Positions 1 to 64,000 of a DNA stretch of 64,000 nt are shown piece by piece. Made by a program: the position numbers and the translations under genes. Below the pieces are notes generated by a model, which had not been told where the DNA came from, did not search any database, and worked only from the letters and a program-made list of their open reading frames with translations. How positions within the stretch are numbered: the first letter of the stretch is position 1; each line of letters begins with the position of its first letter. Origin of the DNA: Beggiatoa leptomitoformis (GTDB lineage: Bacteria > Pseudomonadota > Gammaproteobacteria > Beggiatoales > Beggiatoaceae); assembly GCF_001305575.3 (NCBI RefSeq), contig NZ_CP012373.2:558001-622000 (forward strand), read 5' to 3'.

Positions 1-270
1 AGGTGTACCCCCGCGAATGACTGCACCAAGGGCAATAATGGCATCGTATTTTTTACTTGCCGCTAGACGTTGCACAATCAGTGGAATTTCATACGCACCG
101 GGGACTTTGGCTACGGTGATATTTGTTGCGTCAACCCCATGCCGTTTTAAAACATCTAATGCGCCTTCTAGTAAACTGTCCACAATAAATGCGTTAAAAC
201 GCCCCACAGCAATTGCATAGCGGGCATTACATGCTGTGAAATCGCCTTCTAATAAGGTGTAGGCTGTCAT
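1..270 (-). CDS. ribH: 6,7-dimethyl-8-ribityllumazine synthase, partial (C-terminus beyond window)
   Basis: Reading the minus strand from an ATG at 270 gives 90 residues before the window edge. They contain the lumazine synthase signatures [22 protein letters not shown] and [15 protein letters not shown]. The enzyme condenses 5-amino-6-ribitylaminouracil with 3,4-dihydroxy-2-butanone 4-phosphate in the cytoplasm, the penultimate step of riboflavin synthesis. Its start codon overlaps the stop codon of the upstream ribB(A) gene by 4 bp (ATGA), so the two are translationally coupled and the product of the first is a substrate of the second. The 3' part lies outside the window, so full length cannot be judged. 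Confidence 0.95.
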
Positions 271-1394
271 GAGTGGCTTGTTCCTTCTTGATTAATATAG
301 TCAACAATTTGTAATCCAAACCCTGAAATACCGTGCATTTTTTTGGGTGCGCTAAGAACGCGCATTTTTCGTACACCTAAATCTGCCAGAATTTGCGCGC
401 CTAAACCATAGGTTCGTAAATCATCGGTTGATGGTTGGGCGGGTAGGTTTTCGCCTAATTCGCGTTTGTGATTGTCTTGAATGGCTTTGATAATACTTTT
501 TGCATTAGTGGTTTGTTGCAGGATAACAACTATACCTGTTTCTTCCGCTGCAATCCGTTGAAGCGCGTCGCGTAAAGGCCAGCCACATTCTTTTTGGGTG
601 CTAAAGGTTAAATCGCAGAGGATATTGGTGATATGTACCCGCACGAGTGTTGGCTCTTCTGCTTTGGGTGTTCCTTTAACCAGTGCAAAATGGAGTGTGC
701 CATCAATGGAGTCTTGGTAGGCTTCTAATTGAAATTCGCCAAACTCTGTGGGTAAACGACAATGGGCAACTTTTTCGACGGTTTTTTCGTTAGCAAGGCG
801 AAATTGAATTAAGGCAGCAACTGTACCAATTTTCAGATTATGTTGTTTTGCAAATAATTCGAGGTCTGGACGACGTGCCATTGACCCATCTTCATTTAAG
901 ATTTCTACCAGTACGGAAGCGGGTTCTAATCCTGCTAAACGGGCTAAATCGCAACCTGCTTCGGTATGTCCTGCGCGTCGTAATACGCCTCCCGGTTGCG
1001 CCATGAGGGGAAATATATGACCGGGTTGTACAAGGTCGGTAGGGGTTGCATGGGGTGCAACAGCCGCTTGAATCGTTACTGCACGGTCTGCCGCAGAAAT
1101 GCCTGTTGTCACACCGTGTGCAGCTTCAATAGAAACGGTAAAGTTAGTACCGTGTGGCGTGCGGTTGTCACTGACCATTAAGGGGAGTTGTAGTTGCTTA
1201 CAGCGTTCTTCAGTGAGTGGTAAGCAAATGAGACCACGTCCATAGCGTGCCATAAAATTAATGTCTTCAGCACGAACTTTTTCAGCCGCCATAATTAGAT
1301 CGCCTTCATTCTCACGATCTTCATCATCCATGAGGATGACCATTTTTCCTTGACGAATATCGTCTATGAGTTCTTCTATGGTATTTAAGGACAT
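267..1394 (-). CDS. ribB: 3,4-dihydroxy-2-butanone 4-phosphate synthase with degenerate GTP cyclohydrolase II-like domain
   Basis: The N-terminal ~200 residues are a complete RibB domain, with [21 protein letters not shown] and the AGHTEA segment that bind Mg2+ and ribulose 5-phosphate. The C-terminal ~170 residues align with GTP cyclohydrolase II (RibA), but the zinc-binding GxxxCDCG cysteine motif is absent ([16 protein letters not shown] instead) and the REGRGIG region is replaced. I infer that only the DHBP synthase reaction is performed. I chose the ATG at 1394, because family members begin near [16 protein letters not shown]; an in-frame TTG at 1415 would add seven residues. Neither start has a clear Shine-Dalgarno. 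It is first in the ribB(A)-ribH pair. I saw no FMN riboswitch in the upstream region. Confidence 0.93.
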
Positions 1395-1767
1395 ATTAAC
1401 TGTAGGTGGAGTCAAACGACTACTAAAGGAGGAGGGGAGGGAAATTTATTTAAATCGCAATTATAGCATTGACAATGCTAGGTCGGTGCGAATTTATTCC
1501 CCCAGTATGTTTGGGGCATGTTACTCAATAATAAATGATGTGGTCGTTAGAATAGGGATAGAACTTATCTTTATACTTCTGCAAGAAGTTTACTGTGTTT
1601 TGAATGCGGCGATTAAATTCGCATTTATTTCCAAATAAGAAACAAAAATAAGTATTAATTAGTTAGTAACGCATGATTTATTCTATCTTTTCTAAAAATG
1701 ATTTTTATTTTTAGGTTATCATATTTATTGATTGTTTTAATCTGGTCGTTACAACGAGATATAGCCG
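1395..1767. promoter_or_regulatory. Divergent intergenic region with a 17-bp palindrome (1464-1480)
   Basis: This 373-bp region separates ribB(A) on the minus strand from the PAS protein gene on the plus strand and should hold both promoters. The only striking structure is a perfect 8-bp inverted repeat around one base, TAGCATTG-A-CAATGCTA, at 1464-1480. It has no T-tract, so it looks more like an operator than a terminator. No FMN riboswitch was recognised. The regulator is unknown. Confidence 0.4.
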
Positions 1768-4700
1768 ATGCCAAATAAAGAATTTCATCACGCCAATTTT
1801 TTTACGACGTGTAAAACCTTGTTATGTGTTATTGGATTTGATGGTGGACTGAGACAGTTCAATCTCGCCTGGGAAACTGAACTGCATTATTCAACCAAAG
1901 AGCTAAGTGAATTTCTTTATCTGGATTTGATTCATCCAGAAGATAAAAGTATTACTAAAAATTATATAGATAAATTAATTACAGGTGCAGAATCTGCCGT
2001 TTTTACTAATCGAATTTTGCAAAAATCAGGTTATTATCGGGCTTATCTTTGGCATATTACCGCCTGTTTAAAAGAGTTTTCTTTTTACGCGGTCGGCATA
2101 GAAACCACAGAAGAAGTTGCCCGCCAAGAAATAGCCCAGCCTATGTCAGCAACAAATACGATAGATAATCAATATGCTTCGTTGTTTGATGTCGCGCCTT
2201 TATTAATTGTGCATAAAGATAAAGAAAATCGGATTATCCGTGCTAATCAGCAAGCCGCCCGTTTTTGGAAAACCACAACAGATAAATTAAGTGGTATATC
2301 AATGGATACGCTTATGCCTGAGGATGTCGACCATCATCATGCAGATGATTTGGATATTGTGGTGTCAGGGCAAGCAAAGCGCGGTATTTTGCAAGAAACA
2401 CTTAATGGAACATTACAGATTGATAAGTTTCCCTATCGCAATGCGAACGGCAATATTGACGGTGTCGTATGGTTTGCTGTTGATATTACGGAACGTTTAA
2501 AAGTCGAGCAAGCCTTGCGAGAAAACCAGTCTTTATTGACCGCTATTTTTGAGGTTGCCGAAATTGGGATTGGTTTAACGGATAAAAATGGACGGTTTGT
2601 TAGAGTCAATCCTGCTTATTGTGAGATGTTTGGCTACCACCCGAATGAGTTATTGGGACAATCTTTATTAGCCGTATTTCCAAACAGCTTGCACAAAGAA
2701 GTACAAAAACTTTATCAAGATGCAGTTAGCGGTAGCCAATTTTTAGCACATGATGAGTGGGAAGGGCGGCACAAAGACGGGCATCATTTTGATATGGAAA
2801 TTACAGTTAGTCGGCTGACACAATACAATAAACCGTTTGTTGTTACCCTTACTTCCGATATCACGCAGCGTAAACAAATGGTGCGGAGTTTACAAAACAG
2901 TGAAGCGCATTTGCGCATGATTGTAGAAAACTTGCCGATTATGGTTGATGCAATGGACGAAAAATATAATTTTGTCCTCTGGAATCGAGAATGTGAGCGG
3001 ATTACAGGCTATACCGCCAACGAAATGCTTCACAACCCGCAAGCATTAGAAAAAATTTACCCCAATGTAGATGACCGACAAAAGCTAGTAGAAGCGTTGA
3101 GTAATGTTTTACACACCAATCCGGGTTATCGTCGCCGTGAATGGCAGATGACTTGTAAAGATGGGACTCAGAAAATCATTGCGTGGTCTATCAACAGTAA
3201 AATTAAAATTCCGGGGTTCGCCGTGTGGGGAATTGGCGAAGACGTGACCGAGCGGGAAAAAGCGTTACAACAATTACAACGCAGCGAAGAATCTTTGCGT
3301 GAAAGCGAAGCACATTTAAAATTTGTTATTGAAAATCTGCCGATTATGGTTAATGCCGTGAATGCGGAAAACCAGTTTGTGTTATGGAATCGAGAATGTG
3401 AACGCATTACAGGTTATTCAGCCGCAGAAATCATTGGCAACCCTGATGCCTTAACATTGCTTTACCCTGATGCGGATTATCGGCAAAAAATGCTTGCGCA
3501 TTTTCAGTTTATTTTAGAACAAAATCCGGGGATACATTACAGTGAATGGACAGTCGTTTGTCATGATGGCATACAAAAAACCATTTCATGGGCAGTCAAT
3601 AGCAAGATTAAAATTCCCGGTTTTGCTGTGTGGAGCATTGGTGAAGATGTTTCAGAGCGAGAAGAAGCACTGCATATTCTTAAAACCAGCGAAGAACGTC
3701 TAAAACAAAGTGAAGTACATTTAAAGTTTGTGATTGAACACCTACCCACAATGGTTGATGCCCTAGACACTAAGGGCAATTTTTTACTCTGGAATCAAGA
3801 ATGCGAACAAGTAACTGGGTATAGTGCTAAGGAAATGATAGGCAACGCGCGCGGCTTAGAAAAACTTTACCCCGACCCCCAATATCGACAAAAAATGCTA
3901 GATGCAGTACAACGAGTTGCAAAAGAAGACCCCGGCTATAGACGGGGTGAATGGGTTGTGCGCTGTAAAGATGGTAGCGATAAAAATATTGTTTGGTCAG
4001 TCAACAGTAAAATTAAAATTCCGGGATTTCCCGTATGGGGAACAGGTGAGGATGTTACTGAACGGCAAAAGATTTTAAAACAACTAGCCGATAATGAAAG
4101 TCGTTTACGCTCATTAGTGGAAAATATCCCCATTATGCTCATGGCATTTGATGAAAAAGGGCAAATTGTCTTGTGGAATCGCCAATGTGAACAAGTAACA
4201 GGATTTCCTGCTGAAGACATTGTCGGCAACCCAAGTGCATTAGCCATGCTCTATCCACAACCCGAATACCGCAGCTACCGCACTAAACCCTTGCAATATA
4301 TCTCGCCTTATTGGCAAAACGATATGACTTGCAAAGACAGCAAACTGAAAACCATTGCATGGAAAGACGTTTCTAATCAGTTTCCTATGTCAGGCTGGGC
4401 AAAATGGATAACGGGCGAAGATGTGACTTTTCGCAAAAAAATTGAACAAAGTATGGGGATTAATGACGGCTTATTAATTGCGGCCCTCAACAGTATTGAT
4501 AGTGCCGTATGCGCGACTAACTCGCTAGAAAAAATCGTTTATGTCAATCAAGGGTTCTGTGACTTATTTGGCTACACAACTGAAGAACTCTTAAAAATGA
4601 GCATTAAACAGATTATGCCTTCTGATAGCCGTGGGAGTTTTGTGGCACGACACTACTTCAGCTTTTACACAGGCGCACATGGCAGTTTTTATGAAGAAAC

Positions 4701-4815
4701 GCACCATGCGTTTCATCATGATGGACACATTTTTAAAGTCAAACTCAACGCCCACCGTGTGAAGCAAGAAAAAGAAGTCCACATTTTATGGATTGTTAAT
4801 TATCTTGATGGTTAG
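1768..4815 (+). CDS. Multi-PAS protein without recognised output domain
   Basis: This 1015-residue protein appears to consist of about eight consecutive PAS domains and nothing else: three at roughly residues 12-375, four closely similar copies from about 380, 515, 650 and 778, and a last one from about 900. The repeats carry the PAS signatures (V)LWN(R/Q)ECE and (I)TGY and end in GEDVTERE-like PAC motifs. The protein stops 15-20 residues after the last PAS/PAC unit. I see no histidine kinase, GGDEF, EAL, methyl-accepting or helix-turn-helix domain, and no membrane segment. PAS domains bind small ligands or haem/flavin or mediate dimerisation; the ligand is unknown. No obvious partner gene is adjacent. 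It may signal by binding one of the kinases elsewhere in the window. Confidence 0.85.
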   Translation: MPNKEFHHANFFTTCKTLLCVIGFDGGLRQFNLAWETELHYSTKELSEFLYLDLIHPEDKSITKNYIDKLITGAESAVFTNRILQKSGYYRAYLWHITACLKEFSFYAVGIETTEEVARQEIAQPMSATNTIDNQYASLFDVAPLLIVHKDKENRIIRANQQAARFWKTTTDKLSGISMDTLMPEDVDHHHADDLDIVVSGQAKRGILQETLNGTLQIDKFPYRNANGNIDGVVWFAVDITERLKVEQALRENQSLLTAIFEVAEIGIGLTDKNGRFVRVNPAYCEMFGYHPNELLGQSLLAVFPNSLHKEVQKLYQDAVSGSQFLAHDEWEGRHKDGHHFDMEITVSRLTQYNKPFVVTLTSDITQRKQMVRSLQNSEAHLRMIVENLPIMVDAMDEKYNFVLWNRECERITGYTANEMLHNPQALEKIYPNVDDRQKLVEALSNVLHTNPGYRRREWQMTCKDGTQKIIAWSINSKIKIPGFAVWGIGEDVTEREKALQQLQRSEESLRESEAHLKFVIENLPIMVNAVNAENQFVLWNRECERITGYSAAEIIGNPDALTLLYPDADYRQKMLAHFQFILEQNPGIHYSEWTVVCHDGIQKTISWAVNSKIKIPGFAVWSIGEDVSEREEALHILKTSEERLKQSEVHLKFVIEHLPTMVDALDTKGNFLLWNQECEQVTGYSAKEMIGNARGLEKLYPDPQYRQKMLDAVQRVAKEDPGYRRGEWVVRCKDGSDKNIVWSVNSKIKIPGFPVWGTGEDVTERQKILKQLADNESRLRSLVENIPIMLMAFDEKGQIVLWNRQCEQVTGFPAEDIVGNPSALAMLYPQPEYRSYRTKPLQYISPYWQNDMTCKDSKLKTIAWKDVSNQFPMSGWAKWITGEDVTFRKKIEQSMGINDGLLIAALNSIDSAVCATNSLEKIVYVNQGFCDLFGYTTEELLKMSIKQIMPSDSRGSFVARHYFSFYTGAHGSFYEETHHAFHHDGHIFKVKLNAHRVKQEKEVHILWIVNYLDG
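2908..4440 (+). repeat. In-frame tandem PAS-coding repeat, period 405 bp
   Basis: The segment encoding NSKIKIPGF begins at 3193, 3598 and 4003, an exact spacing of 405 bp or 135 codons, and the surrounding sequence is similar throughout each unit. A fourth, more diverged unit follows without this peptide. This indicates internal duplication of one PAS module inside the gene. Confidence 0.85.
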
Positions 4816-4870
4816 CACAGCTCTTTTTAAACAGCAGAACTAGGCGATAACACCCGAACAGGAAACAAAT

Positions 4871-5527
4871 ATGAACGCTGAATTTTGGCACAAACGTTGG
4901 GAAAGAAATCAAATTGGTTTTCATCAAACCGAGATTAATACCCATCTACAAACCTACTGGCAAGCCTTAAATCTGCCTAAAGGGGCATCTGTTTTTGTAC
5001 CCTTATGCGGTAAAAGTTTGGATATGCTCTGGTTATTAGAACAAGGTTATCGAGTATTAGGAATAGAATTAAGTAAAGTTGCCGTGCGCGATTTCTTTAC
5101 AGAAAACAATCTCACCCCCACGGTAACAACCTATAAAACCTTTAATCGTTGGGCAATGGATGAAATAGAAATTTTATGTGGTGATTTTTTTCACCTCACC
5201 CCCACAGAACTACAAACATGCACCGCTATTTATGACCGCGCTTCTCTCGTCGCCCTGCCACCAGAAATGCGTAATGACTATGCACAACAACTTGCAACAT
5301 TGTTCCCAACAAACACCCAAATACTTTTAGTCACGTTTGAATATTCCCAAGCAGAAATGCAAGGCCCTCCTTTTGCAGTTCATGCCGATGAAGTCACACA
5401 ACTTTATCAACAACATTTTACCATTGAACAAGTTGCCCACACCGATATCCTCAACGAAAACCCCCGCTTTCAAAAATTGGGTGTGACGCAAATGCAAGAA
5501 AGCGTGTATCTATTGCGTAAAAAATAG
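4871..5527 (+). CDS. tpm: Thiopurine S-methyltransferase
   Basis: The 218-residue product matches bacterial thiopurine methyltransferase over its whole length, which is the usual ~217 residues. The start MNAEFWHKRWERNQIGFHQ, the SAM-binding segment VPLCGKSLDMLWL and the acidic loop VLGIELSKVAV are typical. The family transfers a methyl group from SAM to thiols, and in bacteria also to selenium or tellurium compounds. That activity would fit an organism handling reduced sulfur and metalloid species, but this is inference. An AGGAAA ribosome site lies just before the ATG. The next gene, apaG, is 163 bp downstream. Confidence 0.93.
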   Translation: MNAEFWHKRWERNQIGFHQTEINTHLQTYWQALNLPKGASVFVPLCGKSLDMLWLLEQGYRVLGIELSKVAVRDFFTENNLTPTVTTYKTFNRWAMDEIEILCGDFFHLTPTELQTCTAIYDRASLVALPPEMRNDYAQQLATLFPTNTQILLVTFEYSQAEMQGPPFAVHADEVTQLYQQHFTIEQVAHTDILNENPRFQKLGVTQMQESVYLLRKK

Positions 5528-5690
5528 GCAGTACTCATAAAACAGCAATAAACACAAACCTTGTTTAAACCAAGATTCCTGTTACGACCAAAAACCCAAA
5601 ATAAGCAACATAAATACAATAGTGCTTACATGATAATCGCTTAAATCCCCTGCTATATTATTATCAAACACCATAGGGAGTTACAATATT

Positions 5691-6074
5691 ATGCTTACAT
5701 CGCAATTACATAACATCATAATTGATGTAGAAACACACTATATTGATGAACAATCTGACCCAGAAATTGCCCGTTACGTATTTGCTTACACCGTCACCAT
5801 TCGCAATATGGGCAAAGTTCCTGCCCGTTTAGTAACCCGTCACTGGGTTATTACCGATGCAAACGGTAAAGTGCAAGACGTTCGCGGAGAAGGCGTTGTC
5901 GGCGAACAACCCTATTTACGCCCGGGAGAAGGGTTTCGTTACACCAGTGCTGCGATGATAGAAACCCCTGTTGGTAGTATGGAAGGGAGCTACCAAATGG
6001 TTGCAGATAGTGGCGAACAGTTTGACGCACCCATTAACCCCTTCAGTTTGGCACAACCTCGCACCTTACACTAA
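5691..6074 (+). CDS. apaG: ApaG family protein
   Basis: The 127-residue product has the single immunoglobulin/fibronectin-like beta-sandwich of ApaG. Recognisable blocks are YVFAYTVTIRN, LVTRHWVITDANG, VRGEGVVGEQP and LRPGEGFRYTS. ApaG is widespread; its biochemical role is not settled, although it was named for association with diadenosine tetraphosphate hydrolase. In enterobacteria it sits with ksgA and apaH; here it is followed 11 bp later by a methyltransferase gene that is not KsgA. The start is supported by GGGAG before ATG. Confidence 0.95.
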   Translation: MLTSQLHNIIIDVETHYIDEQSDPEIARYVFAYTVTIRNMGKVPARLVTRHWVITDANGKVQDVRGEGVVGEQPYLRPGEGFRYTSAAMIETPVGSMEGSYQMVADSGEQFDAPINPFSLAQPRTLH

Positions 6075-6085
6075 GCCTTATACCC

Positions 6086-6718
6086 ATGAGTCACACGCTA
6101 AAATACAGCTACACTTTACTTGCACCGATTTACGATGCAATTGTGGACTCTCCAACGCGGGCGACACGTCATCAAAGCCTAACGCAATTGAATGACGTAA
6201 CCGCCCAAACAATTTTATTATGTGGTGTGGGCAGTGGCTTAGATTTTCCTCATTTACCCCTTGGCGCAAATTATGTTGGTATCGATTTAACCCCTGCCAT
6301 GTTAAAACGCGCTCACCAACGTCTAACACCTCGCCTTTCTACGAAATTACATCAAGGCGATGTTATGCAACTGCCCTATCCAAACGCCTGTTATGACCAA
6401 ATTATCATGCACCTTATTCTGTCCGTTGTACCTGAACCACAACGCGCTTTAAACGAAGCAATGCGTGTCGTCAAAGCAGGGGGCAAAATAATCATCCTTG
6501 ATAAATTTTTACGCGCAGGACAACACGCCCCCATTCGCCGTCTTATCAATCCCCTCATCAGCAAAATAGCAACCCGTACCGATGTTGTTTTCGAATCCTT
6601 ACAACGTCCCGTAGAAGTAACATTACTTAGCGACAAACCCGCCCTATTAAATGGATGGTTTCGCTATATAGTCCTAGAAAAAACAGTTGTTCATAACGAT
6701 ATTTCAACCAACGAATAA
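6086..6718 (+). CDS. Class I SAM-dependent methyltransferase
   Basis: The 210-residue protein has the Rossmann-like methyltransferase fold. Motif I is ILLCGVGSGLDFPHLP, motif II is YVGIDLTPAML and a later segment reads HQGDVMQLPYPNACYDQIIMHLILSVVPEP. The beginning (YTLLAPIYDAIVDSPTRATR) resembles phosphatidylethanolamine N-methyltransferase or ubiquinone-type methyltransferases, but the substrate cannot be read from the sequence. It lies 11 bp after apaG and is probably cotranscribed with it. No good Shine-Dalgarno precedes the ATG. The gene ends six bases before the convergent sulfide dehydrogenase gene. Confidence 0.85.
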   Translation: MSHTLKYSYTLLAPIYDAIVDSPTRATRHQSLTQLNDVTAQTILLCGVGSGLDFPHLPLGANYVGIDLTPAMLKRAHQRLTPRLSTKLHQGDVMQLPYPNACYDQIIMHLILSVVPEPQRALNEAMRVVKAGGKIIILDKFLRAGQHAPIRRLINPLISKIATRTDVVFESLQRPVEVTLLSDKPALLNGWFRYIVLEKTVVHNDISTNE

Positions 6719-6724
6719 AACAAA

Positions 6725-8026
6725 CTACAGAAAAGAATCTTTAACAATATTCTGATACCAATTTTCCGTATATAAGGCTTCTAACTGCTTGTTTGACTCA
6801 GGTTTACTCACGCCAGCAGAAGCCTTAATTTCTGCAACTTTCTGTTCTGCATCTAACGCATAAACTGAGGTCACAGAAATAGCATACTCAGGATTTACAA
6901 GGCTATAACACACGTTTAACCACGTAGGTTTAGGCGGAGCAACCTCATTTAACAACGCAATAACCGCCGCCGCACAAAACTTCGCCTGAGAATTTGCAGA
7001 CGAACCCGATTTTGGCATTGCACCCGCGATACTTGCATCACCAATCAAATGAATAAACGGATATTTCTTTGATTCCCACGTCTGCGCATCAACAGCACAC
7101 CAACCCGTTTCATTACTCAACCCAGCCGTTTGAGCAATTATTCCCGCTTGCTGAGGGGGAATTACATTAATAACATCCCCCTTATGCTTTTCTCCAAACT
7201 CACTGATGAGCGTCTTATTTTTCACATCCACCTGCACAATTTTGCCATCCTTAGATGCAGGAACCCATTCAATTAAACTCTGTGCAGTACCATAACCATA
7301 CAAATTCGCCCATGCTTTTTCAAATAACCCCTGTTTAGAAAAATTATCCTTAGCATCAAATAAAACCAATTTAGACTTAGGCTTATTCGTTTTTAAATAA
7401 TGTGCAATTAAACTTGCGCGCTCATAAGGACCGGGAGGGCAACGAAATGGGTTTGCAGGACATACCATAAAAACCTTGCCCCCATCAGGTAACGCTTCTA
7501 ACTGCTTACGCAATAAAGTTGTTTGCGCACCTGCTTTCCACGCATGAGGAAGCAACTCAGCCGCTGCCTCATCATACCCTTCTAACCCATTCCATTTAAT
7601 CGCAATACCGGGTGCGACAATTAAACGGTCATAAACAAACTTATCCCCTTTTTTCGTCGTCACGCTTTTTGCGTCGGGGTCTATCGTCGTCACAAGGTCT
7701 TGTACCAATGTCACACCATGACGACTGTGTAACGCACCTCTATCCCATGTAAGCGTAGATAACTCACGAAACCCACCAATCACCCAATTACTTGCAGGAC
7801 AAGTGATATATTGTGGATTTTCATCAATCAGTGTAACTTGCACACTTGCATCAAACTTCCGTAAATACTTAGCAACCGTTGCCCCTGCAAAACCACCCCC
7901 AACCACAACCACCTTTTTACCGCTCGCCTGAGCGACTTTATTATCCGCGTTGGCACAACCCGCGATAGCTAAACCACTTATGCCACCCGCTAAGGATAAA
8001 AAAGCTCTTCTGTTCAATGGTTTCAT
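6725..8026 (-). CDS. fccB: Flavocytochrome c sulfide dehydrogenase, flavoprotein subunit
   Basis: The 433-residue precursor begins with a twin-arginine signal (NRRAFLSLAGG), indicating export in folded form to the periplasm. The mature part follows Allochromatium FccB closely: the dinucleotide fold VVVVGGGFAGATVAKYL, the cysteine that carries covalent FAD in ITCPASNWVIGG (about residue 76), and both redox-active cysteines, in PFRCPPGPYERAS and LNVCYSL. The enzyme oxidises sulfide to sulfur or polysulfide and passes electrons to a cytochrome c. The signal region also contains AIAGC, which could be read as a lipobox, but the twin-arginine reading is favoured. It lies 9 bp after a small cytochrome c gene, probably its electron acceptor. 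Confidence 0.93.
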   Translation of the reverse strand: MKPLNRRAFLSLAGGISGLAIAGCANADNKVAQASGKKVVVVGGGFAGATVAKYLRKFDASVQVTLIDENPQYITCPASNWVIGGFRELSTLTWDRGALHSRHGVTLVQDLVTTIDPDAKSVTTKKGDKFVYDRLIVAPGIAIKWNGLEGYDEAAAELLPHAWKAGAQTTLLRKQLEALPDGGKVFMVCPANPFRCPPGPYERASLIAHYLKTNKPKSKLVLFDAKDNFSKQGLFEKAWANLYGYGTAQSLIEWVPASKDGKIVQVDVKNKTLISEFGEKHKGDVINVIPPQQAGIIAQTAGLSNETGWCAVDAQTWESKKYPFIHLIGDASIAGAMPKSGSSANSQAKFCAAAVIALLNEVAPPKPTWLNVCYSLVNPEYAISVTSVYALDAEQKVAEIKASAGVSKPESNKQLEALYTENWYQNIVKDSFL

Positions 8027-8035
8027 GATAGTTCC

Positions 8036-8335
8036 TTATTTTAATTCAGCATAATAATGTGCAATGGCGGTTAGTTCTTCATCAGTAAAGCCCTTAGCCA
8101 CTCGATTCATAATCGTCCCCACTTGTTTATCGGCTTTAAATGCCAGTAAAACCTGCTCTAAATAAGCAATCGGTTTAGCCTTTAAACTTGGTACGCTCCC
8201 CTGACTCAGCCCCTCTTCACCATGACAAACATTACAAGTATTTGCCTGAATTTCTAAAGAACTGGGTACAGCCAGTAATGCAGGGGTAAATAAAAATAAA
8301 CCCATGCTGAATATCATCTGTTTGCCGATAGACAT
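8036..8335 (-). CDS. Small monohaem cytochrome c, FccA/SoxE-like partner
   Basis: The 99-residue precursor has a hydrophobic signal peptide, one haem-binding motif CNVCH and a distal methionine candidate in GTIMNRVAKGFTDEEL, the pattern of a class I cytochrome c. I start at ATG 8335 because GGGAGTG lies about eight bases upstream; an upstream ATG at 8374 lacks such a site. It is the first gene of a pair with fccB, which follows after 9 bp. Classical Allochromatium FccA carries two haems, so this is a one-haem version. It probably takes electrons from the flavoprotein in the periplasm and hands them to the respiratory chain. Confidence 0.9.
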   Translation of the reverse strand: MSIGKQMIFSMGLFLFTPALLAVPSSLEIQANTCNVCHGEEGLSQGSVPSLKAKPIAYLEQVLLAFKADKQVGTIMNRVAKGFTDEELTAIAHYYAELK

Positions 8336-8701
8336 TTGCAGAACACTCCCTAAACAAATAATTGAAGTATTCATTAGATAAAAATAACGCCGTGTTTACC
8401 AAGAATATTTGGTTATTTTGGTATTCAGAATAAATTAGAAGGAGATTAAAACCGAGGGGATTGACTGCGGAGAATGCAGGATGTATTAAGCGCATTTTTT
8501 TATACGGTAATGCGTCTTTATTTTGTCAAGCTATAGAATAAAAACAGCCTATTACGCAATGTTAATGCACCCTATGCTGACGACTAACGAACAGGTTTGT
8601 GCAACTTTCTATACTGGAGTTGTGGCGTATGGCTTGCTATGCTGTTTTCAATTATGCAGACTCCCCCACCATTACTTTAAAAACGCAAAGGAGTAGAGGC
8701 T
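8336..8701. other. Divergent intergenic region, nothing specific seen
   Basis: This 366-bp A+T-rich region lies between the divergent cytochrome c and SDR genes and must contain promoters for both. I found no convincing hairpin, repeat, small coding sequence or known operator in it. Confidence 0.4.
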
Positions 8702-9499
8702 ATGGATTTTGGTATTCGCCATAAAGTCGCGCTGGTTGTTGGTTCTTCTACAGGATTAGGGTTTTCAACGGCTCAAGTTTTGTTGCAAGAAGGTGTAAAA
8801 GTTGCCATTTGTTCACGGACACAAGAAAAAGTTGATAAAGCCGTGAGCACGTTAACCGCACAAGCAACAACTGACCAACAGGTTTATGGCATGGTTGCTG
8901 ATTATACTAGCCCGCAACAATTGGATATTTTGCTAACCAATGTGCAGGAAAAATTAGGCAAAATAGATATTTTAGTTTGCAGTTCGGGTGGACCTATTCC
9001 CGGTACAGCAACGGAGTTTGATAGCAACGACTACGCAAAAGCGATAGAAAATAATTTACTAGCCATGATTCGTTTATCGGCATTGGTATTGCCAAATATG
9101 CAAAACCGTAAATGGGGGCGCATTGTTTATATTACGTCTTCTGCCGCTGTACAACCCTTACCTAATCTAGCCTTGTCTAATGTTGCTCGCAGCGGGCTTC
9201 ATGCGTACTCCAAAAGTTTAGCCACTGAAGTTGCAAAAGATAATATTACCGTGAATTGTGTGATGCCCGGTAGAATTAATACAGATAGAATCATGGACTT
9301 AGTCCGCCTGCGTGCGGAACAACACCATCGGCATTTAAATGAGGAAATGGGACGCGATTTTGAAGCGATTCCCGCAGGGCGTTACGGTCAGCCACGTGAG
9401 TTAGCCAACTTAGTGGGTTTTCTCTGTTCTGATTGTGCTTCTTATATTACAGGAAGTGCCATTGCAGTAGATGGTGGTGCTATTGCGGGTTTACGTTAG
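8702..9499 (+). CDS. SDR-family protein lacking the catalytic tyrosine and lysine
   Basis: The 265-residue protein has a normal SDR N-terminus, with the cofactor-binding motif GSSTGLGFSTA and an NAG-like CSSGG segment, plus an SDR C-terminus ending SAIAVDGGA. A serine pair (SSAAVQP) is present. The catalytic YxxxK is not: aligned from KSLATEVA, the expected Tyr is Ser and the expected Lys is Arg (ALSNVARSGL). A known subgroup annotated as ketoacyl reductase-like shares this replacement. Activity and substrate are therefore uncertain. A strong AAGGAG ribosome site precedes the ATG. The DUF2357-like gene follows after 33 bp. Confidence 0.85.
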   Translation: MDFGIRHKVALVVGSSTGLGFSTAQVLLQEGVKVAICSRTQEKVDKAVSTLTAQATTDQQVYGMVADYTSPQQLDILLTNVQEKLGKIDILVCSSGGPIPGTATEFDSNDYAKAIENNLLAMIRLSALVLPNMQNRKWGRIVYITSSAAVQPLPNLALSNVARSGLHAYSKSLATEVAKDNITVNCVMPGRINTDRIMDLVRLRAEQHHRHLNEEMGRDFEAIPAGRYGQPRELANLVGFLCSDCASYITGSAIAVDGGAIAGLR

Positions 9500-9532
9500 C
9501 TGTCGGCTGATTTATTTTCTTAGACGGGCATT

Positions 9533-10828
9533 ATGAATCATTTTATTCAACAATTAGTTGATGATTTAAAAGAGTTCTCTGTGGAGTTGCTTGATCCCGG
9601 ATTACACACAGGACAACAAATTTCAGCAGGGTTGGGGACGGTTGCTAGTACGGCGGCGTTGCTAAAATCTATTGATTTCCTAACAGGTTTAGTGCCAAAG
9701 CTGGTCAGTGAGTTGCAAACAACAGATACAACCCGCAAAGTAACTGTTCATTATACCCCTGTGCCGAAATATGGGACGTTTTCCCCTCGTGCGAGTGACT
9801 ATCAACAAGATACACAAAAACGTTTATTGCCATCACGGTGGCTAACAACCTTATCTATTGCCGAAATGGATATGCGTCCATTACGTTGGTTATTATATTT
9901 ATTAGAGTTACAACAATCTGCTTTAAAAAATTTAGAAACGCGCACGACTAAATATATTGAAAACTCATTGCTAACACAAAAAGGGGATTCCGCCTACGCA
10001 CAAAACGACCGCGCTACCTTATTAAATATGCGCTCTCGCTTGACTGACGCAGAAGTAAAACTCAATAGTGCGCGGACATTACTCTTACGGACAGTGCAAA
10101 TTCGTTTTATGCCATCGCCAAATTTGCCATCTCCCTATCCGCGTTCCGCATCATGGTTGTACTTACGCCGTTATGCACAACAACTGTTACATCCTTCCGA
10201 GTTTTTACCTGGATTTTTATATAATTTACTCAATGGAATGGTAGAGGTTGCGGATACCCCCTATCTTTATCAACGTTGGTGTGGGGTAAAGCTATTACAA
10301 ACGTTTGAAACATTGGGCTGGCGATGTTATGACGACCCGATTGGTGCTTTATTTTTGGGGGGTGAAATTCGCCTGACAAAAGCAGATGTTAGCATTAGCT
10401 TGTGGGTTGAACCGCGATTTACAAAACGAATGCCACACCGTAGCGGGTTTATCTGTCGCACCTCAGCAGAAACCCATCCCGACTACATGATAGTAACTCC
10501 CGGCCCAAGCGGGGTGGATGCCTTTATTTTAGACCCAACGACAACAACTAATAATGAAATTCGCCACGGTAAATCACGCTATCTCAATACGGTAGAAGCA
10601 ACAGGAATGGGAAAAGTAGCGGGTAATCCTGTGGTACGTAATCCTTTACGCGCATGGTGTGCCGCACCGATGCACATCCCCCACTGTGAACTAGATGATC
10701 CTGAAGGACGTACTGGGACAGTTCCGATGCACCCCTTAGATTGGTCTGAAGCCCCTTTAAAATCATGGGTAAAAGACATTAATGATTATGCGATTGCATG
10801 GGGGCGTTTAAATGGACTGTCTGCATAG
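9533..10828 (+). CDS. DUF2357/McrC-like protein, putative degenerate PD-(D/E)xK nuclease
   Basis: This 431-residue protein is not a standard housekeeping enzyme. Two regions recall the DUF2357/PDDEXK_7 proteins related to McrC. LYQRWCGVKLLQTFETLGW (about residues 245-263) matches their YEYWC..KL...L..LG helix. HPDYMIV followed by AFILDPTT and KSRYLNTV resembles the PD...DxK nuclease core and following helix. The expected lysine after ILD is not present (DPT), so nuclease activity may be lost. The N-terminus is helical with no signal peptide. No McrB-like AAA+ GTPase is adjacent; the neighbours are an SDR gene (33 bp upstream) and hisD. The assignment is by motif resemblance only. Confidence 0.55.
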   Translation: MNHFIQQLVDDLKEFSVELLDPGLHTGQQISAGLGTVASTAALLKSIDFLTGLVPKLVSELQTTDTTRKVTVHYTPVPKYGTFSPRASDYQQDTQKRLLPSRWLTTLSIAEMDMRPLRWLLYLLELQQSALKNLETRTTKYIENSLLTQKGDSAYAQNDRATLLNMRSRLTDAEVKLNSARTLLLRTVQIRFMPSPNLPSPYPRSASWLYLRRYAQQLLHPSEFLPGFLYNLLNGMVEVADTPYLYQRWCGVKLLQTFETLGWRCYDDPIGALFLGGEIRLTKADVSISLWVEPRFTKRMPHRSGFICRTSAETHPDYMIVTPGPSGVDAFILDPTTTTNNEIRHGKSRYLNTVEATGMGKVAGNPVVRNPLRAWCAAPMHIPHCELDDPEGRTGTVPMHPLDWSEAPLKSWVKDINDYAIAWGRLNGLSA

Positions 10829-10899
10829 TCGATAAATAGCAGCTATTTTGTTGTTATTAAACAGCTAAACATTAACAACTAACTATAAATTGGACTATT

Positions 10900-12225
10900 A
10901 TGCTATCAATTAGCCGTTTAAATACCACCGATAACACTTTTTGGTCACAACTGAATACTTTATTAGCGTGGGAAACTGTGTCTGATGGAGTGGTTATCCA
11001 AACAGTGCGCGATATTATTCACGATGTTCGTCTGCGTGGAGATGTTGCCCTTGTTGAATATACAAATCGGTTTGACCGACGCGCGATACAACATATTGAA
11101 GATTTGCGCGTACCCGATATACGCTTACAACAATCCCTCACAACCTTAGAAAAAAACCAGCGTAAAGCCCTAGAAAAAGCAGCCGAGCGGATTCGTGCTT
11201 ATCATCAACGTCAACTCCAAGATTCATGGCACTATACCGAACCCGATGGCACTGTTTTAGGGCAACAAATCACGCCTTTAGAACGGGTTGGGATTTATGT
11301 ACCGGGGGGGAAAGCGGCTTATCCCTCATCTGTATTAATGAATGCACTACCTGCTAAAGTCGCAGGGGTAAAAGAAATTATTATGGTTGTGCCAACGCCA
11401 GATAATATTATGAATAATATGGTATTAGCGGCAGCCGCGATTGCAGGGGTTGATAGGGTATATAGCATTGGTGGGGCGCAAGCAGTCGCCGCCTTAGCTT
11501 ATGGCACAATGACAATACCCAAAGTAGATAAAATCGTAGGCCCTGGTAACATTTACGTTGCAACGGCAAAAAGCATGGTATTTGGTACAGTTGGCATTGA
11601 TATGATTGCAGGCCCTTCAGAAATTCTTATTATTTGTGATGGACAAACTGACCCTGATTGGATTGCGATGGATTTATTTTCTCAAGCCGAACACGATGAG
11701 CAAGCACAATCTATCTTACTGAGTCCTGATGCCGCTTTTTTAGATGCGGTACAAGACAGCATGAATAATTTACTCGCGCAAATGCCACGCGCCGATATTA
11801 TTCGCACGTCTATCCAAAATCGCGGCGCATTGATTCAAGTCAAAGATTTGGCTGAAGCTGCTGAAGTCGCTAATTTTGTAGCCCCTGAGCATTTAGAACT
11901 GTCTGTTGCAGAACCGCAAGAATTAGTGAAAAAAATCCGTCATGCAGGCGCGATTTTCATGGGTCGCTATACCGCAGAGGCATTAGGCGATTATTGTGCA
12001 GGACCTAATCATGTTTTACCCACATCGCGCACGGCGCGTTTTTCTTCCCCTTTAGGGGTTTATGATTTTCAAAAGCGGTCTTCTATTATTTTCTGTTCAG
12101 AAGAAGGCGCGCACAAATTAGGGCAAATCGCCACAACACTTGCACAGGGTGAGGGCTTAACGGCACATGCTCGTTCAGCAGAATATCGAGTGTTGCAAGG
12201 TATGTTAGAAGGAATGGATAAATAG
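10900..12225 (+). CDS. hisD: Histidinol dehydrogenase
   Basis: The 441-residue protein is full length for HisD (E. coli 434). Hallmarks are [52 protein letters not shown], the zinc-site region [13 protein letters not shown] and [14 protein letters not shown]. It oxidises L-histidinol to histidine in two NAD-dependent steps. It stands alone here, with no hisG or hisC nearby, unlike the compact his operons of enterobacteria. A hairpin at 12255-12281 follows the stop. Confidence 0.97.
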
Positions 12226-12254
12226 CTTTTTTGCGACAGTAAAGATGAATCATG

Positions 12255-12281
12255 GATACCACCGCTTAACGCAGTGGTATC
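12255..12281. terminator. Hairpin between convergent hisD and kinase genes
   Basis: GATACCAC and GTGGTATC form a perfect 8-bp stem around an 11-nt loop in the gap between two converging genes. The following T-tract is weak, so it is a probable bidirectional terminator only. Confidence 0.5.
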
Positions 12282-12300
12282 TGTACTACTTTTATTCAGG

Positions 12301-12331
12301 TCTAATTATTCTGATAATCCTGATTTAGCTG
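12301..12331. repeat. Copy of a dispersed CTGATTTAG/AATCAG-type short repeat
   Basis: The sequence includes TGATAATCCTGATTTAG. It resembles copies near 35.1, 36.7 and 56.0 kb (see those entries). It lies between convergent genes. Confidence 0.35.
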
Positions 12332-12336
12332 GTTTT

Positions 12337-14403
12337 TTATCTAACTAAATAAGGTCTTTCGGTTAATTTATCACCAAAAGAGACGGTTTTATGCGGCGAT
12401 TTGGTGTTACTCAATAAGGTATGAATTTGGTCTAGTAACACATCACCGCCATAGCTTTCTTTTTTAATAATCGTTTCTACATAGCCATTTAAATTAGCTT
12501 GGTCTTCAGCACTTAACTTTGTTGCGGTTAAGACAACCACAGGAATATCACGCCATTCAATTTTTTCCCGAAAATAAGAAATAAATTCAAATCCATCCAT
12601 CTCAGGCATTAATAAATCTAACAAAATTAAATTTGGTTTTTTGTATGCCAATTGCTCTAATGCAACCCGTCCGTTTTCCGCCTTATATACCCGCCAGCCT
12701 TCTTGTTTTAACATTTCTGCCATGCGTTCACGGGTGGTAATTTCATCTTCTACAATCATTACAGAATGCGTTCCTGCACCAATATGATATTTTTGTAAAA
12801 TAGATGAAAGTTGTTGACGACCCACAGGCTTCATTAAGTAGTCCGTCGCCCCTAATGCAATGCCTTTCGGTTGTTCATCTTCCATAGAAATCATAAAAAC
12901 AGGGATTTCAGCTAATAAGGGGTCATTTTTAAGGGCAGACAGTACATTCCAACCATCCAGCTCGGGCATTTTCACATCCAGTAAAATTGCATCTGGGCGT
13001 AATTTTCTGGCTAATTTTAGCCCTTCATCACCATCTTCAGCCGTTGCAACACTGTAATTTAAGCGGGTTAAATAGCTTTGTAATAGTTCTCTTACCAATA
13101 AATCATCATCAATGACCAAGATAATGCCACTATTGGCTAATAGCTGTTGAACTGCTTCTAAATTCTTTTTTGGCATAGAAGGTACATCTAGTTGTACTTC
13201 TACAGGGAGATGAGTAGTAAAAACACTGCCCTGACCAAAGGTGCTTTCAACATGAATGCCACCGCCCATCATTTCAATAAATTCTTTGGTAATTGCTAAC
13301 CCAAGCCCTGTGCCACCATAACGACGGGTGGTGGATGCATCCGCTTGGCTAAAGGGTTTAAATAACTTGCGTTGTTGTTCTGCTGTCATGCCTATGCCGT
13401 TATCGCTAACTTGTAACATAAGCCAATCACTAGGCTGTGCCGTTTGTCGCTCTACTTTGAGGGAGATAACGCCATTTTCAGTAAATTTTGTTGCATTACT
13501 GAGTAAATTAAATAAAATCTGGCGTGTTTTAACAATATCGGCATAAATATTATCTACCTTATCCGCAATTTTTAATTCCAGACGATTATGATTTTGCTCT
13601 AATAAAGGCTTAATAGTATCAACTACTTCCTTAACTAAGGTTTCAATTGTAAACCGTTCTAAAGAAAGTTCCATTTTGCCTGATTCAATTTTGGATAAAT
13701 CTAAAATATCATTGATTAATCCTAGTAGGTGCTTGGCAGAAGAGCGAATTTTTTGTAAATCAGGCGCGAAATTTTCTAATCCTTCGTCTAAAGCATCTTC
13801 TAGTAAAATTTCGCTATAGCCGATAATCGCATTCATGGGTGTCCGCAATTCATGGCTCATATTGGCAAGAAATTGGCTTTTCGATAAATTTGCCGCTTCT
13901 GCCTGTTCTTTAGCTTTATTTAATTCATCGGTGCGTTCCGCGACTTTTTTTTCTAAATCATTAGCATAAATAAGTAATTGTGTATCACGACAAGCAATCT
14001 CTTGTTCTAATTTTTCTTGTAGCCGATGTAGCGCAACATGTGTGCGGACACGCGCCAGTAATTCTTGTTCTTGAAAAGGTTTATTAACATAATCAACGCC
14101 GCCCACTTCAAAGGCTTGCAGACGATTTTCTGCTTGGGTCAACGCGGAGAGAAATAGAACGGGAATAGTTGTTAAACGTGCGTCAGCTTTTAAACGACGA
14201 CAGGTTTCATAACCGTCCCATTCGGGCATGGTGACATCTAATAAAATTAAATCGGGCGGTGTTTCTTGGGCAATGGTTAACGCAGATTTACCTGTTTTTG
14301 CTAATAAGACAGTAAAACCATTCTGTTGTAAAACTTGGTTTAAAAAAGCAAGGTTAGTTAGCGTATCATCCACCACTAAAACAATTGGTTTATTGCTATT
14401 CAT
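12337..14403 (-). CDS. Soluble hybrid histidine kinase (REC-HisKA-HATPase-REC-REC)
   Basis: The 688-residue protein starts with a receiver domain (VLVVDD, phospho-acceptor in [15 protein letters not shown] near residue 56). It is followed by a coiled coil, a HisKA dimerisation domain with [18 protein letters not shown] (His near 183) and an HATPase domain with [11 protein letters not shown]. Two more receivers follow, with [12 protein letters not shown] and [12 protein letters not shown]. There is no membrane segment, so it acts in the cytoplasm, probably receiving phosphate or protein input through its first receiver. I place the start at ATG 14403, preceded by AAGGA; a reading frame extension to 14436 lacks a ribosome site. 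No DNA-binding response regulator is adjacent. Confidence 0.92.
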
Positions 14404-14521
14404 AAATAAATCCTTGATTAAAATGCAAAATAACATTGAATGAGTAGTGCTAATATGAGACGGTCTGAATTAGGATTAACAATTTCAAATAACGCCTGTT
14501 ATTTTGTTGTTAGCTTAAACA

Positions 14522-14557
14522 GAGAAGGGATTTAAAACCCTTAAAATCTTCCTTCTC
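14522..14557 (-). terminator. Possible terminator after the acuI-like gene
   Basis: GAGAAGG and CCTTCTC flank an A+T-rich core that itself contains GGGATTTAAAACCC. The structure lies between the end of the acuI-like gene and the kinase start on the minus strand. The T-tract is not clear, so this is tentative. Confidence 0.35.
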
Positions 14558-14607
14558 CCTCCGTTACGAGGAAATAAAAGAATCGTTTAAAAAATAGCTC
14601 ACTGAGT

Positions 14608-15597
14608 TTAATATATTTTTATCAGTGTTCTGCCTGTCATACGATTTTCAATATATTCATTAAAAACGGTTTGAAGTTGTGTAAAATCAACTTCATGTGT
14701 GATAATTTTATCTAGCTGTTGAGGATGTAAGTCTGTTGCTAATCGTTGCCATAGTTGTAGGCGTAGTGCGCGTGGGATTTCATCACAATTGATGCCTAAT
14801 AAATTAATTCCACGAAGAATAAACGGCATAACGGTCGTATTGACATCAATACTGCTAGCAAGCCCAATCAGCGCAATATTGCCGCGCGGTTTTAATGTAC
14901 GGGTTAGCCATGTGAGTGTTTGCCCACCTAGGTTGTCAATTGCACCTGCCCATAAGCCTTTTTCTAGTGGACGAGTACCATAGTCCACTTGTTGGCTAAA
15001 CAGGATTTCTGACGCGCCTAGTTGGTGTAAATAGTCGGCTTGTTCCGTTTTACTGGTTAAGGCGGTGACGTGATAACCTAATTTTGCCAACATGCTAATG
15101 GCTAAACTCCCTACCCCGCCTGTTGCGCCTGTAACCAAAATTGTCCCTTTATCAGGTGTTTGCCCGTTGTCTTGCATACGTTGAATCGCCAGTGCTGCTG
15201 TAAAACCTGCCGTACCAATCGCCATCGCTGTGCGTAAACTCAGCCCAACAGGTAATGGCACAACAAATTCCGCAGGGACACGTACATATTCAGCATATCC
15301 GCCGTCTCGATTTTCCCCTAAACCGCAACCTGTCACAAGAACGGCATCGCCAACCTGTAAGGCTGTGTTGGTACTTTGTACCACAGTGCCCGCAACATCA
15401 ATGCCACCGTTTAAAGGAAAAGATTTTAAAATTTTTCCTTTTCCCGTGGCAGCAAGTGCATCTTTGTAATTAATATCAGAGTAGGCACTTTTGATGATAA
15501 CCTCGCCTGCACTGGTATCGTCTATGTCTAACGTGGTAAAGCGGGCAGAAATAACGTTATTTTCATTAAAAATTCTAAAGGCTTTAAATGGTTGCAT
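14608..15597 (-). CDS. acuI: YhdH/AcuI-family NADPH-dependent acrylyl-CoA/quinone reductase
   Basis: The 329-residue MDR-superfamily protein matches the YhdH/AcuI subgroup. It has SDINYKDALAATGKGKI, the GIDVAGTVVQS block, GENRDGGYAEYVRVPAE, the cofactor motif TGATGGVGSLAISMLAKLGY and the TGRTLIKI C-terminus. These enzymes lack the catalytic zinc of alcohol dehydrogenases and reduce acrylyl-CoA with NADPH. The physiological substrate here is inferred from family only. The GDSL esterase gene ends 3 bp before this start, so the two form an operon, but no functional link is obvious. Confidence 0.85.
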   Translation of the reverse strand: MQPFKAFRIFNENNVISARFTTLDIDDTSAGEVIIKSAYSDINYKDALAATGKGKILKSFPLNGGIDVAGTVVQSTNTALQVGDAVLVTGCGLGENRDGGYAEYVRVPAEFVVPLPVGLSLRTAMAIGTAGFTAALAIQRMQDNGQTPDKGTILVTGATGGVGSLAISMLAKLGYHVTALTSKTEQADYLHQLGASEILFSQQVDYGTRPLEKGLWAGAIDNLGGQTLTWLTRTLKPRGNIALIGLASSIDVNTTVMPFILRGINLLGINCDEIPRALRLQLWQRLATDLHPQQLDKIITHEVDFTQLQTVFNEYIENRMTGRTLIKIY

Positions 15598-15600
15598 GGT

Positions 15601-16743
15601 TTATTCACAACTCACTGTTGTTACTGTAAACGTGATTAATGTCGGGTCTGGTACGGCAGTTAAAACAGCATTGCACAGCGCGTCATTGACGTAAACTGCG
15701 GGAATGGTGACTGTTCCTGTTGTCGCTGAATAGGTTGATGTACTTGCTAATGTTGTGTTGTTGATTATGGGTGTTAGTTGTGTTACTGCAAAGGTTAAGG
15801 CTTGGCGGTCGCTGAGTGCTTGTAAATCAACGTTAAAGCGACTGATTTCCCCATTATCATTGCTAATAGAAACAAGGGGAAGATGCAACACCCCCGTGTC
15901 TAGTGCATAACTAGATTGTTGAATGCTTTTAACAACTTGTTCTGCAATAATATTATGTACAATTGTTGTCGGATGTTTTCTGTCCCAAAACAGATAAGTA
16001 TCAGGTGCATCACATACTTGTAGCGTATCTTCTTGTAAGCATTCAGTAGTGAGATTACTTAACCCTGCATTGTCAGGCGTTGTGATTAAATTACGTAATG
16101 TGGTAAAAATATCTACATAAGCAATAGGATAACCTAATGCTTCAAGTTGTGCGTAAAGTTCTGCATTGTAACGAACAATAATATCGGTAAATTTTCCCGT
16201 TGTATTTTCTGCCTGACCTGCAGGCGTTAGCCCTAAATCGGGTACATTAATAACAACAATATAACGTGCGCCTGCATTATGTAATTTTTCAACCGCAGTA
16301 CGCATATTAGTTGCAATCTGTTGAATATCATCATCTGTAGCGTTGCTACCGACAGAAAAAAAATCATTACTGCCCGCCCAAACAAAATAAAGCCCCGTTG
16401 TATCTGCTTGTGGCGAGGTGCGTAGATAATTACTCACTTGTAATTGCAAGCCTTGTGGCAGGGCTGAACTGCCTGTTTCCGCGCCACCCCATGCAAAGTT
16501 AGTACTTGCGTTGTATGATAATTGCAGTTTTTCTGCTAAGTATTCAACCCATACTTGCCCATTAGAAAAACGTCCTGCACTGTATGGCGGGGAAGTAGGT
16601 ATTTTTCCACCCGTTAGTTGGTAAATCCGTCCTGTATCTGACAAACTATCGCCAAAGACATAAATTGCTTTATACGGCTGTGCAAGACTAATGGTTGTTT
16701 GTAACGCAAGAACAATCAGTAAGAAACTTGTAAAATATCGCAT
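15601..16743 (-). CDS. Secreted GDSL/SGNH esterase-lipase
   Basis: The 380-residue precursor has a signal peptide (RYFTSFLLIVLALQTTISLA). A complete SGNH hydrolase domain follows: block I VFGDSLSDTGR with the nucleophile Ser, block III WAGSNDFF, and block V WDRKHPTT with the catalytic Asp and His. After about residue 275 come roughly 100 residues rich in Thr, Ser and Val that look like a beta-rich accessory domain with two C-terminal cysteines, possibly involved in surface retention. The ATG at 16743 follows GAGGA; a TTG four codons upstream is unlikely. It probably hydrolyses esters outside the cytoplasm; the substrate is unknown. The acuI-like gene follows after 3 bp. Confidence 0.9.
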   Translation of the reverse strand: MRYFTSFLLIVLALQTTISLAQPYKAIYVFGDSLSDTGRIYQLTGGKIPTSPPYSAGRFSNGQVWVEYLAEKLQLSYNASTNFAWGGAETGSSALPQGLQLQVSNYLRTSPQADTTGLYFVWAGSNDFFSVGSNATDDDIQQIATNMRTAVEKLHNAGARYIVVINVPDLGLTPAGQAENTTGKFTDIIVRYNAELYAQLEALGYPIAYVDIFTTLRNLITTPDNAGLSNLTTECLQEDTLQVCDAPDTYLFWDRKHPTTIVHNIIAEQVVKSIQQSSYALDTGVLHLPLVSISNDNGEISRFNVDLQALSDRQALTFAVTQLTPIINNTTLASTSTYSATTGTVTIPAVYVNDALCNAVLTAVPDPTLITFTVTTVSCE

Positions 16744-16911
16744 AATTATCCTCAATAATTAAAAATTGGCAGTCCTAATCTATGTCATAAAAAGGACTGA
16801 ATTAAACCTTTTCAGTTTTAAAGTATAGAGAAGGTAAAATGCACGTTCATACTAATTTTGTCCATAAAATAGGCGTGCAAGCCACCAAAAAATAACCCTT
16901 ATTCCTAACTT

Positions 16912-17532
16912 ATGAAAATTGTACTGATTAGTGATACTCACGGCTTTCACCATGATATTAAACTCCCCGAGGGAGATATATTAATTCATGCAGGTGATAT
17001 TTCAGAGCATGGTACGTTTGCAGAAATTCGTGAATTTGACGCTTTTTTAAGCACATTGCCACATCGTTATAAAATATTTACTGCGGGTAATCATGATTGG
17101 GCATTTTACCAACGCCCTCAAGAAGCGGTTGCACTTATAAAACACGGTATTTACCTACATGATGAAAGCATAGAAATTGAAGGGTTAAAAATCTATGGGT
17201 CAGCATGGCAACCCCGTTTTTTAAACATGGCATTTAATCTCAGTCGTGGACAAGCACTTGCAGAAAAATGGCAGCTAATTCCAACGGATACAAATATTCT
17301 TGTAACACATACCCCCCCTTATGGAATTGGTGATATGGTTGCAACAGGGGAACATGTTGGCTGCGAAGCATTACGCACCGTAGTGCGCCAGTTACAACTT
17401 CAATTACATGTTTTCGGACATATTCATGAATGTTATGGCTATTATCAAGATAAACAAACAGCTTATGTTAATGCGGCGAGTTGTAACCTCCGTTATTCCC
17501 CCCGTAATTTACCCATTGTGATAGAAATCTAA
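16912..17532 (+). CDS. Calcineurin-like metallophosphoesterase (MPPED/239 type)
   Basis: The 206-residue protein has all metal-binding motifs of the family in order: SDTHG, HAGDIS, GNHDW, VTHTPP and FGHIHE. It resembles the MPPED2/239-like subgroup, small enzymes that hydrolyse phosphodiesters such as 2',3'-cAMP in vitro. There is no signal peptide, so it is cytoplasmic. It is a single gene with flanking intergenic gaps and no obvious operon partner. Its physiological substrate cannot be told from the sequence. Confidence 0.9.
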   Translation: MKIVLISDTHGFHHDIKLPEGDILIHAGDISEHGTFAEIREFDAFLSTLPHRYKIFTAGNHDWAFYQRPQEAVALIKHGIYLHDESIEIEGLKIYGSAWQPRFLNMAFNLSRGQALAEKWQLIPTDTNILVTHTPPYGIGDMVATGEHVGCEALRTVVRQLQLQLHVFGHIHECYGYYQDKQTAYVNAASCNLRYSPRNLPIVIEI

Positions 17533-17755
17533 AATCGATAATTTAGTTATGGTAAATTAAACCGCCTTCATTGAAAAATAAAAGTATTTCTGTATAAATA
17601 CAATAAGATAATTATTTAAAAAATACGCTGAACTCAGGTTAATACCAGCATGATTATCACAATTAACCTGTTTTGCCTATCGGTTATTTATCGCCTATTC
17701 CAAATGTCCGATTGTTATATAATGACATTTTCTTGACCGCTAAAGAAATAAACTC

Positions 17756-19729
17756 ATGATAATTACTGCTTCTGAAGAAAATACCCCGTTAGTATTAATT
17801 GTTGACGATGACGCAACAATGCGACTCTTAATGCGACATACGCTTAAAAAAGCGGGTTTCCACGTTGAAGAAGCAGGTGATGGACTGCCAGCACTCCAAA
17901 TTTTTAGAGAAAAAAAGCCTGATATTATCCTGCTTGATGTCATGATGCCCGGTATGGATGGTTACAGAACTTGTGCAGAAATTCGCAAAATACCAGGCGG
18001 GGAACACATTCCTATCCTCATGGTCACAGGTTTAGACGATATGGAATCTATCAACCAAGCATACGAGGCAGGGGCAACCGATTTTATTACCAAACCCATC
18101 ACCTATCCGCTATTGGGGCATCGTGTGCGCTATGCCTTACGGGCAAGCCAAGCAATGGCAAATGTGGGTAAAAGCCAAGCCAGTTTGGCACATGCGCAAG
18201 CCATTGCACATTTAGGTAATTGGGAATGGAATCTTGCTGAAAATACAATGCTTTGGTCAGATGAAATCTATCGCATCTTAGGACTTAGCACCCATACAGA
18301 AAATGCAACGACCGTTAAACCCAGCATAGAATCCTTATTAAAACAGGTGTATCCTGAAGACCACGCCTTGTTTTCTAGCCAGATAGATGCCGCAGTTAAA
18401 ACGGGAAATACCCTGAGTTTTGACCACCGAATTTTAATGCCTGATGGGAAAGTCCGTATTGTTCATGAACAAGGTGAAATCATGTTTAATGAACAGGGGA
18501 TTGCTATTTTAATGAATGGGACAACGCAAGATATTACTGAACGAAAATCAGTAGAAAATGAATTAGCTCAATACCGTAACCACTTAGAAGAATTGGTTGA
18601 AAAACGCACCGTTGAATTAACAGGTGCAAATGCCCAACTCCGTAAAGCCAAAGAGCAAGCCGAACAAGCAAATGAATTAAAAGATAAATTTGTATCGTTA
18701 GTTGCGCATGATTTACGCTCACCACTAGCGGGTATTATTTCCGCCTTAGAATATCTTTATACCGATGACGAAGCCCCCTTAAATGAAGATCATCAGGATA
18801 TTGTACGACGGTTATTAGAAATTGGTAAATCTGCTATACACTTAATTGAAGATGTTTTAAATATTAGCCGTTTAAAAACGGGCAAATTAACGCCAAAACC
18901 CAAGTTTTTAAATGCGCGACAAAAAGTTGAAAAAACCATTAATAATTTAAGTTATCTTGCCAAACAAAAAGGCGTAGAACTGGTTAATGACGTGCCTGAC
19001 GATGTACGCTTATTTGCAGATATCGCACTGTTAGGTGAAGTGATGCAAAACTTGGCTTCTAACTCCATCAAGTTTTGTAAAAAGGGCGATATCGTACGAT
19101 TTTTTGTTCCCGCTGACCGTCCTTCAACTATCGGTGTGCAAGATACAGGCATTGGTATTCCTGCGGAAAATCTTCCTAAACTCTTTAAAATCGAAGAAAA
19201 AACTTCAACCACAGGCACTGCAGGTGAAAAAGGAACAGGCTTTGGTTTACCTTTTAGCCAAGATATTATGTTGGCACATAATGGCGGATTAACGGTTGAA
19301 TCAGAACTGGGTAAGGGAACTACTTTTTTTATTAATTTACCCCTGATTACACCAACTGTATTAGTCATAGACCAAATAGACAATGAACGGGCTACGTTAA
19401 AAAACTTGCTACAACAATTTTCTATTCGGGTGTTAGAAAGCACTAATAAAGAAGAGGGATTTACACTTGCAGAACAAGAAGTTCCACATCTTATCTTTTG
19501 TGATTTAACCGACTGTGAATTAAATAGTACGGATTATGTAAATCGGTTAAAGCAAAATCCAGTGACTAAAGATATCAGTCTCATCATGATGAGTACCCTG
19601 ACAGATGAAACCATTTTGAATAAACTGGTTAATATGGGGGTTGATGATTTTTTACGTAAACCGCTTGATAATTCGGAAGTTATTAAACGATTAGAAAATA
19701 TATTACTCATACCACCGCCTGTGAGCTAA
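17756..19729 (+). CDS. Soluble hybrid histidine kinase (REC-PAS-HisKA-HATPase-REC)
   Basis: The 657-residue protein begins with a receiver (LIVDDDATMRLLMRHTL, LLDVMMPGMDGYR). A PAS/PAC domain at about 155-265 (LGNWEWNLAENTMLWSDEIYRILGL) is followed by a coiled coil. The HisKA domain carries VAHDLRSPLAGIISALEYL and the HATPase domain has GTGFGLPFSQDI. A C-terminal receiver-like domain has an unusual acceptor region, FCDLTDCELNS, and the conserved lysine in FLRKPL. No membrane segment is present. The following gene, encoding a membrane protein, starts 2 bp after the stop codon, so the two are probably translated together and may act together. Confidence 0.92.
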   Translation: MIITASEENTPLVLIVDDDATMRLLMRHTLKKAGFHVEEAGDGLPALQIFREKKPDIILLDVMMPGMDGYRTCAEIRKIPGGEHIPILMVTGLDDMESINQAYEAGATDFITKPITYPLLGHRVRYALRASQAMANVGKSQASLAHAQAIAHLGNWEWNLAENTMLWSDEIYRILGLSTHTENATTVKPSIESLLKQVYPEDHALFSSQIDAAVKTGNTLSFDHRILMPDGKVRIVHEQGEIMFNEQGIAILMNGTTQDITERKSVENELAQYRNHLEELVEKRTVELTGANAQLRKAKEQAEQANELKDKFVSLVAHDLRSPLAGIISALEYLYTDDEAPLNEDHQDIVRRLLEIGKSAIHLIEDVLNISRLKTGKLTPKPKFLNARQKVEKTINNLSYLAKQKGVELVNDVPDDVRLFADIALLGEVMQNLASNSIKFCKKGDIVRFFVPADRPSTIGVQDTGIGIPAENLPKLFKIEEKTSTTGTAGEKGTGFGLPFSQDIMLAHNGGLTVESELGKGTTFFINLPLITPTVLVIDQIDNERATLKNLLQQFSIRVLESTNKEEGFTLAEQEVPHLIFCDLTDCELNSTDYVNRLKQNPVTKDISLIMMSTLTDETILNKLVNMGVDDFLRKPLDNSEVIKRLENILLIPPPVS

Positions 19730-19731
19730 CA

Positions 19732-20901
19732 ATGTCTAACCCCGCCATTTTCTCAAAGAAAAATTTTTTTTGGCTAGGATTTTTCGGTATTCTCATTGTA
19801 CTCGGGTTATTTGCTATTTTTGCGAGCATACGCGGTAGTAAACAATTGGCGGAACAAAAAACAGCGGACAAACCACCGTTGCTAACCACTATCATTAATG
19901 GAAAAACGCTACCCGTTAGTAAAATTGGAAAATTATCCCCTGTCATACAGTCTGAAATAGACACTCAACGACAACAAAAAAATACCGCTTTACAACTTTA
20001 TATTCAGCAAGAAATCGACAACGCCTTTGAACCCGCATTGCAAAATATTCCACGATTTACCGATTGGTATTATTCCTTAACGGGTGAATATTCCCGTTAT
20101 TTGAGCGCGGTTACGGGAGATATGGGGGAATATCTTGCGGACAAAATGCAAGAAACCATTTTTGCTTCAGCGCATTTAAACAGTTTGTTAGACACAAAAC
20201 AGCAGTTATTTGATCAACACTTGACCCAGCAATTACAAGAAACCAGCGAGAGCTTAAAACAAACGTTATCTAACTTTCTGACACAAAACGAATTGACACC
20301 ACAAGCGAAAAACACCAACGTTATTATTAATGATACAGAGCATAATCTAAATTTAATCAGTGTATTAGACAAACATCTTGCCATTACTTCGGTTGATATT
20401 GGTAAACAAGTGGTGAGCGGATTAGCAGGAACAGCCATTGGCGTTGTTGCTGTAAAAGGCTTAGGCGCGTTGGTTGTGAAAAAAACGGTAGCGAAAGTGG
20501 CGGGAACGAGTTTATTTAAAACAGCTAGCGTATTGTTGACAAAATTGATGGCAAAGGCGGCAGTAAAAGGCGGCGGCGCAGGAACAGCAGCCATTGGCAG
20601 TGCTGCTATTTGTAGCCCGTTAGGACCTGTGGCAGTGGCTTGTGGAGCCGTTGCGGGTATTGCAACATGGTTGTTGGTGGACGAGGCGTTTATTCAGTTG
20701 GATGAAGCACTCAACAGAACAGCATTTGAAGCGGAAATTCGGCAAGCAATTATCAACCAACGCGAAGAGCTAAAAACAGCACTCGTCTCAACGTATCAAA
20801 CAGTATTTGAGCAACAACTCAATATGTTAGGAACAGACATATCGCAACGCATTCAGCAAATCGAACAAAAGTTCGTTCCAGCAGAGGCGGTTAGACAGTA
20901 A
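19732..20901 (+). CDS. Membrane protein of unknown function coupled to a histidine kinase
   Basis: I do not recognise a family for this 389-residue protein. It has one N-terminal membrane helix (FFWLGFFGILIVLGLFAIFA) and a long, probably periplasmic helical region. A Gly/Ala-rich hydrophobic stretch lies at about 225-320, including GGGAGTAAIGSAAICSPLGPVAVACGAVAGIATWLL, followed by a C-terminal amphipathic helix. The Gly/Ala stretch resembles membrane-inserting segments of pore-forming or fusion proteins, but this is only impression. It starts 2 bp after the hybrid kinase gene, which argues for joint expression. A short GC-rich hairpin at 20920-20938 follows. Confidence 0.75.
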   Translation: MSNPAIFSKKNFFWLGFFGILIVLGLFAIFASIRGSKQLAEQKTADKPPLLTTIINGKTLPVSKIGKLSPVIQSEIDTQRQQKNTALQLYIQQEIDNAFEPALQNIPRFTDWYYSLTGEYSRYLSAVTGDMGEYLADKMQETIFASAHLNSLLDTKQQLFDQHLTQQLQETSESLKQTLSNFLTQNELTPQAKNTNVIINDTEHNLNLISVLDKHLAITSVDIGKQVVSGLAGTAIGVVAVKGLGALVVKKTVAKVAGTSLFKTASVLLTKLMAKAAVKGGGAGTAAIGSAAICSPLGPVAVACGAVAGIATWLLVDEAFIQLDEALNRTAFEAEIRQAIINQREELKTALVSTYQTVFEQQLNMLGTDISQRIQQIEQKFVPAEAVRQ

Positions 20902-20919
20902 AACGGGCAATTCATTTCA

Positions 20920-20938
20920 AAGGGGATTATTCCCCCTT
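20920..20938. terminator. Short hairpin between convergent genes
   Basis: AAGGGG and CCCCTT pair around ATTATTC between the converging membrane protein and bfd genes. It is a short but GC-rich stem and a probable terminator. Confidence 0.4.
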
Positions 20939-20943
20939 CTCCA

Positions 20944-21186
20944 CTACAAGGTAGCTTCTGATATCAACCCACGTTGTAAAACGGGCAAATCCCGCGCTGT
21001 ATGTTTGTAATCAGGGAGTTCTTGTAAACATTCTTTTAAAATACAATGCGCGTGCTTACCACATTGCCCACACTGTCCTGCTACGCCCAATGTTTGGCGG
21101 AGCTGACGCATACTGCAAACACCCTGCGCTGTAACAGCTTCACGAATGTGAGTATCAGTAACACCATAACATAAACAGACATACAT
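20944..21186 (-). CDS. bfd: Bacterioferritin-associated ferredoxin (Bfd-like)
   Basis: The 80-residue product starts MYVCLCYGVTDTHIREAV and has four cysteines in the BFD-type [2Fe-2S] pattern: CxC near the N-terminus and CGQC about 34 residues later. Bfd reduces iron stored in bacterioferritin so that it can be mobilised. I start at ATG 21186, preceded by AGGTG; an in-frame extension to 21237 has no ribosome site. A Fur-like box 60-78 bp upstream indicates iron repression. The C-terminal ~25 residues extend beyond the usual ~64-residue Bfd. No bacterioferritin gene is adjacent. Confidence 0.9.
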   Translation of the reverse strand: MYVCLCYGVTDTHIREAVTAQGVCSMRQLRQTLGVAGQCGQCGKHAHCILKECLQELPDYKHTARDLPVLQRGLISEATL

Positions 21187-21245
21187 AATTAAGCACCTAT
21201 TTACAAGATGTAAGTTGAGTATTCTACCTGTTTGCAAGTATAGGT

Positions 21246-21264
21246 CTAAATGAGAATCATTGTC
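21246..21264 (-). promoter_or_regulatory. Fur box upstream of bfd
   Basis: The 19-mer CTAAATGAGAATCATTGTC matches the Fur consensus GATAATGATAATCATTATC at 14 of 19 positions, including the central AATCATT. Its position 60 bp before the bfd start suits an operator. This predicts derepression under iron limitation. Confidence 0.75.
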
Positions 21265-21501
21265 AACTTTGTTTGTATTAAAGCCCGAAACAGGGTGTTT
21301 TTTGTTGCAAATCCAACATTACTCACAACACACAATAAAAACAATACAACTTAACTTATTGTTTATTTAAATTAAAACTGGTTATCTGAACAATAACTGT
21401 TATTGAATAAAGCGTGACTAGTTTAGAAGTGCAAGTTATATACCGCTGTGTGCTACTGGGGTATGTTGAAAAAATGGGGGAAATAGATAATCGATAGACA
21501 A

Positions 21502-21536
21502 GAAAAAACCCACATATTATGTAAAAACTATGTGGG
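21502..21536 (-). terminator. Intrinsic terminator of the 204-residue unknown gene
   Basis: Read on the minus strand, CCCACATA and TATGTGGG form a perfect 8-bp stem followed directly by TTTTTTC. It starts about 10 bp after the gene's stop codon. Confidence 0.85.
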
Positions 21537-21546
21537 CGATACAGCA

Positions 21547-22161
21547 TTAGTGCGTATGTGGTTTGTTTTTAAATCGAGCATAAAGTGTAGAATCTGGTTG
21601 TGGTTGCGTTGTTTTAACAGGAAAACCATTGCTATATAAAGCAAGCGTCGCAAGGGCATGAGGGCTGTTCGTATCACTCCATAAATCCATTGCATCTAGG
21701 GGTTGCAAACAGGGTTTATGTGTATTCACTTCACGAGTTGCTTGTAAAACATCCATTAAGGCAACAAAACGTGCAGATAAGGCCTCGTAAAGTGTCGCTC
21801 GCATATCAGCTAATGAATCTGCCAAAACGCCGTAGGCGGAAACACCTAAATCAACATAATAGCTAATGTTCACCCGTCGCCGTTGCGCTCTCCCTGGAAA
21901 AAGCCCTGAATACAGCAAACATTTATCCCCTACATCACGCAGTTGGTCAGCGCGTAATTTCCCAGTCATTTCTGCTGTTTGCAAATACTCTACCGCAAGT
22001 ACACTATTTGCGATATCGGCTGCATTCACATAACGCATTAATAAAAAAACTAAATAGCTTTCTAATTCCTCACCAAGACGTGCATGACACATAGATTCTG
22101 CCTCATTGACTAAGGCATGCCACTGTGCAGTACTGGTTGGGTGTAGAACGAGCGTATCCAT
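21547..22161 (-). CDS. Hypothetical cytoplasmic protein
   Basis: I do not recognise this 204-residue protein. It is mainly helical, without a signal peptide or membrane segment. Notable parts are an acidic N-terminal helix (EAESMCHARLGEELESYLVFLLMRY split around residue 30) and a central stretch VGDKCLLYSGLFPGRAQRR. A start at ATG 22161 is chosen because GAGGAGG lies eight bases before it. The gene is single, with its own terminator at 21502-21536. It faces the divergent acidic protein gene at 22417, with 255 bp between them. The function is unknown. Confidence 0.75.
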   Translation of the reverse strand: MDTLVLHPTSTAQWHALVNEAESMCHARLGEELESYLVFLLMRYVNAADIANSVLAVEYLQTAEMTGKLRADQLRDVGDKCLLYSGLFPGRAQRRRVNISYYVDLGVSAYGVLADSLADMRATLYEALSARFVALMDVLQATREVNTHKPCLQPLDAMDLWSDTNSPHALATLALYSNGFPVKTTQPQPDSTLYARFKNKPHTH

Positions 22162-22416
22162 GATAAAACCTCCTCTATAACGTAAATGGCTTTCTAACAC
22201 GCTTAACTATCTGTCAAGCATTTTTTGCGCCCGTTTTCCAGATTCACTTTATAATGGGTGTGTAAAGCATGGAATATGCGTAGAATATAGAGATGTAAAT
22301 AGGCAATAATTGCCGTTTTTCAAAGTCAGGACAGTGTAAGTTGTTAGACAAGATATGTTTATTGTGCTATCCCCTACGTTATTGCATCACTGGCTAACAA
22401 CCTAACGGAGAAAGTT

Positions 22417-22872
22417 ATGTTTGAACACAGAACCAGACAAATTATTCAGGAAAAATATCTTGAATTAGTCAGACAAGCCGTTGACGTACTTAAAGCCATT
22501 CCAACCAAACAGTTACAGGATGTTGGCAGTGCTTATGACAATGTATGGGAGGCATTTACTCAAGAAGTACAGCGTGAAGATGCGGTGCATTTTAGTAGCT
22601 TAATCACCGATGTTTGCCGCCAAATGGTGCAAACACTCACCATCACCGAATTACAATTACTCTGGTTACTTTCTGATGGTTGTTTTGATTGGGATGATGA
22701 AGACGAATTTCCCGAGATAGAACAAATCGTCATAGATGTGATGGATGAATTATCCTCGTGGATTGAACAAGAAGCAGAAGAACCTGAACTTGAAGAGGAT
22801 TTTGACGATGACGATGATGATTTTGAAGTCGAATATTACGAAGAGGACGACAGCCACAAACGCAAACATTAA
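22417..22872 (+). CDS. Hypothetical small protein with highly acidic tail
   Basis: The 151-residue protein has a helical N-terminal part (about 1-85) and a very acidic C-terminal third, in which runs of Asp and Glu dominate and which ends in HKRKH. No family is recognised. The acidic tail might mimic nucleic acid or bind basic partners or metal ions, but there is no direct evidence. GGAG precedes the ATG. A strong hairpin at 22921-22948 follows. It is monocistronic. Confidence 0.75.
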   Translation: MFEHRTRQIIQEKYLELVRQAVDVLKAIPTKQLQDVGSAYDNVWEAFTQEVQREDAVHFSSLITDVCRQMVQTLTITELQLLWLLSDGCFDWDDEDEFPEIEQIVIDVMDELSSWIEQEAEEPELEEDFDDDDDDFEVEYYEEDDSHKRKH

Positions 22873-22920
22873 CCATGGCTGCTGAAACTCAACAAGCTTT
22901 TTGTTGAAAGACAACATAAT

Positions 22921-22948
22921 AAAATCCAAAGCCTGCGCTTTGGATTTT
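22921..22948. terminator. Strong bidirectional terminator
   Basis: AAAATCCAAAG and CTTTGGATTTT form a perfect 11-bp stem around CCTGCG, with A/T tracts on both sides. It sits between the converging acidic-protein and cbpA genes. Confidence 0.9.
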
Positions 22949-22952
22949 ACAT

Positions 22953-23888
22953 TTACGCACCTAATAAGTCTTTTCTGGGGTCAAAAGGAAACGTTTCTGC
23001 CATTTTTTGATAAAACTGGCGTGCTTGCTCCGTTTCTGCGCGTGGTGTAACAATTTGTAATACAACATATTGGTCACCTGCTGGTTTACCTGCTAACCCT
23101 CTCCCACGCAAGCGCAATTTTTGCCCTGATTGAGAATCCATCGGGATTTTTAGATCAACATTCCCCCCCAATGTAGGCACGGCAACCGTTGCCCCTAAAG
23201 CCGCTTCCCATGGTGTGATGGGTAACGTAAGATAAATATCATGTCCTTCAACTCGATAAATAGCATGGGGTTGTAAATTGATTTCTAAATACAAATCGCC
23301 ATTTGTTCCACCACCCATGCCCGCAGAACCTTGTCCTGCTAAACGAATTTTTTGCCCCGAACTTATGCCTACAGGCACTTTAACGTTTAAAGTGCGTGTT
23401 TTATTTTGTGTATGTCCTTGTGCATCCATTTCAGGTATTTGAATTTGCACAGAACGTGTCGTTCCCTGATAAGCTTCTTCTAGGGTGATAGACAATTGCG
23501 CGTGCTGGTCTTCCCCCTGCATACGAAAATGACTTTGTGTACGGCCGCGTTTCGCATTGCGGGTATTAAAAATATTTTCAAAAAAATCACCAAAATCAAC
23601 AGTACTACTATTTCCCCCAAACCCACCTGTAAAATTCCAATCAGGTGGTGGATTAAATTCTTGCCCTGCTTTCCATTGCGCACCTAACTGGTCATAGGCA
23701 GCTCGTTTGTCAGCATCTTGCAATACTTCATGTGCTTCATTAATTTCCTTAATTTTTTGTTCAGCATCTTTTTCTTTACTAACATCAGGGTGATATTTAC
23801 GTACCAAACGACGATAAGCCTTTTTAATATCTTCTGCACTGGCAGTACGCGATACCCCTAATGTTTGATAATAATCTTTATATTCCAT
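22953..23888 (-). CDS. cbpA: DnaJ-class co-chaperone CbpA
   Basis: The 311-residue protein has an N-terminal J-domain with the HPD motif (KYHPDVSKE) and a Gly/Phe-containing linker (GGFGGNSSTVDFGDFFENIF). Two C-terminal substrate-binding beta domains follow, and no zinc-finger cysteines are present. This is the CbpA (type II Hsp40) architecture of normal length. It stimulates DnaK ATPase and delivers unfolded proteins in the cytoplasm. It lies directly downstream of hsp20 on the same strand, but a hairpin at 23925-23962 separates them. AGAGGTG precedes the start. Confidence 0.95.
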   Translation of the reverse strand: MEYKDYYQTLGVSRTASAEDIKKAYRRLVRKYHPDVSKEKDAEQKIKEINEAHEVLQDADKRAAYDQLGAQWKAGQEFNPPPDWNFTGGFGGNSSTVDFGDFFENIFNTRNAKRGRTQSHFRMQGEDQHAQLSITLEEAYQGTTRSVQIQIPEMDAQGHTQNKTRTLNVKVPVGISSGQKIRLAGQGSAGMGGGTNGDLYLEINLQPHAIYRVEGHDIYLTLPITPWEAALGATVAVPTLGGNVDLKIPMDSQSGQKLRLRGRGLAGKPAGDQYVVLQIVTPRAETEQARQFYQKMAETFPFDPRKDLLGA

Positions 23889-23924
23889 AAATTATGCACC
23901 TCTAGCATCACAAGCACCAATGAC

Positions 23925-23962
23925 AAAAACCCCACAACACGTTTAACGCGCCATGGGGTTTT
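23925..23962 (-). terminator. Hairpin between hsp20 and cbpA
   Basis: AAAACCCCA and TGGGGTTTT pair over a 19-nt loop; on the minus strand the stem ends in TTTTTG. It could terminate or attenuate hsp20 transcription before cbpA. Confidence 0.7.
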
Positions 23963-23977
23963 GTTATTTATACAGCC

Positions 23978-24427
23978 TTAACTGATATTAACATTAATCT
24001 TGCGTGGTTGGGCAATCTCCCGTTTAGGAATGGTAATTTCTAACACCCCATGTTTACCCACTGCGCTGATTTTCTCTGCATCTGCCGTATCAGGCAAACC
24101 AAATCGCCGATAAAAAGTACCCCGTATGCGTTCTATCCGCTTGTAATACTTGCGTTCATCTGTTGTTTCTGCGGAACGCTCACCCTTAATAGTTAAAACA
24201 CCATTTTCCATCGTAATTTCGATGTTTTGTGGGTCAACACCCGGAATGTCTGCGTGAATAACAAACGCCTTTTCTTCTTCCTTGATATCAACGGCAGGTA
24301 CCCATGCACTTGTTGCAACAGTGGTATCCTCATCACTATTAGGAACAGATCGCCCATAGTATTGTTCGAGGTCTTTCATCAGTTGATTTAAACCACCCCA
24401 AGGTTCATAGCGTGCAATTTTCATCAT
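23978..24427 (-). CDS. hsp20: Hsp20/alpha-crystallin small heat-shock protein
   Basis: The 149-residue protein contains an alpha-crystallin domain: WVPAVDIKEEEKAFVIHADIPGVDP split across strands, then ENGVLTIKGER and the conserved GVLEITIPK, with a C-terminal basic-proline tail. It is a holdase that binds unfolding proteins without ATP. Two adjacent ATG codons (24427 and 24424) both lie behind AGGAGA, so the exact start is ambiguous by one codon. A sigma32-like promoter lies about 50 bp upstream. The CbpA co-chaperone gene follows. Confidence 0.95.
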   Translation of the reverse strand: MMKIARYEPWGGLNQLMKDLEQYYGRSVPNSDEDTTVATSAWVPAVDIKEEEKAFVIHADIPGVDPQNIEITMENGVLTIKGERSAETTDERKYYKRIERIRGTFYRRFGLPDTADAEKISAVGKHGVLEITIPKREIAQPRKINVNIS

Positions 24428-24473
24428 GATTCTCCTGTTTGGTTAAAAAGCACTTAATGAATTGTTTGCTAAA

Positions 24474-24504
24474 AAGATAAGGGTGATTATAAAAATTTCA
24501 AGAG
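24474..24504 (-). promoter_or_regulatory. Sigma32-type heat-shock promoter of hsp20
   Basis: On the minus strand CTCTTGAAA is followed after about 11-12 bases by CACCCTTATCT. The -35 part matches the CTTGAAA heat-shock consensus exactly and the -10 part resembles CCCCATNT. The spacing to the hsp20 start (about 50 bp) is suitable. Confidence 0.65.
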
Positions 24505-24628
24505 AAAATTTGCACTAAAGCACAATATCTAAAATTAATATAATTAACAGTATATTGGCGTAATAATAAATCAATCCTGTCAATTCTAGTCCATGCAACA
24601 TGACCAGCTCATAAATGGGCTTATTTGC

Positions 24629-25834
24629 TTAAAAGTGGCAGCGATTTTCTTTTTCGTCAAAACCCAGCATATCTAAATTATTTGTTGGGTGCATAAATCC
24701 AGATAAAGGGGCAGTGGTAACAACCCAGTTATCTGCGGTTAAAAAGATTGCTTGGCGTAGCTGATTGTTCCACTTGCGAAAACTAGAGCGTCCACCTTTG
24801 ACACTGTCAATCATAATTTCATCACCGCGAATATAATCACGTAGGGTGACAAAATCGGTTGTCGTTTTCCGCAAGACGGCTTCAGCAATGATTTTAATAC
24901 TTATCCATGCTGACCAGTCATAACCTGTGCCATGTCGTTGCGCTTCTTTTAAAAAACGACCATTGACTTGGGGCGCGCCATTACGTTCCCATGACCAATG
25001 CCACCAATTAGGGACTAGACCCGCTGCCCCAACAACTAAACGCGGTGTTTGGGTCTGATAAGGGACTGAACGAGCAAAATCGCCAGTGCCATCCGCAATG
25101 AATAAGGCATCATAGTCAACATTAGAGGTGAGTAGCGCGACATTATTTTGTTCACGGTCGCGGGGGTCACGTCCTAACATATAATCACGGACTTCTACAA
25201 TTTTTAAACCAAAACGTTTAGCTGAACGAGTAAAGGCATCATGCAATTGTAAATCATCAGGATTTGTGCCTTTTAACTCTAAAATATTCCGCCATTTACG
25301 GGAAATTAAATATTGTGCTAACGCATCCGTCAACATTTCCCAACTGGGGGCTATGTGCAATACATGTGCTTGACAATCTTCGTTACGCAAATTCATGTTT
25401 AATGCACTGATATTAAATAGTAAAATATTTTTATCTTTTGTCCGTTGACCAAGTTGTGCCAAGGTATCACTAGGCAAGTCCAGCAAGAAAAAACGAATCC
25501 CTGTATCGTACTGTTGATTAAGTGCCGTCATGAGTTCTTCAATATCACTACCACTGGCTTTTTCTAATACGAGACGAATATTAATGGCTTGTAAGGGAAA
25601 ACGACTGTCTTTAACTGCAACGACAGCACCCGCATACGGACGACCCCATGGTTGAAATTGTAATTGCTCTTCCGTGTGGCGTGTACTATAACGCGCATCA
25701 GTTGTTTGTTCTAAATAGCCAATTCGCATCAGTTGCGCGGTGTTGGCGGCAACATTAGCTGTATCATCGGCAAAAACAGTTAATGCTGTTAGTAACCCAG
25801 TAAAAAATAAAAAAAAACGCAGTTGCATAGGCAT
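24629..25834 (-). CDS. Periplasmic ABC-type binding protein of the PQQ-dependent alcohol dehydrogenase system type
   Basis: The 401-residue precursor has a signal peptide (RFFLFFTGLLTALTVFA). Its body looks like the type I periplasmic binding family member found in PQQ-dependent alcohol oxidation clusters (TIGR03863-like). Recognisable segments are RIGYLEQ near the start, WGRPYAGAVVAVKDSRFP, WRNILELKG, FIADGTGDFARSVPY, WHWSWERNGAPQVN and SFRKWNNQLRQAIFLT. No ABC permease, ATPase or PQQ dehydrogenase gene adjoins it here, so it is an orphan component. The sugar dehydrogenase-like gene at 54.7 kb is far away. The ligand is unknown. Confidence 0.75.
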   Translation of the reverse strand: MPMQLRFFLFFTGLLTALTVFADDTANVAANTAQLMRIGYLEQTTDARYSTRHTEEQLQFQPWGRPYAGAVVAVKDSRFPLQAINIRLVLEKASGSDIEELMTALNQQYDTGIRFFLLDLPSDTLAQLGQRTKDKNILLFNISALNMNLRNEDCQAHVLHIAPSWEMLTDALAQYLISRKWRNILELKGTNPDDLQLHDAFTRSAKRFGLKIVEVRDYMLGRDPRDREQNNVALLTSNVDYDALFIADGTGDFARSVPYQTQTPRLVVGAAGLVPNWWHWSWERNGAPQVNGRFLKEAQRHGTGYDWSAWISIKIIAEAVLRKTTTDFVTLRDYIRGDEIMIDSVKGGRSSFRKWNNQLRQAIFLTADNWVVTTAPLSGFMHPTNNLDMLGFDEKENRCHF

Positions 25835-25921
25835 ATTTGCAAAATCTCCTTGTGGTTTAGTAGATAGTGTCTATTGTGTAAGCTGTATCGCCATTCTACC
25901 CTTTTACAATAACTGAAAATA

Positions 25922-27370
25922 ATGCGTTGTGAACAGCCTATTTATTTAAATTGTCCTTTTTCTGAAAAAGAAGCCGTCAAACAATTGGGTGCGCGTTTTG
26001 ATGGGGATTTGAAAAAATGGTTTATTCCTGTTGGAATAGAAATAGAACCTTTTCGCCGTTGGTTACCTGCGGAACAGGTTGCTGATTTATTTGCTGAATT
26101 GTCACAAAATAACGATATTGTGCCTGCAACAGGAGTTACTTTATATGAATTATTGTGTCAACTCCGTAAAACAATTGAGCAAACGCATACGCAAGCCTAT
26201 TGGTTACGGGCTGAAGTTGTCGCGGTACATCGTCGCCAACACGTTTATATGGAGTTGTCTGACCATGATGCAGAAGGACGAGAAATTGCTAAAGTCCGCG
26301 CAAGTTTATGGCGTGAGCGAGCAGATATTTTATTAACCCGCTTTGAACAACAAACAGGATTAGCATTTGCTGCGGGCATTAACGTGTTATTACAAGCAAC
26401 GGTCGAGTTGCATCCTGTTTATGGTTTATCATTAAATATTATAGAGATAGACCCGCGATTTACAGTGGGTGAAATGGCGGCAAAATTACAGCGAATTCGG
26501 GCGCAATTGACGCAAGAAGGCATTTTTAATCAAAATAAACAGCTTGCTCATGCAACAGAATTTTCTCATATTGCCGTCATTGCACCGCCACAGGCGGCAG
26601 GCTTAGGTGATTTTCGCAGTCAGGCGGATAAATTAACCGCATTGGGGTTATGCACGTTTCAGTACTATAGTGCGAGTTTTCAAGGGAAAAATGCACAGCA
26701 AGAAATTCCTGATGCGATTGCTGATGTTGCTAAAGCGCATTTAAAAAAACCGTTTGACGCATTGGTGATATTACGCGGTGGCGGTGCGACAGCGGATTTA
26801 CTCCAATTAAACGAGTATGCAATTGCAAAAGCCATTTGCACCGCGCCGTTACCCGTTATTATTGGAATTGGACACGAACGGGATAAAACCTTATTAGATG
26901 AGATTGCTAATCAAGTGTGTCACACCCCAAGCTTAACCATTGCACAGATACTCACCACCATGACGCAAAATGCGCATCAGGCGCAACAGGATTGGCAAAC
27001 CATACTCAGAGAATCCCGCGCAATTCTTAATCGTGCGCAATTGCGCAATCAACAAGCCTACACACAGGTGAGAGAATACGCCCTCAATGCGTTGAATAGA
27101 CAGCATCAACAAACAAATTACTTATGGCAAGATGTAAAGCGGGCAAGTCAACAACAATTACAACAAGCACGCACTATAACCAAACAATGGATGGAACAAG
27201 TCTTACTTGGCGACCCTAAAAAAATTCTACAACGTGGTTATGTATTAGTGCGGGATGCAAAACAAACGATAGTGACGCAGAAAACACAAGCCGAGCAGAC
27301 AACAGATGTCTGGCTAGAATTTAAGGACGGAACAGTACACAGTCAAATCGTTAAGCAACCTAAACAATAG
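25922..27370 (+). CDS. xseA: Divergent exodeoxyribonuclease VII large subunit with N-terminal DUF5710-like domain
   Basis: The 482-residue protein ends in an XseA-type region: an OB-fold segment (WLRAEVVAVHRRQHVYMEL), the core FDALVILRGGGATADLLQLNEY, PVIIGIGHERDKTLLDEIANQ, a long coiled coil and the closing LLGDPKKILQRGYVLVRD. Core motifs are diverged from the usual form (GHERD for GHETD, CHTPS for APTPT). Residues 5-50 (IYLNCPFSEKEAVKQLGARF and KKWFIP) resemble DUF5710, a small domain seen in DNA-processing proteins and not normally part of XseA. XseA with XseB cleaves single-stranded DNA; xseB is not nearby. It may be a paralogue with a special role. Confidence 0.8.
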   Translation: MRCEQPIYLNCPFSEKEAVKQLGARFDGDLKKWFIPVGIEIEPFRRWLPAEQVADLFAELSQNNDIVPATGVTLYELLCQLRKTIEQTHTQAYWLRAEVVAVHRRQHVYMELSDHDAEGREIAKVRASLWRERADILLTRFEQQTGLAFAAGINVLLQATVELHPVYGLSLNIIEIDPRFTVGEMAAKLQRIRAQLTQEGIFNQNKQLAHATEFSHIAVIAPPQAAGLGDFRSQADKLTALGLCTFQYYSASFQGKNAQQEIPDAIADVAKAHLKKPFDALVILRGGGATADLLQLNEYAIAKAICTAPLPVIIGIGHERDKTLLDEIANQVCHTPSLTIAQILTTMTQNAHQAQQDWQTILRESRAILNRAQLRNQQAYTQVREYALNALNRQHQQTNYLWQDVKRASQQQLQQARTITKQWMEQVLLGDPKKILQRGYVLVRDAKQTIVTQKTQAEQTTDVWLEFKDGTVHSQIVKQPKQ

Positions 27371-27407
27371 CCCTTTTATCGCCTTATTTAACCTAATAAC
27401 GAGTCTT

Positions 27408-28178
27408 ATGCAAAATCCTATTGTGAATACTGATGAAAGTTACGACACCTTAGAAAGCTATAAAAAACCAACTGTGATGGTAGATATTGCTATTTTTACA
27501 GTGGAAGACAACACATTAAAAGTATTATTGATAAAACGAGGGATTGCGCCGTATAAAGATTGCTGGGCGTTACCGGGGGGAGCTTTGCGTGTTGAACAAG
27601 ATGAAAGTTTAGAAACGGCGGCATTACGCGAATTAGCTGAAGAAACCGGGGTTAATCCGCAATTAGGGGCGCAACGACAATATTTAGAACAATTACATAC
27701 CTATGGTGGACGTAATCGTGACCCACGCGGTTGGACGGTGAGTGTTACTTATTTCGCGTTAGTTGCCATTAACGAGGTTAGTTTACGTGCAGGCACAGAT
27801 GCAATGGCGGCACAATGGCATACTATCACTGGACATCGTGTAGATATCCCCTTAGCCTTTGACCACGAAGATATTTTACACGATGCGATAACCCGTTTAC
27901 GTTCAAAATTGGATTACACCGATATTGCTGTCCATTTATTGCCCAAAGAATTTACCTTAAGTGAATTGCAACGGGTTTATGAAATTATTATGCAAGAAAA
28001 ATTAAATAAAAGTTCTTTTCGTCAGCGGGTGGACAGAGCGGGCATCGTCAAACCGATTAAAGGTAGAATGCGGACAGGTTCAAATCGTCCTGCGCAGTTA
28101 TATCAATTTATTCAACACAAACATGACCGCATGTTTTTTCCACGTAGTATTGCATGGGCGCAAGAACGTAAACGCTAA
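27408..28178 (+). CDS. nrtR: NrtR-type transcriptional regulator (Nudix domain plus winged helix)
   Basis: The 256-residue protein has a Nudix-like domain at about 20-160, with LPGGALRVEQDESLE and RELAEETGV, and a C-terminal winged-helix domain with FTLSELQRVYE and RAGIVKP. This is the NrtR architecture, a repressor of NAD metabolism that senses ADP-ribose. The Nudix box carries two extra residues between the first Gly and the first Glu, which suggests it binds but does not hydrolyse nucleotides. It is followed after 12 bp by nudC, which supports an NAD role. Family members with other targets exist, so the regulon is inferred. Confidence 0.85.
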   Translation: MQNPIVNTDESYDTLESYKKPTVMVDIAIFTVEDNTLKVLLIKRGIAPYKDCWALPGGALRVEQDESLETAALRELAEETGVNPQLGAQRQYLEQLHTYGGRNRDPRGWTVSVTYFALVAINEVSLRAGTDAMAAQWHTITGHRVDIPLAFDHEDILHDAITRLRSKLDYTDIAVHLLPKEFTLSELQRVYEIIMQEKLNKSSFRQRVDRAGIVKPIKGRMRTGSNRPAQLYQFIQHKHDRMFFPRSIAWAQERKR

Positions 28179-28190
28179 GGATATTTGGCT

Positions 28191-29015
28191 ATGAAAAATC
28201 AACTTTTTACCCCAAGTGTAACCCCACCTGAACAGCAAACCGTTGCACTTTGGTTTGTTTTTCGCCGTGACCGCTTATTGGTATTAGAACAAGATCAAGA
28301 TATTCGCGTTCCACGTTGGCAAACCTTTTCTGAATCAGGCTTGCCCATGATTCGCCAACATTTTTTAGGTACTTGGGGAAAACATCCTTGTTATAGCGTA
28401 GAAACTGTTGAACAAGGCAATCCGCCCACTGGATTTAACTTTATTAGTTTACGTGCGTTAACCCTAGAACTAAGCCACGATTTATTTACCCTCGCAGGAC
28501 GTGCGATTCAAATCTTACAATGGGACAGAGACCATCAATTTTGCGGACGTTGTGGACATGCTATGCAAGCCTTACCGACAGAACGCGCGAAACGCTGTCC
28601 GAGTTGCGCACTGGTTAGCTATCCGCGTATTTCCCCAGCGGTGATTATGCGCATTACACGGGGTGATGAAATCTTACTTTCCCGCTCTGCTCACTTCGCG
28701 CCCGACATGTACAGCGTGCAAGCAGGCTTTGTTGAAGCAGGCGAAACCTTAGAAGAAACTGTCATTCGAGAAGTACAAGAGGAAGTTGGTATTCAAGTTG
28801 ATAATTTACATTATTTTGGTAGTCAACCATGGCCGTTCCCTCATTCATTGATGATTGCGTTTACGGCTGATTATGTCAGTGGTGAAATCACCCTTGATCA
28901 AGATGAATTAGAAGATGCACAATGGTTTCAAGCAACCGCAAGATTACCCAAACTCCCCTCACCAATGAGTATTGCTCGCCATTTAATTGAAGATTTTTTG
29001 GCAGAACACCGTTGA
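28191..29015 (+). CDS. nudC: NADH pyrophosphatase / NAD-RNA decapping hydrolase
   Basis: The 274-residue protein has a central zinc ribbon (FCGRCG and CPSC), then a Nudix domain with the box beginning GFVEAGETLEE and REVQEEVGI. It also has the NudC signature SQPWPFPHSLM. NudC splits NADH or NAD into nicotinamide mononucleotide and AMP and removes NAD caps from RNA. I place the start at ATG 28191; a TTG two codons earlier is closer to AAGGA and remains possible. It sits 12 bp behind nrtR, so regulator and enzyme are probably cotranscribed. Confidence 0.94.
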   Translation: MKNQLFTPSVTPPEQQTVALWFVFRRDRLLVLEQDQDIRVPRWQTFSESGLPMIRQHFLGTWGKHPCYSVETVEQGNPPTGFNFISLRALTLELSHDLFTLAGRAIQILQWDRDHQFCGRCGHAMQALPTERAKRCPSCALVSYPRISPAVIMRITRGDEILLSRSAHFAPDMYSVQAGFVEAGETLEETVIREVQEEVGIQVDNLHYFGSQPWPFPHSLMIAFTADYVSGEITLDQDELEDAQWFQATARLPKLPSPMSIARHLIEDFLAEHR

Positions 29016-29046
29016 TAATAACATTATATTAATTAAAGGATTTTTT

Positions 29047-29553
29047 ATGCGTTACTTATTCATTCTTCTCTGTATCTTGACACAAAGCGTTTTTGCAACA
29101 GAAACACCACAAACACCTACAACCATGCCCGCCATGACATTGGAACAAACCATTGTCAAAATGCCACTGGCTGATGGTGTAGATATGAATGCAGCTATAG
29201 AATCAATGAAATTACGTGCGAATTCACTCAATATGAAACTGGTTGCTCATCAGCCCATGTGGAAAGAATTTGAAGCACAAGGTTATAAAAAAGTACGCCG
29301 AGTAGAAATTTTTCAATTCTGCAATATTGATGTTGCCCACGACATGCTCGACTTTAACATCGGTTTTGTCGCTTACATGCCTTGTCGAATTGCTGCGATT
29401 GAGGATGATAATGGTAAAGCGTGGCTAATTATGATGAATTTGGATTTATTAATGAGTTTTTCTAAACTTTCTCCTGAATTATTAACTAAAGCGCAAAAAG
29501 TTCGGGATGACTTAATGAATATCATGCAGGCAGGGGCAAATGGGGAATTATAA
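29047..29553 (+). CDS. Exported DUF302 family protein
   Basis: The 168-residue precursor has a signal peptide (MRYLFILLCILTQSVFA) and a DUF302-like domain with FQFCNIDVAHDMLDFN, MPCRIAAIEDDNGKAWLI and a helical end. DUF302 proteins are often exported and their function is not established. The ATG at 29047 follows AAAGGA at a proper distance; an in-frame upstream start at 28987 inside nudC is unlikely. It overlaps the following neuC-like gene by 14 bp, so the two are coupled, although no functional link is known. Confidence 0.8.
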   Translation: MRYLFILLCILTQSVFATETPQTPTTMPAMTLEQTIVKMPLADGVDMNAAIESMKLRANSLNMKLVAHQPMWKEFEAQGYKKVRRVEIFQFCNIDVAHDMLDFNIGFVAYMPCRIAAIEDDNGKAWLIMMNLDLLMSFSKLSPELLTKAQKVRDDLMNIMQAGANGEL

Positions 29554-30730
29554 TAAACAACACATATCCAAACGTAATATTGCCGTTGCAACAGGCAGTC
29601 GTGCGGAATATGGCTTGTTATATTGGTTGTTAAAATCCTTACAAGCAGACCCTGATATTAACTTGCAAATCATTGTAACAGGAATGCACCTTGCACCAGA
29701 GTTTGGACTCACCTACAAACAGATTGAAAATGATGGCTTTTACATTGATGCAAAAGTAGAGATGTTGCTATCCAGTGATACAAAAGTAGGGGTTGCTAAG
29801 GCGATTGGCTTAGGTATCATTGGGTTAGCCGATGTTTTAGAACGCTTACGACCGGATATTATTGTCATACTAGGCGATAGGTTTGAAATATTTGCTGTAG
29901 CCCAAACGGCAATGACGTTAAACATTCCCTTAGCACATTTGCATGGTGGTGAGCTTACTGAAGGCGCGATTGATGAGGCGATACGCCATAGTATTACTAA
30001 AATGGCTCAATTGCATTTTGTTGCAGCAGAGGTTTATCGTCAACGTGTCATACAATTGGGCGAGCAACCTGAACGAGTGTTTAATGTTGGCGCATTAGCC
30101 GTTGATAATATCAAACACTTATCCTTGTTAGATAAAGCTTCTTTAGAAACAGAACTGGGTTTTGCATTGGGAACACTTAATTTTTTAGTCACTTATCATC
30201 CGATAACACTGAGCCAACAAAATCCTACACCAGCGGTTTGTGCATTATTAGAGGCATTGGATAGTTTTCCTGATGCAAAAATTATTATCACTAAAGCAAA
30301 TGCAGACCAAGGCGGACGGGAAATTAACCAACTATTAGAAAATTATGCACAAAATAATCATTCACGGGTTTATCTTAGTCCCTCATTAGGACAATTAAAA
30401 TATTTGAGTACAATGAAACAAGTGGATGTGATTATAGGTAATTCATCTAGTGGTTTAATAGAAGCCCCTGCATTACATAAAGCGACAGTCAATATTGGCG
30501 AACGGCAACAAGGGCGACTGAAAGCAGAATCTATTATTGATTGCGCGACAGATAAACAGGCAATTCAAACGGCCATCATGCAAGCCATTTCCCCTGATTT
30601 TCAACAAAAACTGCCATCAATTTCTTCATTGTATGGCATGGGCGATGCGAGTATGCGTATTAAACACCTTTTAAAAACAATCGGGTTAGAACAGCTTATC
30701 ATCAAGAGATTTTACGACATCGCTTTTTAA
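29540..30730 (+). CDS. neuC: NeuC-type UDP-N-acetylglucosamine 2-epimerase (hydrolysing)
   Basis: The 396-residue protein has the NeuC pattern: VATGSRAEYGLLYWLL at the start, VTGMHLAPEFGLTY, ILGDRFEIFA, LHGGELTEGAIDEAIRH, VTYHPITL and GNSSSGLIEAP. It releases N-acetylmannosamine (or a related 6-deoxy sugar in legionaminic acid pathways) from a nucleotide sugar for nonulosonic acid synthesis. The partners neuB and neuA are not in this window, so which sugar is made is unknown. It overlaps the DUF302 gene by 14 bp and is followed by a strong terminator. Confidence 0.9.
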   Translation: MGNYNKQHISKRNIAVATGSRAEYGLLYWLLKSLQADPDINLQIIVTGMHLAPEFGLTYKQIENDGFYIDAKVEMLLSSDTKVGVAKAIGLGIIGLADVLERLRPDIIVILGDRFEIFAVAQTAMTLNIPLAHLHGGELTEGAIDEAIRHSITKMAQLHFVAAEVYRQRVIQLGEQPERVFNVGALAVDNIKHLSLLDKASLETELGFALGTLNFLVTYHPITLSQQNPTPAVCALLEALDSFPDAKIIITKANADQGGREINQLLENYAQNNHSRVYLSPSLGQLKYLSTMKQVDVIIGNSSSGLIEAPALHKATVNIGERQQGRLKAESIIDCATDKQAIQTAIMQAISPDFQQKLPSISSLYGMGDASMRIKHLLKTIGLEQLIIKRFYDIAF

Positions 30731-30766
30731 GAAAAAGAAGCCTTACAAAACATATTCTAAAAAAAG

Positions 30767-30802
30767 TAAAGGTCGACTCCCTTATGAGGAAATCGACCTT
30801 TA
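30767..30802. terminator. Strong bidirectional terminator
   Basis: TAAAGGTCGA and TCGACCTTTA form a perfect 10-bp stem over a 16-nt loop, between convergent neuC and the LysM lipoprotein gene. Confidence 0.85.
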
Positions 30803-30824
30803 TATTTATAACCCTAAGTTAAAA

Positions 30825-31199
30825 CTAGGGCGCAACTTTCAATGTTTGACCAATCTTAATTGTGTACGGAGATTTAATACCGTTCCAACGCGCTACTTCA
30901 GTGACTGTACGACCATAACGTTTAGCAATGCTATAAACGGTATCACCTTTAACAACTGTGTGTGTTTCAGACACAGTTTCAACAGGTGCAGGCTCTTCAA
31001 CAACAGGTGGCATACTGGGTTGTTCAACAACGGGTGCAGGTGTTTCAGCAACGGGCGCAGGAATTTCGGTTTTGGCAGGTGCTGGAGGAACATCAGCTTC
31101 CTTAGTTGAAGAACAACCGCCTAAAAACGCTAATGAAAGTCCACAAACAACAGCAAGACTTTTCAAGTGATTTTCTAATAACATAGTGAGTTTTCCCAT
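30825..31199 (-). CDS. LysM-domain lipoprotein
   Basis: The 124-residue precursor has a lipoprotein signal ending in the lipobox LGGC. A Pro/Ala/Glu/Val-rich spacer of about 50 residues follows, then one LysM domain (HTVVKGDTVYSIAKRYG to IKIGQTLKVAP). LysM binds peptidoglycan, so the protein likely links the outer membrane to the wall. No peptidase domain follows, unlike NlpD. Two ATG starts are possible: 31199, with no ribosome site, or 31184, which is preceded by GGGA and gives a better signal peptide. Confidence 0.9.
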   Translation of the reverse strand: MGKLTMLLENHLKSLAVVCGLSLAFLGGCSSTKEADVPPAPAKTEIPAPVAETPAPVVEQPSMPPVVEEPAPVETVSETHTVVKGDTVYSIAKRYGRTVTEVARWNGIKSPYTIKIGQTLKVAP

Positions 31200-31496
31200 G
31201 TGAGGTCAAGTAGCAAGGTAGGAAAGAAAAATATAACAAACAATTCTTTTATGAGGTAAGGTAACACAAGACGGGATAGCCTTAAACATAAACTGTGCGA
31301 AAATGATACAACTTCTTACCACAACTCGCTAGGTATGCAACAAAATATTTTCCTCAGTCTGTGATTGTGAGGCACGTTAGCTATATATTCAATGGATGTT
31401 TGTATAAAATAGAATTTTCAGTGAATCAATGTGTTTTAAAAAAAAGACAAAGATTGTTTGTGATAGCATTTTTACTAATAATATTAGGAGTAAGCA
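31200..31496. other. Divergent intergenic region upstream of the four-gene cluster
   Basis: This 297-bp region holds promoters for the LysM gene and the unknown cluster. It contains CACGTTAGCTATA near 31376, which resembles the inverted end of the repeat element at 46.6-46.7 kb. GGAG precedes the ATG at 31497. I see nothing else. Confidence 0.35.
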
Positions 31497-31859
31497 ATGG
31501 ATTTAAAAACAATCAGTGACGCTTTGGAAAACTTAGTAACGTTAAAAATTCGCACCGTTGTTGGCACTTATACAGAAGTTGATGGACGGATTCATGCAGA
31601 AGAGAACGCCCGTTCCATCGTGTCACAAATCGATTTATTAGGAGGTGATATTACAACCATCATGCACGATGATTTTTTAATCGCACCCTTAAACGAAGTA
31701 ATGCAGTTTCACTGCGAACGGGAATTAAAAGGACAGGATATTATTCAGGGCAATATTCGCGCACTAAAAGAGTTAGTTGGATTAATCGCAACCCTTGCTC
31801 GTCAACAAGATGAAACACCCGCACTGCACGCTGACAATAAAGAAAGTGCAGTAGGCTAA
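31497..31859 (+). CDS. Unknown small cytoplasmic protein, first gene of a four-gene cluster
   Basis: No family is recognised for this 120-residue protein. It is predicted helical and acidic with no signal or membrane segment. Its start, LKTISDALENLVTLKIRTVV, resembles the start of the next protein (FKTLAQNVLTLEINTIV), suggesting a shared N-terminal motif. TTAGGAG precedes the ATG. The next gene begins 24 bp later on the same strand. Conserved context rather than sequence will be needed to place it. Confidence 0.75.
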   Translation: MDLKTISDALENLVTLKIRTVVGTYTEVDGRIHAEENARSIVSQIDLLGGDITTIMHDDFLIAPLNEVMQFHCERELKGQDIIQGNIRALKELVGLIATLARQQDETPALHADNKESAVG

Positions 31860-31883
31860 TCTGCCAGCAGGAGAGGCATTGTA

Positions 31884-32666
31884 ATGGCAGAAAAATTTTC
31901 GTTTAAAACCCTAGCACAAAACGTTTTAACATTAGAAATTAATACTATCGTTAAAACCAACATGTTAGGGTGTAAGTTGCCTAATTCTCGCCGCGAGGCC
32001 TTATGGGAAATTGCGTATGATTACAATAGTACAATGCGCGATTTTGGCTATTCTCCCGTTCCTGAACTGAGCGAGTGGAGTTGCGCAGGCATTATGGCAT
32101 TTTTAGAATTGCGCGAGCGAGCAAAACGGGCGGGACAACTGGTTGAGTTAGAATTAGAGCGACTTAAAAACCAGCCTGTTGAACAAATACAACCCTTAAA
32201 AGAGAATTTAACCATTCTCAACCGAATTAAAATCCAATCAGAACAGTTAGTGTCCATGTTTATTAGTCTCGCGCATAAAGCAGAGGAAAACATTGATTTA
32301 GATAAAATTAAAGAAATGGCACGGACAGACTCCGATTTTCGTGAAAAAACCAATATTTGGAATAATGATATTGAACGTCAGCGGATGCAGGATGACACAT
32401 TGGCAGATTTAGATTTATCACCTTCACAAATTAGTTTTATTCGTAAAATCTGGGAAATTGGTACAGAGCGAATTGTTTTACAAACAGTTATTCAGGTTGA
32501 AGGGGATATAACAACACGTATTTCTGAATATCTGATTCAACATCCCAATCCAACGATTTTGAAATTACATAACGAGTCAATTTTGACCTCCGTTCAATTT
32601 TGGTCAAATCTCGTAAAAACGGTTGGGGAATTTGCGGGCGGTTTGGTTAGTAAAATACTCAAATGA
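31884..32666 (+). CDS. Unknown helical protein, second gene of the cluster
   Basis: The 260-residue protein is not recognised. It is largely alpha-helical, with a probable coiled-coil region (LELRERAKRAGQLVELELER and onward) and no signal peptide. Its first 17 residues share a pattern with the start of the upstream 120-residue protein. Near the N-terminus it contains CKLPNSRREALWEIAYDYN. The C-terminus, VGEFAGGLVSKILK, is amphipathic and could touch the membrane. Its stop overlaps the start of the next gene by 4 bp (ATGA), so the products are probably made in fixed proportion. Confidence 0.75.
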   Translation: MAEKFSFKTLAQNVLTLEINTIVKTNMLGCKLPNSRREALWEIAYDYNSTMRDFGYSPVPELSEWSCAGIMAFLELRERAKRAGQLVELELERLKNQPVEQIQPLKENLTILNRIKIQSEQLVSMFISLAHKAEENIDLDKIKEMARTDSDFREKTNIWNNDIERQRMQDDTLADLDLSPSQISFIRKIWEIGTERIVLQTVIQVEGDITTRISEYLIQHPNPTILKLHNESILTSVQFWSNLVKTVGEFAGGLVSKILK

Positions 32667-33214
32667 AAAATCAGTTGCTGGATACACTGCGCGGGTTTAT
32701 AAAAGAAAGTGTGGTTGTGGTAGAAACCCCTTTTATATCAAAAGGAATACAGGGGCAAAACTACTCAGGGTCTTTTCGGACAATCATTCATCTTGATGGT
32801 GATGTACTGTGTATTGTTCCATCCCCCGAAGCTTATCCGCAAAATCCTGAATGGATAGCCTTATTAGATAATTATGCAGAACGCCATACGCAATCAGTGG
32901 CTGCATTTTTACAGCAGCTAAATATTTATCAAACGACTAGCAAGCGGTTACTGGTCATTTTGGGAAATTTATTAGGTGGTGTAACATGGCTAGCTGTTTT
33001 TACGACACATTATCATGATTTGCTCGTCTGGCTTTTACTGTACAACAAACACGTCAGCCATCCTTTTTGGGTTGGTTTTAATCTCGGCATCGCTTCTGTT
33101 TCATTCATTGCAAGTATTGTGTTTATGTTATGGTTGGGTGAAATGACCGTTCGCTATATACGTATCTTTTTGATTAAAATGATTTCCCGTAAACTTAGGA
33201 CGTTGATTGATTAA
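32663..33214 (+). CDS. Unknown membrane protein, third gene of the cluster
   Basis: The 183-residue protein has a soluble N-terminal part of about 95 residues and two membrane helices (LLVILGNLLGGVTWLAVFTT and GFNLGIASVSFIASIVFMLWL). A short basic tail (KMISRKLRTL) probably faces the cytoplasm. No known family is apparent. The 4-bp ATGA overlap with the previous gene indicates translational coupling, and the fourth gene follows 18 bp later. The first two proteins may dock on it at the membrane; this is inference. Confidence 0.75.
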   Translation: MKNQLLDTLRGFIKESVVVVETPFISKGIQGQNYSGSFRTIIHLDGDVLCIVPSPEAYPQNPEWIALLDNYAERHTQSVAAFLQQLNIYQTTSKRLLVILGNLLGGVTWLAVFTTHYHDLLVWLLLYNKHVSHPFWVGFNLGIASVSFIASIVFMLWLGEMTVRYIRIFLIKMISRKLRTLID

Positions 33215-33232
33215 TAAATCCCCCCTCACATA

Positions 33233-33682
33233 ATGATAAAAAACTACTATCAAATACTCGGTGTGCCGCGTGATGCGAGTCCCGACCAAATTAAACGCGC
33301 CGCGCAAGCAAAAGCGGCAGAAATCACGCAAGCCTATGCTATTTTAAAAGAGCCTAAACAGCGAGATATGCACGATGCAGAACTGAATACGTTTGACCGA
33401 CGTATTCGCTTGATTAAACAGCGTAATCATCTGCTGTACGCGCTTCTTCCACTCATTGGTTATCTTTTAATGGCAGGGTTTATCTATTATGTCCCTTTAC
33501 AAGTTCTCCATCATATTGCCGATACGAGTGCGCAAGCGGGGGCAGCTATTAACCTAACGCAAAAAATGGCTGATATTTTAGAAAACTATATTCCCTTTAT
33601 CGCAGTATTATTGGTTTGTATTGGTGGACTGGTTGCAATTGGACGATTTGTCTGGATTCGCGGGGATGGGTATGACAAATAA
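33233..33682 (+). CDS. Membrane protein with truncated J-domain lacking the HPD motif
   Basis: The 149-residue protein begins like a DnaJ domain (NYYQILGVPRDASPDQIKRA). It then jumps to the end of helix III (EITQAYAILKEPKQRD), so that about 25 residues, including helix II and the HPD loop needed to activate DnaK, are missing. Two membrane helices follow (YALLPLIGYLLMAGFIYYVP and FIAVLLVCIGGLVAIGRFVW). It cannot act as a normal Hsp70 co-chaperone; it may bind a partner through the remaining helices. It is the last gene of the four-gene unit and converges with mtaD. Confidence 0.8.
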   Translation: MIKNYYQILGVPRDASPDQIKRAAQAKAAEITQAYAILKEPKQRDMHDAELNTFDRRIRLIKQRNHLLYALLPLIGYLLMAGFIYYVPLQVLHHIADTSAQAGAAINLTQKMADILENYIPFIAVLLVCIGGLVAIGRFVWIRGDGYDK

Positions 33683-33754
33683 ATAGATTTATCTAAAACG
33701 GATGCCACCATTTTTGATGATATTATCCGTTATTAATCATCGATAAATGCGTAC

Positions 33755-35086
33755 TTATTCCATTTGTTGTGCAAACAAAGCAATTTTTTCATGCCATTCA
33801 TGCGTTTTTACCTGAATATCATGAACATTTAAAGAAATTAGCACACGCGATTTTAATAATTGCCGACCTGCAACCCACACATCCGTTACTTTATCCCGAC
33901 TAACGGTATAAACCAAGTGAGACAAGGCATTATAAATAGGTTGGGTTTCTAGTTCGCTCATATTAATAGCAACCAAATCCGCCGATTTACCCACCACTAA
34001 CGACCCTGTTATTTCCTCAATTCCTAACGCTTTTGCGCCGTTCAAGGTTGCCATGGTTAAGGCTTGGGCTGCTGAAACACTACGTGCATCATGGCTAACC
34101 GCTTTTGCTAATAATGCGGCTGTCCGCATTTCGCCCAACATGTCCAAATCATCATTACTCGCTGTACCATCAGTGCCTAAGGCAACATTAACACCCGCAT
34201 TTAATAATTTTTGCACGGGACAAAAACCACTTGCCAGCTTCATATTTGACTCGGGACAATGAACGACAGTAGCCTGATGCTCTGCTAACAAATTAATTTC
34301 TTCATCAGTCAATTGTGTTGCATGAACGGCTACTAGCCGTGAAGAAACCACGCCTAAACGTGCTAATCGGGCTAATGGACGCTCTTTATGATTGATAAAG
34401 GCTTGGTCAACTTCATCTTTTGTTTCATGTACATGGATATGAATAGGAATATTCAATGAATCCGCCATTTCCGCCCCTTGCTGCATGGGTGTATCTGAGA
34501 CGGTATAAGGCGCGTGCGGAGCAATGGCGGTGCGAATCAAGTGATGGTTTTTATAAATGGCGTGTACTTCATGCCCTTTTTGCAAATATTCATCAGGTGT
34601 TTGCGCTTGTATGGTTGGAAAATCTAATAAAATTAAGCCCAGTGTTGCCCTTATTCCTGCTTCGTTTACCACATCGCCTGCTACTTCTGGCAGAAAATAC
34701 ATATCGTTGAAGCATGTCACCCCACCGCGTAACATTTCTGCAATCGCAAGTCGCGTACCATCAGCAACAAATTCAGGACTCATAAAGGCTCTTTCAGCCG
34801 GCCAAATTCGTGTTGTTAGCCATTCGTGCAAGGGTAAATCATCAGCAAATCCACGCAGTAAAGTCATTGCTGCATGGGTATGTGCGTTAATCAAGCCCGG
34901 TATGACCACATGCGTTGCTAAACGATGCGTGACGCGCCCCAAATATCGGCTGGTTGCTTCTTCATTGGGTAAAATTTCCACAATTTTGCCATCATCAATA
35001 GCGATAGCGTATTGTTCATAGACCACGCCTTCAGGCTCAACGGGAATCACCCAACCGGCATAAATTAAAGTATCAACTGATTGCAT
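33755..35086 (-). CDS. mtaD: 5-methylthioadenosine/S-adenosylhomocysteine deaminase
   Basis: The 443-residue amidohydrolase has the metal site HTHAAMTLLRGFADD, HVHETKDEV, HATQLTDEEI and the catalytic-site segment LGTDGTASNDDLDM. These are the hallmarks of the TRZ/ATZ family members that deaminate methylthioadenosine or S-adenosylhomocysteine. Its likely job is to clear methylthioadenosine released by spermidine synthase (speE at 58.2 kb). It is a single gene converging with the unknown cluster. Other substrates within the family cannot be excluded. Confidence 0.9.
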   Translation of the reverse strand: MQSVDTLIYAGWVIPVEPEGVVYEQYAIAIDDGKIVEILPNEEATSRYLGRVTHRLATHVVIPGLINAHTHAAMTLLRGFADDLPLHEWLTTRIWPAERAFMSPEFVADGTRLAIAEMLRGGVTCFNDMYFLPEVAGDVVNEAGIRATLGLILLDFPTIQAQTPDEYLQKGHEVHAIYKNHHLIRTAIAPHAPYTVSDTPMQQGAEMADSLNIPIHIHVHETKDEVDQAFINHKERPLARLARLGVVSSRLVAVHATQLTDEEINLLAEHQATVVHCPESNMKLASGFCPVQKLLNAGVNVALGTDGTASNDDLDMLGEMRTAALLAKAVSHDARSVSAAQALTMATLNGAKALGIEEITGSLVVGKSADLVAINMSELETQPIYNALSHLVYTVSRDKVTDVWVAGRQLLKSRVLISLNVHDIQVKTHEWHEKIALFAQQME

Positions 35087-35119
35087 AATAAAGTTTATTT
35101 TGAGTTAAGTGAAAGGATA

Positions 35120-35138
35120 GTCTAAATCAGAATTCTCA
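35120..35138. repeat. Copy of dispersed short repeat GTCTAAATCAGAATTCTCA
   Basis: This 19-mer matches 36734-36752 at 17 of 19 positions. It lies in the 144-bp gap between mtaD and a lipoprotein gene. Confidence 0.5.
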
Positions 35139-35230
35139 AGCGCAGATAATGCTAAAGGGATAAAAATTGACTGAACTTTACCATAAAAGCACTCGCTATA
35201 CTTATTCAACATCATTAAATGATTAGCTTT

Positions 35231-35707
35231 TTATAAAACACTATCCACCATTAATATAAATTCCGCTGAAGCTTCATTGAGGTTAACCGTATAAACACCC
35301 GATTTAAGCCCTTGTATATTTAGGGAGATAATTTGTTCAATGAGTTGTGGTTGTTCTTGACAATTAACCCCATTTTGCGGGGTAGGCAGTAAGGTTAGGT
35401 TAAATGTATCATTCTGTATTTCTTCTGTAATATCACTGACAAGTAAACAATTGTTCGGTAATTCAATCTGAGCAATCGCATTAACTCGCATGGGATAAGT
35501 GTCTAATGTCACAATATCAAGTTGTTTAATATTGATATTTTTCTGCATCCGATTGACATGTGAAACGGTTGTTTGAGACGTTGCCTGTTGAACAACCGAC
35601 GCATTCGTCTCGACAGCCTTAACTTGCTTATCGCCATTAGGCGGTGAACAAGTGGTTAAAAATGCAATAGGAACAAGCAGTAAAATAACAGTAATAGGAT
35701 AATACAT
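35231..35707 (-). CDS. Hypothetical lipoprotein
   Basis: The 158-residue precursor starts with a hydrophobic signal and a plausible lipobox, FLTTC. The mature part has a Ser/Thr/Val-rich linker followed by an apparent beta-rich domain ending in GVYTVNLNEASAEFILMVDS. No family is recognised. It is a single gene just downstream of the insertion sequence, on the same strand, and appears intact, so the insertion fell outside its coding region but could have separated it from its promoter: only 91 bp lie between its start and the element. Confidence 0.7.
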   Translation of the reverse strand: MYYPITVILLLVPIAFLTTCSPPNGDKQVKAVETNASVVQQATSQTTVSHVNRMQKNINIKQLDIVTLDTYPMRVNAIAQIELPNNCLLVSDITEEIQNDTFNLTLLPTPQNGVNCQEQPQLIEQIISLNIQGLKSGVYTVNLNEASAEFILMVDSVL

Positions 35708-35830
35708 TACTAAAACTCCTAACCAACGGGCAAATAAGAATTACTGATTTTAAAATGGTTTAATCCTAAAAAACAGGATAATTTGGTCGCTATCAATAGA
35801 GCCTGTCATCAAATAAGAAGGGTTAAAGGT

Positions 35831-36163
35831 TCAAGCTAAAAGAATCAAGGTAGAAGCCAAATAAACCCCACTTAAGAAATTCCTAGCGCGTTTATCATAT
35901 CGTGTAGCTATAGCGCGGTATTGCTTTAATTTACCAAAGAAATGCTCGATTAAATAACGTGCCTTATAAAGGACTTTATCATAATAAGGTGGATTTAAAC
36001 GATTTTTCCTGAACGGAATCACAGGTTCTATGCCTTGCTGTTTTAAAACATCTCTAACCCGTTCATCTGCATCATAAGCCTTATCAGCCAATAAAGCGTT
36101 TGCCTTTATCTGAGGAATAAGAGCATCAGCCCCCTCAAGGTCGCTTGCCTGTCCCGCAGTCAA
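35831..36163 (-). CDS. IS5-family transposase, C-terminal frame (orfB)
   Basis: The 110-residue frame begins with [17 protein letters not shown] and carries the second and third parts of the DDE site: [14 protein letters not shown] with an aspartate and [26 protein letters not shown] with the glutamate. It has no ATG of its own and is most likely made only as a -1 frameshift fusion with the N-terminal frame. Confidence 0.88.
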
Positions 36164-36579
36164 AAAAAAAGGGTCGGATTGCCCAGTGCGTCAACAACGG
36201 AGTTAATCTTGGTACTTAAACCCCCTGCGCTACGTCCAATGGCTTCATCTGCGCCACCACCACTACTATGTTGATGCGCTCTAACTATTGTGCTGTCTAT
36301 CATGGCATATTCATTATCGGCATCGGCACTTAGTATCTTGAAAACACGTTCCCAGACACCTTTCTTAGACCAACGACTGAAGCGGGTATGGACGACACGG
36401 AAATCACCAAAGCGTTCGGGGAGGTCGCGCCAAGGAATGCCACTGCGATAACGGAATAGAACAGCATCAATAAACAAGCGGTTATCTTTAGCCGTCATCC
36501 CGACATGTCCTTTACGCCCAGGGAGTAGCGGTTCTAGTTTTGACCATTGTTCATCGGTTAAGGCATAGCGACGACTCAT
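36160..36579 (-). CDS. IS5-family transposase, N-terminal frame (orfA)
   Basis: The 139-residue product starts [20 protein letters not shown] and contains the DUF4096-type helix-turn-helix region. [21 protein letters not shown] and the first catalytic aspartate, in [13 protein letters not shown], follow. AAGGA precedes the ATG at 36579. The frame closes with TGA immediately after a T9 run (A9 at 36162-36170). A -1 slip on this run continues the protein into the second frame as LTAGQ, as in other members of this group. Confidence 0.88.
36162..36170 (-). other. Slippery T9 frameshift site in the transposase
   Basis: Nine A on the plus strand give TTTTTTTTT on the coding strand just before the TGA of the first frame. 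Re-reading one base (-1) joins the two transposase frames into the complete DDE enzyme. A sequencing error cannot be excluded, but the position matches programmed frameshifting known for IS427-type elements. Confidence 0.7.
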
Positions 36580-36651
36580 TGTTTTATCCTTGGCGATATC
36601 TGGGTATATGATTATAATATAACATTTTTTACTATTTGATGACACGCCCTA

Positions 36652-37070
36652 AAACCAAAAGAAAAAATGTAAACTGAAAAAGTTCCAGCCATGTTAAAGC
36701 GATAAGGATAAGTCTTTTTCTTAATGCGAAGCTGTCCGAATCAGAATTCTCAGAATTAACAGAATTATCAATACCGTTGTTTTTTATCCTGCTCAACGCT
36801 AACAGTTCTGATTTAGACAAAAATTGTATTTATCCTTTATTTGTTTTTTAGCACTACCACAATATTTTTATCTTTCTTGATTTGATGCGATGAAACGTTG
36901 CAACACAAATGATAAGGTATAAATTTGTATATTTCTGTAAATATCCGTAAAATTTAATTAAACATGCCAAAATCAGGCATAAAACTTGTATTTTTAATAT
37001 TCAAACCTATTTTATAGAACGATTTATGAAATGCGTTCACTGTATTGTTTGTTGATGTCGGAGAAGAAAA
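36652..37070. other. Intergenic region with short repeats, no gene seen
   Basis: This 419-bp region lies between the insertion sequence and fmdB. It holds the inverted short repeat at 36734-36818 and the fmdB promoter; GGAGAAG precedes the fmdB ATG. I see no credible coding sequence; the minus-strand frame at 36632-36820 crosses the insertion sequence end and is not supported. Confidence 0.5.
36734..36818. repeat. Inverted copies of the dispersed AATCAGAATTCT-type repeat
   Basis: GTCCGAATCAGAA at 36734-36746 and TTCTGATTTAGAC at 36806-36818 are inverted copies (11 of 13 pairs). The left copy continues into TTCTCAGAATTAACAGAATTAT, which is itself an approximate 10-12 bp tandem repeat of CAGAATT. 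A direct copy is at 35120-35138. Confidence 0.55.
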
Positions 37071-37322
37071 ATGCCTATTTATGAATATCGTTGTGACAGT
37101 TGCAGTCATGAGTTAGAAGTTTTGCAAAAAATGAGTGAATCCCCTTTAGAAGTCTGTCCTGCTTGTCATCAGAAAACCTTGGTTAAATTAATTTCTGCGT
37201 CTGGTTTTCAATTAAAGGGAACAGGTTGGTATGTAACAGACTTTAAAGGGGATAAAAAAAAGACTGATAGCAACACACCCTCAGCAGCTAGCAAACCCAC
37301 CACCAGCACTAGCAGCGAGTAG
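37071..37322 (+). CDS. FmdB-family zinc ribbon protein
   Basis: The 83-residue protein has the family's N-terminus, MPIYEYRCDSCSHELEVLQKM, and a second CPAC pair, forming a four-cysteine zinc ribbon. The usual FQLKGTGWYVTDF segment and a Ser/Thr-rich tail follow. The family is widespread, often near aspartyl-tRNA synthetase and DUF502 genes, but its role is unclear; a regulatory function was proposed for FmdB. DUF2062 gene follows after 79 bp. Confidence 0.93.
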   Translation: MPIYEYRCDSCSHELEVLQKMSESPLEVCPACHQKTLVKLISASGFQLKGTGWYVTDFKGDKKKTDSNTPSAASKPTTSTSSE

Positions 37323-37401
37323 TGCTAATCAGAATGCAGGCTCTTAACGCGAGTTACATGGGCTTGCAATAGGCTTTCTTACACATGGTTTACTGATAAT
37401 A

Positions 37402-37938
37402 ATGGCGAAACACCTTTTTAAACGTTGGTTACCACAAGCGCATCATGTGAGAACAAATCCAAAATTACAATTTTTGGGAACATGGTTACAGGATGGAAAT
37501 TTGTGGCATTTAAACCGCCATTCTTTGTCAGGCGGTATGGCAGTAGGATTATTCGCTGCTTTTATTCCCATGCCTTTACAGATGTTACCTGCTGCAATCT
37601 TCGCCGTTTGGTTTCGCGTTAATTTACCATTGGCGGTTAGTCTGGTATGGATTACTAATCCTTTAACAATGCCACCTGTTTTTTATTTTGCTTATCGTTT
37701 GGGGAATTATTTGTTAGGCGGGGCAACTGAATATGAAACGTTTGAAATGTCAATGGACTGGTTCATTGATGCACTAGATAATATTTGGATACCCTTGTAT
37801 CTTGGTTCGTTGATATTATCCTGTCTATTTGCACTGTTAGGATATGTCATCACGCAAGGGTTATGGCGTTATTATGTTGTCCGCGCATGGCAAAAGCGCA
37901 AAGCACGTCGTTTAGCAATACCATTAAGAATAACGTGA
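37402..37938 (+). CDS. DUF2062 membrane protein
   Basis: The 178-residue protein has a basic N-terminus, the family's SGGMAVGLFAAFIPMPLQMLPAA hydrophobic block with a following LVWITNPLTMPPVFYFAYRLG, and a further membrane helix before a basic C-terminus. This matches DUF2062, small inner-membrane proteins of unknown function. It lies downstream of fmdB on the same strand and converges with csrA. Short arms CGTGATG/CATCACG at 37934-37969 may form its terminator. Confidence 0.88.
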   Translation: MAKHLFKRWLPQAHHVRTNPKLQFLGTWLQDGNLWHLNRHSLSGGMAVGLFAAFIPMPLQMLPAAIFAVWFRVNLPLAVSLVWITNPLTMPPVFYFAYRLGNYLLGGATEYETFEMSMDWFIDALDNIWIPLYLGSLILSCLFALLGYVITQGLWRYYVVRAWQKRKARRLAIPLRIT

Positions 37939-37980
37939 TGAGCTGATGGGAAAAACACAACACATCACGCTAATGATGCG

Positions 37981-38169
37981 TTAATGCGAATCGTCAGTGT
38001 TCGCTTTCTCTTGTTGAATGCGTTGATAAATCTCCTCGCGGTGAACGGCGACTTCTTTGGGAGCATTAACGCCAATGCGTACCTGATTGCCTTTCACACC
38101 TAACACCGTCACTGTGACATTATCCCCTATCATCAGTGATTCCCCAACACGCCTTGTCAAAATCAGCAT
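37981..38169 (-). CDS. csrA: Carbon storage regulator CsrA
   Basis: The 62-residue protein is a complete CsrA/Rsm[32 protein letters not shown] and [16 protein letters not shown]. It dimerises and binds GGA motifs in mRNA leaders to control translation. It lies 248 bp downstream of lysC in the same orientation, an arrangement seen widely in gammaproteobacteria. A good AGGAG precedes the start. Confidence 0.98.
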
Positions 38170-38380
38170 AGATTTTCTCCTGTTCCAAGCTATTCCATAC
38201 GGTGTCAGGTTACATCCTACATTCCTGTAACCTCTCCTTCCTTCGTGTTACCTAATTATTGTTATTGCTTTATCATTATTATACAAGTGATTACTTATAG
38301 ATATAGTTAAGTAACACTTTGAGTGTGACTTATCGATGTTTAGTATAGCCATCTTTTTATGATAATGGGGTATTACAAAC

Positions 38381-38411
38381 CGTGCGTTATCTTTTATAAA
38401 AATAACGCACG
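38381..38411 (-). terminator. Hairpin after lysC
   Basis: CGTGCGTTAT and ATAACGCACG form a perfect 10-bp stem just after the lysC stop codon on the minus strand. No T-tract follows the stem, so it may be a rho-dependent terminator or an mRNA 3'-end structure. Confidence 0.55.
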
Positions 38412-38417
38412 AGATGC

Positions 38418-39650
38418 CTACAATGTAGGAATTTTTTCTAAATCAAATGCCTGATGTAAAACACGTACCGCTAATTCTAAATATTTTTCGTCAATCACGA
38501 CAGAAATTTTAATTTCTGAGGTGGAAATCAGTTGAATATTAATCCGCTCTTCGGCAAGCGTCTTAAACATTTGGCTAGCAACCCCTGCATGAGAACGCAT
38601 CCCAATTCCAACCAGTGCGATTTTGGCGATTTTATCATCACCTTGAACGTCTTGCGCTTGGAGTTGTTTGGCAATATCTTGCAGAATACCAAAGGCTTTT
38701 TTGTAGTCATTACGATGAACAGTAAACGTTAAATCTGTTGTATCGCTACCCGTGCGAATATTTTGCACTATCATATCGACTTCAATGTTCGCCTCAGCAA
38801 TACCGCCTAACACTTGATAAGCAATGCCCGGTTTGTCTGGCACGCCTAAAATGGTTAGTTTGGCTTCATCACGGTTAAAAGCGATACCTGAAATTAAAAC
38901 TTGTTCCATTGAAGCATCCTCTGGCGCGATTAACGTACCTTTACTGTTTTCCTCAAATGACGATAAGACTCGAAGCGGAACGTTGTATTTACCTGCAAAT
39001 TCAACAGACCGAATTTGTAACACTTTCGAGCCTGAACTTGCCATTTCCAACATTTCTTCAAAGCTAATTTTATCCAACCGCCGTGCAGTGGGTACAACAC
39101 GTGGGTCGGTGGTATAAACCCCATCCACATCCGTATAAATCTGGCATTCATCCGCTTTTAAGGCAGCGGCTAATGCGACGGCTGTTGTGTCTGAACCACC
39201 CCGTCCTAGCGTTGTAATATTACCGTCTGCATCTACTCCTTGAAACCCAGCAACTACAACAACAGTTCCTTGTGCTAAGTCGCGGCGCATGGTTTGGTCG
39301 TCAATTTCTAAAATGCGGGCTTTGGTAAAGGCGTTATCGGTTAAAATTCGCACTTGTCCGCCTGTGTAAGAACGAGCAGGACAGCCTTTCGCTTCTAGTG
39401 CAATGGCTAACAAGCCTATCGTGACTTGTTCACCTGTTGCTAATAATGCGTCATATTCACGGGGTTTAGGCGGGTCGCTGATGCCTTTTGCTAAAGCGAC
39501 TAAACGATTAGTTTCGCCACTCATCGCAGAGACTACAACGACAATATCATGTCCCTGTTGACGGGCTGCAATCACTTTATCAGCAACATGTTGGATGCGT
39601 TCAATTGAACCAACCGACGTGCCGCCATATTTTTGTACAATGAGAGCCAT
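38418..39650 (-). CDS. lysC: Aspartate kinase
   Basis: The 410-residue protein has the catalytic domain with VQKYGGTSVGSIERIQ, VVVSAMSGETN, TLGRGGSDTTAVALAAAL and YTDVDGVYTTDPR. Two ACT regulatory domains follow in the C-terminal 150 residues. It phosphorylates aspartate at the start of lysine, methionine and threonine synthesis and is expected to be feedback-inhibited by lysine and/or threonine. The length and single-domain form match the Pseudomonas-type enzyme. csrA lies downstream. Confidence 0.97.
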   Translation of the reverse strand: MALIVQKYGGTSVGSIERIQHVADKVIAARQQGHDIVVVVSAMSGETNRLVALAKGISDPPKPREYDALLATGEQVTIGLLAIALEAKGCPARSYTGGQVRILTDNAFTKARILEIDDQTMRRDLAQGTVVVVAGFQGVDADGNITTLGRGGSDTTAVALAAALKADECQIYTDVDGVYTTDPRVVPTARRLDKISFEEMLEMASSGSKVLQIRSVEFAGKYNVPLRVLSSFEENSKGTLIAPEDASMEQVLISGIAFNRDEAKLTILGVPDKPGIAYQVLGGIAEANIEVDMIVQNIRTGSDTTDLTFTVHRNDYKKAFGILQDIAKQLQAQDVQGDDKIAKIALVGIGMRSHAGVASQMFKTLAEERINIQLISTSEIKISVVIDEKYLELAVRVLHQAFDLEKIPTL

Positions 39651-39813
39651 AATTTGTTTTTAATTATCTCCTGAAACATCACGGTAAAACGTCATTAAAC
39701 ACTATTTCATTTGAGAGTGAAAGTTAGGCATTAAGAAAATTTTTTAAGGGTGCGAGAATGGTTTTTGAAAAAATTGGCTAAACAGTGGTTGATAGACGCT
39801 TTATAAAAGTAAT

Positions 39814-39846
39814 ACAGATAGCATCCTTTGAATTGATGCTATCTGT
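39814..39846 (-). terminator. Terminator of the large hybrid kinase gene
   Basis: ACAGATAGCATC and GATGCTATCTGT form a perfect 12-bp stem about 95 bp after the kinase stop codon on the minus strand. The T-tract is weak. Confidence 0.6.
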
Positions 39847-39941
39847 TTGTAATGCAATATAAAATTTGTGTAAAATGTAGAGTGCATTGATGGTGGTGTA
39901 AAAGAGGATGACTGAATGAGTGCGTTCACGTTTTAGCAGTG

Positions 39942-42900
39942 CTATCCGTTTTTCTCTTCTTTGTGCTTATTGCGTATTTCTTCTAATAAATACTTAAGTT
40001 GTTCCAGTTCAAAGTTACGCGCAAGGGCCGTTAAATGTGTTAGAAAAGCACTAGCATCTGTGTAAGTTGTTGCTAATTGTTCGGCTTTCTCTAAAAAACC
40101 TTTTACTTTTCCAATACTGGCTAGTCGCCACAATTCATCCAAGTCGGCTAGTGGTAATAAGTGTGTCGCGGTTTCTTTGTAATAATGCGAAACAATTTTA
40201 TCGGTATGTGTTTGGTCATAAATCCAGTCAACTTGTGTGTAAAATTGGATTTTTTCTAATAATTTATTCACGTTAATGGGTTTTTCTAAAAAGTCGTTAC
40301 AACCAGCCGCCATAAAGTTTTCACGGGTATCTGTGAATACCGTTGCGGAAAGACCGATAATAATTAATCCTGCATTATTTTTTTGTCGTCGTAGTTGGCG
40401 CACACAGCTTTCACCATCTAAATAAGGCATTTTTAGGTCTATCAACATAATATCAAACGAGTGGGCTTGTACACTGGTTAGGGCTTCAAGCCCGTCATTG
40501 GCTTCTACTGTATTAAATCCTAAATTGTTTAAAAGACAAACCAGAAATTCACGGTTGCTGTTAGTATCATCAACAATCAGTATATTGCGTCTTCTACCTG
40601 TGTAACCAATAGCTTGTTGTATGACGGGTACTGTATTGTCTATCTGTTTATATTCTTTAACCGTCAGTGCAATTTCAAACCAAAATACACTGCCCTGTCC
40701 GACAACGCTTTGTACTTGTAATTGACCGCCCATCATTTCAACCAGTTTACGGCTAATAGATAGTCCTAGTCCTGTTCCTTCTATATTATTCGTTTGTGCA
40801 TTACGAACTTGTTCAAACGGCATAAAAATGGATTCTAGTTTGTCTCTTGGAATACCGATGCCTGTGTCTTCTACTTCAAAGCGGATGTTATTGTCATGAT
40901 AAATCGTTTTAAATGAGACATAGCCTTCAAACGTGAATTTTGTCGCATTGCTGAGTAAATTGAGCAAAACTTGACGCAAACGGGTTTCATCCGCATGGAC
41001 AAGCATGGGATATGTTCCTTGTTTATCAGTGGGTAATGAGGTTGGTGGTGGAATTTGTTGATAGACAAAATTAATGCCTTTTTGCTGTAAATGTTGTGAA
41101 AATAGCATAACAATTTCATTAATAAAGTCTGTAAGACAAAAATCTGTCGGTATCAGTTCTAATTTACCCGCTTCAATTTTGGATAAATCCAACACATCAT
41201 TAACTAGCGTTAGTAAATATTCCCCGCTTTTTTGCATGATGTGGATGAAGTGTTTTTGGTTTTCCGTCAAGGTATTATCACGCATAAGCAGTTGAGCATA
41301 GCCTAAAACACCATTAAGGGGAGTACGTAATTCATGGCTCATACTGGCTAAAAAAGCACTCTTAGTTTGATTGGCATTTTCGGCGGCTTCTTTCGCTTGT
41401 TTTAAGACTTTTTCTACCTGTTTATTTTCGGTGATGTCTAACGAAATAGAACCAACCAATGATTCATTATCTGTTTCTATTGGAAATAAGGTTGTCGCAA
41501 AATATCGTTCTCTTCCCGAGAAGGTTAAGCAATCTTCAACAAACAAAGATTGTTTGCTTTGAATGACGGTATTTATTTTGTCAGCAAAATCTTGTGACAT
41601 CTTGGGCGGAAGCATCCCCAAAACAGAGCGATTGACCAGTTGGGCAGGTGTTTTTTCCCATAATGCTTCCATTGCATGATTAATTAATAAGTACCGTCCT
41701 TGTGCATCTAAAATACTAATCGGGGTAGGACTATAATACAAAATACTTTCTAATTGACGTGTTGTTTTATGCAGTGTCTCTTCGGTTTGTTTACGGGCAT
41801 TAATGTTTTGAAAAGTAATTGTAAATCCATCGCTTAGCTTAACAGCAATCAGGTGATACCATGATGGATAATTGCCTAGATAATTAAAAAACAGCTCTTT
41901 GTCTAATAAAAACTCGGTTTCCACAACGGCAACATATTTGGCAAATAAACCATTAACTAAACTGTGAGGCATGATATTAAGCAATCGTTGCCCTATTAAC
42001 GAATGGGTATTTGTCTGAATCATCCTTTCTGCCATGTCATTGGCTAGAATAATTTCAAAATCAATGATATTGCCCATGGCATTTCGTACACTCTTAAACG
42101 CCATAATACCGTTCATCGCACTGTTTAATACCCCTTCCAACAATTGCTCGGCTTTTTTGCGTTGCGTGATATTTTGGGTAACTACCATGCCATTAATAAC
42201 TTGTCCCGCTGCATCACGAAGCGGTGTATAAGAAGCTATATAAACAAATTCATTCCAAGGCGTTTCTTGAACAATGCTTTCTCCTTGCAATACTCTTTTG
42301 TAAAGTGGTTCTAATAAATCAGCCAGATGTGTAGCAAAAATTTCGCGGGGAGTTTTACCCTCTAATTCCACTTTACATAATCCCGCCTCAGCTAATCCCA
42401 TGCCGTCAGCTAAGACATACCGTAAATTTTTATCAAAAAGAACAACCGCACCATTGGGAAAATTTTGTGCAATTGAACGGTAACGGGTTTCACTCAGGCG
42501 TAAGGCTTCTGTGGTTTGTTTACGCTGGGTAATATCTTGCAAACTAAACTGGACAAGCGTTTTTCCATCATGTTGAAATAACATTAAATAGACTTCTGCA
42601 TCCCACAATTCACCTGTTGGGCGTTGATGTCGCCACTCAAAAACATGTGACCCATGCGTCAGACAGTGTTGCAAATGGGTATGCACGACATCCGCAGAAT
42701 AAACACCATCCGCTTGAACCAGCGCGGAAACCGCTAAAGGGGTTTTTCCTAAAACCTCATCGCGTTGTGTAAAGCCATAAATATCAATGGCTGCTTGATT
42801 ACAATCAATAATTTTTTCTGTTTCTACCTCTAACACAATTAACGGGATACGCGAATCGGCAAATAAGATTTTGTTATAAGACTCACTGTCTCGTAATGCC

Positions 42901-44021
42901 ATTTCAGCCTGTTTACGAACAGAAATATCGGTATGTGTGCCAATCATACGGATAGCCTTTCCCTGCTTCCATTGCACAACACATCCGCGTCCCTCTACCC
43001 AAAGCCAATCACCCGTCCGTTTTCTTAAACGAAACTCTATATGAAAAGGTTCACCATTTTTAATTTTTTGCTGTATGAAAGTCAGCGTTTGAGGCAAATC
43101 ATCAGCATGTAAAAGCGATACCCAAACATCTAATGACACAGGAAAAGCACTTGCAGGATAATCCAACATCTCATAACAGCGTGCATTCCACACAACCGCA
43201 TTACTCACCAAATTCCAATCCCAAATGCCATCATTGAGTGCAACCAAGGTCAAACGATAATATTCTTCACTTTCAAGTAGTTGGTTTGTACGATGCGCCA
43301 CCTCAGCAAACAAGACATTAATCGTGGCGGTCAATTGTCCGATTTCATCCTGTTTATGCAGGGGATTAACGGTTAAGTAAGGTATAAAATCATTTGTTTG
43401 ATGAGGGTCAATCTGTTTTAAAACAGAAACCATCTGTGTTAATGGACGAGTAACAAGATGGCGCGAAACCAACAATAAAAGAATAACCAATAGTAAACTG
43501 CGTAAACAACCAATGAGCATTTCCGCTTTAGCACGGTTTAAAAAATCATTGCCTGCGATACCCCCATTAAAAGTTAGTTTTAAATAACCAACAATTTCAT
43601 CTTGTTGCGAATACTTGTCATGATGAATGAGCGGCAAAGAAAATAGAATTTCATCCCCAAACAAAAATGCTGATATTGGATTATTCTTGAGATGTTGGAC
43701 AGCCGAATGTTGTCTTTCTGCCAGCTTTTCTGCATGTTCGGTTTGCAATTCAGCATGATGAACCGCATCAAATTGCATTAACCCCTCTAAAATCTCTTCA
43801 GCAAGTACACTGTCAAGGGTATAGCAAGCCTGAGTGGCTGATTTTTGGACAATCTTTAACAGTTGTTCTCCTGTTGAGTAAATTGCTTGACGGGTATTGA
43901 TAAAATCCCAAACAATTAAACTAATACTGATAAAGATTCCTACCAAAATTGCAACCAATAAGGTAATAATGGACTGTTTTAAGGCGAGGCTTTGCATTTG
44001 CCATGAAAACATCCTTTTCAT
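39942..44021 (-). CDS. Membrane hybrid histidine kinase (HAMP, five PAS, HisKA, HATPase, REC)
   Basis: The 1359-residue protein has a membrane helix near the N-terminus (IITLLVAILVGIFISISLIV), a periplasmic region, and a second helix (LLLVILLLLVS). A HAMP domain is followed by five PAS domains between about residues 270 and 870. The HisKA domain carries SHELRTPLNGVLGYAQLL (His near 895), then HATPase with GTGLGLSISRK. A receiver (ILIVDDTNSN; LIDLKMPYLDGE, Asp near 1194) and a short helical tail complete it. I use ATG 44021, preceded by GGAG, which overlaps the TGA of the upstream binding-protein gene by 4 bp (ATGA); that protein may be its periplasmic sensor. Confidence 0.92.
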   Translation of the reverse strand: MKRMFSWQMQSLALKQSIITLLVAILVGIFISISLIVWDFINTRQAIYSTGEQLLKIVQKSATQACYTLDSVLAEEILEGLMQFDAVHHAELQTEHAEKLAERQHSAVQHLKNNPISAFLFGDEILFSLPLIHHDKYSQQDEIVGYLKLTFNGGIAGNDFLNRAKAEMLIGCLRSLLLVILLLLVSRHLVTRPLTQMVSVLKQIDPHQTNDFIPYLTVNPLHKQDEIGQLTATINVLFAEVAHRTNQLLESEEYYRLTLVALNDGIWDWNLVSNAVVWNARCYEMLDYPASAFPVSLDVWVSLLHADDLPQTLTFIQQKIKNGEPFHIEFRLRKRTGDWLWVEGRGCVVQWKQGKAIRMIGTHTDISVRKQAEMALRDSESYNKILFADSRIPLIVLEVETEKIIDCNQAAIDIYGFTQRDEVLGKTPLAVSALVQADGVYSADVVHTHLQHCLTHGSHVFEWRHQRPTGELWDAEVYLMLFQHDGKTLVQFSLQDITQRKQTTEALRLSETRYRSIAQNFPNGAVVLFDKNLRYVLADGMGLAEAGLCKVELEGKTPREIFATHLADLLEPLYKRVLQGESIVQETPWNEFVYIASYTPLRDAAGQVINGMVVTQNITQRKKAEQLLEGVLNSAMNGIMAFKSVRNAMGNIIDFEIILANDMAERMIQTNTHSLIGQRLLNIMPHSLVNGLFAKYVAVVETEFLLDKELFFNYLGNYPSWYHLIAVKLSDGFTITFQNINARKQTEETLHKTTRQLESILYYSPTPISILDAQGRYLLINHAMEALWEKTPAQLVNRSVLGMLPPKMSQDFADKINTVIQSKQSLFVEDCLTFSGRERYFATTLFPIETDNESLVGSISLDITENKQVEKVLKQAKEAAENANQTKSAFLASMSHELRTPLNGVLGYAQLLMRDNTLTENQKHFIHIMQKSGEYLLTLVNDVLDLSKIEAGKLELIPTDFCLTDFINEIVMLFSQHLQQKGINFVYQQIPPPTSLPTDKQGTYPMLVHADETRLRQVLLNLLSNATKFTFEGYVSFKTIYHDNNIRFEVEDTGIGIPRDKLESIFMPFEQVRNAQTNNIEGTGLGLSISRKLVEMMGGQLQVQSVVGQGSVFWFEIALTVKEYKQIDNTVPVIQQAIGYTGRRRNILIVDDTNSNREFLVCLLNNLGFNTVEANDGLEALTSVQAHSFDIMLIDLKMPYLDGESCVRQLRRQKNNAGLIIIGLSATVFTDTRENFMAAGCNDFLEKPINVNKLLEKIQFYTQVDWIYDQTHTDKIVSHYYKETATHLLPLADLDELWRLASIGKVKGFLEKAEQLATTYTDASAFLTHLTALARNFELEQLKYLLEEIRNKHKEEKNG

Positions 44022-44818
44022 TCCATTCTCCAAGCGAATATCCCCCAACCATCGACAATATTTTCAAATACATTATCTTTATACAATGTCTTTGCTGTCA
44101 TTTCTATTTGCTGCAAAACCAGCGGATTATTAAATTTTTTAGAAAATTGAATCATCATGGGTATTGTTTGTAATACCAACTGATTACCTAGTAATGATGC
44201 AACATCTGCCTGTCGTGTTAAATACAGTAAAGACACACTATTACCAGCTAATGCGTCTAATCGCTCATTACGTAACATATTTATCATTATTTCGTAGCTA
44301 CGAACCTCAATTTTATTTAATTGACTATCCCCATTAAAACGCGCAGATAACTGTTCACCACGCAATACACCAATACGTAAATGCCGTAAATCTTCATACG
44401 TCTGCAAATAAACCCCTTTTTTTGCAATGACAATGGAATTAAAATTGAATAAAAGCCCTGCATAATTTACGGTCATGCTTTTACTGGGGGTGTAAATTAA
44501 AATACTCATATCCGTATCACCCCGCGCCAAGTTGTCCCAAACACGCGCATAGGGTACTAATCGTTTTTTAAAGTGAATCCCTGTTTCTTGCGTCAGTAAA
44601 TCGCTTATTTCTACTAAAATCCCCATCATCTTTGATGTTTCTAATGAATTATCCAAATAATATCCCCACGGTTTTACGTAAATAACATCCATTTTTAACG
44701 TCAACTCATGGGCAGACACAGCAGCACTAGCACTGAGTAAGAGAAGATATAACAGATAATTGTGGAGAATTTTTGTAATAAGGTTCAGGCGCATAAAAAA
44801 CATATCCCCGTATCCCAT
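44018..44818 (-). CDS. Periplasmic solute-binding protein (SBP family 3-like), coupled to a kinase
   Basis: The 266-residue precursor has a signal peptide ending SASAAVSAHE. Its body resembles amino-acid-type binding proteins: YYLDNSLETSKMMGILVEISDLL split into lobe 1, FKKRLVPYARVWDNLARGDTDM, LRHLRIGVLRGEQLS and the long final helix. No transporter genes adjoin; instead it overlaps the start of the hybrid kinase by 4 bp. It most likely detects a small ligand for that kinase. The start is uncertain: ATG 44818, or ATG 44794, which leaves a tidier signal peptide. Confidence 0.82.
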   Translation of the reverse strand: MGYGDMFFMRLNLITKILHNYLLYLLLLSASAAVSAHELTLKMDVIYVKPWGYYLDNSLETSKMMGILVEISDLLTQETGIHFKKRLVPYARVWDNLARGDTDMSILIYTPSKSMTVNYAGLLFNFNSIVIAKKGVYLQTYEDLRHLRIGVLRGEQLSARFNGDSQLNKIEVRSYEIMINMLRNERLDALAGNSVSLLYLTRQADVASLLGNQLVLQTIPMMIQFSKKFNNPLVLQQIEMTAKTLYKDNVFENIVDGWGIFAWRME

Positions 44819-45024
44819 GTAAAACTAGGCTTTATTATAAATTTAGCTAAAAATATATACGGTTATTATGCAGATTTAATACCATGCTATTTGATTACTA
44901 AAACAAATAACTAATTATTTTTAAACATTATTTTTTGTATTAGTGCTTGTGTTAAAGAAATACATGTTGATGATTGCGTTAAAATCACATAACACCTTTG
45001 ACCATAACCGTCTGGAATTTATCT

Positions 45025-45621
45025 ATGGACATGACAGAAACGCATTGGAAAAGTATTGATGAATTACTTCAACAATGGCGAAGTCGGGCACAAATGGCGC
45101 AATACAGCCATTTTGCGACGGCAAATTATTTGCGGAAGTTACATTATTTCTTAGGGATTCCAAGTATCATTTTTTCTACCATTGTGGGAACATCTGTATT
45201 TGCTTCTTTAAACGAAGACAGTACAAGCACTTATCTACGCCTTATCGTAGGCGTTATTAGTGTATTAGCCGCTGGTTTATCAGGTATGCAAACATTTTTA
45301 CGGTTTGAAGAACGCGCGGAACGACATCATTTAGGCGGGACGCAATATGGTGCGGTTGCACGGGAAATCGAGCAATTTTTGTTTTTCCGTTCTTGCTCGT
45401 CTGATGAAGCAATGAAGTTTTTAAATAAAATACGGGAAAATATGGACAGATTGGCTGAGAGTTCACCTGAAATCCCACAAGATATTTGGGAGCGCAATTC
45501 TGCACGTTATTTACGTAAACAGCAAGCAGAATTAACAAAAGAACCAAGTGCTTGGCAAACACTACAAGCCTTGTCTGCGCAATTAGCCAATAAAAAAGAA
45601 CCTGAATCTCCTCCTCATTAA
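45025..45621 (+). CDS. SLATT/DUF4231-like two-helix membrane protein
   Basis: The 198-residue protein has two adjacent membrane helices (FLGIPSIIFSTIVGTSVFA and LRLIVGVISVLAAGLSGMQTFL) followed by a conserved-looking helical part, FEERAERHHLGGTQYGAVAREIEQFL. This is the layout of SLATT/DUF4231 proteins, which are predicted pore-forming effectors in some nucleotide-signalling conflict systems. No nucleotide cyclase or sensor is adjacent, so a defence role is not supported here. I start at ATG 45025; a TTG at 44998 is possible. The PhnD-like gene starts 29 bp downstream. Confidence 0.75.
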   Translation: MDMTETHWKSIDELLQQWRSRAQMAQYSHFATANYLRKLHYFLGIPSIIFSTIVGTSVFASLNEDSTSTYLRLIVGVISVLAAGLSGMQTFLRFEERAERHHLGGTQYGAVAREIEQFLFFRSCSSDEAMKFLNKIRENMDRLAESSPEIPQDIWERNSARYLRKQQAELTKEPSAWQTLQALSAQLANKKEPESPPH

Positions 45622-45650
45622 AATGTAGTATAACTTCTATGGTGAGATAA

Positions 45651-46517
45651 ATGTTATTTACTATTTACAAACAGTTACCGCGCTACAGTCTGATTATTCT
45701 AGGTCTATTTTATTGTACGGTGAGTTATGCACAAGAGAACGTTAGCGCACTGACATTGGGTTTTCCCTTGTCCTACCTGTCAGCGACTGATTCGTTGAAT
45801 AAATACACACCACTTGCTGATTATCTTTCTAAAACAATAGGTTTACCGATTACCATCACAACTAATAGTTATCAAGCGCATTTACAATTGGTTGGTGAAG
45901 ATAAGTTAGATTTAGCGTTTATGAGTGGGAGTTTATACATTGAAATGGTTGATAAATATCAACATACTGCGCCATTACTCGCACGTTACACGATTAATCA
46001 TCAACCTGCACTTTATAGTGTTTTATTCACAGTAGAAAATAGTCCCATTCAAACGCTTAAACAATTAATTGGTAAAAAAGTGGCTTTTGGCGAGAAAAAT
46101 TCTAATCTGGGTACAAAAGTACCTTACTATGTTTTAAAAAGTGCGGGTATTTCGTTGGAAAACTTGGGCGGATATGATTTTTTAGATAATCATAGAAATG
46201 TGATGTATGGCGTATTATTGGGCGAATATGATGCGGGGGCATTACCTGCGGATGTATTTGATGAAAATAAGGAAAAAGGACTTAGAATCTTAGCGGTTTC
46301 ACCCCCTGTTTCTTCACATTTATTGGTTAGTCGTCGGACGTTAGAACCTGCTTTAATTAGTCAGTTGCAACAGGCTTTATATACTTTAAATCAACAGCCT
46401 GAAGGGAAAAAAGTATTGAGTACTATAGGGGCTAACATCACAGGATTTGTGCCAGCAACAGATAGTGATTATGATTCACTACGACTAATTTTAGAAAGCG
46501 CGAAACAGTTGAAATAA
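45651..46517 (+). CDS. PhnD-like phosphate/phosphonate-type periplasmic binding protein
   Basis: The 288-residue precursor has a signal peptide (LIILGLFYCTVSYA) and the PhnD family pattern: LTLGFPLSYLSATDSLNKY, YTPLADYLSKTIGLPI, LDLAFMSGSLYIEMV, IGKKVAFGEKNSNLGTKVPYYVL and YGVLLGEYDAGALPADVF. PhnD proteins bind phosphonate, phosphite or related anions, but many orphan members serve signalling. No phnC or phnE is present, so transport is unproven. It may be cotranscribed with the SLATT-like gene 29 bp upstream. Confidence 0.85.
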   Translation: MLFTIYKQLPRYSLIILGLFYCTVSYAQENVSALTLGFPLSYLSATDSLNKYTPLADYLSKTIGLPITITTNSYQAHLQLVGEDKLDLAFMSGSLYIEMVDKYQHTAPLLARYTINHQPALYSVLFTVENSPIQTLKQLIGKKVAFGEKNSNLGTKVPYYVLKSAGISLENLGGYDFLDNHRNVMYGVLLGEYDAGALPADVFDENKEKGLRILAVSPPVSSHLLVSRRTLEPALISQLQQALYTLNQQPEGKKVLSTIGANITGFVPATDSDYDSLRLILESAKQLK

Positions 46518-46563
46518 ATATGGAATTGGCAAGAATATAAAGGGATAACACGGATTAAAGTGG

Positions 46564-46733
46564 TATAGCTAACGCAACTTAAAAAGCAGCTTAATGTAGG
46601 GTGGAATAGCGTAGCGTATTCCACCATAAAACGCCAAAAATAGCTGAGTTTATGCAGAAAGCTTGCACTGTTGTGGAATACGGCTTGCGCCTATTCCACC
46701 CTACAATAATCATTTTAAAGTGCGTTAGCTATA
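46564..46733. repeat. REPIN/MITE-like element with nested inverted repeats
   Basis: The 170-bp element has outer inverted ends TATAGCTAACGCA (46564-46576) and TGCGTTAGCTATA (46721-46733). Inner inverted arms TGTAGGGTGGAATAG (46595-46609) and CTATTCCACCCTACA (46691-46705) are both perfect. Each inner arm continues into its own small hairpin (GGTGGAATA...TATTCCACC). It lies between the PhnD-like gene and its terminator and codes for nothing obvious. The arrangement is that of two REP hairpins facing each other. Confidence 0.75.
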
Positions 46734-46785
46734 GTATCCGTATAAAAGTGAGTTTATCGTAATTTGCTTGGTATTCTCAAAAAAT

Positions 46786-46820
46786 AAGACCTGACAGGTT
46801 TTAAAAGTCTGTCAGGTCTT
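46786..46820. terminator. Strong bidirectional terminator
   Basis: AAGACCTGACAG and CTGTCAGGTCTT form a perfect 12-bp stem over an 11-nt loop, with A/T tracts on both sides, between the convergent PhnD-like and MaoC genes. Confidence 0.88.
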
Positions 46821-46837
46821 AAATTTCAGTAGCGAAA

Positions 46838-47269
46838 CTAACTTGCTTTAGAATCAACCATTACCATGGCTTCACCGTCAATAACAACGGTTTCCTTCAC
46901 CCGACAAATTGTTTCTAAAATAACCCGTCTTTTCTCTTTAATCACTTCTTTCACGGTCACTTCTGCGTGTACCGTATCACCAATATGCACGGGTGCTTTA
47001 AATTTTACAGTTTGGCTGATGTAAATTGCACCAGGTCCGGGGAGTCTTGTCCCTAACACCATGGAAATAAAGCCAACACTTAACATGCCGTGTGCAATAC
47101 GGGATTTAAAAGGTGTTTGTTCGGCGAATTCTTGGTTAATATGCACAGGATTGTTGTCGCCTGAAATACCCGCAAATAAGACAACATCAGTTTCTGTGAC
47201 AGTTTTGGCGTAACTGGCTTTCATGCCTACTTCAATGTCTTCAATATAGTAACCGTGTAAATCACTCAT
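46838..47269 (-). CDS. phaJ: MaoC-family (R)-specific enoyl-CoA hydratase
   Basis: The 143-residue protein has the hot-dog hydratase signature FAGISGDNNPVHIN with the catalytic Asp and His, then RIAHGMLSVGFISMVLGTRLPGPG. This is the PhaJ type, which hydrates trans-2-enoyl-CoA to (R)-3-hydroxyacyl-CoA and can feed polyhydroxyalkanoate synthesis. The substrate range and link to PHA are inferred. I start at ATG 47269 (AAGGA eight bases before); upstream in-frame codons run into argH and are not used. It is 34 bp downstream of argH on the same strand. Confidence 0.9.
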   Translation of the reverse strand: MSDLHGYYIEDIEVGMKASYAKTVTETDVVLFAGISGDNNPVHINQEFAEQTPFKSRIAHGMLSVGFISMVLGTRLPGPGAIYISQTVKFKAPVHIGDTVHAEVTVKEVIKEKRRVILETICRVKETVVIDGEAMVMVDSKAS

Positions 47270-47303
47270 TGATAAGTTCCTTGTAAGATGGATGTTGAGG
47301 GGG

Positions 47304-48683
47304 TTATAGCTTGGCTTTAAGGCGTTGTATCGCGGCTCTGACTTGTTGCGGGGCGGTACCGCCAAAAATATTACGTGCGGCAACGGAACCTTCTAAACTC
47401 AGCACATTGTAAACATCTTGTTCTATCAATGCAGAAAATTGTTTATAAGTTTCTAAGCTAACCGCTTCTAGGTGAATATTATTTTCAACACCATAGCGAA
47501 CAGCTTTGCCAACAATTTCATGCGCATCACGGAAAGGGATACCTTTGCGGACTAGGTAATCGGCTAAATCTGTTGCCGTGGTAAATCCTTGTAAGGCGGC
47601 TTTGCGCATGATGTCACGATTTACTTGCATGGCAGGTATCATGTCCGCATAGACTTTTAAACTCCCTTTTAGCGTGTCAACAGTATCAAAAAGTGGTTCT
47701 TTATCTTCTTGATTATCTTTGTTATAAGCTAATGGTTGGGATTTCATGAGTGTTAGTAAGCTGATTAATGCACCATACACACGCCCTGTTTTACCACGTA
47801 CTAATTCGGGTACATCAGGGTTTTTCTTTTGCGGCATGATGGATGAACCCGTGCAGAATGCGTCGCTGAGTTCAATAAAGTTAAATTGCGCAGATGACCA
47901 CAGCACCAATTCTTCGGAAAAACGCGAGAGGTGCATCATAATGAGCGTTGCCGCACTGGTGAATTCAATTGCAAAATCACGGTCGCTCACGGCATCCAGT
48001 GAATTTTCAGCAACCGCTTCAAACCCTAATAACGCCGCTGTGTAGTGACGGTCTAATGGATAGCTTGTTCCCGCAAGGGCAGCCGCTCCTAATGGCAGGG
48101 TATTCATCCGTTTGCGACAATCTTGTAATCGGGTTTTGTCACGCAGTAACATTTCACACCATGCTAATAAATGGTGTCCAAAAGTAATAGGTTGCGCGCT
48201 TTGTAAATGGGTGAACCCCGGTAAAATGGTTTCAACTTCTCGCTCGGCAACACTGATGAGGGCATGCAACAGGCGATTGAGTTCTGCCAGAATAGTATCG
48301 ATTTCATGGCGTAAGTACAGACGAACATCTGTTGCAACTTGGTCGTTACGTGAACGTCCTGTATGTAATTTTTTCCCGACTATGCCGATTTTTTGGGTTA
48401 AACGGGTTTCTATATTCATGTGAACATCTTCAAGCGCAATTGACCATTGCAGTTGTCCACTTTCTATTTCTTGTTGAATACTTTGTAACCCACTGATAAT
48501 TTGCTCACATTCTGTTTGCGTGAGTACCCCTACACGGGCAAGCATGGTTGCATGAGCGATAGAACCCATAATATCATAGGCATACAAGCGTTGGTCAAAC
48601 GTCACAGAGGCGGTAAAGGCTTCTACAAACGCGTCGGTTGGCGCAGTAAAGCGTCCACTCCAAGGTTTTTCAATGGTTGTCAT
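47304..48683 (-). CDS. argH: Argininosuccinate lyase
   Basis: The 459-residue protein begins [22 protein letters not shown] and contains [29 protein letters not shown] and the superfamily signature [20 protein letters not shown]. This matches ArgH at normal length. It cleaves argininosuccinate to arginine and fumarate, the last step of arginine synthesis. The carbamoyl phosphate synthase genes that feed the pathway are 0.7 kb away on the other strand. The MaoC hydratase gene follows it. Confidence 0.97.
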
Positions 48684-48796
48684 GATGTATTTGAAATGCG
48701 GGAATGGAAAGGGCTTTATAGACTAATAGATTGTCAGATGGGTAGCAAATATTGCGATTGACTAAGCATGTCTGAACACACTTAGCCAATACAAGA

Positions 48797-49066
48797 TTAT
48801 TTACTTTCGCACGCCATTTGTGCTGCTTTGAGTTGACTGTTAGAGCAATCATTATTGCTTGTCCCAACGCACCATTCTTTACGATTATTCCATGAACTGA
48901 TTTGGCGTGTTGTCCCGTCTGAACAGCGGACATTGTAAACCACATATTCTGTGCCGAAGGTTGTTTTCTTCTTTGCTGCAAAATTAATATCTGTGGGTGA
49001 GTTTGCAATGACATTGATACTAAAAAAAAGCCCTGCAAGCCCGATGCTGTACCATAATTTTTTCAT
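48797..49066 (-). CDS. Small secreted cysteine-containing protein
   Basis: The 89-residue precursor has a clear signal peptide (KKLWYSIGLAGLFFSINVIA) and a mature part of about 67 residues with four cysteines (in NVRCSDG, EWCVG, NDCSN and MACES), which could form two disulfides. No family is recognised. GGGGA precedes the ATG. It sits alone between argH and the carA leader region, on the argH strand and upstream of it. The role is unknown. Confidence 0.7.
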   Translation of the reverse strand: MKKLWYSIGLAGLFFSINVIANSPTDINFAAKKKTTFGTEYVVYNVRCSDGTTRQISSWNNRKEWCVGTSNNDCSNSQLKAAQMACESK

Positions 49067-49407
49067 ATTGTCCCCATTTCATTTAATAAACCGATACCAA
49101 GAAAAACCTATATCACTACAGTGGTTATTGTGACGACTGGTTATAGTCATTAAGTTTAGCAATACCCGAGAGATTGTATCTTAAGCGATTGAGGGTTAAA
49201 AGTTGCCTTTCCACGCAAATAGTCACCGGTCACGCCATTTTTAATAAAGCAGTGATAACAGAGAATTGTAAATTCATTGATTGTGAAACTGTAACAGATT
49301 CGTGCTTGCTGGTTTATCTACATACCCGTAAAATACCCAAACTTTTGTATAGTGTATGCGTTATTCCTTAACTAATCCCTCTTTAAATCAGTATCGCGGA
49401 GTGTGTT
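49067..49407. other. carA upstream region
   Basis: This 341-bp divergent region must contain the carA promoter. AGAATTGTAAATTCA near 49261 looks like an ARG box but has five instead of four central bases, so I do not call it. No leader peptide with an arginine or pyrimidine-rich attenuator was recognised. Confidence 0.35.
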
Positions 49408-50532
49408 TTGAAACATCCGGCTCTATTAGCACTGGCAGACGGCAGTCTGTTTTACGGTGAATCCATTGGTTGCACAGGGCAAAGTGTGGGTGAAGTGGTG
49501 TTTAATACCGCTATCACTGGTTATCAGGAAATTCTGACTGACCCCTCGTATTATAAACAAATTGTTACCTTAACTTACCCGCACATTGGGAATACTGGGG
49601 TAAATGCGGAAGATGAAGAATCTACGAAAGTATTTGCTGCAGGCTTGGTTATTCGTGATTTATCTCTTACCGTGAGCAATTGGCGCGCAACAGAAACATT
49701 AGATAGTTATTTAAATCGCCACAAAGTTGTCGCCATTGCAGGCATTGATACCCGTCGCCTAACCCGTATTTTACGTGAAAAAGGGGCGCAAAACGGCTGT
49801 TTGGTTGCAGGGGATAATATTAATCCCGATACAGCGATTCAAGCCGCACGTCAGTTTGCAGGACTTAAGGGCATGGATTTAGCCCAAGAAGTGACCACCA
49901 CGCAAACCTATTCGTGGGAAGAAGGTGAATGGCACTTAGGCGAATCCACCCCTCCTATTGCCAAACAATGGCATGTTGTCGCTTACGACTACGGAATAAA
50001 ACGCAACATTCTGCGCATGTTAGCAGAGCGTGGCTGTCGTATTACGGTTGTCCCTGCAAAAACAACAGCACAAGCGGTTTTAGCCTATAATCCTGATGGT
50101 GTGTTCTTATCCAACGGACCGGGAGACCCAGAACCTTGTGATTATGCTATCACAGCCATTCAGGAAATTTTGCAAACTAAAATCCCTGTGTTTGGTATTT
50201 GCTTGGGACATCAACTGCTAGGCTTAGCCAGCGGCGCGAAAACCATTAAAATGAAGTTCGGACATCATGGCGCGAATCATCCTGTACAAGATTTAAACAG
50301 CAAAATGGTGATGATTACCAGCCAAAATCATGGTTTTGCCGTTGAAGAATCTAGCTTACCTGCAACGGTTAAAGCGACACACCGCTCCTTATTCGATGGC
50401 AGCTTACAAGGAATTTGTCGGACAGATTTACCCGCGTTTAGTTTTCAAGGACATCCAGAAGCAAGTCCCGGTCCACGCGACGTGTCCCCCTTGTTTGACC
50501 AATTCATAGAATTAATGAAGCAACCGTACTAA
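49408..50532 (+). CDS. carA: Carbamoyl phosphate synthase small subunit
   Basis: The 374-residue protein is a complete Car[14 protein letters not shown], the conserved [20 protein letters not shown] block and the glutamine amidotransferase domain with [14 protein letters not shown] (nucleophile Cys) and [11 protein letters not shown] (catalytic His and Glu). It hydrolyses glutamine and channels ammonia to CarB. Translation starts at TTG 49408, six bases after GGAG; no ATG or GTG is in frame nearby. E. coli carA also uses an unusual TTG start. carB follows after 147 bp that hold a repeat element. Confidence 0.97.
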
Positions 50533-50534
50533 TT

Positions 50535-50632
50535 CTGTAGGTGCGAACTGATTCGCACCCTACTTGAAAAGATGGAATTATTCGCACGACTCAAAGGGTT
50601 AAGCTCCCGTGCGAATCAATTCGCACCTACAG
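50535..50632. repeat. REPIN-like inverted repeat between carA and carB
   Basis: Arms of 24 bp at 50535-50558 and 50609-50632 are inverted copies with one mismatch (core CTGTAGGTGCGAA...TTCGCAC). Each arm is itself a hairpin, GGTGCGAA-CTGA-TTCGCACC on the left. The element starts 2 bp after the carA stop codon and ends 47 bp before carB. Confidence 0.85.
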
Positions 50633-50679
50633 TCGTTACCCATCCTCCGTATTCCACTCAGACGCACATTCCTTAAGTT

Positions 50680-53600
50680 ATGCCAAAACGTACCGACATA
50701 AACAGTATTCTGATTATTGGCGCAGGCCCTATTATCATCGGGCAAGCCTGCGAGTTCGACTACTCAGGCGCGCAAGCCTGCAAAGCCCTGAGAGAAGAAG
50801 GGTATCGCGTGATTCTGGTCAACTCCAATCCCGCGACGATTATGACTGACCCTGATATGGCGGACGCAACGTATATTGAACCCATAGAATGGCAAACCGT
50901 TGCTAAAATCATTGAAAAAGAACGTCCTGATGCACTTTTACCCACAATGGGCGGACAAACAGCACTCAACTGCGCGTTAGACCTCTCTAAACAAGGTGTA
51001 TTAACAAAATTTAATGTCGAAATGATAGGCGCGAAAGAAGAAGCCATCGACAAAGCGGAAGACCGTGAAAAATTCCGTGATGCCATGAAAAAAATTGGCT
51101 TAGACACCCCGCGTTCTACCGTTGCCCATACGATGGAAGAAGCCTTTAGCGCGCAAATCACCGTTGGTTTTCCTACCGTTATTCGTCCTTCATTCACCCT
51201 TGGCGGCAGCGGGGGCGGGATTGCTTATAACCGTGAAGAATTCGTTACCATTTGTGAACGGGGTTTTGATTTATCCCCTGTGCATCAACTTTTGATTGAA
51301 GAATCTGCACTGGGTTGGAAAGAATACGAAATGGAAGTGGTGCGCGATAGCAAAGACAATTGCATTATCGTCTGCTCCATAGAAAACCTAGACCCCATGG
51401 GAATTCACACAGGCGACTCCATCACCGTTGCACCTATTCAAACCCTGACAGATAAAGAATATCAAATCATGCGCGACGCATCGCTTGCCGTGTTGCGTGA
51501 AATTGGCGTGGATACAGGCGGTTCTAATGTACAATTCGCCATTAACCCGTCCGATGGACGCATGATTATTATTGAAATGAATCCGCGCGTGTCCCGCTCC
51601 TCCGCGTTAGCATCCAAAGCCACAGGCTTTCCCATAGCCCGTGTTGCCGCAAAACTCGCTGTTGGCTACACCTTAGACGAACTGGCTAACGAAATCACAG
51701 GTGGTGCAACACCTGCCTCTTTTGAACCAACCATCGACTATGTTGTCACCAAAGTCCCCCGTTTCACCTTTGAAAAATTCCCCCAAGCTGAAGCCCTGCT
51801 CACAACCCAGATGAAATCTGTGGGCGAAGTGATGGCGATTGGACGGACTTTCCAAGAATCGCTACAAAAAGCCTTACGTGGCTTAGAAACAGGCATGTGT
51901 GGATTAGATGAACATTTAGACCCACAACTAGAACCCGATTCTAACGCCAGCAAAGACGTATTGCGCCACGAACTGCAAGAAGCAGGGCCTGAACGCCTGT
52001 GGTATGTCGCCGATGCATTCCGTGCAGGCTGGACACTAGAAGATGTACACGAATTTACCGCTATAGACCCATGGTTTCTAACTCAAATTGCCGATTTAAT
52101 TGAAGAAGAGGCAGAAGTTAAAGCCGAAGGTTTCGATTGCCTAACCGCAGAACGCCTGCGCGAACTCAAACGTAAAGGCTTTTCTGACAAACGTCTTGCG
52201 GTTCTAACGGGTACATCTGAACGGGACATACGCGAATTACGCCACAACAACAATGTTCGTCCTGTGTACAAACGTGTGGACTCCTGCGCTGCTGAATTTG
52301 CCGCGACCACCGCCTACATGTATTCAACCTATGAAGAAGAATGCGAAAGCAATCCGACCCAGCGGGAAAAAATCATGGTACTTGGTGGCGGGCCTAACCG
52401 CATCGGACAAGGAATTGAATTCGACTACTGTTGCGTGCAAGCCTCACTTGCCTTACGAGCCGATGGCTACGAAACCATCATGGTCAACTGCAATCCTGAA
52501 ACCGTTTCTACGGACTATGACACCTCTGACCGCTTGTATTTTGAACCCTTGACCTTAGAAGATGTTTTAGAAATTATTGCCGTCGAAAACCCCAAAGGCA
52601 TCATTGTTCAATACGGCGGACAAACCCCCTTAAAACTGGCGAAACCCCTAGAAGCGGCAGGCGCGCCCATTGTAGGCACAACCCCAGAATCCATTGATTT
52701 AGCTGAAGACCGTGAACGTTTTCAACAACTGGTCAATCAACTCAACCTCCGCCAACCGCCCAACCGTACAGCGCGTACACCAGAAGTTGCGTTAAAACTA
52801 GCAGATGAAATTGGTTATCCCCTTGTTGTGCGACCCTCCTATGTATTAGGGGGACGAGCGATGGAAATCGTTTATCATCCTGATGATTTAAAACGCTACA
52901 TGCAAACAGCCGTTTCCGTTTCTAACGACTCACCTGTATTGCTTGACCGCTTTTTAGATGAAGCGATAGAAGTTGATGTTGATGCGGTTTGTGATGGGGA
53001 ACATGTACTGATTGGCGGCATCATGGAACATATTGAAGAAGCGGGTGTACACTCTGGTGACTCCGCATGTTCCTTGCCCCCTTATGGCTTATCACCCATG
53101 CTACAAGACCAATTGCGCGTCCAAATGATCAGTATGGCAAAAGCCCTAAATGTGATAGGATTAGTCAACGCGCAGTTCGCTATTCAAAACCAAACCATAT
53201 ACGTGTTAGAAGTCAATCCACGCGCTTCTCGCACCGTACCGTTTGTCTCAAAAGCCACAGGTTTACCATTAGCAAGAATCGCCGCGCGTTGTATGGTAGG
53301 TCGTAAACTGGCTGATCAAGGTTTTACTCAAGAATGTATTCCATCCTATTACTCTGTGAAAGAAGCGGTTTTCCCGTTTGTAAAATTCGCAGGCGTTGAC
53401 CCATTACTTGGGCCTGAAATGAAATCAACAGGCGAAGTAATGGGAGTTGGGCGCAGTTTTGGTGAAGCCTTTGCAAAATCCCAATTGGCAGCAGGTCTGA
53501 ACTTACCCCGTTCAGGACGAGCTTTTATCAGCGTGAGAGAGACAGACAAACAGTCTGCGGTTGATGTCAGTCGGGATTTATTAGCATTAGGGTTTGAAAT

Positions 53601-53925
53601 TGTAGCGACACGTGGGACAGCCAAAGCACTTCGCGATGCTGGCGTGTCCTGCACCGTTGTAAATAAGGTAATTGAAGGCCGACCCCACATTGTGGATAGT
53701 ATTAAAAACGAAGAAATCAGCCTGATTATCAACACAACAGAGGGTAAACAAGCCATATCCGATTCGTTTACAATTCGTCGTACCGCCTTGCAACACAAAG
53801 TCACCTACACGACGACAATGGCAGGCGCAAGAGCAATGGTGCTGGCGTTAAAAGTCAACCAATCAGGAGAAGTGAATCGTTTACAAGATTTACATAAGGA
53901 ACTTAAACAAGGTACAGTGATATGA
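50680..53925 (+). CDS. carB: Carbamoyl phosphate synthase large subunit
   Basis: The 1081-residue protein (E. coli 1073) has two ATP-grasp halves, each with a pre-ATP-grasp fold: [21 protein letters not shown] and [19 protein letters not shown]. Key segments are [15 protein letters not shown] and [18 protein letters not shown] in the first half and [11 protein letters not shown] and [17 protein letters not shown] in the second. A C-terminal MGS-like allosteric domain ([13 protein letters not shown]) binds UMP or ornithine-type effectors. It makes carbamoyl phosphate for arginine and pyrimidines together with CarA. greA overlaps its stop codon by 4 bp. Confidence 0.98.
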
Positions 53926-54398
53926 ATAAGTCACCCATGACTGTTCAGGGCGCACAAAAACTGCGCGATGAATTACAGGCGCTAAAATCAGTCGCACGTC
54001 CTAACGTGATACAAGCCATTGCAGAAGCGCGAGCATTAGGCGATTTAAAAGAAAATGCCGAATATCATGCCGCACGTGAGCAACAAAGTTTCATAGAAGG
54101 ACGAATTGCTGAGTTAGAGGGAAAATTGTCTAATGCAGAAATTATCGATGTCACCAAATTAAATGCGGGTGGCAAAATCGTTTTTGGGTCAACCGTTGAT
54201 TTGTTAAATATTGAAACGGATGAAGAAGTGAGTTACCAAATTGTCGGTGATGATGAAGCGGACATTAAAGCCAGCCGTATTTCAATCAGTTCTCCAATCG
54301 CCCGCGCTTTAATTGGTAAAATAGAAGGTGATGTTGCCATTGTGCAAGCACCTAGCGGGAAGAAAGAGTATGAAATTGTTGCGGTAAAATATATTTAG
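53922..54398 (+). CDS. greA: Transcription elongation factor GreA
   Basis: The 158-residue protein is full-length Gre[41 protein letters not shown] with the acidic tip residues of the coiled coil, and the C-terminal FKBP-like domain ending [10 protein letters not shown]. It rescues backtracked RNA polymerase by stimulating transcript cleavage. The start codon overlaps the carB stop codon (ATGA). The carAB-greA order is common in gammaproteobacteria. Two hairpins follow. Confidence 0.97.
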
Positions 54399-54402
54399 CT
54401 CT

Positions 54403-54438
54403 TAAGGGCGCGTTCAGCATAACTGACGCGCCCTTAAT
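54403..54438 (+). terminator. First hairpin after greA
   Basis: TTAAGGGCGCGT and ACGCGCCCTTAA form a perfect 12-bp GC-rich stem directly after the stop codon. The following sequence (TACTTTGC) gives only a weak T-tract. Confidence 0.8.
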
Positions 54439-54471
54439 ACTTTGCGCGCTCTGAATAGTTTGGGTGATAAA

Positions 54472-54506
54472 AAACCCCCATTTGCTTAATGTAAATGGGG
54501 GTTTTG
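54472..54506 (+). terminator. Second hairpin after greA, intrinsic terminator
   Basis: AAAACCCCCATTT and AAATGGGGGTTTT form a perfect 13-bp stem over a 9-nt loop ending in a T-tract (TTTTGTTTTGG). Together with the previous hairpin it insulates the carAB-greA operon. The remaining ~195 bp to the next gene show no further feature. Confidence 0.9.
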
Positions 54507-54700
54507 TTTTGGTATTTATTCACAGTCTAAACAAGCATATATAGCAACAGCACTATAAAAAGATTAAATAGAATATCAATAAAAAGAACTCATCAATAGA
54601 ACAATTTGCTCATTACCAAGCTCCGCTTGCTGAGTACAAGCGGACTTAAGCGTGGGGCGTTAAAGAAATTTATCCATTTTTAAAAAAATTATCCTATAGG

Positions 54701-55852
54701 CTAATTTTTCCCCACATATTGCAGACGATAGATTAACCCCGCGCGGTCATCAGAGATTAATAACGAACCATCGGCTAATTGGGCGATGTCCACAGGTCTG
54801 CCCCATGCTTTTTTCTCTGAGTCTAACCATCCTGTTATAAAATCTTGTGTATTGATAACCTTGCCTTGTTCATCAAATTGCACCCGCACAACTTTATACC
54901 CCGCAGGATCGGCAGGATTACGATTCCATGAACCATGTTGTGCAACCAATGCACTGGTTTGATAGTTTTTTGGGTAATTTTTACCCCGAATAAAGTGAAT
55001 ACCTAATGGTGCTGCATGTGCATCAAACGCAACAATCGGCGCGGTCATCGTGCTTGGCATGGGTGGTTGACGTTTTTTTGAATCAGGATAGGGCGTGTTA
55101 TTTACACCCCAAACATAAGGATAACCAAAGTGTAAACCCGCTTGTGGGGCGTGATTTAATTCGCAAGGGGGTATCAAATCGCCCAAATTATCTGCGCCAT
55201 TATCCGTAAAATACAACTCTCCACTTATCGGATGAAAATCAAATCCAACAGAATTACGGATACCCCGTGCAAAAACCGCCATTTGCGCATTGCTCGTGCT
55301 TACGTCTAAACGAATAATCGTGCCTTCTATTCCCTGCACATCACAAATATTGCAGGGCGCGCCAACGGCAACATAAAGATAACCTGTCGGGCTAAATTTC
55401 GCATATCGCCACCCATGCCAACGCTTATCGGGTAAGGCATTAAAAATAATGTTAGATTTTAAATGTGATTGAGGACTGAGGGCTGTTAATTGGTTTGCGG
55501 AAATTTGTCTAATTTGGTGTTGTTCAACAATGTATAAATCACCCGTTTGAGGATGCACTGCAACGCCGTTTGGTGAATTTAAATCGGTGAGTAAGGGAAT
55601 AACTACATCACTTTTAAAGTCTTTATTTACATCTAAAATGGCGTGAATAGTATTCCCGCTACGTGAACCGACATAAACTGTACCCGTTTTCTCATCAACG
55701 GCTAAAGAACGGGCTTCAGGCACTTCTGCATAAATAGATAATTGAAAATCAGCGGGAATTTGTAATTGTTTAATCAGTAATTCTGGACTAGTCGCGTGGC
55801 TAATTTGGGCAAAAAAGAGGAGGGAGAATAAACTATAAACTGAATAACGCAT
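54701..55852 (-). CDS. Secreted PQQ-type sugar (sorbosone/glucose) dehydrogenase-like protein
   Basis: The 383-residue precursor has a signal peptide (YSVYSLFSLLFFAQISHA). A six-bladed beta-propeller follows: PADFQLSIYAEVPEARSLAV, GVAVHPQTGDLYIVEQ, WRYAKFSPTGYLYVAVGAPC, FARGIRNSVGFDFHP, YFTDNGADNLGD and VAQHGSWNRNPADPAGYKVVRV. It belongs to the soluble aldose/sorbosone dehydrogenase family, where PQQ is the usual cofactor. PQQ dependence is inferred, and many members have unknown substrates. It is a single gene. Confidence 0.85.
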   Translation of the reverse strand: MRYSVYSLFSLLFFAQISHATSPELLIKQLQIPADFQLSIYAEVPEARSLAVDEKTGTVYVGSRSGNTIHAILDVNKDFKSDVVIPLLTDLNSPNGVAVHPQTGDLYIVEQHQIRQISANQLTALSPQSHLKSNIIFNALPDKRWHGWRYAKFSPTGYLYVAVGAPCNICDVQGIEGTIIRLDVSTSNAQMAVFARGIRNSVGFDFHPISGELYFTDNGADNLGDLIPPCELNHAPQAGLHFGYPYVWGVNNTPYPDSKKRQPPMPSTMTAPIVAFDAHAAPLGIHFIRGKNYPKNYQTSALVAQHGSWNRNPADPAGYKVVRVQFDEQGKVINTQDFITGWLDSEKKAWGRPVDIAQLADGSLLISDDRAGLIYRLQYVGKN

Positions 55853-55956
55853 ATTTTAACCTCGGGGTAAATATAGATAAAATAATCAGCCCATCATTTA
55901 CTTGTTGATGACGGGCATTAAGCAGTGGTTAAATTTTGCAATTTGACAAATCTTTC

Positions 55957-56002
55957 AATTCTAAATAACTCAGATAATCCTGTAAGTCCTGATTCAGATA
56001 AT
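55957..56002. repeat. Copy of dispersed CTGATTCAGATAAT-type repeat
   Basis: The stretch contains AACTCAGATAATCCTGTAAGTCCTGATTCAGATAAT, an approximate repeat of (T/C)CAGATAATCCTG. It resembles the copies at 12301-12331 and 36734-36818. It lies in the 167-bp gap downstream of a lipoprotein gene. Confidence 0.4.
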
Positions 56003-56019
56003 TATTTTACACAGAAGCC

Positions 56020-56334
56020 TTAAAAAATCCGTTCAAAACGCGTGCGAGTTATTACATGACACTCTTCGGCCGTTTTCTCATGAGTTTCTAGACATTGTTG
56101 CTCAAAGGCTTGCGCATCAGCTCGAGCTTTCTCTACGGCTTTACGTGTTGCCTCTGCCTGAACGCGGGTTTCTGCATTAATCGCTTCCTGACGGTTAAAG
56201 CGTTCAATGGTTATTTGGCGTTCTGTTTCGCTCATCGTTTCCCACTGTTTCTCAGGCACACCATAAACCGCCTGCGAAATACCACATGCGCTAAGACAAT
56301 ATAATAAAAAAACGATACTGATAAATTTAAACAT
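56020..56334 (-). CDS. Small hypothetical lipoprotein
   Basis: The 104-residue precursor has a lipoprotein signal with lipobox LSAC and a mature part of about 85 residues dominated by one long charged helix (QWETMSETERQITIERFN onward), with two further cysteines. No family is recognised. It begins 6 bp after coq7 ends on the same strand, so they are probably cotranscribed, but a role in ubiquinone synthesis is not implied. Confidence 0.75.
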   Translation of the reverse strand: MFKFISIVFLLYCLSACGISQAVYGVPEKQWETMSETERQITIERFNRQEAINAETRVQAEATRKAVEKARADAQAFEQQCLETHEKTAEECHVITRTRFERIF

Positions 56335-56340
56335 TGCCCT

Positions 56341-56982
56341 TTATATCCAATATGCGGTTGTCGTCATGATTTTTGCCGTTGCTTGCATTGCAATCTGTAC
56401 AGGCATAGGCAATGGAACGCCGCCTGCCTCTAATGCAATGGTTGCGTGATGCGCTTCATCCTGTTTCATCTGCTCTAAAATAGCCCGACTTTTTTGATCT
56501 TCTATGGGCAGTGTTTGCAAATGCGTTTCTAAATGCGCAATCACCTGTTTTTCCGTTTCTGCAACAAACCCTAAACTCCATTTATCCCCCACAAAACCCG
56601 CTAACGCACCCATCGCAAATGACCCCGTGTACCACACAGGATTCAACACGCTCGTCCGTCCGCCTAATGCCTGAATCCGCTTTTCACACCACAATAGATG
56701 GTCATTTTCCTCAATAGCTGACTGGTGCATACTGTCACGAACCCGCGAATCATGCGCTGTTAAAGCCTGCCCCTGATACAGGGCTTGTGCAGCAACTTCC
56801 CCTGCATGATTAACCCGCATCAGGCGAATAGATAACTGTTTATCGGCATCACTCAAACTATTATCTTCAATATTTTTGGCTGGATTTTTACGATTTGTTC
56901 CCTGTGGTTCAGCAAAAATCGTCCGTAATCCTCTATCAAAGCTACTAATCAATTTATCTAGTTGAGAAAGTTGTGGTTTCAT
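56341..56982 (-). CDS. coq7: 2-polyprenyl-3-methyl-6-methoxy-1,4-benzoquinone monooxygenase
   Basis: The 213-residue protein has the diiron ligand motifs of Coq7: MRVNHAGEVAAQALYQGQ, EENDHLLWCE, AETEKQVIAHLETHL and MKQDEAHHATIALEAGG. It hydroxylates demethoxyubiquinone in the penultimate region of ubiquinone synthesis at the membrane and needs oxygen. Length is normal for proteobacterial Coq7. A small lipoprotein gene follows after 6 bp. Confidence 0.95.
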   Translation of the reverse strand: MKPQLSQLDKLISSFDRGLRTIFAEPQGTNRKNPAKNIEDNSLSDADKQLSIRLMRVNHAGEVAAQALYQGQALTAHDSRVRDSMHQSAIEENDHLLWCEKRIQALGGRTSVLNPVWYTGSFAMGALAGFVGDKWSLGFVAETEKQVIAHLETHLQTLPIEDQKSRAILEQMKQDEAHHATIALEAGGVPLPMPVQIAMQATAKIMTTTAYWI

Positions 56983-57304
56983 GCTGGGTTACTCGCTTGA
57001 TTTAAAAAATATTAAAAGGTTAAATTTTGTCTGAAAATTCTGTTTCAAACAATGACTACCCGCTGTTTAATTCTACACCGAGGGCAACTATGGCGTATTA
57101 AAAATATACGATTGAACATTTCAGTTATAACGATATAATAAAAAGTTTTTAGCCTTTCTCAGGAATTTATTACAAGACTCTATAAATCCCCCCTGTCATC
57201 AGGTCTTTACCAAGACTGACTTAAAATGGAGAGAGTATTATTGTAATAAGTTCTTATCGTTATAATGGCTGTCTTCTGCTTTTTTGATGGGGAGGTATTT
57301 CGTG
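56983..57304. other. Divergent intergenic region between coq7 and speD
   Basis: This 322-bp A+T-rich stretch carries promoters for both genes. I found no strong hairpin, repeat or small gene in it. Confidence 0.35.
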
Positions 57305-58111
57305 ATGGAAGACAAAATTGCACTGCATGGTTTTAATAACCTGACCAAAAGTCTGAGTTTTAACATTTATGATATTTGTTACACTCAGCGACCTGCCGAG
57401 CGAGAAGAATTTCTCGCATACACAAACGAAATGTGTAGCGCGCAAAAGTTAGAAACCATTCTTTCTGATGTTTGCAATATTATTGGCGCGCATGTTCTCA
57501 GCGTATCTACTCAAGATTATGACCCTATGGGCGCAAGTGCAACTTTTTTGATTGCTGAAGAACCCGTTTCTTGTCCCGCAACGTTAAAACGGCCTGAACA
57601 AACCAAGCTAAAAAGCAATAACCCCTTTTTAGTCGCACATTTAGATAAAAGCCATCTGGCCGCACATACTTATCCAGAAGGCAGTTCTAAAACGGGTGTG
57701 TCCACCTTTCGTGTTGATATTGACATTGCTACTTGTGGGCATATTTCCCCCTTAAAAGCATTGAATTATCTGTTACATGCGTTTGATTCTGATGTTGTAT
57801 CTGTTGACTATCGCGTGCGTGGATTTACCCGTGATGTTCGTGGCAGAAAACATTTTATCGACCATAAAATTTATTCCATTCAGGAATTTATTGCGCCAGA
57901 TATTTTACAACGTTATCAAACGGTTGATATTAACGTTTATCAAGAAAATCTTTTTCATACTAAAATGCTCTTAAAAGATGTCAAACTCAGTGACTATCTC
58001 TTTGGTATGAAAGACGAAAACTGGAGTGAAACCGAGCGTCGGCGTGTGACTACGCTGTTGCACCAAGAAATGACAGAAATTTTCTACGGTAAAAATATTT
58101 TTCACGCTTAG
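57305..58111 (+). CDS. speD: S-adenosylmethionine decarboxylase proenzyme
   Basis: The 268-residue proenzyme is of the E. coli type (264 residues). The self-cleavage site is in LDKSHLAAHTYPE, where cutting between Lys115 and Ser116 turns the serine into the pyruvoyl cofactor. Other conserved parts are ALHGFNNLTKSLSFNIYDI, DIDIATCGHISPLKALNYL and FTRDVRGRKHFIDH. It makes decarboxylated SAM, the aminopropyl donor for speE 0.1 kb downstream. I use ATG 57305, nine bases after GGGGAGG; an upstream ATG or TTG would place that site inside the gene. Confidence 0.96.
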   Translation: MEDKIALHGFNNLTKSLSFNIYDICYTQRPAEREEFLAYTNEMCSAQKLETILSDVCNIIGAHVLSVSTQDYDPMGASATFLIAEEPVSCPATLKRPEQTKLKSNNPFLVAHLDKSHLAAHTYPEGSSKTGVSTFRVDIDIATCGHISPLKALNYLLHAFDSDVVSVDYRVRGFTRDVRGRKHFIDHKIYSIQEFIAPDILQRYQTVDINVYQENLFHTKMLLKDVKLSDYLFGMKDENWSETERRRVTTLLHQEMTEIFYGKNIFHA

Positions 58112-58135
58112 TTTTCACCTTTTCGTCATCAAATA

Positions 58136-58189
58136 GGTCGAGTTTTCGTGTTATAGAGCAACAAACTCTATTCACTGCAAAACTCGACC
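58136..58189 (+). terminator. Hairpin between speD and speE
   Basis: GGTCGAGTTTT and AAAACTCGACC form a perfect 11-bp stem with a long 32-nt loop, followed by TTCATTTTC. It may terminate part of the transcription or set the ratio of the two enzymes. Confidence 0.65.
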
Positions 58190-58226
58190 TTCATTTTCTG
58201 GGGCTTGCTCTCCCAAAAGGAATATT

Positions 58227-59117
58227 ATGTCCGTTGATATTACTCATGATTTTTATAATGGTTGGTACTTAGAACGCAGCCGTGGCTGGGCGTTAGGACT
58301 GGCGTTAGAAAATAAGCTGTTCGAAAAGCAATCGGCTTACCAAAAAATCACTGTTTATCAAACACAAACTTTTGGTAAATTGCTGTTATTAGATGATATT
58401 ATCATGGTAACGGAACGTGACGAATTTATCTATCATGAGATGATGGCGCATGTACCGCTTAATGTACATCCGAATCCTGAACGGGTTTTAGTCATTGGGG
58501 GTGGCGATGGTGGTACAATCCGCGAAATCGTGAAACATCCTACGGTTAAAGAAGCGGTTTTGGTAGAAATTGATATTGATGTCATTAACACTGCGCGTGA
58601 ATATTTTCCAACCATTGGCAGTGAGTTTGATAATCCACGTGTAAAAGTATTGGCAGAAGATGGGGTTGCTTATATTCGCAATAATCAAAATTACTTTGAT
58701 GTGATTATGATTGATTCCTCCGACCCGATAGGTTTTGCAGAAGGCTTGTTTCAAGCCGATTTTTACCGCGATGTGTATAACGCCCTAAAACCCGATGGTA
58801 TTATGACAAATCAAACAGATAGCCCGTTATTGTCACCCATGATTGTGGAAAAAACTTATAGTGAAATGCAAAAAGTTTTCCAGCATTTGTTTATGTATCA
58901 AGGCTATTGTTTAACTTATCCCGGCGGATATTGGACATTTGGTTTTGCTTCTAAACGCTATCATCCATTAAACGATTTTGACCCAAAACATGCCCAAGCT
59001 AAAGGGTTAAAAACTAAGCATTACAATACTAAATTACACAATGGCGCATTTTATTTACCCAACTTTGCGCTAGCGACACTACCAGCGGGGTGTGAACAGA
59101 AAAACTGGAGCGAATAG
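58227..59117 (+). CDS. speE: Spermidine synthase
   Basis: The 296-residue aminopropyltransferase has the polyamine-synthase signatures LLLDDIIMVTERDEFIYHEMMAH, VLVIGGGDGGTIREI, VEIDIDVINTAREYFPTIG and MIDSSDPIGFAEGLF. It transfers the aminopropyl group from decarboxylated SAM to putrescine, giving spermidine and methylthioadenosine. Methylthioadenosine is a likely substrate of mtaD at 33.8 kb. AAAGGAA precedes the start. It forms a unit with speD. Confidence 0.96.
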   Translation: MSVDITHDFYNGWYLERSRGWALGLALENKLFEKQSAYQKITVYQTQTFGKLLLLDDIIMVTERDEFIYHEMMAHVPLNVHPNPERVLVIGGGDGGTIREIVKHPTVKEAVLVEIDIDVINTAREYFPTIGSEFDNPRVKVLAEDGVAYIRNNQNYFDVIMIDSSDPIGFAEGLFQADFYRDVYNALKPDGIMTNQTDSPLLSPMIVEKTYSEMQKVFQHLFMYQGYCLTYPGGYWTFGFASKRYHPLNDFDPKHAQAKGLKTKHYNTKLHNGAFYLPNFALATLPAGCEQKNWSE

Positions 59118-59146
59118 AAGTCTGTTATTGCTTGTTTTTTTCCTAA

Positions 59147-59200
59147 GTCTCCATAAACGGTGGTGGTTTTGTCCGCTCGTGGTTTACGGAGACATCTTTT
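59147..59200 (+). terminator. Terminator after speE
   Basis: GTCTCCATAAAC and GTTTACGGAGAC pair at 11 of 12 positions over a 23-nt loop and are followed by ATCTTTTT. It lies 30 bp after the speE stop codon. The rest of the 374-bp gap to the next gene shows no other feature. Confidence 0.75.
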
Positions 59201-59491
59201 TAAATGCTTTGTAACCCCCTCTAATCGTCATCTCAACAGTGTTAATTTACAAGCGGTCTATCAAGCGTTAAAGAGAAATTTATTATTTTTTAACAAAACG
59301 TTAAATGTGCTATAGCAATATACCTTATATCTCAAGTCAACGATTCAAGCGTACAATATCATGAGATTCCTTAATTAGTTGAAGTGAATTAAGGAACGTT
59401 TTAATCAGTTTTTATGGTGTAAAAAGTCATTAAGATAAGCGTATGATAATGCTTCTTAAAAAACGCATACCAACAACGAGAGCAATAATAT

Positions 59492-62400
59492 ATGAATAGC
59501 AAGCGTTTATTCATTCTGCTGGTTGTTTTGAATAGTTTATTAACCGCCTCGCCTTCATGGGCGGTGTTTGATTCTGCTAAATTCAACCAGTCATCTAATC
59601 CCCTAGCCATCAGTCGTATTACCCCTACAGGTGAAGATGTAGAGGCAGAGCGGCAAATTGTTTTCCAATTTAATCAACCTGTTGTTCCTATCGGTAAAAT
59701 GGAACGCACAGCCGCTGAAATTCCGATTAGTATTCAACCTGAAGTAAAATGTGAGTGGCGATGGGTAGATACATCAGCTTTAGCCTGCCAGTTGCGGGAT
59801 GAAGACCGTTTAAAATCGGCAACCCGTTATCGAGTTGTGATGGAACCCGGTATTAAAACAGAAGATGGACGCACGATTGCGCAAGCCATTAAACATGAGT
59901 TTATTACGCAGCGTCCGCGTGTTTCTTATGCTTCTTTTAACACATGGAAAGGGCCGGGTACGCCGCAAATACGTGTCAGTTTTAACCAAGCGGTGACTAA
60001 AGCCTCTGTAGAAAGCAGTCTGCACATTCGCAAGCCAAATGGTCAACGAGTTGCGCTGGATGTCTTACCTATCGGGAAAGAACAATATGATTATGATGAA
60101 CAAGAAGCAGAAAAGGGTGAACCTAGCACGATTCCTGACAGTGCGCGTGCTTGGATTGTTGTTCCCAAACAATTACTGGGTTTAGACACGACACACGAGC
60201 TGTGGGTAACAGAAGGCTTGGTTTCTGGAACTGGTGGTTCTGAGAAGGGAATTGAAAATCAGGTTGTTACTAATTTTGATACGTATCCCGAATTCCGTTT
60301 TTTAGGCGTATCTTGTCCTGCATTAAATGGTGAAGAGGTCTTTATTGCCGTTGGTGACCCTTTAAATAAAAATAACCGTTGCAACCCATTACGCCAAGTA
60401 GCCCTGACTTTTTCTAGCCCTGTTAGTAATGCAACCGTTAAACAAAACTTACTTCTGACACCCGATTTAGCAGGTGGTCGTACTGATTATGACCCTTGGG
60501 ATAAAGTCTCTGACCATAGTCAGCTAAATGATAGTCACACAAAAGGGAATACTTATAGAGTTTGGCTACCCGAATTATTAAAAGCTTATGAAACTTATAA
60601 GGTAGCTATTCTTAATCCTAATACGTTTAAAGATGAATTTGGTCGCACGCTACCTGTTGCGGTCAACACGCAGTTTGCGACGGACAATCGCGCCCCTAAT
60701 TTTGTTTTCGAGTATGAACATTCTGTCTTAGAAAGTGGTATTACGGACAGTGAATTACCGATGTATGTTACCAATCTACAAAAAGTTGCCATTAAATATA
60801 ATGTATTGACAGCACAAGGTTGGTCAGCAATTCAAGAAAAAGTCACCCCCTTACCCGCCCTTAAGAATATTGCCGTTAAAATGCCTGTGGGTGTACGGCA
60901 ATTGCTCAATGGTAAATCGGGCATTGTTCAAGGACATTACATTACTACACCAGATACTCATGAGGGTGGAAATGAATGGAGCAACTGGTTTTTCAGCCAA
61001 GTTACCCCGTATCATGTCCAAGTTAAACTTGGACATTACAATACGTTAGTTTGGGTAACTGATTTTGCGACAGGTAAACCCGTTGCAGATGCGCAAGTTA
61101 GTTTATATTTAGACAATTATGTTGCTAAAGATAAATTACCCGATTCGCTAGCGACAGTAACAACGAATGAAGATGGTATTGCACAGTTTGACGGCCGTGA
61201 AAAACTAGACCCTGAATTAAAGCATAATTATGTCTATGACCCTACAGAACAACGCTTTTTTGTACATGTTCAAAAAGGAGAAGATTTTGCCGTCTTACCG
61301 TTAGACAATAATTATGTTGTAGAAATGTATCAGTTATCATCTGACTACTCTGTTTATTCCTACCCACGCCAACAATATGCCTATATTCGTGCATGGGGGA
61401 TGACCGCTCAAGGGGTTTATAAGGCAGGTGATACGATTCAATACAAACTTTATGTCCGTAATCAAGGCAATAACAAACTAGAGCCTGCTCCTAAAGGAAC
61501 TTATAAATTAGAAGTTTATGACCCAACGGGTAAAGTTGTACAAGAAGTATCTGATATTCAACTCTCCGATTTTGGTGCATATCAAGGCGAGCTTACCGTA
61601 CCCAAAACGGGCGCAGTGGGTTGGTATCGTTTTGAACTCAGTGCAGATTATTACACAGGTAATACATGGTCACCCATGCGGGTGCTGGTCAGCGACTTTA
61701 CTCCCTCATCTTTTCGTGTCAAAACGAATTTGAATGGTGATTTATTCCATCTAGGCGATACGATTACGGTTGACACACAAGCCATGCTACACGCAGGCGG
61801 TGCGTATGGTGACGCACAAACCCAAGTTGTTGCCACTTTAAGTCAAGGCTATTTTGTACCTGCAAGCCCCGTTGCTAAAGGGTTTCAATTTGATACTTAC
61901 TTAGACGAAGTCAACGATGAAACACTTTTCCAAACAGAAAGTAAAGTGAATGAAAAAGGGGAACTACAAACCCAAATCCCGCTAAAAGATACCAAAGTGT
62001 TATATGGCACATTACATATTGAAAGTGCCGTGCGTGATGATCGGGGCAAAGACGTTGCAAGCAGTAGTACCGCTGTTTATGTTGGACGGGATAGATTTGT
62101 TGGTTTAAAAACCGAAGGATGGCTACTGAATTCGGGTAAAGAAAATATTATTAATACCCTTGTCGTTGATGAACGTGGCAACCCCATCGCGGGCGCGCCT
62201 GTATTAGTGACTATTGAGCGACAAGATACTAAAGCCGCACGGGTAAAAGGTGCAGGTAATGCCTATTTAACCCAATACGAAACCGTTTGGGTAGAAACCA
62301 ATCGTTGCGAACTAGCCGCAACAACAGAACCTGTTGCTTGTCGGTTTACCCCACCAAATGCTGGCGTTTACCGTCTCATTGCCACAATTAAAGACACTAA

Positions 62401-64000
62401 AGACCGTGAACACAAAACCACCGTTAATCAGTGGGCAACGGGCGCGGGTGAAGTTGTTTGGCAAATGGAACCCGGTAATGGTTTAGAAATCGTCCCTGAA
62501 CAAGAAAGTTATAAAGTTGGCGAAACAGCAAAATATCTGGTTAAAAATCCGTTCCCTAATGCAACGGCATTGGTTACAGTGGAACGCTTAGGAACCATCA
62601 AAAGCTGGCTGGTAACATTACATAACAGTGTAGAAGTTATCAGTATTCCTGTAGAAGCCGATTACACACCGGGTTTCTTTGTGTCCGTGACTGTCGTCTC
62701 ACCGCGTGTGGACAAACCCATAGATGGTGAACAAGTTGATTTAGGTAAACCCACCTTCCGCATGGGATATGTCAAAACGCTGGTTAGCGAACCTTATAAA
62801 GAGCTAGTCGTTGATATTCAAACGGATAAACCTGTTTATAAACCCCGCGAACAAGTCACCGTTAAACTACATGCACATGCAAAACAAAGCGATGTAAAAG
62901 CCCAACCGATAGAATTAGCCATTGTCGTTTTAGACGAATCAGTCTTTGATTTAATTCAAGGCGGACGAAGCTACTTTGACCCTTACAAAGGCTTTTATGA
63001 TTTAAGCGATTTAGACATGAGCAACTACAGCTCACTCATGCGCTTAGTCGGACGGCAAAAGTTTGAGAAAAAAGGTGCGACACCGGGTGGCGATGGCGGA
63101 ATGGGGCCTAACTTGCGCTCACTCTTCAAATTTGTTACCTATTGGAATCCTTCTGTTCCCACAGATGCTGAGGGTAATGCACAAGTTCAATTTACCGTCC
63201 CTGATAATCTCACGGGTTGGCGCATACTTGCATTAGCCGTAACACCAAACGACCGTTTAGGCTTGGGAGATGCAAATTTTAAAGTGAATTTACCCATTGA
63301 AGTTCGTCCTGCTTTACCAAACCAAGTGACTGCAGGCGATACTTTTGAGGCAGGATTCACGGTTATGAATCGTACAGATAAAGCCCGTGAGTTAGACATA
63401 TCTTTAAGTGCAACAGGACCTGTGCAAAAAACTGCAGGTGCAGACAAAGCAAGCGTTACACTCAAGCTAAAAACAGAACCTTACAAACGCTACAACGTCT
63501 GGTTACCCATTAGCACAACGGATGTGGGTGAAATTCAATTTACCGCGTCTGCGGGAGATGCGACGGATAAAGACGGACTTACACAAACCTTGCACGTTTT
63601 TCCACGTCGCTCATTTGACACAGCAGCAAGTTATGGCACAACAACAGAGGCGAGTGTCACAGAATCCCTTTTATTCCCTGCGGATATTTATGGCAATGTT
63701 GGAAAAGTCAGTGTTGTTGCTTCCCCAACCGTTATCAGTGACATCAAAGGGGCATTTGAATATATGCGCGACTATCCCTACGCTTGCTGGGAACAAAAAC
63801 TCAGCAAAGGGACAATGGCGGCGCACTATACCAATCTAAAAGCCTATTTACCCAATGACTTATTATGGAGTAACGCAGATGTTCTGCCACAAGCAACATT
63901 AGACATTGCCGCAGACTATCAAGCACCAAACGGGGGAATGACTTACTACATCGCCCAAGATAAATATGTAAGTCCTTATCTCAGTGCATACACTGCGTTA
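59492..64000 (+). CDS. Bacterial alpha-2-macroglobulin, partial (C-terminus beyond window)
   Basis: The frame is open from ATG 59492 to the window edge, 1503 codons. It begins with a signal peptide (RLFILLVVLNSLLTASPSWA) without a lipobox cysteine. Macroglobulin-type beta domains follow, including ITPTGEDVEAERQIVFQFNQPV, VWVTDFATGKPVADAQVSLY and DKPVYKPREQVTVKL. TYWNPSVPTDAEGNAQVQFT and the thioester region YPYACWEQ (Cys1432, Gln1435) come late. Such periplasmic proteins trap proteases by a bait region and covalent thioester and usually pair with a PbpC-type transglycosylase, which would lie outside the window. CWEQ is an uncommon form of the CxEQ motif. Confidence 0.93.
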   Translation, partial: MNSKRLFILLVVLNSLLTASPSWAVFDSAKFNQSSNPLAISRITPTGEDVEAERQIVFQFNQPVVPIGKMERTAAEIPISIQPEVKCEWRWVDTSALACQLRDEDRLKSATRYRVVMEPGIKTEDGRTIAQAIKHEFITQRPRVSYASFNTWKGPGTPQIRVSFNQAVTKASVESSLHIRKPNGQRVALDVLPIGKEQYDYDEQEAEKGEPSTIPDSARAWIVVPKQLLGLDTTHELWVTEGLVSGTGGSEKGIENQVVTNFDTYPEFRFLGVSCPALNGEEVFIAVGDPLNKNNRCNPLRQVALTFSSPVSNATVKQNLLLTPDLAGGRTDYDPWDKVSDHSQLNDSHTKGNTYRVWLPELLKAYETYKVAILNPNTFKDEFGRTLPVAVNTQFATDNRAPNFVFEYEHSVLESGITDSELPMYVTNLQKVAIKYNVLTAQGWSAIQEKVTPLPALKNIAVKMPVGVRQLLNGKSGIVQGHYITTPDTHEGGNEWSNWFFSQVTPYHVQVKLGHYNTLVWVTDFATGKPVADAQVSLYLDNYVAKDKLPDSLATVTTNEDGIAQFDGREKLDPELKHNYVYDPTEQRFFVHVQKGEDFAVLPLDNNYVVEMYQLSSDYSVYSYPRQQYAYIRAWGMTAQGVYKAGDTIQYKLYVRNQGNNKLEPAPKGTYKLEVYDPTGKVVQEVSDIQLSDFGAYQGELTVPKTGAVGWYRFELSADYYTGNTWSPMRVLVSDFTPSSFRVKTNLNGDLFHLGDTITVDTQAMLHAGGAYGDAQTQVVATLSQGYFVPASPVAKGFQFDTYLDEVNDETLFQTESKVNEKGELQTQIPLKDTKVLYGTLHIESAVRDDRGKDVASSSTAVYVGRDRFVGLKTEGWLLNSGKENIINTLVVDERGNPIAGAPVLVTIERQDTKAARVKGAGNAYLTQYETVWVETNRCELAATTEPVACRFTPPNAGVYRLIATIKDTKDREHKTTVNQWATGAGEVVWQMEPGNGLEIVPEQESYKVGETAKYLVKNPFPNATALVTVERLGTIKSWLVTLHNSVEVISIPVEADYTPGFFVSVTVVSPRVDKPIDGEQVDLGKPTFRMGYVKTLVSEPYKELVVDIQTDKPVYKPREQVTVKLHAHAKQSDVKAQPIELAIVVLDESVFDLIQGGRSYFDPYKGFYDLSDLDMSNYSSLMRLVGRQKFEKKGATPGGDGGMGPNLRSLFKFVTYWNPSVPTDAEGNAQVQFTVPDNLTGWRILALAVTPNDRLGLGDANFKVNLPIEVRPALPNQVTAGDTFEAGFTVMNRTDKARELDISLSATGPVQKTAGADKASVTLKLKTEPYKRYNVWLPISTTDVGEIQFTASAGDATDKDGLTQTLHVFPRRSFDTAASYGTTTEASVTESLLFPADIYGNVGKVSVVASPTVISDIKGAFEYMRDYPYACWEQKLSKGTMAAHYTNLKAYLPNDLLWSNADVLPQATLDIAADYQAPNGGMTYYIAQDKYVSPYLSAYTAL

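Follow-up and report, generated by a model that had tools for sequence, protein, structure and literature searches.

Four closely packed genes, here called A, B, C and D, lie on the plus strand between positions 31,497 and 33,682 of the window, the whole 64,000-nucleotide stretch of Beggiatoa leptomitoformis DNA that was analyzed. Their layout raises the question of what their products build together, which of the four belong to it, and what a J-protein that has lost its HPD motif contributes.

Gene layout and conservation within the genus

The preliminary description of this locus listed four open reading frames of 120, 260, 183 and 149 residues, separated by 24 bp (A-B), -4 bp (B-C) and 18 bp (C-D), and all of this was confirmed. 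Gene A (31497..31859, plus strand, as for all features of the operon below) and gene B (31884..32666) are open reading frames kept among relatives; they encode proteins of 120 and 260 amino acids, which hydropathy analysis indicated to be soluble, with zero hydrophobic helices in either. Gene C (32663..33214), whose first 4 bp are also the last of B, encodes 183 residues with a soluble part followed by a pair of predicted membrane helices at residues 96-114 (32948..33004) and 141-159 (33083..33139). Gene D (33233..33682) encodes 149 residues, with an HPD-less mini-J domain followed by two membrane helices (residues 67-85 and 122-140). The hydropathy of A, B, C and D is thus as first described.

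All four genes were found in identical order in a congeneric genome (G001), with protein identities of 85% for A, 80% for B, 54% for C and 76% for D. Values of dN/dS were 0.036 for A, 0.061 for B and 0.093 for D; for C, synonymous sites were saturated. A, B, C and D are real genes, and A, B and C were shown to be under purifying selection. A divergent LysM lipoprotein gene upstream of the operon (30825-31199) is common to the two species, and the downstream flanks are unlike. Promoter and terminator scans gave signals at or below chance. Further downstream in the window (35831-36645), an IS-type transposase extends over two open reading frames in overlapping frames (161 and 110 residues), representing either a frameshifted element or a programmed frameshift.

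Relatedness of A, B and C

A and B had been noted to share an N-terminal pattern. In a decoy-controlled profile test (4,703 sequences; about 4,500 shuffled decoys), the A profile ranked the B family above all shuffled decoys, with a best E value of 3.5e-6 compared to 0.087 for the best decoy, and the pattern is therefore beyond chance. The match consisted of two collinear pieces, residues 6-26 of A with the N-terminus of B and residues 45-97 of A with its C-terminus, which in B are kept apart by a helical middle section about 170 residues long. B thus looks like A with this helical middle inserted. The C profile matched the same segment of B as A did, from E 5e-4 (best shuffle 0.07). The segment common to C and B reads [T]x[IV]xxDGD[IV] and is located at residues 199-208 of B (LQTVIQVEGD, 32478..32507) and at residues 38-48 of C (FRTIIHLDGDV, 32774..32806). 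Direct comparison of the family alignments with hhalign gave E 4e-6 for A and B and E 5e-5 for B and C. A and C had no significant direct match, their similarity being visible only via B. Profile comparison thus showed that A, B and C are paralogues derived from one ancestral module. The earlier observation of a common module stands, but its limitation to A and B does not, as C carries the module as well. By the same comparison, C appears to have its central segment in common with A and B and to end in membrane helices.

Each of 16 A proteins and each of 16 B proteins has the G-D pair and a His downstream of it, as do 12-13 of 13 C proteins. Invariant residues of A are G50-D51, H72 and N86; those of B are Q200, G207-D208, R212, H229 and W240. 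In C the DGD segment is followed by His75, both within the soluble part. This near-complete conservation in all three families and across phyla would fit an enzyme with active sites at the subunit interfaces, to which each subunit contributes its invariant Asp (of DGD) and His. We regard such an activity as unlikely, since some C proteins carry DGS, DSD or DGN in place of DGD, no enzyme fold was matched and a GD turn motif can be structural.

An AlphaFold2 model of A, built from a three-sequence alignment, was of fair quality (mean pLDDT 80.6) and consists of a short helix, a five-stranded sheet and a long C-terminal helix. The model of B was poor (pLDDT 43.8). From its sequence, B is predicted to combine an A-like N-terminal strand with a C-terminal DGD/His segment around the long helical middle. 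Among relatives of C, a simple hydropathy test found two clear membrane helices in several proteins and one in others. The C-terminal tail of C is positively charged.

Searched with the single sequences, Pfam, NCBIfam, PADLOC and PHROGs returned nothing for A and B, and for C only a sub-cut-off match of the membrane part to formate channels. Relatives of A, B and C scanned individually gave isolated single-member matches only, and PADLOC 2.0.0 produced zero matches for the three proteins. Against PDB sequences, B matched influenza HA2 (E 0.003) via its helical middle, which we take as a coiled-coil artefact, and C matched the transglutaminase-like protein 3isr (E 0.001) via a short DLDGD stretch, a relationship that was not supported. 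With Foldseek, the best match of the A model in the PDB had a non-significant E value of 0.23. The many Foldseek matches of A to the DnaK substrate domain (TM-score <=0.30, E >0.4) were set aside. A viral structure library yielded nothing convincing.

Two known groups resemble individual members of the trio. Like the A model, YbaB/EbfC proteins, whose fold is alpha-beta-beta-beta-alpha, have a sheet followed by a long helix, and YbaB entries were the three best and the fifth-best VIA-align matches of the A model, with Z scores of 5.5, 5.1, 5.0 and 4.7; note that Z scores below 8 may reflect a common arrangement only, not real kinship. YbaB is widely distributed, whereas A is not, and A is found together with B and C. 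None of 11 A proteins matched YbaB in Pfam, and the PDB sequence search gave no YbaB match either. C resembles the SLATT-type effectors with two membrane helices from conflict systems (PMC7159879) in being a small protein with a membrane-helix pair, but differs in that its soluble module is A/B-like. No SLATT profile in Pfam matched the window's C or any of 8 C proteins. We found no description of the A-B-C trio in the literature. Profile searches, and for A also fold searches, matched no known family or system, and A, B and C thus appear to be new, although very remote kinship is possible.

Distribution and neighbourhoods of A-B-C

B was detected in 10 of 57 related genomes, and A and C were each present in the identical 10. 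Seven of these carriers have the uninterrupted order A-B-C. In the other three (G005, G010 and G016) C is separated from the A-B pair and lies on a different contig, and linkage alone therefore cannot explain the joint presence of the three genes. The displaced C of G016 (L091, reverse complement, 3802-6022) follows a SecB-like protein and a GpsA-like gene, both named from reading the sequence. We inspected 18 loci, of which 10 were from Beggiatoaceae, 5 from Brocadiae, 1 from a distant gammaproteobacterium (G1146) and 2 from Azospirillum chromids. A adjoins B in 18 of 18, with C directly following in 15. Within the window's family, 10 of 36 genomes carry A-B-C. With the order unchanged, the trio recurs in the class Brocadiae (5 of 75 genomes), in the remote G1146 and on the Azospirillum chromids, there directly after parA-parB. 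Its hosts include giant sulfur bacteria and anammox-type bacteria as well as Azospirillum. In broader sets, B was restricted to the window's own genome among 398 Pseudomonadota genomes, to 2 of 369 Gammaproteobacteria genomes and to 3 of 392 Planctomycetota genomes, all three Brocadiae. Among viral contigs and in phage records, zero relatives of B were found.

Co-occurrence, gene order and the DGD/His module present in all three unite A, B and C. Of these, conserved co-occurrence was the check that the preliminary description had named. Its treatment of all four genes as one conserved unit was not supported, as D adjoins A-B-C in the window's genus only. The genes flanking A-B-C are unrelated at nearly every site. 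A small three-gene cassette moving as a unit fits these observations best, and spread by horizontal transfer is most likely; we infer transfer from the distribution because support in the A and B trees is too low for proof. A selfish or neutral operon whose three genes stay together by drift alone, with a convergent common motif, would accommodate the non-significant direct match between A and C. Such an explanation is very improbable in view of the decoy-controlled A-B and B-C matches, the strong purifying selection and the fact that three genomes have kept C at a locus of its own.

Peptidase genes were found near the trio, on the same strand, in 4 of 5 Brocadiae loci: a papain gene (L015:5572-7551), M36 and papain genes (L040:9407-12082), a caspase gene with a hydrolase-like domain (L039) and a Nal1-type trypsin gene (L042:5369-6538). 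One papain gene is common to two of these four loci. The neighbourhoods in Beggiatoaceae, Azospirillum and G1146 consist of ordinary or housekeeping genes. A protein of ~180 residues that had no Pfam match is encoded directly upstream of A in two Beggiatoaceae (L020:7654-8202; L023, reverse complement, 6119-6673). An association with mechanosensitive channels (L018, L022) was dropped, since it involved two loci only and the proteins were unlike. In Azospirillum (AMK58_RS24010-24020 in Azospirillum brasilense Sp7) the genes immediately preceding the trio are annotated as encoding a ParA-type AAA ATPase and ParB (L027:5424-9474; L028:3408-7474), and co-selection with chromid partitioning is possible; a gene annotated as beta-ketoacyl-ACP reductase follows the trio.

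These surroundings bear on what the putative complex may do. Multicellular or aggregating bacteria have been described as carriers of conflict systems, including groups that overlap with the hosts of the trio (PMC7159879). Together with the patchy distribution across phyla and the same-strand peptidase genes of the Brocadiae, this makes it conceivable, though doubtful, that A-B-C serves multicellular or aggregating hosts as a conflict system, directed against phages or at self/non-self recognition, with A and B as sensing or restraining parts and the membrane hairpin of C as the one that kills or permeabilises. The lack of PADLOC matches and the ordinary neighbourhoods in Beggiatoaceae count against a defence role, as do the housekeeping neighbourhoods in Azospirillum and G1146; there is no NTPase or nuclease partner, and the papain gene common to two loci reduces the weight of the peptidase genes. 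Alternatively, A-B-C could organise a membrane or internal compartment (storage inclusions, vacuole or anammoxosome) with no immune role. Some hosts of the trio are known to have internal compartments or granules, and both the combination of a membrane anchor with soluble paralogues and the annotated beta-ketoacyl-ACP reductase gene in Azospirillum would suit such a function. However, carriers make up only a minority of the window's family and of the Brocadiae at the frequencies given above, indicating that A-B-C is not needed for those compartments, and we consider this function rather improbable. A conflict or stress role is our weak favourite, for which the peptidase genes and the overlap in hosts are a lead and not evidence.

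The mini-J domain of D and a model of the proposed complex

The preliminary description had found no known family for any of the four products. This holds for A, B and C but not for D, which matches Pfam DnaJ (PF00226) in two pieces with 33.5 bits (cut-off 27.8; E 4.6e-8). The matching segments are YYxILGV and IKxA at the N-terminal side and AYxxLxxPxxR at the C-terminal side. Compared to a canonical, HPD-containing J-protein encoded in the same window (22953-23888), D has one contiguous 17-residue gap, with YRRLVRKYHPDVSKEKD missing. The absent block runs from the middle of helix II through the HPD loop into the beginning of helix III. D had been described as a J-domain without helix II and HPD; HPD is indeed gone, but only the second half of helix II is lost. 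The resulting mini-J domain occupies residues 1-51 (33233..33385), and as a consequence of the excision its outer two helices probably continue as one. Unlike DnaJ/Hsp40, D has no HPD motif between helices II and III, and thus no HPD that would stimulate DnaK. Given the loss of HPD, the earlier suggestion that D may bind without activating DnaK is a reasonable one. In PADLOC 2.0.0, D gave only a chance-level match to Cas4 (E 0.043).

The DnaJ profile matched 14 of 14 mini-J domains, and a mini-J profile gave only two-piece matches to DnaJ structures. Among the matches listed for the 398 genomes of the phylum, the mini-J profile overwhelmingly produced split matches to normal J-proteins, with near-full matches only in the window's genome and in G042, the latter with a short insertion. 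Ungapped mini-J domains were present in 13 of 25 Beggiatoaceae genomes searched (L045-L055, L058-L069). They are found at the N-termini of unrelated membrane proteins, often as tandem pairs, and their partners, named from reading the sequences, are RDD-like, WD40, TM2 plus pilin-like, or a single membrane helix. A second clear mini-J domain in the window's genome (G000:C1:2529199-2529426) has its helix part duplicated. A literature search found no description of HPD-less mini-J arrays. On these alignments, the mini-J domain appears as a newly recognised, altered form of the known J-domain, and D as a mini-J and membrane-hairpin protein recruited into the A-B-C operon in this genus only. Most likely, D acts as an adaptor independent of Hsp70.

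We propose that A, B and C are probably subunits of a membrane-anchored complex, and that D, added to their operon in this genus, probably serves as a docking adaptor. The membrane-anchored complex with two related soluble parts envisaged previously is supported, except that the related parts are three, one of them being the anchor itself. The common module would consist of a sheet carrying the T-x-I/V-x-x-DGD-I/V segment and, after it, a long helix that bears the conserved His, and its homology suggests that it provides the surface for assembly of A and B on C. C may hold the assembly at the cytoplasmic face of the inner membrane, a placement based on hydropathy and the charge of its C-terminal tail. 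The collapsed J-domain of D would be unable to present HPD to DnaK. D may instead dock another factor, or tie the complex to other mini-J membrane proteins, in a manner independent of DnaK, and docking also seems to be the role of mini-J domains at the N-terminus of many other Beggiatoaceae membrane proteins. Rather than in housekeeping, the complex could have an accessory role in stress or conflict responses, as weakly suggested by the patchy cross-phylum distribution and the peptidase genes beside the Brocadiae copies.

More speculatively, and as a tentative proposal only, A-B-C may define a novel type of complex that is mobile, anchored in the membrane and built from three paralogues, probably an accessory device for conflict or stress responses in multicellular and aggregating bacteria. 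In one lineage it would have been coupled to a new kind of Hsp70-independent docking domain, which arose when one excision collapsed a J-domain and then multiplied across membrane proteins. If true, this adds a so far uncharacterised system of three subunits that has a well-defined anatomy, spreads horizontally and can be studied in a host amenable to genetics, Azospirillum brasilense. The mini-J domains open a direct question as to the binding partners of the remaining J-domain, and indicate that a J-domain can shed exactly its Hsp70-activating half yet still multiply.
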